This document shows, piece after piece, positions 1 through 28,532 of a stretch of 28,532 bases of DNA. How positions within the stretch are numbered: position 1 is the stretch's first letter; each line of letters opens with the position of its first letter. The notes beneath the pieces are model-generated. The model was given only the letters and a program-made list of their open reading frames with translations, ran no database searches and had not been told where the DNA came from. The stretch lies in IMG/VR virus record IMGVR_UViG_3300032722_000093, positions 1-28,532 of that record; one strand, given 5' to 3'. Source of the DNA: a virus. The translations under genes were made by a program, and so were the position numbers.

Positions 1-153
1 CCGGCACCGCGCCGTCCATGGATTTAAGTGTAATACAAAATAAATCGCGTTGCAAGTGTTATTTTGTAACACAGAAAAATAAATTAACCCATAGGTTAAC
101 AAGCCCTCGCAGGTTTGCGATTCTGTGCAAGTCGGCCACTCTGGCAAACTGAT

Positions 154-186
154 GCCCTCATCCCTCGCGGGGTGGGGGCCTTTTTT
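154..186 (+). terminator. Strong rho-independent terminator left of the att core
   Basis: An 11-bp stem (154-164 with 169-179, two G-U pairs) closes a UCGC tetraloop and is followed by C and six T. It acts on rightward transcripts. Left of the integrase, it would suit the end of the late operon in circular phage DNA. Confidence 0.8.
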
Positions 187-198
187 GCGTTTCTGGGC

Positions 199-219
199 CT
201 GTGTAATTTCCGGTGTAAT
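199..219 (+). repeat. Left integrase arm-type repeat (putative)
   Basis: The segment reads CCTGTGTAATTTCC followed by GGTGTAAT and is nearly identical to 384-406 on the other side of the tRNA-like core. Each copy holds two GTGTAAT heptamers 12 or 13 bp apart; a fifth heptamer lies at 28-34. Direct repeats flanking a core are the usual form of arm-binding sites for tyrosine integrases. The role is inferred. Confidence 0.55.
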
Positions 220-300
220 CCGATGGCTATTTCGGCGTTTTCCTGGCACTCAGCGCTGCCGCTCCCCAGTGGGAGACTCTGCCTGAATGGCCGTTACACG

Positions 301-347
301 CATTCACACTGCAGGGGTCGCAAGTTCGAGACTTGCATCGCCCACCA
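301..347 (+). other. Attachment-site core: 3' fragment of a Val-type tRNA gene
   Basis: The 47 bases match the 3' part of a tRNA. There is an anticodon loop TTCACAC (anticodon CAC, Val), a T-stem GCAAG/CTTGC around loop TTCGAGA (320-336), an acceptor strand ATCGCCC and a terminal ACCA. The upstream sequence does not form a D-arm or a matching 5' acceptor strand, so this is a fragment and not a working tRNA gene. Tyrosine integrases of temperate phages commonly recombine within tRNA 3' ends, and the integrase gene lies 59 bp to the right. Confidence 0.8.
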
Positions 348-383
348 ATGAAAACACAGGCTGACGGTTGAATGAAATCCAGC

Positions 384-406
384 CCTGTGTAATTTCCCGG
401 TGTAAT
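384..406 (+). repeat. Right integrase arm-type repeat (putative)
   Basis: This is the second copy of the arm repeat, with one extra C relative to 199-219. It abuts the integrase stop codon. Immediately after it, AAGCCCTCGCAG (408-419) repeats 101-112 exactly. The matched arms on both sides of the core are the main reason to read the region as attP. Confidence 0.55.
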
Positions 407-1446
407 TAAGCCCTCGCAGCCTTCTTGGCAGCCGGGGCTTTTTTCTTGGCCGGAGGCATCACCAAGTCCCCCAATTTCCCCAGAGCTAGCCGCTGCGCAT
501 CCACCTGCAGATGGCTGTATCGCTGCGTGGTCTGGATGGTGCTATGCCCAAGAATCTTGCTGATGGTGTACAGGTCGACACCCAGGCCCAGCATGATCGA
601 TGCGCAGGAATGGCGCAGATCATGGAAGTTCACATGCCTCATGCCCGCGCGGACCCTGGCGCGCTGCCAGTTCGATTTGAAGCCCTCCACCGTCAGCGTG
701 AGCGGGAAGTGCTTGAGCCACGGCCGCAGGGCCGGGATGATGGGAACCACGCGGCTCGTGTTGGTCTTGGTGTGGCTGGCCGGGATCAGGATCGAGTCTG
801 GACCGATGTTTTCGGCCTTGATCTTGAACAACTCCCCGCGCCGGGCGCCGGTCAACAGTGCCGCCCAGATTGCGGCCTGCGTATCCGGCGTGCATCCATT
901 GGCGATCTGATGCACCTGGTCAACATTCAAAAACACCTCGCGCTTGTTGTTGACGCTCACAGACTTGATGCGCAGACCGTAATTTTCAGGCGTCAGGTCG
1001 CTTTCCCATGCCAGCGTCAAGCCCTTCTTGGCCGTGGCCAGGCTGCGGTTGATCGTGGCCGATGCGTAGGCCTGGCGCAACTCGCCAGTCTTTGGGTCGG
1101 CAATCTTGGTGCTCATGTCTTTGATGACGTGCGCAGCAAAGGCGGCAGCCTGGCTGGCCTTGTACTTGGCCGCCCAAGGCCCCAGGCGCTTCGCATGGTG
1201 CTCAGAGGTCTCTGCACTGCGCAGGCTCTTGGAATGCTCCACGTAGAGCGCCATGATGGACGCCATGGGCGGGTCGCCGGGGATATTTGCCTGCCTTGGC
1301 ATCTTCTCGATTGCCCCACGAATCTCAGCCTCTATGCGCTTGGCATCACCCGAAGTTGCACCTTCCGGCAGGATTCGGTGAACTCTTTTGCCGCCGACCA
1401 TAACCCCGACGTGCTTACGTCCCTGTTTATCTTCCCAGATTGACAT
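406..1446 (-). CDS. int: Tyrosine site-specific integrase
   Basis: Phage integrase of the lambda/tyrosine recombinase family, 346 aa from the chosen ATG. It catalyses attP x attB recombination through a covalent 3'-phosphotyrosine intermediate. The catalytic set is complete: Arg202 in TGARRGEL, Lys227 in HTKTN, His275 and Arg278 in HDLRH, His301 in LGHS, and Tyr310 in QRYSHL. The N-terminal part carries the arm-binding and core-binding regions, and the C-terminus is a Lys/Ala-rich tail. The frame is open up to 1620, but that extension is the shadow of the upstream HTH gene, so I place the start at MSIWEDKQGRKH. The gene ends at the att core, the classic position for int. It is the last gene of the leftward operon. 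Confidence 0.95.
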   Translation of the reverse strand: MSIWEDKQGRKHVGVMVGGKRVHRILPEGATSGDAKRIEAEIRGAIEKMPRQANIPGDPPMASIMALYVEHSKSLRSAETSEHHAKRLGPWAAKYKASQAAAFAAHVIKDMSTKIADPKTGELRQAYASATINRSLATAKKGLTLAWESDLTPENYGLRIKSVSVNNKREVFLNVDQVHQIANGCTPDTQAAIWAALLTGARRGELFKIKAENIGPDSILIPASHTKTNTSRVVPIIPALRPWLKHFPLTLTVEGFKSNWQRARVRAGMRHVNFHDLRHSCASIMLGLGVDLYTISKILGHSTIQTTQRYSHLQVDAQRLALGKLGDLVMPPAKKKAPAAKKAARA

Positions 1447-1604
1447 TGGTTTTCCTTCAGCCACGTCTTGCACTCGGCCAAGTCGTAGCGTTTTGCCCTG
1501 ATGCCTACGGGCGTGAATGGGAGGCCGTTGATTTCCATGCGGCGCACGGTCGATTCGCTGATGCCAAGGGCAGAGCAGAGCTGCTGGCGGTTCAATTCGC
1601 TCAT
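1332..1604 (-). CDS. Excisionase/AlpA-like small HTH protein
   Basis: The first 53 residues form a compact MerR/AlpA/Xis-type winged helix: MSELNRQQLCSALGISESTV, then RRMEINGLPF and a pattern ending in YDLAECKTWL. Such proteins bend DNA at att sites or act as excisionase. The frame runs on for 37 residues inside int, which begins at 1446; that tail may be an unstructured overlap. Its start overlaps the stop of the preceding gene (ATGA, 1601-1604). The position just before int supports a directionality factor, but no specific family name can be assigned from sequence alone. Confidence 0.75.
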   Translation of the reverse strand: MSELNRQQLCSALGISESTVRRMEINGLPFTPVGIRAKRYDLAECKTWLKENQCQSGKINRDVSTSGLWSAAKEFTESCRKVQLRVMPSA

Positions 1605-1798
1605 ACCGGCGTCCCTTCATAGTCCCGCTCGAAGCAAGCTCTGATCTCTGCGGGGTCGGTCATAACATCGCGGCGATGCTCGAAGTAATAAGCATCCCTG
1701 AACCCCGCCTTGTAAGCATCCATCACCTGCGCCGCCGAGTAGCATTCCACATCTTCGGCGGCGTCGTACAAGTCCGGCTGCGGTAGTGTGTAGGTCAT
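1601..1798 (-). CDS. Small hypothetical phage protein
   Basis: 65 aa, acidic, rich in Asp, Glu and Tyr (LYDAAEDVECYSAAQVMDAY). There is no signal peptide or membrane segment and no domain I recognise. It is accepted as real because it overlaps both neighbours by the four-base ATGA junction used throughout this operon. It may belong to the loose group of short phage ORFs whose ends carry a (Y/F)-x-AAQV-x-AY motif. Function unknown. Confidence 0.6.
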   Translation of the reverse strand: MTYTLPQPDLYDAAEDVECYSAAQVMDAYKAGFRDAYYFEHRRDVMTDPAEIRACFERDYEGTPV

Positions 1799-2148
1799 TT
1801 CGTTTCTCCGAGTGCTGCACGGGCAAAGCCCGAGATTGAAAGTTCTTCGCTCATGGTTGCTACGCTTTCCAGTACCTTCCGCAGCTTCTGGTTCTCTGTG
1901 TGGAGTTCAGCCACAGCAGCCTGGGCGGACTCCAGGGTTACAAGCGCATCAAGCCTGCGAGTGTTGTGGTCAGCCTTGTACTGATCAGCAAGCCACTGAA
2001 AATCCCCCGCCACAGAGCCATCAGGTAGTGTGTATTGACTGGCAAAGATGCCATGAATTCGCACCTCTCCTGGCGCACCCATTGGACGATATTGGTGATG
2101 CTCATACGCCGATACCACCATCGTCATATCTGTTTTTGCGTCGATCAT
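1795..2148 (-). CDS. Hypothetical phage protein with C-terminal coiled coil
   Basis: 117 aa. The N-terminal half is globular (residues 1-60). Residues about 70-105 form a probable coiled coil (AAVAELHTENQKLRKVLESV). The ending GFARAALGETK resembles the end of the next upstream gene (MATEALRETK), so the two may share an ancestral C-terminal module: both have a TENQKLR segment followed by about 30-40 residues and an ALxETK end. Translationally coupled on both sides. Function unknown. Confidence 0.65.
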   Translation of the reverse strand: MIDAKTDMTMVVSAYEHHQYRPMGAPGEVRIHGIFASQYTLPDGSVAGDFQWLADQYKADHNTRRLDALVTLESAQAAVAELHTENQKLRKVLESVATMSEELSISGFARAALGETK

Positions 2149-2657
2149 TTCGTTTCTCTAAGTGCTTCAGTAGCCATTTGTAGCGCACTGATTTGAATGC
2201 GCCAGTCTGTACTATTTCCAACGCCTGCGCGACCATATTCTTTTAAGGCATCCCGCAGCTTCTGGTTTTCTGTGCGAAGGTCGTCAATGGTCAGGTTGTA
2301 GCCAGCAACATGATCGAACCAATCTTCTTTAAGTCGTTCAATCTCAGCAGCTGCACGGACGATAGCGCGGCGGGTAGCGGCCCGCAGGTTGGCACTCACA
2401 ACCTCTGATACGGTGTGGCCCCGCTGGTTTGTTACCCAAACCTCGAGAGCATGAATGTCAATGCGGATGTGCAGAAACACAGCCAGCCGCAGCGCATCTC
2501 CGTCATCGTCAAGAGGGTCCCACCCCGTAGAGCCGCCACGTACCCACAGCGCAATGATGGGCGGCTCCATTTCCAGTCTCTCGGCATTCCACGGGTGCGA
2601 TGTGTCGTATCCGCAGGCCTTAGCCGCCAGCTCCAGCAGATTGCGGTCGGCGCTCAT
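2145..2657 (-). CDS. Conserved phage protein with DDDGDALRLAV motif, unknown function
   Basis: 170 aa. Residues 1-100 contain the segment WDPLDDDGDALRLAV, a signature I recognise from many short proteins of enterobacterial and betaproteobacterial phages whose role is not known. Residues about 105-150 are helical and coiled-coil-like (LTIDDLRTENQKLRDALKEY). The last residues match those of the downstream gene. ATGA overlaps at both ends put it in the same translational chain. Confidence 0.7.
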   Translation of the reverse strand: MSADRNLLELAAKACGYDTSHPWNAERLEMEPPIIALWVRGGSTGWDPLDDDGDALRLAVFLHIRIDIHALEVWVTNQRGHTVSEVVSANLRAATRRAIVRAAAEIERLKEDWFDHVAGYNLTIDDLRTENQKLRDALKEYGRAGVGNSTDWRIQISALQMATEALRETK

Positions 2658-3103
2658 TGGGTGCCGCCTTTGATGCCGTGGGCGGCTTCTACGGCGCGGA
2701 CGGTTTTGATGATCTGCCTCTGCGTGTATATCCAGCCTTTGCTTTCAGGCTTTGGCATCTTGGAAATGATCTGCTCATCCGTCAGCGACTGGCGGGCCTG
2801 GGGTGCGGCCTCCAATTCGGCCCGCAGCCCGCGCAACTCGATTTCGTAGGCGTTGGACTCGCAAAACTTGTGGCATGGCGCCTGTCGGAATTGCAGGGGT
2901 GTGAGGCGGGCAACCTCGGAAGCCAGGGTGTCGCGCTCAGCCTCCAGCTTCTCCATCGCATTGAGGGCGGTGTTTTCATTGCGCTCTGCCGTGGCGCGGT
3001 CCGCCTCCAGCTTCCGAACGGCATTGGCCATGGCGGCATAGCTCTGGCGTGTTGGTTCTTTTCGGTGCGCCTGGGCTAGCGCCAGTATGGTTTTTGCGGT
3101 CAT
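2654..3103 (-). CDS. Hypothetical coiled-coil phage protein
   Basis: 149 aa. Residues about 25-75 are a long heptad-rich helix (MANAVRKLEADRATAERNEN onward), followed by a short Cys-containing stretch (APCHKFCES) and a second helix (ELRGLRAELEAA). The C-terminus (QSLTDEQIISKMPKPESKGW) resembles a short motif often seen at the ends of phage accessory proteins. No enzymatic motif is seen. It lies 19 bp after the HTH gene at 3123, with no clear Shine-Dalgarno, and overlaps the next gene by ATGA. Confidence 0.65.
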   Translation of the reverse strand: MTAKTILALAQAHRKEPTRQSYAAMANAVRKLEADRATAERNENTALNAMEKLEAERDTLASEVARLTPLQFRQAPCHKFCESNAYEIELRGLRAELEAAPQARQSLTDEQIISKMPKPESKGWIYTQRQIIKTVRAVEAAHGIKGGTQ

Positions 3104-3122
3104 ATTTGATAAATTGGTTTTG

Positions 3123-3401
3123 TCACGTCACATTCCGCTGCAGGTGCGTCGTGTAAATCTGCTGGCACCGAACCTTTGAGATATTGGCAATCATTGCAAT
3201 GTCGCAATACCGGTCGCCCTCGTTTCGCATCTGAAAAATCTGCGCATCACGGACCTTGAGCCTTTGTTGTCTGGCGTATGCCGCCGACTCCATTTTGCCC
3301 ATTGGGCGCAGCCTGATTGCTTTGGGTCGTGTGGTGCGTGCTGCTTTTGGCTGGGCTGGTGGCGGGCCGCCGATCCAGACTGTGCGTGGGGTGTAGGTCA
3401 T
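3123..3401 (-). CDS. Small basic HTH protein
   Basis: 92 aa. The N-terminal 40 residues are Pro/Arg/Lys-rich and probably disordered. Residues about 50-85 look like a sigma-r4/LuxR-type helix-turn-helix (RDAQIFQMRNEGDRYCDIAM followed by IANISKVRCQQIY). It probably binds DNA, but its target is not evident. Its start overlaps the stop of the DGQHR gene by ATGA, so the two are co-translated. Confidence 0.65.
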   Translation of the reverse strand: MTYTPRTVWIGGPPPAQPKAARTTRPKAIRLRPMGKMESAAYARQQRLKVRDAQIFQMRNEGDRYCDIAMIANISKVRCQQIYTTHLQRNVT

Positions 3402-4246
3402 AGCGAATACAAGTCCTTTTCAGGGGCATCGCCATCAAGCCGAACGCGCAGTGTTTTTATTTTTTCGTTTTTGCAAAATTGCTTGAATGCCTTAAACATC
3501 AGGGCGGCTTTGTACGACTTTTTCAAGCTGCCAGTTGATCCTTTTGACTCCATTAGGCGGTCACGCAATAGGAGAATTGGAGATCCTGAATGCAAGCCAA
3601 TCCCAGACTCAATAGCGTCAAAAAATTGGATTGAATCATCTTTATTTTTCGCAGTGAAAACAAAGTGGCACATCACCGCCGTGCTTGGCTCAATGTTTTT
3701 TTTGATCCACTTTGATGCAGAGATATGGCTCACGGAATCTTTCAGCAGCGGATTTTTTAAGATGAATTCCTCTATTTGTGAAACCGTTGGCTGGATTGAC
3801 AGTACGGAACTGAAAGGATTCCCGGTAACAAACCGAAGATAGGAAATCCTGGCGGATGAAGCGAGAAGCGTGTAATGTTTTTCTCCGGAAATGGCAAGAA
3901 TGTCCGAAGTCGTGCGAGCCGCTCCGCCAGTGTCGATGGTGTGAAATACATCGTCGTCCAGATTGAATACGACAAGGGTTTGAACTGTGACGCCGCTTTC
4001 CTTTATCGCAGTCAGCCTGTGCTGTCCGTCAAGTAAAACGCCGCGCTTTGAAATCCGTATGGTGTCGCCATTTATCTCCCATTCCCCGCGCTTGATGGCT
4101 TCCGCCAGCTTTGAAGCCCTTCTGCTATTTAGCGGCCTATTGGCGGTGTTTTTCGCCAGCATGTCGGATGCGATATGTGGGCTTATAGCCATCAAGACTG
4201 TGGAAATCATTTGTTTTGTATCCTTTGTGTCGGTTCTATCGCTCAT
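3398..4246 (-). CDS. DGQHR (ParB/sulfiredoxin-like fold) phage protein
   Basis: 282 aa. Residues about 35-110 show the order NRPLNSRRASKLAEAIKRGE, NGDTIRISKRG, LLDGQHRLTAI and DDDVFHTIDTGGAARTTSDI. This matches a known uncharacterised family of phage and bacterial proteins with a DGQHR motif, related to the ParB/Srx fold. Members of that superfamily bind nucleotides or DNA; the reaction here is unknown. The rest (120-282) is helical and Lys/Ser-rich. Base composition is clearly more AT-rich than the flanking genes, with many TTT, AAA and ATT codons, which suggests recent acquisition. It overlaps both neighbours by ATGA. Confidence 0.7.
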   Translation of the reverse strand: MSDRTDTKDTKQMISTVLMAISPHIASDMLAKNTANRPLNSRRASKLAEAIKRGEWEINGDTIRISKRGVLLDGQHRLTAIKESGVTVQTLVVFNLDDDVFHTIDTGGAARTTSDILAISGEKHYTLLASSARISYLRFVTGNPFSSVLSIQPTVSQIEEFILKNPLLKDSVSHISASKWIKKNIEPSTAVMCHFVFTAKNKDDSIQFFDAIESGIGLHSGSPILLLRDRLMESKGSTGSLKKSYKAALMFKAFKQFCKNEKIKTLRVRLDGDAPEKDLYSL

Positions 4247-4527
4247 GCCTTCACCCCCGTAGCTTTGAAAATCGCAGCGCGCAGCCGGTCAACGATTCCG
4301 ACTGGTACGTCGTATTCACCCCAGTACCCGGCGCTTTCCTCAAGCTCTTTGACAACGGCCAGCAGATCTGGGGCGGAGGCGATCAGGCGGGCATCAGCCA
4401 GCGTCATGTGGCCATGCACATCTGCGCCAGGGCCTTCGATGAAGAAATACTCAGGCGTGAACAGATCCACTACCTGGTCATCGGGTGGGCTGTATTTCCA
4501 CGGTCCCGGCGTATGTGCGCCGCTCAT
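4243..4527 (-). CDS. HTPGPW-type conserved phage protein
   Basis: 94 aa. It begins MSGAHTPGPWKYSPPDD and contains LADARLIASAPDLLAVVKEL. Both are hallmarks of a very common phage family found in recombination and early regions, where the name is usually just 'hypothetical'. The protein is acidic, soluble and without known catalytic residues. It lies directly downstream of the exonuclease gene, overlapping by ATGA (4524-4527). Function unknown. Confidence 0.8.
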   Translation of the reverse strand: MSGAHTPGPWKYSPPDDQVVDLFTPEYFFIEGPGADVHGHMTLADARLIASAPDLLAVVKELEESAGYWGEYDVPVGIVDRLRAAIFKATGVKA

Positions 4528-6206
4528 GCCGCCACCTTCTCTCCAAACCGCGACTTCACAAAGCTGGTGATACGCGCCAGATCACTGTCGGCCAAGTCGT
4601 CAAGCAAGGAGTTCAATTCAGCACGGGCCATGCTGACTGTTGGACGGGGCAGTGGCTGCGGGAGTGCAGACACAACCGGCGCATGCTGGCCGCTGGCGTT
4701 GTTCTTGATGCGGGATGTGTCAATCTTGGCCTGAGCGTCTGCAATCGCCGCGTCAATCGATGCCTGCTGGTCAGCCTTGGCCTTGGCCTGCATAGCATTG
4801 AATGTGCGCTCTTGCTCTTCAATCGCGGCCCTAGCATTGCGCTGCTCTTGGGCCTGCTTTGCTTCAAGCGTTGCAACCTCTTCGCGGCGGATGCGCTCCC
4901 GGTCAGCTTCGATGCGGGCGGCTTCTTTTGCGGCGTGATCTGTCATGCGAGACTTCACCAGTGCGGCGAAGTCGTCGGCGGCTTTGGTGCACACTGCCTG
5001 CAGGTCTGCGAACAGGAACATGGGCGCATTCACATGAAGTAAGTGCGTCAGGTTCATATCAATCCGGTCTGCCACTTCATTTGCCGCGATCTTGGCGCGG
5101 GCCAGTTCCGTATCCACCGCATCGCGGATGCTGTCAATACTGCGCTTGCCCTTGATTGCTCCGGCGAAGTCAACCGGCAGCGCGGGCATGAAGCTCTTGC
5201 CCAGCCGGGTGTTCAGGCTGTTGATGTGAGCACCCAGCGCGAGGGCGGCGGCGCCGACAATCTCCATCCGGATCGCATCCTTGCGGGCCGTCACCATCTT
5301 TTCACTTGCCAATCGCGTAGACCGGGCCAGGGCGCGCAAGTCGGAGATGGTACGGCGCAGGGCTTCAACGTCCGTCATTTGCGCCAGGGCGCTTGTTTCG
5401 GACTGCTCCAGAGCGACTTCCGCCTTCTTCAGCGCCTTGCAAGCGGCCTCGCAGTCAGCAAACTCTTGGTCGGTGCTTGGCTTGGCCGGAATGTTGGCAA
5501 TGAAAGCCTTCAGCGCGGCGTCGAATTCTGGCAAGTTCGACGCGACCACAAGCGAGCCATCAAGTCGAACGGACACGGCAGGCAGGGACTCGACCGGCGC
5601 AGCCACTGCGGCGACTGTCTTTGCTGTGGGGACATAGTCCACCAAGTCTTTGTGGAACTGCTCCCAGCCCGCAAGAATTTGGGCGCGAAGCTCAAGATCA
5701 GGTGCATACCAGGCGTGAAGCTCTTCCACCAGTTCATCGCCTGACCAGGTTGATGCCATGAACAAGCACTGGTCAGCACCCGACACCATCAGCTGCTGCT
5801 CCATCTGCACCCGATACCGCAGCGGCAGCACGTCGCCCATGGTCAGCACCTGGCGCAGCGCGGAATTCAGGCTCTTGTGTTCCCAGATTGTTTCCTCGCC
5901 CATCGTGCAGCCGTCAAAGCTGGCGCTCAACCGGCCATGCGAGCCAGTCACCGGGTACAGGTCTTGGCCGATGATCTGCTCTGCCAGCGGGCGTGCCAGA
6001 GCCTCGAATGCATGGCCGTTGTCAAACAGTCGTTGTGTGTGCGTGCTGACCTCTGGCGTCAGGCCGGTGGCCTTTTCTTTCATCAGTTCAGCGCGGGTCT
6101 TGTAGCTGCTGCAGCCCATCATGGCCGGCGCGTCGCTGGCGTTGTCGTGCTGGGCGCGGTAGTCGTGCCACTCGGCACTTCCTTGGGTCAAGTTGTGGAT
6201 CTTCAT
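4524..6206 (-). CDS. YqaJ-type (lambda-Exo fold) recombination exonuclease with long C-terminal extension
   Basis: 560 aa. Residues 1-200 form a YqaJ/lambda-exonuclease domain: NASDAPAMMG (22-31), Glu69 in HAFEAL, Asp99 in SFDG, Glu109-x-Lys111 in WEHKS, and the helix YRVQMEQQL (131-139). This is the PD-(D/E)XK core that digests 5' strands of duplex DNA to feed an annealing protein. Residues about 210-560 are extra: an Ala/Glu-rich helical region resembling DUF1351-type phage proteins, then a coiled coil of many EEQERTF-like repeats (about 440-500). Lambda Exo is only 226 aa, so this is a fusion. The bet gene lies 3 bp upstream, so the pair forms a two-component recombinase. Confidence 0.9.
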   Translation of the reverse strand: MKIHNLTQGSAEWHDYRAQHDNASDAPAMMGCSSYKTRAELMKEKATGLTPEVSTHTQRLFDNGHAFEALARPLAEQIIGQDLYPVTGSHGRLSASFDGCTMGEETIWEHKSLNSALRQVLTMGDVLPLRYRVQMEQQLMVSGADQCLFMASTWSGDELVEELHAWYAPDLELRAQILAGWEQFHKDLVDYVPTAKTVAAVAAPVESLPAVSVRLDGSLVVASNLPEFDAALKAFIANIPAKPSTDQEFADCEAACKALKKAEVALEQSETSALAQMTDVEALRRTISDLRALARSTRLASEKMVTARKDAIRMEIVGAAALALGAHINSLNTRLGKSFMPALPVDFAGAIKGKRSIDSIRDAVDTELARAKIAANEVADRIDMNLTHLLHVNAPMFLFADLQAVCTKAADDFAALVKSRMTDHAAKEAARIEADRERIRREEVATLEAKQAQEQRNARAAIEEQERTFNAMQAKAKADQQASIDAAIADAQAKIDTSRIKNNASGQHAPVVSALPQPLPRPTVSMARAELNSLLDDLADSDLARITSFVKSRFGEKVAA

Positions 6207-6209
6207 GGG

Positions 6210-7028
6210 TTACTCCGCATCAAAAGTGGCGACGACCGTGGCCTGCAAAATTGCAATGTGTTCTTCGGTGAGTTGGGCCTTGCTGGACACCGTAAAAATA
6301 ATGTCGCCCGCCGTCTTGCGGCCAGACTCGATCAGCTTGCGCCAAGTGGGCAAGTTCTTCGAAAAGTCCTCATCGCTGTAGACGGGCAGGGCGGCGGGCG
6401 CTTGAATCTCGCCGGTATCTGGGTTGATTGACTTCATAGGCTGCGCAGTCTCCGCAATGCGGGATGCCTCGTCGTCGTCATAGATGCCGCCGAAGCCAAA
6501 GGCCATGCGGGCGCACTGGATCATTGCTTTGTGGCGCGAGAAGCGTTTTGGATGCGTCTGCCATGGGCCTGCGACCACATAGCCCTTTTCGGCATTCTTG
6601 AATGGGGCCTTGTAGACTTCATCCAGGTACTCGCGTATCACAGTGGGGTGGGCGCGGTCCTTGCGGTAGATCACGCATTCAGTCCATGCCGGAGCGGAGC
6701 TGTTGGCGCCGTCCATCGTCACCATTTCTTCGCTGAAGCGAAATTCCATGCCGTCGAATGCCGTGCTCTTGTTGATGATTCGCGCCCATCCGTCAACGCT
6801 CACGACTGGAATAATCCCGTTTTTCTTGTCCGGGAAAGCGTAAATTTCCTTTGTCCAGGGGTTCAAGCCGTATTGCGCGGCGACGATCAAAAGTGCAGAT
6901 AGTTGGGCGTCACTCACTTCTCCCTTGAATGCCGTGGCCTTCAAGACGTGGTAAAGCTCTTCGCTCTGCGGCAGATCAAACCGAGTTGCAAGCTCGTTGA
7001 TCTGGGTTGTTATCAGGTTGTTTTCCAT
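6210..7028 (-). CDS. bet: Bet single-strand annealing protein (lambda Red beta family)
   Basis: 272 aa. It anneals complementary single strands produced by the partner exonuclease. Resemblance to lambda Bet is close along the core: TAFKGEVSDAQLSALLIVA, QYGLNPWTKEIYAFPDK, VVSVDGWARIIN, IYRKDRAHP, GPWQTHPKRFSRHKAMIQCA and FGFGGIYDDDEA. I chose the ATG at 7028 because GAGGTG lies just upstream; the longer frame would start with TTG at 7043 without a Shine-Dalgarno. The C-terminal 70 residues differ from lambda. Upstream lies a 30-aa membrane ORF and downstream the exonuclease. Confidence 0.95.
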   Translation of the reverse strand: MENNLITTQINELATRFDLPQSEELYHVLKATAFKGEVSDAQLSALLIVAAQYGLNPWTKEIYAFPDKKNGIIPVVSVDGWARIINKSTAFDGMEFRFSEEMVTMDGANSSAPAWTECVIYRKDRAHPTVIREYLDEVYKAPFKNAEKGYVVAGPWQTHPKRFSRHKAMIQCARMAFGFGGIYDDDEASRIAETAQPMKSINPDTGEIQAPAALPVYSDEDFSKNLPTWRKLIESGRKTAGDIIFTVSSKAQLTEEHIAILQATVVATFDAE

Positions 7029-7035
7029 ATTCACC

Positions 7036-7128
7036 TCATCCAAAAAAAGAAGTTGCCGTCAAAAACACCACCACCACAAAGAAGGCGCACAGCAGCAAGT
7101 CGCTGGCAAGCCAAGGGATTTCCTTCAT
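7036..7128 (-). CDS. 30-aa single-pass membrane peptide
   Basis: Starts MKEIPWLASDLLL and is almost entirely one hydrophobic helix (LLLCAFFVVVVFLTATSFFG). It overlaps the preceding ORF by ATGA (7125-7128) and ends 8 bp before bet. In lambda the equivalent spot near bet holds small inner-membrane or host-inhibitor ORFs (kil, gam region), but I see no sequence match to them. Function unknown. Confidence 0.55.
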   Translation of the reverse strand: MKEIPWLASDLLLCAFFVVVVFLTATSFFG

Positions 7129-7325
7129 GGCGTCATCCTCAAAAAGTAAATGGCCATGGGCAGCGCGATCACTGCGGCGCATATCAGCGCCTGGGCCAAG
7201 CACCCGGCATAGCGGAGGTAGGAATTCGCAGGGATCTCCGGCAGCTCGCAAGCTTGGCGCGCTGGGCATGACCGGCCCTGATTGCATCCAAAGTTGGAGC
7301 AATATTCGTCACAGCAGCTTTTCAT
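7125..7325 (-). CDS. Cys-rich small membrane protein with CNQGRxCPAR motif
   Basis: 66 aa from the ATG at 7325, chosen because AGGAGGGC precedes it at good spacing; the longer frame (to 7376) has no such site. The first 26 residues hold six Cys, including CSNFGCNQGRSCPARQAC, followed by a transmembrane helix (CLAQALICAAVIALPMAIYF) and a short tail. The CNQGRxCP motif recurs, from memory, in small ORFs of many proteobacterial phages with no known function; it could bind metal. Coupled by ATGA to both neighbours. Confidence 0.7.
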   Translation of the reverse strand: MKSCCDEYCSNFGCNQGRSCPARQACELPEIPANSYLRYAGCLAQALICAAVIALPMAIYFLRMTP

Positions 7326-7540
7326 TGCGCCCTCCTGAATGCCCGAGCCATGTCGAGAAAGCGACCGGGTTGCCATTCGTGGCAGCGGGTAGACCCAGCA
7401 GCCATAACAACCGGCGCGTCAATGGCGCCGAAGTCGATGGGGCCGTAGCAGACGCTGTAATCGGGCGCGGCCTTGGCAGCTTCCTGATAGTCGATGCGCA
7501 TCAGGGCGTCGCAGTATTGAATGAAGCCTGCGGTTTTCAT
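7322..7540 (-). CDS. Small hypothetical phage protein
   Basis: 72 aa, soluble. The middle holds a Pro/Asp-rich stretch (SVCYGPIDFGAIDAPVVMAA), and the C-terminus is basic (LDMARAFRRAQ). No domain is recognised. It is accepted because both ends overlap neighbours by ATGA and its stop precedes the strong ribosome site of the Cys-rich gene. Confidence 0.6.
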   Translation of the reverse strand: MKTAGFIQYCDALMRIDYQEAAKAAPDYSVCYGPIDFGAIDAPVVMAAGSTRCHEWQPGRFLDMARAFRRAQ

Positions 7541-7794
7541 GACGCCATCCGATCTTCATAACGCTCCTGGCCCCGGTCCATCTCAGCCTCGAACTTCGCC
7601 TCAATGCAGTGCCTCTCGAAGTGCTTAGCGCACGCTTCAGCGAAAGTCTCTTCGTGGTCAGCCAGCAGCTTGGTGACGATCTTTCCTTGGTACGTCACCT
7701 TGCAGGACCACACAGAGCCGTCCTGATCGGCCGCGTCATCCTCGTCGTATTCCAGGTCAATCACCTGGCTGTTGTGGGTGTAGCTGAAATTCAT
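7537..7794 (-). CDS. First gene of the PL operon: small acidic protein
   Basis: 85 aa, strongly acidic in the first half (DLEYDEDDAADQDG), then mixed-charge helices rich in Glu, His and Arg (EACAKHFERHCIEAKFEAEM). No recognised domain. It is the first gene after the leftward promoter at 7836-7863, the place where lambda has N, but it lacks the N-terminal Arg-rich RNA-binding motif of N proteins, so I do not call it an antiterminator. Its stop overlaps the next start by ATGA. Confidence 0.65.
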   Translation of the reverse strand: MNFSYTHNSQVIDLEYDEDDAADQDGSVWSCKVTYQGKIVTKLLADHEETFAEACAKHFERHCIEAKFEAEMDRGQERYEDRMAS

Positions 7795-7810
7795 CCCGTT
7801 TCCCCTTTGA

Positions 7811-7825
7811 AGCAGCGTTTTGCTG
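7811..7825 (-). other. Small hairpin in the PL leader, boxB-like in size
   Basis: In the leftward transcript the leader reads GCAGC-AAAAC-GCTGC, a 5-bp stem with a 5-base A-rich loop. That is the dimension of lambda boxB. It lies between the PL start and the first gene. I see no convincing boxA, and the loop is not a canonical GNRA-type boxB loop, so a nut role is only a possibility. Confidence 0.25.
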
Positions 7826-7835
7826 CGATGGGGTA

Positions 7836-7863
7836 ATTCTAGCGCGTTACTAGATTAAAGCAA
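7836..7863 (-). promoter_or_regulatory. PL promoter (leftward)
   Basis: On the minus strand, TTGCTT (-35) and TAGAAT (-10) are separated by 16 bp. The elements sit inside the two operator sites of OL. The same design, with the same -10 and spacing, recurs at PR. The start point would fall near 7829, giving a leader of about 35 bases before the gene at 7794. Confidence 0.7.
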
Positions 7864-7876
7864 GCACCTTGCTAGA
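7838..7876 (-). promoter_or_regulatory. OL: pair of 17-bp operators
   Basis: Two sites have centres 22 bp apart. 7838-7854 is a perfect dyad TCTAG-N7-CTAGA. 7860-7876, read on the minus strand, is TCTAG-N7-CTTGC, with one degenerate half. OR at 8659-8697 has the same two sites in the same order relative to its own promoter. These are probably the repressor/Cro binding sites. Confidence 0.75.
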
Positions 7877-7951
7877 TTTATTTGAATATTCTTTGTGACC
7901 GGCTGGTCAGTAGCAGCCAGCAGGAGACGGAAGAAGTCTGATAAATCTGAT

Positions 7952-7965
7952 TTGATACACATCAA
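7952..7965. promoter_or_regulatory. Perfect FNR/ANR-family consensus box
   Basis: TTGAT-ACAC-ATCAA matches all ten fixed positions of the FNR/ANR dyad (TTGAT-N4-ATCAA). By chance, about 0.03 such sites are expected in a window of this size. No matching -10 box is obvious at class I or class II spacing on either strand. Whether it works is unknown; it may be captured host regulatory DNA. Confidence 0.45.
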
Positions 7966-8074
7966 TGCCGGGCATGGATTCACCCGTTTGGGGGATGTGA
8001 GGATCAGGGAAAACCCGCAGAATTCGCGATTAACAAGGCGAAAGCCAGAAAGAAAACAAATGAATGGAATAAGC

Positions 8075-8087
8075 GGGGGGGGGGGGG
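8075..8087 (+). repeat. G13 homopolymer tract
   Basis: Thirteen consecutive G in the immunity region. A plus-strand frame from 7895 stops just after the tract at this length. With 11 or 14 G it would join the frame beginning at 8089. Long G tracts slip during replication, PCR and sequencing, so both phase variation and miscounting are possible. Confidence 0.8.
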
Positions 8088-8179
8088 CGTGATCAACAAT
8101 TCACAAAAATGTTTGATCGTTGATCCATGCGATTACATGGATGCGGTACTGCGCAGCTTTGAGCTTGCGAAGATGGGAG

Positions 8180-8626
8180 TCAACTGCCTTGTGGTGCTTC
8201 GCGGTCAGGAAGACGCGGCGGCGGCTTGGGAGTCGGCGGCGTCGCCCTTAGATGGGCTGTCAGAGCTAGTAGCGCGTTCAGGCAGGCTGAATCCCTTAGC
8301 TCGACCGGGACCACCGCCAGCGCCTGCAATATCATCGCAGACTTGGTGTGAAGATCGTTATCTTCTGGCAGAAGGTCAGCATCTGGATCTGAGTCAAACC
8401 AATTGAGCGGTCTGCCGTCAGCAAACCCTGCCGCTATCTTGTCGGCAGCTGCTTTGCCTGGGTAGCGGACTTTCCCCGACTTTGTGGGCTTGTCCGTGAC
8501 CAACTGGTGGATGTATTCCTCATTCAATCCAGAAAAGTCCGCCACTGAGCGAACACCCTTTCTCCCGCCACCTTCTTTCTTGACAAGCGCCTTCAGGTTG
8601 GTCAGCCAGATGTCTTGGATTGCCAT
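8180..8626 (-). CDS. CI-type phage repressor without protease domain
   Basis: 148 aa from the ATG at 8626 (a TTG at 8638 would add four residues). The N-terminal ~80 residues resemble Cro/CI-type DNA-binding domains of betaproteobacterial prophages: IWLTNLKALVKKEGGGRKGV, SVADFSGLNEEYIHQLVTDK and YPGKAAADKIAAGFADG. A helical segment (100-130) and a Pro-rich tail (PPTPKPPPRLPD) follow. There is no LexA/S24 Ser-Lys protease domain, so RecA-stimulated self-cleavage is unlikely. It lies between OL and OR, is transcribed away from the Cro-like gene, and is followed by the long interval up to OL. No clear Shine-Dalgarno. Confidence 0.75.
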   Translation of the reverse strand: MAIQDIWLTNLKALVKKEGGGRKGVRSVADFSGLNEEYIHQLVTDKPTKSGKVRYPGKAAADKIAAGFADGRPLNWFDSDPDADLLPEDNDLHTKSAMILQALAVVPVELRDSACLNALLALTAHLRATPPTPKPPPRLPDREAPQGS

Positions 8627-8658
8627 GGCCGCATTCAACCAAAGAAAAAAAGTAAAAA

Positions 8659-8697
8659 TCTAGCGGGACACTTGCGTAAATCTAGTACGGTGCTAGA
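8659..8697 (+). promoter_or_regulatory. OR: pair of 17-bp operators
   Basis: 8681-8697 is a perfect dyad TCTAG-N7-CTAGA and 8659-8675 is TCTAG-N7-CTTGC, with centres 22 bp apart. The layout is the mirror image of OL at 7838-7876, including the same degenerate CTTGC half-site. The sites overlap PR and probably the repressor promoter on the other strand. Confidence 0.8.
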
Positions 8698-8699
8698 AT
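8672..8699 (+). promoter_or_regulatory. PR promoter (rightward), likely leaderless transcript
   Basis: TTGCGT (8672-8677), a 16-bp spacer and TAGAAT (8694-8699). The ATG of the Cro-like gene is at 8707, so transcription should begin at or within about one base of the start codon. No Shine-Dalgarno is present between the -10 box and the ATG. Confidence 0.7.
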
Positions 8700-8706
8700 T
8701 GGCGCC

Positions 8707-8919
8707 ATGGCAATACCAAACTACCCCCCAGCACGCAGGTATGAAGTCGCCGCGTTGCTCGAGATAGATGAGCAATACCTCTATCAGATCAGCAAGGGCA
8801 TCCGTCTGGCAAGTCCAGCGCTCGCCCGAAACCTTCACAAGATCGATCCCGAATTCAGGCTGCAAGAGCTTCGCCCTGATGACTGGGAAGCAATCTGGCC
8901 CGAGCTGGTCAAGGCCTGA
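8707..8919 (+). CDS. Cro/YdaS-like small repressor
   Basis: 70 aa, first gene of the rightward operon. The pattern RYEVAALLEIDEQYLYQISK followed by GIRLASPALARNLHKIDPEF is a five-helix Cro/YdaS HTH, in which the protein starts near an early ALLxIDExYLYQI recognition region. By position opposite the CI-type gene and over the OR sites it should be the lytic-side regulator. Translation is probably from a leaderless mRNA (see PR). The tail (DDWEAIWPELVKA) is acidic and aromatic. Confidence 0.8.
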   Translation: MAIPNYPPARRYEVAALLEIDEQYLYQISKGIRLASPALARNLHKIDPEFRLQELRPDDWEAIWPELVKA

Positions 8920-8945
8920 GATGAACAGGCCAAGCGCAAACCCCG

Positions 8946-9152
8946 TTATTGCCGGGACTTTAGTAGACCTTCCACGCCATCCAGCATGTCTGTTTGCAGA
9001 ACCTGGGGATGCATTTGCACCGACAGCACATGTGAGCAGTGAGGGCAGGTGTACGCGATGCACTGAAAAGATTGGCGAGCCTGGTCCGTGCCAGGTAGTG
9101 CGTGAATCTTCACGGAGCTGATCGACGTGTCGCACTTCGGACAAATTTTCAT
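8946..9152 (-). CDS. Small zinc-ribbon protein, opposite strand to the operon
   Basis: 68 aa from the ATG at 9152 (AAGGGA precedes it). Two Cys pairs, CPKC (residues 4-7) and CPHC (about 36-39), make a zinc ribbon; the C-terminal half has no motif I know. It is transcribed leftward within the rightward early operon and converges on the Cro-like gene, so PR transcripts would be antisense to it. The Cys spacing and the Shine-Dalgarno argue that it is real. It may be a moron-like gene expressed in the lysogen. Confidence 0.55.
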   Translation of the reverse strand: MKICPKCDTSISSVKIHALPGTDQARQSFQCIAYTCPHCSHVLSVQMHPQVLQTDMLDGVEGLLKSRQ

Positions 9153-9210
9153 GGGAATCCCTTTCGGCAATGGTTGTGTGGACTTCCATTGTGTGCCGAC
9201 TGGGATTCCC
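9153..9210. repeat. Two 9-bp palindromic boxes upstream of the zinc-ribbon gene
   Basis: GGGAATCCC (9153-9161) and GGGATTCCC (9202-9210) are near-perfect dyads and inverted copies of each other, 49 bp apart. The first abuts the start codon of the zinc-ribbon gene. They could be operators for it, but this is only a guess. Confidence 0.35.
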
Positions 9211-9269
9211 GCCATTTTCCCCACGACAGGCGCCGTGTTTCCCCTCCCGTTCACGGATCGCCGGGGTCT

Positions 9270-9303
9270 GCCTGCTGCCTCTTGGGGCGGCGGGCCTTTT
9301 TAT
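9270..9303 (+). terminator. Rho-independent terminator between cro-like gene and early operon
   Basis: A 10-bp stem (9270-9279 with 9286-9295, two G-U pairs) is followed by CTTTTTATT. It is placed like lambda tR1, between the Cro-like gene and the replication genes. Transcription past it would require antitermination or a promoter of its own. Confidence 0.7.
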
Positions 9304-9318
9304 TCTTGAGAGAGATTG

Positions 9319-9558
9319 ATGGTCGAAAAACTCACAAACGGCGTTGCTGTAACCGTCCGCTTCACGACCGCAGGCTTTGCAGAATTGCACGCCCTGGCCG
9401 AGTCCGAAGGCATGGAGCACAGCGAATACATCAGGCATCTGGTGGACCTCGACAAAGTGGCAAAGAAAAGGAAATGGGTAGCACTTAGCTCAGTGTTTTC
9501 CAAAATGGAAATACCCACAACGATTTCTGCGGATGACGAGGTAGGACGTGATGAATAA
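9319..9558 (+). CDS. Small RHH-like hypothetical protein
   Basis: 79 aa from ATG 9319 (the frame also allows TTG one codon earlier; GAGAGAG precedes). The first 50 residues read like a ribbon-helix-helix fold: a beta strand (VAVTVRFTTAGFAELHALAE) and helices with HSEYIRHLVDLDK. RHH proteins are usually small DNA-binding regulators. The remaining 30 residues have no feature. It comes right after the terminator at 9270-9303 and overlaps the next ORF by 8 bases. Confidence 0.65.
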   Translation: MVEKLTNGVAVTVRFTTAGFAELHALAESEGMEHSEYIRHLVDLDKVAKKRKWVALSSVFSKMEIPTTISADDEVGRDE

Positions 9559-9703
9559 GAGCACAAAACCAAAGCTGACCGCAGCCGAGCGCACGCAGAA
9601 GCTGCTGGCTTTCAAGCGCGGCTACTCACACAACTTCACGCTGAATGCAGTGCCGAGCAAGCCGGTGCACCGAGCAGTTGGCGCAATGAGGACTTCGGCA
9701 TGA
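9551..9703 (+). CDS. 50-aa basic peptide
   Basis: Starts ATG 9551 inside the end of the RHH-like gene (TAGGA upstream) and reads MNKSTKPKLTAAERTQKLLA, then a Lys/His/Asn-rich tail ending RTSA. No domain is recognised. The overlap upstream and the ATGA junction at 9700-9703 suggest real coupled translation. Confidence 0.5.
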   Translation: MNKSTKPKLTAAERTQKLLAFKRGYSHNFTLNAVPSKPVHRAVGAMRTSA

Positions 9704-9716
9704 GCCAAAAACAAAA

Positions 9717-9742
9717 CCCCGCAATGCATGAACAGGGCGGGG
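9717..9742 (+). other. CCCCGC/GCGGGG hairpin ahead of the helicase-methyltransferase gene
   Basis: A 6-bp GC stem with a 14-base loop, flanked by AAAA and CTTCT. A similar hairpin (7-bp stem) occurs at 16813-16842. It may be a weak terminator or attenuator. Its position between the two candidate start codons (9700 and 9772) favours the later one. Confidence 0.4.
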
Positions 9743-9771
9743 CTTCTATCAGTAACCAAGGGGAGTTAGTT

Positions 9772-12021
9772 ATGAATGTACAGATTTTAGACGACTACGA
9801 GGCTTTTGTAAAAGGGAAAGCGCCTGAGGACGTGGAGTCCGGCTTTGAGCCGTCCGACTTGGGCGATCACTTGTTCGACTTTCAGGCGTCAATCGTGGAG
9901 TGGGCTTGCAAGCGTGGGCGCGCCGCCATCTTCGCTGATACCGGCCTGGGCAAGACTGCCATGCAGACCGAATGGGCGCGCCAGGTATCCGAACACACTG
10001 GCGGCATGGTCCTGATCGCCGCTCCTCTGTGCGTGGCCCAGCAGACCGTTGAAGAGGCCGCGAAGTTCGGCATTCACATCCAATACTGCCGCAGCCCTGC
10101 AGACATAAAAGGCGGCACTCAGATCGTGATCACCAATTACGAAATGATCGAAAAGTTCGACCCGGCTGAGTTTGCGGGCATCGTGCTTGATGAGTCCAGC
10201 ATTCTGAAGAGCCACACCAGCAAGACCCGTGCCCTGATCATTGAAATGTTTCAGCGCACGCCTTATCGCCTGAGTTGTACCGCAACCCCATCACCCAATG
10301 ACCACATGGAGCTTGGCAATCAAGCCGAATTCCTGGGCGTGATGACTGGCACTGAAATGCTGGCCATGTTTTTTGTGCACGACGGCGGCGACACATCGCA
10401 ATGGCGACTCAAGGGCCACGGGAAGACTCGATTCTGGGAGTGGATGGCCACATGGGCAATCTGCATCCGCAATCCGGCAGACCTTGGCTTTGATGGCACC
10501 CGCTACAACTTGCCTGGTCTGAAAATGCATGAGCACGTCGTCGAGGCATCCGAGCCTCTGGATGGCCAACTGTTCGCCGGAATCGCCCAGACATTGACCG
10601 AGCGCCGCGATGCGAAGCGCAAGAGCATGGCCGAGCGCATCGCACTGACTGCCGACCTGGTGAACAGCCATAACCGCCCTGCAATCGTCTGGTGCCACCT
10701 GAATGACGAATCCAAAGCCCTGACTGCCGCCATCCCTGACGCCATCGAAGTGACAGGCTCAATGACCGCTGATGAGAAGGAAACGGCAATCATGGCATTC
10801 ACACATGGATCGCGCCGGGTGCTGGTTTCCAAGGCATCCATCTGCGGATTTGGCATGAACTGGCAGCACTGTCACGACATGGTATTTGCCGGACTGGATG
10901 ACTCATACGAGTCCTTTTATCAGGCCATTCGCCGGTGCCACCGTTTCGGCCAGGCTCACATTGTTGACGTTCACCTCGTCTCTTCCGAATCCGAAGGTGC
11001 GGTAAAGGCCAATCTGGAGCGCAAGCAAGCGCAGGCCGATGACATGGCGCAGTCGATGGTTTCTCACATGCGCGAACTGACAAAACAAAAAATCAAAGGG
11101 CTGGCCATGGAAAAGAGTGAGTACAAGCGCGAAGTGGCGCAGGGCGATGGTTGGACTGTGCACCTGGGCGATTGCGTGGATGTGGCCCGTGACCTGCCAG
11201 ACGCATCCATTGACTTCAGCGTGTTTAGCCCGCCGTTTGCTTCGCTCTACACCTACTCCAACAGCGACCGCGACATGGGCAACTGCAAGGACTATGCCGA
11301 GTTTTACGGCCAGTTCAAGTTTCTGATTGCCGAGTTGTTCCGCATCACTAAGCCGGGTCGCTTGTTGTCATTCCATTGCATGAATCTGCAAACGTCAAAA
11401 TTCAGGGATGGCGTGATAGGACTGCATGACTTCCGTGGCGAGTTGACGCGCATGTTTACCGCTGCCGGTTGGATTTTTCATTCTGAGGTCTGCATCTGGA
11501 AAGACCCAGTGACGGCCATGCAGCGTACAAAGGCTTTGGGCCTGCTGCACAAGACCATTCGCAAAGACTCCAGCATGAGCCGCCAGGGCATCCCTGACTA
11601 CTTGGTGACCATGCGCAAGCCCGGCGAGAACGCAGAGCACATCAGCCACACACACGAGACATTCCCCGTTGACAAGTGGCAGCGCTACGCAAGCCCCGTC
11701 TGGATGGACATAAACCCGACTCGCACGCTGCAATTCAAGACAGCTCGGGAATCAGACGATGAGCGCCACATCTGCCCGCTGCAGCTTGATGTGATCGAAC
11801 GTGCCATGGAGTTGTGGAGCAACCCCGGCGATGTGGTTTTCTCGCCGTTCACCGGGATCGGATCTGAGGGTTATGTCTCGATCGAAATGGGACGCAAGTT
11901 CATTGGGGCTGAGTTGAAGCGCTCTTACTGGGAGTTGGCAAAGCGCAACCTGAGCCAAGCCAGGGAGATCAAGGCATCCGGCCTGTTCAATGAAGAAGAA
12001 CTTGAAGCGGAGGCCGCATGA
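9772..12021 (+). CDS. DNA helicase (SNF2-like)-methyltransferase fusion protein
   Basis: 749 aa from ATG 9772, preceded by GGGGAG at ideal spacing (the frame is open from 9700). Residues 1-440 form a superfamily 2 helicase/translocase: Walker A ADTGLGKT (55-62), DESS as motif II (140-143), TATP as motif III (170-173), and QAIRRCHRFGQ as motif VI (384-394), which is the SNF2-type ending. Residues about 455-749 are a beta-class amino-methyltransferase: catalytic SPPF (486-489), then FTGIGSEGYVSIEMGRKFIG (693 on), the SAM-binding motif placed after the catalytic one. The product would methylate exocyclic amino groups of A or C. There is no nuclease domain, so it is not a complete restriction enzyme. 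Roles could be protection of phage DNA, or replication-coupled marking. Confidence 0.85.
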   Translation: MNVQILDDYEAFVKGKAPEDVESGFEPSDLGDHLFDFQASIVEWACKRGRAAIFADTGLGKTAMQTEWARQVSEHTGGMVLIAAPLCVAQQTVEEAAKFGIHIQYCRSPADIKGGTQIVITNYEMIEKFDPAEFAGIVLDESSILKSHTSKTRALIIEMFQRTPYRLSCTATPSPNDHMELGNQAEFLGVMTGTEMLAMFFVHDGGDTSQWRLKGHGKTRFWEWMATWAICIRNPADLGFDGTRYNLPGLKMHEHVVEASEPLDGQLFAGIAQTLTERRDAKRKSMAERIALTADLVNSHNRPAIVWCHLNDESKALTAAIPDAIEVTGSMTADEKETAIMAFTHGSRRVLVSKASICGFGMNWQHCHDMVFAGLDDSYESFYQAIRRCHRFGQAHIVDVHLVSSESEGAVKANLERKQAQADDMAQSMVSHMRELTKQKIKGLAMEKSEYKREVAQGDGWTVHLGDCVDVARDLPDASIDFSVFSPPFASLYTYSNSDRDMGNCKDYAEFYGQFKFLIAELFRITKPGRLLSFHCMNLQTSKFRDGVIGLHDFRGELTRMFTAAGWIFHSEVCIWKDPVTAMQRTKALGLLHKTIRKDSSMSRQGIPDYLVTMRKPGENAEHISHTHETFPVDKWQRYASPVWMDINPTRTLQFKTARESDDERHICPLQLDVIERAMELWSNPGDVVFSPFTGIGSEGYVSIEMGRKFIGAELKRSYWELAKRNLSQAREIKASGLFNEEELEAEAA

Positions 12022-12287
12022 AGCAGCACCGCAGCGATAAGACTATGGAGCGCGGCGAATATCTTTCTCGCGCCAGAGAGCTTGCAAATAGAGGGTAATC
12101 ATTGAATTCCGCCAAGTTGCTTGATATTGACGTTGTTACTATTCGCAGTGCGGCACGCCAGCGCGAAGCTCTTAAAAAGCATATTCGAGAAAACCTAAGT
12201 AACGATGCCCTTGCGGCTTTTTTTGGAGTCCATACAGGGACCATTGAAAAGGTTTTGTCTTATGCATCTTGGAGTCATATTGCGTGA
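12018..12287 (+). pseudogene. Small HTH protein gene interrupted by an in-frame TAA
   Basis: The frame begins MKQHRSDKTMERGEYLSRAR, reaches ELANRG and stops at TAA (12096-12098). It then continues in the same frame as SLNSAKLLDIDVVTIRSAAR, ending in a helix-turn-helix (LSNDALAAFFGVHTGTIEKV) to 12287. Both halves fit one ~89-aa phage protein I recall from related genomes, so one base change (for example CAA to TAA) may have broken it. The downstream half could restart at TTG 12102. The 5' ATG overlaps the helicase-methyltransferase stop (ATGA). Confidence 0.6.
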
Positions 12288-12329
12288 GTTGTTTTTAGAA
12301 AAACACATAAAACAGCTATCGTTCTAAAT

Positions 12330-13034
12330 ATGCACTACTACAAAAGAAACCTAGGCGACTATGCAAAGAAGTGTGGACGCCTGTCCATGCTTCAGCACGG
12401 TTCGTACACGCTCTTGCTCGATGCGTGCTACGACCGTGAGCAATTCCCAACGCTTGCCGAGGCCATCGACTGGGCTTGGGCTTCCAGCAAAGAAGAAATC
12501 GAGGCCGTTGAATTTGTATTGAAGCGGTTTTTTGAGCTTGAAAACGGTGTTTATGTCCAAAGGCGAGTGCAAGAAGAGCTTGCAGAGTTCAAGTTGAAGG
12601 CCGATACAAACAAACGAATCGCTACCGAACGCGAAACGAAGCGTAAGGAAATTAGCACGAACCGTGCACCAGTCGTTAACGACGCGTCACCAGTCGTTAA
12701 CGAACCGCCACCTAACCATGAACCAAGAACCATGAACCATGAACCAGTATTGGCTCCCGCGCCTTCGGCTCGGTCAACAGCGAAAGGCTCACGCCTTGAA
12801 GCCGGATGGAGGCCAAGCGAGGAATTGCAGGAATGGGCATCGACCGAAAGACCGGATTTAGAAATTCAAACCTCGATCGATTCATTCGTTGATTTTTGGA
12901 AAGCAAAAACTGGCAAGGATGCGACAAAGCTGGATTGGGACGCGACTTTTAGAAATTGGATTCGCAGCCAAAGGCAACAATTTAAAGTTGTAAAGCAATC
13001 AAATGGCGTATCAATGTTGGCGGGAGTTATTTGA
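12330..13034 (+). CDS. YdaU/DUF1376-type replication initiator-like protein
   Basis: 234 aa. Residues 1-90 match the DUF1376 family found in phage replication modules: HYYKRNLGDYAKKCGRLSML, HGSYTLLLDACYDREQFP, and a winged-helix end FELENGVYVQRRVQEEL. A charged linker (about 90-150) contains DNA repeats described separately, and the C-terminal part has the common primosome-type ending WDATFRNWIRSQRQQ. Such proteins take the place of lambda O: origin binding and helicase recruitment. The DnaB-type ATPase follows two genes later. AT-rich DNA (12240-12329) precedes it, without a Shine-Dalgarno. Confidence 0.8.
   Translation: MHYYKRNLGDYAKKCGRLSMLQHGSYTLLLDACYDREQFPTLAEAIDWAWASSKEEIEAVEFVLKRFFELENGVYVQRRVQEELAEFKLKADTNKRIATERETKRKEISTNRAPVVNDASPVVNEPPPNHEPRTMNHEPVLAPAPSARSTAKGSRLEAGWRPSEELQEWASTERPDLEIQTSIDSFVDFWKAKTGKDATKLDWDATFRNWIRSQRQQFKVVKQSNGVSMLAGVI
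12667..12748. repeat. Iteron-like repeats inside the initiator gene (putative origin)
   Basis: Two exact 16-bp copies of CACCAGTCGTTAACGA lie at 12667-12682 and 12688-12703, 21 bp apart. Next come five 7-bp units from 12714 to 12748: AACCATG, AACCAAG, AACCATG, AACCATG, AACCAGT. In lambda and relatives the replication origin is a set of iterons within the initiator gene, so this is the best origin candidate here. Confidence 0.55.
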
Positions 13035-13396
13035 TGATTGGACACGAACCCATCATTGCGATGCGCAAACGCGGCACGACTCCAAAAATCGTTTTCATTA
13101 ACGACTTCCCGTGCCAAACATCCCGCGATTGGCATAACCCTGGCGAAAAGTTTGGCCAGCAATGGCCAGCAGATCACGCCACGGTCAGCACTGCCGGAGA
13201 TCCGCTGTCCAGCCTTGACCTGCGCTTCCTGGTGGGCCTGACGGTGAGCATCAGCAGCGAAAGCGAGATTCGCGCAAAAGCCATTTTTGCAAAAGCTAAA
13301 TGGTTTGGCGCAAAGACAGTCGCCGCAACCCATATCAAACCCGGCATTCGGATTACGTCCGGATGGACTGAAGTTTTCCACAAGGAGGCCGCTTAA
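13034..13396 (+). CDS. Conserved small phage protein of the replication module
   Basis: 120 aa from ATG 13034, overlapping the initiator stop. It contains TPKIVFINDFPCQTSRDW, a His/Thr-rich segment (PADHATVSTAGDPLSSLDLR) and SSESEIRAKAIFAKAKWFGA, a pattern I recognise between initiator and helicase genes in other phages. It is probably an alpha/beta fold; no catalytic motif is seen. Function unknown. Confidence 0.7.
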   Translation: MIGHEPIIAMRKRGTTPKIVFINDFPCQTSRDWHNPGEKFGQQWPADHATVSTAGDPLSSLDLRFLVGLTVSISSESEIRAKAIFAKAKWFGAKTVAATHIKPGIRITSGWTEVFHKEAA

Positions 13397-14379
13397 TGGC
13401 TGAGTTTATTGATGACGATATTGATTTTGCGGAATACCTCAAGGAATCCGACGCAAAAACAAAAGTGAAGCCTGCATCGGAATTTGTGCAAGACGCAAAG
13501 GACCGACTGCGCACTCGCGCAAAAGCAAAGCGCACATTTTTGCCATGGCCCAAATGCAACGACAGCTTTGAGTTTCGGCGTGGCGAGGTCACTGCATGGG
13601 CAGGGCAGAACGGCCACGGAAAAACGGACGTGACGACGCAAGTTGCGCTGTCTTTGGTTGGACAAGGTGAAAAAGTATGCGTGGCATCGTTTGAAATGAA
13701 GCCAGTGACCACCATAGGCCGCATGGTGAGGATGTTTGCCATGCTCAACCCATTTTCTGAAGAGTTCCAAGGGGGTAGTGGCTTGGAGGCACTCGATGCG
13801 CTTTACGATGATTTTGGAGGCTGGACAACAGATCGCATGTGGCTCTACGACCAGACCGGCAGCGCGTTCCCTGAGACGGTGCTGGGCATGGTCAAGTATT
13901 GCGCGCAAGAGCTTGGCATCACCCATGTATTTATTGACTCGCTCATGAAATGCGTGCGCGCCGAAGATGACTACAACGGGCAAAAAGAATTCGTGGACCG
14001 TTTATGCGCCATTGCCAAGGATTGCAATATCCATGTTCATTTGGTGCATCACCTCAAGAAGCCCGCCAAAGAGGGAGACATGCCCGATAAGCACGACACC
14101 AAGGGCAGCGGATCGATCACAGATCAGATTGACAACCTTTTCATGGTCTGGCGCAACAAGCCAAAAGAGGATGACATGAAAGCCAAGGGCGCCGGAAGCA
14201 ATAAGGCGACAGAGCCGGATTGTTTTTTATTGTGCCGAAAGCAGCGCAATTACGAAGGAAGCACCGAAGGCGAGCCGACTATTGGCCTTTGGCGCCATCG
14301 GGACGCAGGTAATTTTGTGGCAGAGGCTGGCGGGTATCCACAGTTCTTCCCGAATTACCCCCATGTCGAAAGCATGTGA
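13396..14379 (+). CDS. DnaB-type replicative helicase/RecA-fold ATPase
   Basis: 327 aa. Walker A GQNGHGKT (70-77), Walker B VFIDSL with Asp181, and a His-rich beta strand (HVHLVHHLKKP) followed by a Gly/Ser-rich loop (KGSGSITDQIDNLFMVWR), as in the C-terminal domain of DnaB and RepA-type hexameric helicases. The N-terminal collar of host DnaB is absent, which is common for phage versions loaded by a phage initiator. Its start overlaps the previous stop by one base. It should unwind DNA at the phage origin. Confidence 0.85.
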   Translation: MAEFIDDDIDFAEYLKESDAKTKVKPASEFVQDAKDRLRTRAKAKRTFLPWPKCNDSFEFRRGEVTAWAGQNGHGKTDVTTQVALSLVGQGEKVCVASFEMKPVTTIGRMVRMFAMLNPFSEEFQGGSGLEALDALYDDFGGWTTDRMWLYDQTGSAFPETVLGMVKYCAQELGITHVFIDSLMKCVRAEDDYNGQKEFVDRLCAIAKDCNIHVHLVHHLKKPAKEGDMPDKHDTKGSGSITDQIDNLFMVWRNKPKEDDMKAKGAGSNKATEPDCFLLCRKQRNYEGSTEGEPTIGLWRHRDAGNFVAEAGGYPQFFPNYPHVESM

Positions 14380-14382
14380 TGC

Positions 14383-14547
14383 ATGACGCTATTCGACAAA
14401 CATCTGCAGTGGCTGATCGAGCTATGCCAACACGGCCCAGCCTGGCGGGAATACGCATGGAGCCGGGCCAAGGAGTTGGAATCGGAGTATCCCGGCATGA
14501 AGGCGGCGTTGACGAAGGCGGTGAAGCATGGGGAGGCAAATGAATGA
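14383..14547 (+). CDS. 54-aa conserved small phage protein
   Basis: Reads MTLFDKHLQWLIELCQHGPA, WREYAWSRAKELESEYPGMK and a short basic tail. The WRxYAWxRAKELE pattern is familiar from phage operons in this position; function unknown. It lies 3 bp after the helicase gene and overlaps both possible starts (14540 and 14544) of the C5 methyltransferase. Its own end carries the GGGGAGG that serves as their ribosome site. Confidence 0.7.
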   Translation: MTLFDKHLQWLIELCQHGPAWREYAWSRAKELESEYPGMKAALTKAVKHGEANE

Positions 14548-15272
14548 GCTGGCACTATTTGCAGGGGGGGGGTGGCAGCATTTTGGCCGCAGAGTTGCTT
14601 GGATGGCGCACCGTCTGTGCTGTTGAGCTTGATCCCGGAGCGCGTCAAATTGTTATCGACCGCCAGCGCGATGGAGTCATCAGCGCATTTCCCATCTGGG
14701 ATGACGTTTCAACGTTCGATGGCAAGCCGTGGGCAGGAGCCGTGGATGTTGTCACTGGAGGATTCCCATGCCAAGACATTAGCCAGTGCGGAGCAGGCAA
14801 AGGCATTGAAGGAGAGCGCAGCGGACTCTGGAAGCAGATGGCAAGAATCATTTGCGAAGTACGACCCGCTTGCGTTGTTGTGGAAAACAGCCCAATGCTC
14901 ACTTCTAGAGGACTCGGGGTTGTCCTTGGAGACTTGGCCCGAATGGGGTTCGATGCGAAGTGGGGAGTGTTTCGAGCTTCATCCATTGGAGCAGCCCACC
15001 ATCGAGCCAGGCTTTTCTTGGTTGCTAACGCCTACGGCTCAAAGCTGGAAGGCTTGGACTTTCCGCAATCCATTGGCTTTGATTCGAAAGAATCACGCAG
15101 ACGGCAATCTGCAAGAGCAATTGATGCGGCTCTACCAGCGGATGACTACTCCTCGATGCCAAGAAATCCTGATGCAGTGGCCCGAGGGATGGACGGACTC
15201 AAAACCACTGGCAACGGGTGGGTTCCAGCAGTGGCAGCAAGAGCAATACAAATGCTTGGGGGCTTGAAATGA
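14544..15272 (+). CDS. C5 cytosine DNA methyltransferase (motif I altered by a G9 tract)
   Basis: 242 aa from ATG 14544. It transfers methyl from SAM to C5 of cytosine. Seen: motif IV GGFPCQDIS with nucleophile Cys76, motif VI VENSP (113-117), motif VIII HHRARLF (152-158), and motif X GNGWVP (223-228). The region between VIII and X that should hold target recognition is only about 65 aa. Homologues start MNELALFAG followed by Gly-rich residues, which is motif I. That start exists here at 14540 but is one base out of frame because of nine G at 14564-14572. Eight G would restore it. As written, the product begins MSWHYLQGGGGS and loses the FxGxG of motif I. A second reading frame overlaps most of this gene. 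Confidence 0.85.
   Translation: MSWHYLQGGGGSILAAELLGWRTVCAVELDPGARQIVIDRQRDGVISAFPIWDDVSTFDGKPWAGAVDVVTGGFPCQDISQCGAGKGIEGERSGLWKQMARIICEVRPACVVVENSPMLTSRGLGVVLGDLARMGFDAKWGVFRASSIGAAHHRARLFLVANAYGSKLEGLDFPQSIGFDSKESRRRQSARAIDAALPADDYSSMPRNPDAVARGMDGLKTTGNGWVPAVAARAIQMLGGLK
14564..14572 (+). repeat. G9 tract in the methyltransferase start region
   Basis: Nine consecutive G. Loss of one would join the ATG at 14540 (product beginning MNELALFAGGGGS) to the methyltransferase frame. The ribosome site GGGGAGG (14530-14536) lies 3 bases from ATG 14540 and 7 from ATG 14544, so translation may already favour the altered start. Confidence 0.85.
14746..15267 (+). CDS. Overlapping gene in +1 frame of the C5 methyltransferase
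   Basis: 173 aa. The ATG at 14746 is preceded by CAGGAG with a 6-base spacer. The protein reads MLSLEDSHAKTLASAEQ near its start, then YDPLALLWKTAQCSLLEDSG, LETWPEWGSMRSGECFEL, LLTPTAQSWKAWT, and ends around WPEGWTDSKPLATGGFQQW. The Trp-rich WKTxQxSLxED, WPxxGxMxSGECF, PTPTA and WPxGWTD elements resemble, from memory, a module adjacent or fused to phage C5 methyltransferases. The frame stays open over its whole length inside another gene, and the domain-like part starts right at the predicted ATG. It ends two bases before the start of the RuvC-like gene. Function unknown; a partner or specificity role for the methyltransferase is a guess. Confidence 0.6.
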   Translation: MLSLEDSHAKTLASAEQAKALKESAADSGSRWQESFAKYDPLALLWKTAQCSLLEDSGLSLETWPEWGSMRSGECFELHPLEQPTIEPGFSWLLTPTAQSWKAWTFRNPLALIRKNHADGNLQEQLMRLYQRMTTPRCQEILMQWPEGWTDSKPLATGGFQQWQQEQYKCLGA

Positions 15273-15688
15273 TCATCCTGGGCATTGACCCTGGCCAGCA
15301 CACCGGCATCGCAGTCTTCACTGGCGGCAAGCTTGAAACCCTGCACACCATCAGCCCCCACCAGATCGCCGACTTCCTGCGCAGCTCTGGCGCCGGTCGC
15401 GTGATCTTTGAAGACAGCCGACTGACAAGCTACGTTTTCACCACCGTCAAGAGCAGGCCGGTGGCGTTGAACATGGCGCGCAAGGTTGGCCAAGTAGATG
15501 CATGGTGCACGCTGATCGTCGCCGTGTGCGGTGATCTGGGCATACCGGCGCACGGCGTCAGTCCGAAAGGAAAGGGCGCTAAGTTGGATGCTAAGGCCTT
15601 TGCGCGCATGACCGGGTGGCTGGCTGCCAGCAATGAGCATTGCCGCGACGCTGCGGCTGTGGCGTGGCCGTATCGGGGTGCCAAATGA
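15269..15688 (+). CDS. RuvC-type Holliday junction resolvase
   Basis: 139 aa from ATG 15269, overlapping the methyltransferase stop by ATGA. Ribonuclease-H fold: Asp7 in ILGIDPGQHTG, Glu48 in VIFEDSR, and His124/Asp127 in EHCRDAAAVA. These are the acidic residues that bind magnesium in RuvC. Small phage RuvC-like enzymes resolve branched DNA before packaging, here next to NinB and with the Bet/Exo pair elsewhere. The frame could be read from 15218, but those residues overlap the methyltransferase and are not expected. Confidence 0.85.
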   Translation: MIILGIDPGQHTGIAVFTGGKLETLHTISPHQIADFLRSSGAGRVIFEDSRLTSYVFTTVKSRPVALNMARKVGQVDAWCTLIVAVCGDLGIPAHGVSPKGKGAKLDAKAFARMTGWLAASNEHCRDAAAVAWPYRGAK

Positions 15689-16116
15689 AGCAAACCTTCA
15701 TCATGGCCCACGACCGGGCCCGCTCCAATGCCATCAAGGCAGTGCAGGCTGCGCCGTCCGGGCACATGGTCCAGATCAGCGAGCCCGCCAAGAAGCGCAT
15801 CCAGGAAGAAAAGTACCACGCCATGGTGTCCGACATTGCCCGCCAGGTGGAGCACATCGGGCGCCGGTGGGATGCCGACGACATGAAGCGCCTGCTGGTC
15901 GATGAGTTCGCAGAGGAAATGCGCATTGCCGGCACGCCGCTGCACCACGACAGCCGGGTAACTCCGAGCCTCGACGGCTGCCGCATCGTGCAGCTTGGCA
16001 TCCAGACGCGGGAATTCTGGGTCAAGGAAGCCGCTCAGTTCATCGAATTTCTGTATGCCTTTGGTGCAGATCGCGGCGTGCGGTGGTCGGCCTCTGCCGA
16101 AAGGGCTTGCGCATGA
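15685..16116 (+). CDS. ninB: NinB-family recombination protein
   Basis: 143 aa from ATG 15685 (ATGA overlap with the resolvase). It follows the NinB/Orf pattern: QTFIMAHDRARSNAIKAVQA, PAKKRIQEEKYHAMVSDIAR, WDADDMKRLLVDEFAEEM, VPSLDG-like TPSLDGCRIV and a final FIEFLYAFGADRGVRWS. Lambda Orf binds SSB and single-stranded DNA and replaces RecFOR in recombination. The nin-region position, between replication genes and Q, fits. Confidence 0.9.
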   Translation: MKQTFIMAHDRARSNAIKAVQAAPSGHMVQISEPAKKRIQEEKYHAMVSDIARQVEHIGRRWDADDMKRLLVDEFAEEMRIAGTPLHHDSRVTPSLDGCRIVQLGIQTREFWVKEAAQFIEFLYAFGADRGVRWSASAERACA

Positions 16117-16727
16117 CCATATCCGCAAAAGCCCGCGTGCTGGAGTGCATCGTCGCCGGAATATCTGACCGCGCCACCATCGCAGAGCAATGCGGCATCA
16201 CCTACGTGCAGTGCATGAGTGCCATGCGGCACCTTCAGCACGAAGGAAAGATTGTCAAGGCCACGCCTCAGGTGTTCCGGGAGAACAAGGGCGGCAGCAA
16301 GCCAGCGACTTACCGGGCAACCGGCTATGAAGCGCCGAGCTTCTCCGCTTGCGCGAGTGGCGTCAACTTCGTTTTTAACCTGGGAGCACAGGCATTAGGT
16401 CGTGGGAATGGGGCAACCCCGAGATGGTGCCGATCCGCCGTCAGGAAGAAGCCGCCCGCCAGGCCAAGGCATGCGGCCAGTGCATGCACAAGCGTGTTCA
16501 GGTGCTGGACGGCAAAGAGATTTACGACTGCAGAAAGCGCCAGGACTACGGCTGGCGCTGTAGGTTTTATCAGATTCATTCAACTATATGGAAGACCAAA
16601 TGAGCAACAGAGAAATTTCCCCGGCATTCGACGACCCGAAGAACATCACGGTGGGCAAGGCGCGCGTGATCTGGGCGAAGGCAGTGCCACCACTTGCGCA
16701 CGAGGGTTGGGTACTGCCTGGTGGTAG
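16113..16727 (+). CDS. Small winged-HTH protein with shadow-like C-terminal run-on
   Basis: Starts at ATG 16113 (ATGA overlap). Residues 1-72 are a winged HTH: ISAKARVLECIVAGISDRAT, IAEQCGITYVQCMSAMRHLQ and a wing ending PATYRATGY. The frame then stays open to 16727, but the translation after about residue 75 is Arg/Ala/Ser-rich and looks like the shadow of the next genes. The true C-terminus is therefore probably near 16330, and a lost stop or small frameshift is possible. Confidence 0.6.
   Translation: MTISAKARVLECIVAGISDRATIAEQCGITYVQCMSAMRHLQHEGKIVKATPQVFRENKGGSKPATYRATGYEAPSFSACASGVNFVFNLGAQALGRGNGATPRWCRSAVRKKPPARPRHAASACTSVFRCWTAKRFTTAESARTTAGAVGFIRFIQLYGRPNEQQRNFPGIRRPEEHHGGQGARDLGEGSATTCARGLGTAWW
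16327..16603 (+). pseudogene. Cys-rich phage protein gene split by a 22-bp segment
   Basis: Frame 1 reads MKRRASPLARVASTSFLTWE and stops at TAG after four more codons. Frame 2, from 16403, reads WEWGNPEMVPIRRQEEAARQ, then a four-Cys domain (KACGQCMHKR through YDCRK to WRCRFYQI) to TGA 16601. Removing bases 16381-16402 joins them perfectly. The extra segment is bounded by TGGGA at 16381-16385 and 16403-16407. The joined product would be about 84 aa with a probable zinc-binding site. The separate downstream part could start at ATG 16424. It ends in an ATGA overlap with the next gene. Confidence 0.65.
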
Positions 16728-16803
16728 CCGTACCGCGAACTTTGCCGAGGCTCACGCATGCGCTGTGCGGATGGACGCGCTGTTGGCTGAGATGGGCGCC
16801 TGA
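16600..16803 (+). CDS. Small hypothetical phage protein
   Basis: 67 aa from ATG 16600, preceded by GGAAGA; an in-frame ATG 12 bases earlier is less likely given the ATGA overlap. The sequence is MSNREISPAFDDPKNITVGK then a soluble alpha/beta-looking chain ending MDALLAEMGA. No domain recognised. Confidence 0.6.
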   Translation: MSNREISPAFDDPKNITVGKARVIWAKAVPPLAHEGWVLPGGSRTANFAEAHACAVRMDALLAEMGA

Positions 16804-16812
16804 CATGAAAAA

Positions 16813-16842
16813 GCCCCGCAACCAGTCAAAGTTAAGCGGGGC
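16813..16842 (+). terminator. GC hairpin, possible weak terminator or attenuator
   Basis: Stem GCCCCGC (16813-16819) with GCGGGGC (16836-16842), loop of 16 bases, flanked by AAAAA and ATTTCTT. Resembles the hairpin at 9717-9742. It sits just before the Q-type gene, so it could set Q expression. The T-run is poor. Confidence 0.45.
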
Positions 16843-16894
16843 ATTTCTTGCTATCGCAGTTGCTGCCCGAATTGTAATTTCAAAGGACTGCTAA

Positions 16895-17440
16895 ATGAGC
16901 GATGACGTAATCACCACGGAAGAAATGTACACCAGCGCCACGCACGCCAGCAATCTGCGCGTTGAGGCTGACCGACCCAGCCAGGCCGACATCATCATTG
17001 CTGCGGGCTGGAGCTATTCGCGCACCGGCATGGCCCTTTTGAGGCTCCACAGCGAATATGACGGCGTGGAGCACCCCAAGGCCGGAACCAGGATCTATTT
17101 GCACGAAGTCGCGCTGATGTTGGGCAAGCTCAAGACGCTGCCTGAAGTGCGCGCCATGCTCATTGCCAACGTGGAGAAGTGGAAGCGCCCAGTGGAGGCC
17201 CCGGGCGACCTGGTGGCGGATGTGCTTATGTGGTGGCTGGGTGACGTATGCCCAGTCTGTCATGGCGTGCGGCGTGACCGTGCCATGCATCACAAAGGAG
17301 TTTGCCCGACATGCCGTGGTGGCGGGAAACGCAAGCTGCCGCAAGGTGAGGCGGGACGGAAGCTGGCGAACCTGATAGATGACTCATTGAGCGCTGCACG
17401 GATCAGCATAAAGAAGCGCTTGCATGCTGGGAGGAAATGA
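16895..17440 (+). CDS. Zinc-finger Q-type late antiterminator (probable)
   Basis: 181 aa. The C-terminal half carries a DnaJ-like zinc centre: CPVCHG (119-124) and CPTCRGGGKRK (137-147). The N-terminal half is helical with a hydrophobic segment around LVADVLMWWLG. Lambdoid Q proteins of the zinc type end in this way. The strongest evidence is position: last gene of the early operon, followed by a non-coding gap with a terminator and then terminase, as Q is in lambda. It would bind near the late promoter and let RNA polymerase pass the terminator at 17568. Confidence 0.7.
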   Translation: MSDDVITTEEMYTSATHASNLRVEADRPSQADIIIAAGWSYSRTGMALLRLHSEYDGVEHPKAGTRIYLHEVALMLGKLKTLPEVRAMLIANVEKWKRPVEAPGDLVADVLMWWLGDVCPVCHGVRRDRAMHHKGVCPTCRGGGKRKLPQGEAGRKLANLIDDSLSAARISIKKRLHAGRK

Positions 17441-17800
17441 TATACCATGGCGCCCAATAGACGCCGGAGAGCGCTAGGACTGGGCTACGTTTTTGCCCCA
17501 TGATTGCTTCGGTGGCCAGCTGCCATTTGCTGCAATAGCTCTAAATGCACAGTCGCCTCAAAAAATTGCCCCTTTATTGGGGCTTTTTGCTTTTACGCGG
17601 AGTCGCTCATCAAACCAAACCGCACTCGTTGCAACCTGGAGCGCACTTTGCACCAATTCACACGGAACCCGAACGTGGGGCCGGCTGACACCCGGCCCTG
17701 GTCTCTACGCGCCTGCATCAACGCGAAATCGGGGATGTTGCGAACCGGTTGCCCCAGCCGCAAGGTGAATCCGATGGGTGCATAAATTTGAAAGTTGAAA
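17441..17800 (+). promoter_or_regulatory. Late control gap between Q-type gene and terminase
   Basis: About 360 bases with no credible gene. It should contain the late promoter and Q-binding site, but I cannot fix a -35/-10 pair with confidence. The only clear element is the terminator at 17568-17594. The stretch 17595-17800 holds nothing else I can name. Confidence 0.5.
17568..17594 (+). terminator. Late-leader terminator (tR'-like)
   Basis: GCCCC-TTTATT-GGGGC followed by TTTTTGCTTTT and preceded by an A-run. Located about 130 bp after the Q-type gene and 207 bp before the small terminase start, the place of tR' in lambda. It would be read through only when Q acts. Confidence 0.75.
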
Positions 17801-18313
17801 ATGGCCCAGAAATACGACTGGCAGCAGATACGCGCCGAGTATGAGGCGGGCGCCACGCAGTCTGAGTTGTCCAGAAAGTACAACGTCAGTCGGACGGCCA
17901 TACAAAAGCGGATCGAAAAAGACGGATGGGCACAGGACATAGAAGACAGCCTTAGGCGAAAGGTTGCAGAGAAGGTTGCAGGCGTGGTTGCAGGTTGCAA
18001 CCCCCAAAAAAAGGCAGAGGCACTGGATGCTGCCGCCCAGCGCCGGGCAGATGTGGAGATCAGGCACCAAACGGAATGGGATGAGCACAAGCAACTGGTA
18101 GACACGGCAATCGGTAATGCCGACTTTGATGCAGCCAAGCTGGCCAAGATCACTGCCGAGACTTTGAAGATTCGCCAAGAGGGTGAGCGCAAAGCATGGC
18201 GTCTTGATTCGCAACCCCCGGCACCCGCAGCCCCATCCAGCAGCTTTGTGATAAACACCCTAACCCCTGAAGAATATGAGCGTCGCGCAAAGCAACTCAT
18301 ACAGGACATTTGA
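17801..18313 (+). CDS. Terminase small subunit
   Basis: 170 aa from ATG 17801. The N-terminal HTH (WQQIRAEYEAGATQSELSRK followed by YNVSRTAIQKRI) is typical for DNA recognition by small terminases; a helical middle (residues 50-130) would form the ring, and the C-terminus (TLTPEEYERRAKQLIQDI) probably contacts TerL. It overlaps terL by 38 bases. It selects packaging sites for the large subunit. Confidence 0.85.
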   Translation: MAQKYDWQQIRAEYEAGATQSELSRKYNVSRTAIQKRIEKDGWAQDIEDSLRRKVAEKVAGVVAGCNPQKKAEALDAAAQRRADVEIRHQTEWDEHKQLVDTAIGNADFDAAKLAKITAETLKIRQEGERKAWRLDSQPPAPAAPSSSFVINTLTPEEYERRAKQLIQDI

Positions 18314-19679
18314 CGCACTAGACCGCCAAGCCGCAGCAATAACCGCAAGGGCAGACCTGTATTTCTTTAGCCGCTGGATGTTCCGGCAGCGCAAAGGCTA
18401 CAGGTGGCTGCAAGCCCAGCACCACAAGATCATTTGCGAAGCCCTGATGCGGGTGTTCGATGGCAGCACAAAGCGCCTGATCCTGAACATCCCGCCTCGC
18501 TACTCCAAGACCGAATTGGCGGTGATCAACTTCATCGCATGGGCCATGGGCAAGGTTCCCGATAGTGAATTCATCCATGTCAGCTACTCCAGCGACTTGG
18601 CTGCAAACAATTCAGCCAACACCAAAATGCTCATGCAGCATGAGGCTTACGGCGAAATATTCCCCGATGTGAAGTTCCAGGGGACTGCCCAGGCTCACTG
18701 GAAGACGACAGCAGGCGGCGTGATGTACTCTGCGGGCGCAGGTGGCACGCTGACCGGCTTTGGCGCTGGCAAGCACCGAGAAGGCTTTGGCGGCGCAATC
18801 ATCATCGATGACCCGCACAAGGCGTCCGAGGCTCGCAGCGATACGGTGCGTAAAGGCGTGCTGGATTGGTTCCAGACCACGCTTGAGAGCCGCAAGAACG
18901 ACCCAAAGAACACACCCATCATCCTGATCATGCAGCGATTGCATGAAAACGACTTGGCCGGGTGGCTGCGGGAGAGCGGCAACGGCGAGGAATGGGAGGT
19001 TATATGCCTTCCCGCAAAGCAGGAAGACGGAACCGCGCTTTGGCCTGAAAAGCACACGATAGAAGACCTGAACCGCATGGAGCAGGCAAACCCCTATGTG
19101 TTCGCGGGCCAATATCAGCAGCGCCCAAGCCCCGGCGAAGGCGGATTATTTAAGCCAGACCAGCTTCAGATCATCGACGCCGCTCCGGCGCAGGTATCAA
19201 AGTGGTGCCGAGGCTGGGACTTCGCATCCACTACGGACGGCGACTTTACGGCGGGGGCAAAGATAGGCCGCATGGACGATGGCCGCTTTGTGATTGCGGA
19301 CATGGTGCGGGTGCGAGTTGGCCCCGATGAGCGCGACGCAGCAATCAAAAATACCGCCGACTATGACGGGCGCAGTGTTACCACCAGCATCCCGCAAGAC
19401 CCGGGGCAGGCTGGCAAGACGCAGGTTGCATACCTGACCCGGATGCTGGCTGGCCACAAAGTCAAGTCCAGCCCGGAATCCGGCGACAAGGTGACGCGCG
19501 CCGAGCCATTCGCCGCCCAGGTCAACGTGGGAAATGTGCTGATGGTTCGGGCCCCATGGAACGAGGCCTTTATCAACGAGTTGCGGATGTTCCCAAATGG
19601 GACGTTTGACGACCAGGTGGATGCAAGCAGCCGGGCATTTGCCGAGGTAATGGCTCCACGCAGATCATTTTTTGGATAG
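18276..19679 (+). CDS. terL: Terminase large subunit
   Basis: 467 aa ATPase-nuclease that packages DNA. Walker A PPRYSKTE (73-80), Walker B IIIDDPHK (175-182), and the RNase-H-like nuclease triad with Asp315 in GWDFASTTDGD, Asp375 in IPQDPGQAG and Asp445/446/449 in FDDQVDASS. This layout, with PxRxSKT and a ~460 aa length, fits the headful-type phage terminases with the C-terminal domain annotated as 'uncharacterized phage protein'. It starts within terS and is followed after 3 bp by the portal gene. Confidence 0.95.
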   Translation: MSVAQSNSYRTFDALDRQAAAITARADLYFFSRWMFRQRKGYRWLQAQHHKIICEALMRVFDGSTKRLILNIPPRYSKTELAVINFIAWAMGKVPDSEFIHVSYSSDLAANNSANTKMLMQHEAYGEIFPDVKFQGTAQAHWKTTAGGVMYSAGAGGTLTGFGAGKHREGFGGAIIIDDPHKASEARSDTVRKGVLDWFQTTLESRKNDPKNTPIILIMQRLHENDLAGWLRESGNGEEWEVICLPAKQEDGTALWPEKHTIEDLNRMEQANPYVFAGQYQQRPSPGEGGLFKPDQLQIIDAAPAQVSKWCRGWDFASTTDGDFTAGAKIGRMDDGRFVIADMVRVRVGPDERDAAIKNTADYDGRSVTTSIPQDPGQAGKTQVAYLTRMLAGHKVKSSPESGDKVTRAEPFAAQVNVGNVLMVRAPWNEAFINELRMFPNGTFDDQVDASSRAFAEVMAPRRSFFG

Positions 19680-19682
19680 CCC

Positions 19683-22600
19683 ATGTTCTCGTTTTTCCGC
19701 AAACCAAAGCCAGAAGCAAAGCCCCTGCGCAACGTTTCCAGCTTCTTCAGCACGCATGCGTTCGAGCGCATCGAGCCCGTGATGCTGACGGCGGACTATC
19801 TGAACGGCCTCAAGCGCGCCCAGCCTGCGCTCGTGGGCGTGGCGATGGATGACAGCTCCAATGGCTATCCAGCATTCAAGGGCTACGGCGCCGGCCAGAA
19901 CAGCATGAGCGAGGCGCTGGCCGGTTGGTATGCATCCCAAGGGTTCATCGGCCATCAAATGGCCGGCATCCTGGCGCAGCACTGGCTGATCAACAAGGCG
20001 TGCTCCATGCCCGGGGATGATGCGATCCGCAATGGCTATCGCGTGACCAGCTACGACGGCGAGGACATCCCCGACGAGGCGCACAAGATCATCAAGCGCT
20101 TTGACAAGCGTTTCCGGGTGAACTGGCATCTGCGCGAGTTCATCCGCAAGGGCCGCATCTTCGGTGTGCGCGTGGCCATGTTCAAGGTGGACAGCACCGA
20201 TGCGCAGTATTACGAAAAGCCGTTCAATATCGATGGCGTGACCCCCGGGAGCTACAAGGGGATCATCCAGATCGACCCATACTGGACGGCTCCAATGCTC
20301 GATCAGGCGGCATCCAGTCAGCCGGACTCGATGCATTTCTATGAGCCCACCTGGTGGCTGATCAATGGCGTGAAGGTGCACCGGTCGCACCTGGTCATAT
20401 TTCGCCATGCCGACCCGGTGGACATCCTGAAGCCGCAGTACATCTATGGCGGCATCCCATTACCCCAGCAGATCATGGAGCGTGTCTACGCTGCCGAGCG
20501 CACCGCAAACGAAGCGCCCCAGCTGGCCATGACCAAGCGCACGAATGTGTGGCTGACGGACATGGAAAAAGTAATGGCCAACGCGGAGCAGGCAACAGAC
20601 CGCCTGAACCTGTGGGCGCAATACCGCGACAGCTACGGTATCAAGCTGGGCGACAAGGAAAGCGACGAATTCCAGCAGTTCGACACCTCCCTGGCCGACT
20701 TTGACGCGCTGATCATGACGCAGTACCAGCTGGTCGCCGCGCAGGCAAGCGTGCCAGCCACCAAGCTGATCGGCACGACGCCCAAGGGATTCAACTCCAC
20801 CGGTGAGTATGAAGAGGCCAGCTACCACGAATTGCTGGAGTCGATTCAGACGCACGACCTGACGCCCTTCTTGGAGCGTCACCATGCCCTGGTGGTGCGC
20901 AGCTTCGTTGCCCCGCTCATGCTGAAGATGGCAGGCGTTGAAACGTCAGTTGCATGGGCGCCACTGGACAGCCCGACCGCCAAGGAAATGGCAGACACCA
21001 ATCTGGTGAAGGCCCAGATCGGCGCAGCCCTGATCGCATCCGGCGCAATCTCCAGCGAGGAAGAGCGCGAACGGGTGGCAAAGGACCGCGATGGCGGATA
21101 CCCAGAAATGCGGCTAGGTGATGGTGCCCCAGGCATCCCGGAGGATGACGATGGCAACGATGACGATGAGGGGGGCCAAGCTGTGGACGGCGCCGACCCA
21201 AAAGCGCATCCCAGCGGTTTTGCCTTTGATGACCGCTGGATAACAGTCCACCCAAACGGCCAGGAAGGCGAAGGCCGCAAGGTTCTAATTTCAGGCAATG
21301 GCACGGTGTTGGCCGGAATGGGCGGAAAGTTCAATGGCCGCAATATCAGCCAGGCACATAAAGGCGGAACCGCTGAAAAGCCCGAGCACGTCAAAAAGAG
21401 TGAGCATGCAGACAATCTGTCGACAACTGCAGCCAGCGGAGACCAGCACAGTGACGCAAGGGCCGCCCACATAGAGGCCGCAGAGGCCGCGCAGTCGGCG
21501 GGTGAGCAGGAGCGTTCATCGCACCACTTCGCAAGGGCAGACGTTCACTTCGCTGCGATGAAATACGCAAGAATGAATGAAGCTAGTGCAGCCGCTCACG
21601 CGGCCAGCGAGACAGCCAATTCATCCAAAGAGCATGGCGACGCCTACGACCTGCACATGCATGCTAGGGATCTGGCAAAAGAGCAAGGCGAAGGCGACTT
21701 GGCTGCAGCGCACAGGCAAAAGGCTGGAGAGCATGAGGTTGCCAAATACTTCGCATCACAACGCGAGCGCCAGGAAGGCGAGAAGGCCGCAAAAGAAGCC
21801 CAAAAGCAGAAAAACAAAGAGCTGCGCGAAAAGGCAAACGAGAATCCTGCAAATTCTCGATTCAAGTCAGCCCCTGTAGATCACATCACCAATCACTTCT
21901 CCACCAATTACGGGCTTGGATTCTCTAACGGCAGCAACGCCGGGAAAGAATATAAAGCCATGATGAAGGAGTACAAAGACAAGTACTGGGATATGTCGGA
22001 TGCAGATCGCGCGGCATTGAGTGACAAGATGAAAGAGGCTCGCCAAAGGTCATATGCAGGGCACGGCGCAAGTGTTGGGGGTCACACCGAAATCGACATC
22101 AGCGATGGTAGTGCGGCAGCAAAGGCCATGCGCAAGACCCTTGGGCACATTGATGACGCAATGGCTGGCCTGGTTAGTCAAGGCTTCGACATAAAAAGCG
22201 AGTTGGCTAAGCACAGCGTTCGCGTCGTATGTGGATCGACCGGCAAGGCAATGGGTCATGCATGGCAGGACCGCAAGGGGTTTGGTAATTTCGCCGTGTC
22301 TCCATCCAAGTCCTCGAATGTCGAGTTCATGGAGCAACAGAAGAAATATCACGAGCAGCGAGCCGCAAATGGCAAGGCTAGATGGACGGTGGGCGGGGAA
22401 AGCGAAGACGCCATCAACCGTGCCACTGCAGTTCATGAGTTAGCGCATGCTTTGGGGATGCAATCTACAAAGAAATCCCCTGAAAGACTTGCGGAAATCC
22501 TGCAAAGGATGCATCCTGATTACACGTCCCGAAAACAATGGATACGGGATAACGTGAGCGAGTACGCAACTTCAAACATCAAGGAAACCGATGCTGAAAT

Positions 22601-22697
22601 TGCCGCGCTAGTTACATCACCGGGATACCAGAAAGGCACACTGCCTGCCGAGCTGGAAGATCACGTTGATTGGCTTTTCAACAGGAAAACATCATGA
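19683..22697 (+). CDS. Portal protein (DUF1073 type) fused to a zincin metallopeptidase-like domain
   Basis: 1004 aa, about twice a normal portal. Residues 1-460 are a DUF1073 portal: [20 protein letters not shown], a clip/stem region, and [20 protein letters not shown]. Current databases sometimes name this family 'anti-CBASS Acb1-like' because some members carry an Acb1 domain. After an acidic linker (about 480-500) comes [13 protein letters not shown] with AGMGGKFNG (about 520-560), a short module also found before other phage effector domains. An Ala/Glu/His-rich helical region (580-720) follows. The C-terminus carries [11 protein letters not shown] with His918-Glu919-x-x-His922, then [14 protein letters not shown] (959-972), a typical zincin layout with Glu968 or Glu972 as third-ligand candidates. 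It may mature head proteins or be carried in the virion as an effector. Confidence 0.85.
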
Positions 22698-22879
22698 GCA
22701 AGCTGCTGCCGATACCCGCAGACCCGAATTATCAAATTCCCGCAATGAGCGAGGCTGAATTTAACCAAACTAATGGTGACACGGATGCCGTGTTGCTTGC
22801 GGATGGCTCATGGGACGATGATGATGACGACGAAATCGGCTACGAGGAAGACGAGGGGGGCAACAGATCCCCTAGTTAA
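22694..22879 (+). CDS. Short acidic ORF, probably the detached N-terminus of MuF
   Basis: 61 aa from ATG 22694 (ATGA overlap with the portal gene): [20 protein letters not shown] and then a run of Asp ([19 protein letters not shown]). It stops 19 bases after a G6 run (22855-22860). Dropping one G would join it to the MuF frame as ...[16 protein letters not shown] therefore read it as the 5' end of the next gene, although a free-standing peptide is possible. Confidence 0.55.
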
Positions 22880-23669
22880 GACGGGCGGGGCCCTGCGCCC
22901 CGCAGTCAATATCGCCGACGACATGGCGGCGGCCATCATCGAGGAAATCGGCTTGATGGCTCGCCAGACCAAGCGCGAGATGCTGGCGGCCCTGGCTGCC
23001 GGCGGCTTCGATCACGCCATGGACGACAGTCCGGTGAGCCGGGCCCGCATCGGCATCAACTCGCTGCGTGAAAAGTGGATCAACCGGTTCGCCCGGCTAT
23101 CCAAGACGGTCACCCGGCGAATGATCGATCGCACGGTGAGAAACAGCACCGTCACCCTTGGCATGAGCCTGAAAGAGGTGTCCGAGGGCTTCAAGATCGA
23201 CATGACGCTTTCCAATGAGCGCCTGCAGACGGTCATCAGCGCAAGCACCCAAGAGTCCGCGCAGCTGATCAAGCGCATTCCCGAGAAGTATCTATCCGAT
23301 GTGCAGGGCGAGGTCATGCGTTCGATCACCACCGGGCGCGGCCCAGCTGACCTGGTTCCTTACCTGACAAAGCGCTATGAGGGCGATGTGCGCTGGGCGC
23401 GCCATGTGTCCATGGATCAGCAGCGCAAGGCCTACGCCAACATCAACCAAGCCCGACTGCAGGCCATGGGCGTGGAGTCGTATGTCTGGGTTCACACGGG
23501 CGGCGGACGCTACCCGCGCAAAGACCACGTCGCAATGTCCGGCAAAGAGTACCGGTTCGACGACCCCCCAGTAATCGATGAGCACAGCGGCCAGCGCGGC
23601 AAGCCCGGAGACGCAATCTTCTGCCGCTGCATCAGCAAACCCATCTTCAGATTCAATGAACCAACCTAA
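22773..23669 (+). CDS. MuF-type head morphogenesis protein (SPP1 gp7 family)
   Basis: Domain clear from residue ~35 onward: [20 protein letters not shown], a long helical region, and the conserved C-terminal minor-head domain YVWVHTGGGRYPRKDHVAMS, YRFDDPPVID and GQRGKPGDAIFCRC. MuF proteins sit at the portal and help head assembly and DNA delivery. The first ~30 residues of this frame (Met/Thr/Arg-rich, from ATG 22773) look like a shadow of the acidic ORF, and no internal start has a Shine-Dalgarno (the next ATG is 22923). The gene thus probably begins at 22694, with one surplus base at the G6 run. Confidence 0.85.
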   Translation: MVTRMPCCLRMAHGTMMMTTKSATRKTRGATDPLVKTGGALRPAVNIADDMAAAIIEEIGLMARQTKREMLAALAAGGFDHAMDDSPVSRARIGINSLREKWINRFARLSKTVTRRMIDRTVRNSTVTLGMSLKEVSEGFKIDMTLSNERLQTVISASTQESAQLIKRIPEKYLSDVQGEVMRSITTGRGPADLVPYLTKRYEGDVRWARHVSMDQQRKAYANINQARLQAMGVESYVWVHTGGGRYPRKDHVAMSGKEYRFDDPPVIDEHSGQRGKPGDAIFCRCISKPIFRFNEPT

Positions 23670-25107
23670 AGCAGCCGGAATCCTGTACCGGGCATCTGAC
23701 ACAGGGCGCGTGCTGCTCCTGATGCGCGCCAAGGGCGGCGACCACGGCGGCACCTGGGCGTTTCCTGCGGGGCACGTCGAGGAGGGCGAATCCGCAGAGG
23801 TCGCAGCCGCGCGCGAGAGCATGGAGGAAATCGGGCACCAGCCCGCAAACCTGACCGCGCTTTCGTCAACCGATGACTTTGCGCTGTTCCTGTGCACGGA
23901 TCCGGAGTTCATCCCGGCGCTGAACGATGAAAGCGACGGCTACCTGTGGGCCGACCCCGCCTCACTGCCTCAGCCTCTACACCCAGGTGCACAAGAAATG
24001 ATCGACGCAAAGCCACCAGAGGCCATGGCCCAAGACAAGCGCGAGTTCGATGCCAACGGCTGGTTCGAGCGCAAGGACAACCCACTGTCAAAGACTGGTG
24101 TTTTCCAGTACCTGGGCAAGTCCATTGACCCCGGCGCCGACCCCGACCACCTCTACAACGTGCTGCGGCCCGCCGATGAGCTGGGGAGCCTGGACACCAT
24201 CGACAGCTTCCGCCTGCTGCCGTGGATTGACAACCACGTGATGCTGGGCAGCGAAGAAGCTGGACTGATGCCGGCCGAGCGCAAGGGCATCCAGGGCGTG
24301 ATCGGTGAGCAGGTCTATTTCAACCCTGACGACGGCACGCTGTACGGGAACATCAAATTGATGTCCCAGGCCATGGCCACGCTGATCGACTCCGGGAAAA
24401 AGGAATTGTCGTGCGGCTACCGCTGCACCTACGAGCGCTCAGACGGCATCACGCCTGACGGGCAGCCGTACCAATACATCCAGCGAAACATTCGTGGAAA
24501 TCATCTTGCCCTTGTGGATAGTGGTCGCATGGGGCCAGAAGTAGCAGTTCTCGACCACTTAGAAACTGTAAAGGATGCCGCTATGGCTGAACCGGAAAAG
24601 AAGGATGGCGAGGCCAATGCGATGAGCCTTGAAGACGCCAAGACGCACCTGGGAAAAATCATTCCCCTGGTCGCGGAAATGCAAAAGCTGCTGAACGGCG
24701 CTGGCTCGACCGCTGGCACCGAAGAGGTGGAAGACGACGAGGACAAGCCGGGCGAGAAGAAAGACCCGACCGAGAGCGAAGAGAAGCAGGACGAAAAGGG
24801 CCCAAGTGGCGCCATGGACGCTGCTGAAATCGAGCGCCGTGTCGAAGCCCGCATCGCTGACAAGGCTGATTTCTATCAAGCCGTCAGCTCGCAAGTCGGC
24901 GCGTTTGATCATCGTGAAATGGACATCACCAAGATGGCCGATTACGCCGTGGACAAGCTGCAGATCGCTGGCGCACCCAAGGCCGGACGCGTGTCGTTCG
25001 TTCGCGGCTACCTGGCCGCAAAACCCGCCGCAGCCGCAATGGATGCCGCGCCCACTGCCAAGACCGGCAGTTTCATTGACCGCCACCTGGCCGGCTCGAA
25101 GGAGTAA
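23656..25107 (+). CDS. NUDIX hydrolase-prohead protease/scaffold (DUF2213) fusion
   Basis: 483 aa from ATG 23656 (overlapping MuF by 14 bases). Residues 5-125 are a NUDIX domain with a perfect box, GHVEEGESAEVAAARESMEE ending IG (39-60; G-x5-E-x7-REUxEExGU). Such enzymes cleave nucleoside diphosphates linked to other groups. Residues about 130-350 are DUF2213, the phage prohead protease family: KREFDANGWFERKDNPLS, LLPWIDNHVMLG, ELSCGYRCTYERSDG and RGNHLALVDSGRMGPEVAVL. Residues 350-483 form an acidic, Lys/Glu-rich scaffold-like tail. It precedes cement and capsid genes as expected. The substrate of the NUDIX part is unknown. Confidence 0.85.
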   Translation: MNQPKAAGILYRASDTGRVLLLMRAKGGDHGGTWAFPAGHVEEGESAEVAAARESMEEIGHQPANLTALSSTDDFALFLCTDPEFIPALNDESDGYLWADPASLPQPLHPGAQEMIDAKPPEAMAQDKREFDANGWFERKDNPLSKTGVFQYLGKSIDPGADPDHLYNVLRPADELGSLDTIDSFRLLPWIDNHVMLGSEEAGLMPAERKGIQGVIGEQVYFNPDDGTLYGNIKLMSQAMATLIDSGKKELSCGYRCTYERSDGITPDGQPYQYIQRNIRGNHLALVDSGRMGPEVAVLDHLETVKDAAMAEPEKKDGEANAMSLEDAKTHLGKIIPLVAEMQKLLNGAGSTAGTEEVEDDEDKPGEKKDPTESEEKQDEKGPSGAMDAAEIERRVEARIADKADFYQAVSSQVGAFDHREMDITKMADYAVDKLQIAGAPKAGRVSFVRGYLAAKPAAAAMDAAPTAKTGSFIDRHLAGSKE

Positions 25108-25110
25108 TAA

Positions 25111-25848
25111 ATGACCGCAGCAGTTTTTCAATCGACGGTAAACGTCAACCTTGGCTTCGGCATCCTGGGGCAGGAAGTCGCCGACGGCCCGCGCCGTGCG
25201 CAATCCTTGGTCCTGGACGCCATCGGCGGCTCCGTGGGTAACTTCTTTGTGCAAAACGCCGCAACCGGCGCGGCCACACAAGGCGGCGTCTTGAACGCTA
25301 CCGCATCCGGTACTTCGACTGCTTCCACGATCAGCGGCACGACCCTGACCATTGGCGGCACCGTTACCGGCTCGTTCACCATCGGCCAAACCATCACTGG
25401 CGGCGGCACTTCTGGCGGCACCGTGATCACCGGCTACGGCACGGGCACTGGCGGCGCTGGCACCTACACGGTGAACAACTCGCAGTCTGTGGCATCCGCA
25501 GCACTGGCTGGCGCTGGCGGCAGCGTGTTCACGATGGGTGGCTTCTTGGTCAATCCGGTGGGTCTGCCTGGCTTCTCGCCGACTGGCGGCTTCCCCATCG
25601 ACCCGACCCTGGTGGTTCCGGCTTACAACCAAGCCGACTTCCTGACCATGGGCACCATCGTGGTCTACAACAACACGGCGAGCTGCAACATCGGCGACTC
25701 CGTGGCCTACAACGTCAGCACTGGCGCCATCTACACCTACCCGGCTGGCGGCTCCGTGCCTGCAAGCTGCCTGCAGGTGCCGAATGCATCCGTGTATCGC
25801 TACAACTCAAGCGCTGCCGGCCTGATCGCCGTGCGCGTTTCCAACTAA
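25111..25848 (+). CDS. Head decoration/structural cement protein with inserted Gly/Thr-rich domain
   Basis: 245 aa. The ends resemble the structural cement (Gp24-like) proteins: NVNLGFGILGQEVADGPRRA at the N-terminus and LVVPAYNQADFLTMGTIVVY through GASVYRYNSSAAGL-like VYRYNSSAAGLIAVRVS at the C-terminus. Between them (about 60-130) lies TVTGSFTIGQTITGGGTSGG with GYGTGTGGAGTYTVNN, a beta-rich module I know from tail fibres and other phage surface proteins. The gene sits just ahead of the capsid gene and should stabilise the shell. Confidence 0.75.
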   Translation: MTAAVFQSTVNVNLGFGILGQEVADGPRRAQSLVLDAIGGSVGNFFVQNAATGAATQGGVLNATASGTSTASTISGTTLTIGGTVTGSFTIGQTITGGGTSGGTVITGYGTGTGGAGTYTVNNSQSVASAALAGAGGSVFTMGGFLVNPVGLPGFSPTGGFPIDPTLVVPAYNQADFLTMGTIVVYNNTASCNIGDSVAYNVSTGAIYTYPAGGSVPASCLQVPNASVYRYNSSAAGLIAVRVSN

Positions 25849-25863
25849 TCCGGAGGCTAAATA

Positions 25864-26979
25864 ATGGCTCACAAAACTTCCGTCGTACACAGCAGCATCG
25901 CAGCGCGCGATGTCCGCCCCGTGGTGATGACCGCCCAGGACGCAGAGCAATTTGCTGACCTGGCGAAAATCGGCATCCACATTCCCACCGCGTTCATGCA
26001 GGACCAGAGCAAATACTTTGCGATGGACTCCCAGCAAGCCCCGGTGACATCGGCCAGCATCGCCACTCCGATTCAGTTCCTTCAAAACTGGCTGCCCGGC
26101 TTTGTGCGCGTGATGACCGCCGCTCGCAAGATCGACGAGCTGGTGGGCATCTCCACCGTCGGCAGCTGGGAAGACGAGGAAATCGTTCAAGGCATCCTGG
26201 AGCCCATCGGCAACAGCGTGCCCTACGGCGACTACACCAACGTCCCGCTGGCCAGCTGGAATGCCAACTTTGTGCGCCGCACCGTAGTCCGCTACGAGCA
26301 CGGCTTCAAGGTGGGCCTGTTGGAAGAGGCTCGCGCTGGGCGCATCCGCGTCAGCACCGCTGGCGAAAAGCGCTCCAGCGCCGCCTTGGCTCTGGAAATC
26401 CAGCGCAACCTGATCGGCTTCAATGGCTACAACTCGGGCAACAACCTGACCTATGGCTTCTTGAACGATCCCGGCCTGCCTGCTTATGTGACCGCCGCAA
26501 ACGGCGCATCCAGCGGCTCGCCCCTGTGGTCCGGCAAGACGTTCATCGACATCATTGCCGACATCCGAGCAGCTGCTGCCGCTCTGCAGATCCAGTCGCA
26601 AGACACGATCAACCCCGAAGACACTGAATGCACCTTGGCACTGCCCACGGCTGTGTATCAGTACCTCTCGGTGGTGGCTGTTTACGGCAACGTGTCCGTG
26701 CGCCAATGGTTGCGCGAGACCTACCCGAAATGGCGCGTCATCAGCGCACCGCAGTTGAACGCTGCAAACGGTGGCGCCAATGTGTTCTATCTGTTCGCCG
26801 ACAAGGTGGACGATGGTGCAAGCGACGACAGCCGCACGTTCGTGCAAGTGGTGCCCACCAAGTTCATGGCCCTGGGCGTGGAAAAGCAGGCGAAGGCCTA
26901 CATTGAAGATTTCAGCATGGCCACCGCCGGCATCATGTTGAAGCGGCCTTACGCCGTGTATCGCGGATCCGGCATCTAA
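25864..26979 (+). CDS. Major capsid protein (DUF2184 family)
   Basis: 371 aa, start ATG 25864 with GGAGG 7 bases upstream, the best ribosome site of the late region. The protein shows the HK97-fold capsid family DUF2184: ATPIQFLQNWLPGFVRVMTA, VGSWEDEEIVQGILEPIG, YEHGFKVGLLEEARAGRIRV and a C-terminal PTKFMALGVEKQAKAYIEDF. It is followed by a UUCG terminator, fitting a need for high, separate expression. Confidence 0.9.
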   Translation: MAHKTSVVHSSIAARDVRPVVMTAQDAEQFADLAKIGIHIPTAFMQDQSKYFAMDSQQAPVTSASIATPIQFLQNWLPGFVRVMTAARKIDELVGISTVGSWEDEEIVQGILEPIGNSVPYGDYTNVPLASWNANFVRRTVVRYEHGFKVGLLEEARAGRIRVSTAGEKRSSAALALEIQRNLIGFNGYNSGNNLTYGFLNDPGLPAYVTAANGASSGSPLWSGKTFIDIIADIRAAAAALQIQSQDTINPEDTECTLALPTAVYQYLSVVAVYGNVSVRQWLRETYPKWRVISAPQLNAANGGANVFYLFADKVDDGASDDSRTFVQVVPTKFMALGVEKQAKAYIEDFSMATAGIMLKRPYAVYRGSGI

Positions 26980-26997
26980 GCCAATCCGCAGCAAGCA

Positions 26998-27025
26998 AAA
27001 GGGCTCCTTCGGGGGCCCTTTTTTT
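26998..27025 (+). terminator. UUCG-loop terminator after the capsid gene
   Basis: A 10-bp stem (AAAGGGCTCC with GGGGGCCCTTT) closed by a TTCG tetraloop and followed by a T-run. Strong and canonical. It would lower downstream transcription relative to capsid unless polymerase is antiterminated. Confidence 0.9.
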
Positions 27026-27047
27026 CAAAATCAAATGAGGCTACACC

Positions 27048-27437
27048 ATGTCCAAAGGCACACACTACGTTTTTTCGACGCTCTCCTGCGACCAGAAGTA
27101 TCAGAACTGGGTCAAGGGTGAGGGCGTCAATGTCCCCGGCGAGTTCGTGATGATCAAGGGTGGCGCAGGCATCGCCATCGATGGCGGCCAGGCCAGCATC
27201 TGGACGCCGCAGGGCCGCATGACCGAAGTCAGCGACGACGATATGCGCATCCTCGAAGCAAACGAGGGCTTCAAGCTCCACAAAAAGAACGGCCACATCA
27301 TTGTTCAGGCCAAGAAGGCTGACCCTGAAAAAGTCGCCTCCGACATGAATCGCAAAGACGCCAGCGCACCTGTTACCGCTGCCGACTACGCAAACATCAG
27401 CGAAAACGAGCCACGAGTAGTGGCTGCCCTGGCTTGA
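27048..27437 (+). CDS. Hypothetical late structural-region protein
   Basis: 129 aa. Features: THYVFSTLSCDQKYQNWVKG, GEFVMIKGGAGIAIDGG, and a C-terminal Lys/Asp-rich region. No named domain, but such a protein often lies between capsid and head-completion genes in phages of this type. Shine-Dalgarno TGAGG upstream. Function unknown; possibly a head or virion protein. Confidence 0.75.
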   Translation: MSKGTHYVFSTLSCDQKYQNWVKGEGVNVPGEFVMIKGGAGIAIDGGQASIWTPQGRMTEVSDDDMRILEANEGFKLHKKNGHIIVQAKKADPEKVASDMNRKDASAPVTAADYANISENEPRVVAALA

Positions 27438-27438
27438 T

Positions 27439-27876
27439 ATGACTACGCCGACCTATAACGACACCAGCTTTCGCCTGCAGTTTCCCGAATTCTCGGACCC
27501 GACGGCTTACCCTGCGGCAGGCCTGCAGGGCTGGTGGACTATGGGCACGGCGTACATCAGCACCAATCAGCCCAGCTGGCTGGTAAGTGCCGTGCAGGCG
27601 CAGCTGTGCAGCGACCTGATCGCGGCTCACTTGGCAAAGACCTACGCCCTGATCGGCGCCGGGTCGACGCCCGGGGTGCTGCAGTCTGCAACCGAGGGCA
27701 GTGTCAGTGTCAGCATGGCGCCGCCACCGGCAAAGTCCGCGTTCGGCTATTGGCTGGCTACGACTCCCTACGGGCAGCAGCTTCGGGCGCTTCTGGGTGT
27801 GATGGCGGGCCCTGGCCTGTATGTCGGCGCAAGCATGGAGCGCTCGGCCTTCCGCAAGGCAGGTGGAGTGTTTTAA
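27439..27876 (+). CDS. Head completion/connector protein (DUF4054 type)
   Basis: 145 aa. MTTPTYNDTSFRLQFPEFSD at the start and repeated helices (AAGLQGWWTMGTAYISTNQ, VQAQLCSDLIAAHLAK) match the DUF4054/gp6-like head-tail connector family. The C-terminus (FGYWLATTPYGQQLRALLGV) also fits. It follows the previous gene with a 1-bp gap and precedes a gp10-like protein. Confidence 0.85.
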   Translation: MTTPTYNDTSFRLQFPEFSDPTAYPAAGLQGWWTMGTAYISTNQPSWLVSAVQAQLCSDLIAAHLAKTYALIGAGSTPGVLQSATEGSVSVSMAPPPAKSAFGYWLATTPYGQQLRALLGVMAGPGLYVGASMERSAFRKAGGVF

Positions 27877-28437
27877 ATGGGCAAGCAGATCAACCTGGGA
27901 AAGATCGTTGCGCGGCTGGAGCGCATTCCAAAAGAGTTCAAGGGGATGGTTGCCCAGGTGGGAATTCCTTCCGGCTTGGCTTATGAGGATGGGACCAGCG
28001 TCGCCTATGTGGCCGCCATTCAGGAATTTGGGGCGCCGGAGGTGAGCATTCCGGCCAGGCCATTCATCAAGCCCGCAGTTGCCCAGCATTCGGAAGAGTG
28101 GTCTGGAATTCTGAAGGGGCTTGTCCCACGGGTTGGAGCGGGGCAGGCCAGCGCATTCGATGCGCTGGACGCTGTTGGCCGAGCCGCTGTTGCAGACATC
28201 CAGCAGGAAATTTCCGCTTTGGACAGCCCCGCTCTGTCGCCGGTCACCGTTTTGCTGCGCAAGTGGCGCAAGGGCGGGATGAAGATCACTGGCAAGACGG
28301 TCGGCGAGGCCGCTGCCGCGATCAAAGCGGGTGAAGACCCTGGAGGCGATGACAAGCCGCTGAATGACACCGGCCTGCTGCTGGCCAGCGTTCGCAACGC
28401 CGTAAACAAACCCGGATCGGAATTCTCTGCATCATGA
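27877..28437 (+). CDS. HK97 gp10-like/virion morphogenesis head-tail protein
   Basis: 186 aa. AQVGIPSGLAYEDGTSVAYV, AAIQEFGAPEVSIPARPFI and PLNDTGLLLASVRNAV are the hallmark blocks of phage tail-completion/gp10-type proteins that join head and tail. It begins directly after the DUF4054 gene and overlaps the following gene by ATGA (28434-28437). Confidence 0.85.
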   Translation: MGKQINLGKIVARLERIPKEFKGMVAQVGIPSGLAYEDGTSVAYVAAIQEFGAPEVSIPARPFIKPAVAQHSEEWSGILKGLVPRVGAGQASAFDALDAVGRAAVADIQQEISALDSPALSPVTVLLRKWRKGGMKITGKTVGEAAAAIKAGEDPGGDDKPLNDTGLLLASVRNAVNKPGSEFSAS

Positions 28438-28532
28438 GCCTGCGAACACTTGCAAATAGCGCTATCCGCCTGGTCAATGGGAATCAGCAGATTACCTGGC
28501 AGCAATCCACCGGGTACACGACCAACGCCGCA
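28434..28532 (+). CDS. Next structural gene, 5' part only
   Basis: The first 33 codons begin MSLRTLANSAIRLVNGNQQI and run to the window edge without a stop. A hypothetical tail-terminator-region protein is likely from position, but 33 residues do not allow a call. Confidence 0.6.
   Translation, partial: MSLRTLANSAIRLVNGNQQITWQQSTGYTTNAA

Follow-up and report, generated by a model that had tools for sequence, protein, structure and literature searches.

The left end of an uncultured virus record raises the question of whether it holds an intact phage attachment site (attP), a junction between a prophage and its host, or repeats of another function that lie beside an integrase gene. The record (IMGVR_UViG_3300032722_000093) was analysed as a single stretch of 28,532 bases, referred to here as the window. 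A sequence-only reading of this DNA had placed an intact attP within positions 1–420, built on the 3′ end of a tRNA-Val gene and flanked by matched integrase arms.

The gene adjoining the site encodes a tyrosine integrase of 346 amino acids, starting MSIWEDKQ, which lies on the minus strand (406–1446) and reads toward the site. The longest open reading frame in this frame extends to 1620. The protein matches phrog_1 (E 2.1e-40) and PF00589 (E 9.7e-22), its N-terminal part has no Pfam match, and its relatives share 69–75% identity with it. An eight-row alignment of these integrases conserves R, K, H, R, H and Y, which we take to be the catalytic residues. Overlapping the start of the gene is a 90-aa open reading frame (1332–1604, minus strand) that has no Pfam match, resembles a small helix-turn-helix protein by eye and is possibly an excisionase. 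The ten window proteins that were scanned include the integrase, a RecE-like protein, a helicase, a methyltransferase, a terminase, a portal-like protein, a protease and a major head protein; one was unmatched, and no tail protein was found among the ten.

The common core of the site occupies positions 300–347 on the plus strand and corresponds to the 3′ 48 nt of tRNA-Val(CAC), running from GCATTCACACTGC to CCACCA. Its identity as a tRNA-Val 3′ end had been recognized from the letters, but its length had been given as 47 bp. To its left is the P arm (198–219, plus strand), in which two direct GTGTAAT units (201–207 and 213–219) are 12 bp apart, and to its right is the P′ arm (384–406, plus strand) with two further direct units (387–393 and 400–406). 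Arm-type sites therefore flank the core on both sides, and the whole arrangement, 198–406, sits beside an integrase of the lambda type. ARAGORN called no tRNA in the 28.5-kb window, consistent with the absence of a tRNA 5′ half to the left of the core. A scan of the window located GTGTAAT on the plus strand at 28, 201, 213, 387 and 400; outside 1–420 there are two copies in the record, at 3870 (plus) and 22519 (minus). Five or more copies of this unit within 1–420 did not arise in any of 2000 dinucleotide shuffles and are far beyond chance. Any 7-mer occurring five times was seen in a single shuffle of the 2000, and a 14-mer repeat in none. General searches were uninformative: blastn of window positions 1–1700 against phages returned no match, all Rfam matches fell far below the gathering scores of their families, and the exact core was absent from all viral contigs searched.

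Relatives were gathered by integrase searches and by a pattern for a P arm plus core, which yielded 32 viral contigs. Twenty-two carry a core derived from the 3′ half of the tRNA, six have a short core, and four (L061, L071, L073 and L082) seem to be unrelated. The host target was sought in 399 genomes of the same family. None contains the exact 48-mer, so the identical end looked for in a host tRNA-Val(CAC) was not found among them; 276 match at E ≤ 0.001 once mismatches are allowed. At 11 of the 25 host loci that were fetched, the only difference from the core is one base in the T loop, at window position 330, and ARAGORN identifies each of these 11 as tRNA-Val(CAC). Over its 48 bases, the core corresponds to the 3′ end of a host tRNA gene with one mismatch.

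Rebuilding of the tRNA was examined in silico by joining four different host 5′ halves, drawn from 28 loci, to the window core and to that of each of the 32 contigs; two host halves with identical first seven bases are merged in the results. A host 5′ half followed by the window core is called as tRNA-Val(CAC) by ARAGORN. No tRNA is called in the window alone or when the P arm of the window is joined to a host 3′ half. The same tRNA was rebuilt with the 22 contigs that have a 3′-half core, and with none of the other 10. The host of the phage is probably a member of the Burkholderiales.

The order P arm, 3′-half core, P′ arm is found in 13 of the 32 viral contigs. Among the 22 with a 3′-half core, these 13 carry GTGTAA to the right of the core at the P′ distance, with at least two units in 11 and one unit in L069 and L086. 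The remaining nine were not counted as attP; some are cut by the contig end and others enter different flanking sequence. One contig, L072, was considered as an attR and then dropped: on its right side it is similar to the flank of L010, which makes a truncated attP with a 3′-half core the probable reading. The integrase follows the P′ arm in the relatives as it does in the window. In four others (L066, L074, L078 and L087), the integrase gene flanks the core on the side of the P arm; this integrase family thus varies in its gene order around the site.

The closest comparison is offered by L075, which aligns with window positions 190–405 at 85.6% through the P arm, the core and the P′ arm. The region left of its P arm encodes tail proteins (a tape measure protein, minor tail proteins and one that is J-like) as well as lysis proteins (an endolysin and an Rz-like spanin). 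This indicates that the left arm belongs to the far end of the phage. The left part of the window has also to be weighed as host DNA, with the contig ending in a single prophage junction. Window positions 73–189 have no informative match and no overlap exists between the ends of the contig, both of which would suit such a junction. It is nonetheless extremely unlikely: L075 and other relatives have the P arm as phage sequence, the tRNA 5′ half that stands to the left of the core in a true attL is lacking in the window, and positions 1–72 resemble the edge of an integrated element.

The integrated state itself can be seen in bacterial genomes. In loci from Limnohabitans (L010) and Curvibacter (L011 and L012), a complete tRNA-Val(CAC) is followed by P′ units and then the integrase gene, with the GTGTAA units of these attL sites positioned like those of the P′ arm in the window. 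The gene to the left of the tRNA in integrated relatives was identified by eye as DnaQ, and its equivalent in genome G390 has the exonuclease domain PF00929. The opposite junction, attR, was located on contig C13 of G003, the genome of L012. It consists of a P arm and the same 48-bp core, followed by a terminator-like stretch that gives way to different sequence; no complete tRNA is present at this junction. These separate junctions bear out the argument that a single junction would not have phage arms on both sides. The window contains neither an attL nor an attR junction, and both phage arms are present with phage DNA on both sides.

It could also be proposed that the GTGTAAT repeats are regulatory sites, such as a repressor operator, and that only the core is part of an attachment site. 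The unit at position 28 does sit in a probable promoter region, and the binding of the arms is predicted from their letters. The pair on the P side, however, keeps nearly fixed distances from the core across the relatives, about 99 and 87 bases before it, and the P′ units stay with the integrase in integrated copies. A regulatory role in place of arm sites is thus considered very unlikely.

The first 190 bases are less readily interpreted. A rightward terminator-like hairpin with a T run (154–187, plus strand; hairpin 154–179) lies to the left of the P arm, where a terminator had been noted by the sequence-only reading. In L060 and L057, inspection by eye likewise shows a T run after a hairpin-like stretch to the left of their P arms. 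Positions 1–72 have 81% identity to G080:C1:2786557-2786628, the sole related stretch found. This stretch lies at the border of an integrated element whose genes include ParB, VapE-like and repressor-like ones, and it was read by eye as adjoining the start of a rimO-like gene. From this similarity, 1–72 is taken as a putative AT-rich region upstream of a probable leftward gene (minus strand) at the far end of the phage. The GTGTAAT at 28–34 had been counted as a fifth unit of the site. The sequence is there, but it is not kept in the related stretch of G080; it was dropped as an arm site and, judged by this comparison, probably is not one. An imperfect inverted repeat in an AT-rich stretch spans window positions 22–80 (22-nt arms, 77%) and is perhaps an operator of the leftward gene beyond base 1.

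Positions 73–189 matched nothing informative, and two other genomes gave weak matches within 159–198. The 12-mer AAGCCCTCGCAG does occur twice, at 101–112 and at 408–419, where the second copy coincides with the end of the integrase gene. Such a repeat arises in 7 of 2000 dinucleotide shuffles, and a longer stretch around the copy at 101 has no exact match in the viral contigs. The repeat is real, but it was set aside as a functional part of the site.

The left-end sequence of the window, with only about 200 bases present to the left of the P arm, yielded no host gene. The suggestion that the far end of the contig might join base 1 did not hold, as no direct word of 11 bases or longer is common to the two terminal 500-base stretches; the longest word they share is of 11 bases and inverted. 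Since the ends do not overlap, the record is not closed, and free phage, a circular form and tandem copies are indistinguishable with this record.

Tandem copies deserve separate consideration. Two related prophages inserted one after the other at a single tRNA-Val gene would create a joint with the left arm contributed by the far end of one prophage and the right arm, together with the integrase, by its neighbour, an order identical to that of attP. Among the relatives, the P arms vary and the P′ side can be nearly identical, as between the window and L075, which would fit a joint of this kind. L075, however, matches the P arm, core and P′ arm as one unit, and the same order in 13 of 32 viral contigs is more simply explained by free phage. 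Two prophages in tandem are therefore regarded as unlikely.

The preferred reading, to which a probability of roughly 0.93 is assigned, is that the window holds an intact attP from a temperate tailed phage whose host is probably one of the Burkholderiales, in a contig fragment that runs through the attP joint. The arms, the core, the integrase, the homologous attP, attL and attR states and the in silico rebuilding of the tRNA are established at the level of sequence. From these, we infer the crossover position, protein binding and activity of the site. By analogy with lambda-type systems and with anticodon-loop sites (PMC4383910, PMC10865867), the integrase would bind the paired arm sites on both sides and bridge arms and core. 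Strand exchange would take place in the anticodon loop of the host tRNA-Val(CAC) gene, with TTCACAC (303–309) as the likely 7-bp crossover region. Insertion would restore a functional tRNA at attL, the integrase end, because its 3′ 48 nt are supplied by the phage, and the original 3′ half of the host gene would be displaced to the far end (attR). Given that the contig crosses the attP joint, the DNA would have come from an un-integrated form, circular or concatemeric, or from two copies in tandem.

The arrangement in the window is an ordinary one and adds another member to a known kind of tRNA site. The Islander survey lists 2083 anticodon-centred islands and 3760 of the 3′-fragment type (PMC4383910). 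Its class A anticodon-loop sites likewise have a 3′ tRNA fragment in attP, an anticodon-centred core and a restored tRNA. There is no essential difference from the window, whose target is the tRNA-Val(CAC) of Burkholderiales. The attP of the mycobacteriophages Boilgate and Omega (PMC10865867) has a common core of 43–44 bp; this long 3′-half core rebuilds the tRNA at attL as in the window, and putative arm-type sites surround the Boilgate core. These phages differ in their targets, tRNA Lys and Leu, and in their Mycobacterium hosts, and they are likened to the window by site layout and not by integrase. The same paper describes tRNA-dependent lysogeny, exemplified by Fionnbharth and Gaia, in which a short core is accompanied by a complete tRNA of the same isotype. 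The window differs from this in that its core rebuilds the tRNA, and no complete cognate tRNA is present in its 28.5 kb, which are part of a genome.

The relatives are more interesting than the window itself. Six of them (L057, L058, which equals L003, L063, L067, L087 and L089) keep both arms, and their core fails to rebuild a tRNA with any host half tried. In all six, the P′ arm is directly followed by a complete tRNA-Val, at most 330 bases from the core. No complete tRNA-Val was found near the core in the 22 contigs with a 3′-half core, an absence that is uninformative in several with less than 330 bases of sequence (for example 48 in L079, 66 in L072 and 99 in L070). A similar order with a related core sequence occurs in L056, L059 and the genome locus L030. 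On sequence anatomy, the six fit tRNA-dependent lysogeny as described for Fionnbharth and Gaia, from which they differ by having the spare tRNA directly beside the P′ arm.

An integrated case is available in G390 (G390:C2:106971-108140, locus L028), where the host tRNA-Val(CAC) is split beside a short core. The element's own tRNA-Val(CAC) is the only copy found in this possibly incomplete genome by similarity search. The displaced 3′ half of the tRNA was not found in G390, and neither was the far junction of the element. The element carries conjugation-type genes (PF12696, PF00437 and a weak TraI_2) and so resembles an integrative element more than it does a plain phage.

To place the two kinds of site on an integrase tree, 29 of 35 integrases were labelled by site state, and L005, L007, L008, L109, L122 and L123, whose sites are cut off or unclear, were left out. 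The tree requires seven changes of state, at least six of which are forced by well supported branches. Clustering of the state label does not exceed that seen in shuffles (as low in 84 and 89 of 500), and support near the window is low. For these reasons, the tree shows repeated switching and not its direction. It appears quite probable that the window represents one state of a Burkholderiales phage and element module that has repeatedly switched between rebuilding tRNA-Val with a 3′-half core and destroying the target, in which case the core has 13 or slightly more bases and a complete replacement tRNA-Val is set beside P′.

tRNA-dependent lysogeny itself is not new. It has been described for actinobacteriophages, with Lj965 of Lactobacillus named as a possible earlier case, and its wider prevalence is left open by its authors (PMC10865867). 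A 2024 study of Sinorhizobium mentions a similar replacement of host tRNA genes, and a 2025 study reports that it is absent in phiLM21-like prophages. Among the papers listed by a limited literature search, there was no report of tRNA-dependent lysogeny for the integrase family of the window.

For the window, the site fixes tRNA-Val(CAC) as the integration target, which indicates a likely host group for an uncultured phage, and it shows that the assembly passed through the attP joint. The integrase family has both states among close relatives and in another host group. If the proposed switching is true, close pairs such as L010 versus L028 or L057 would make it possible to test, outside the Actinobacteria, whether canonical integration gave way to tRNA-dependent lysogeny or the reverse.
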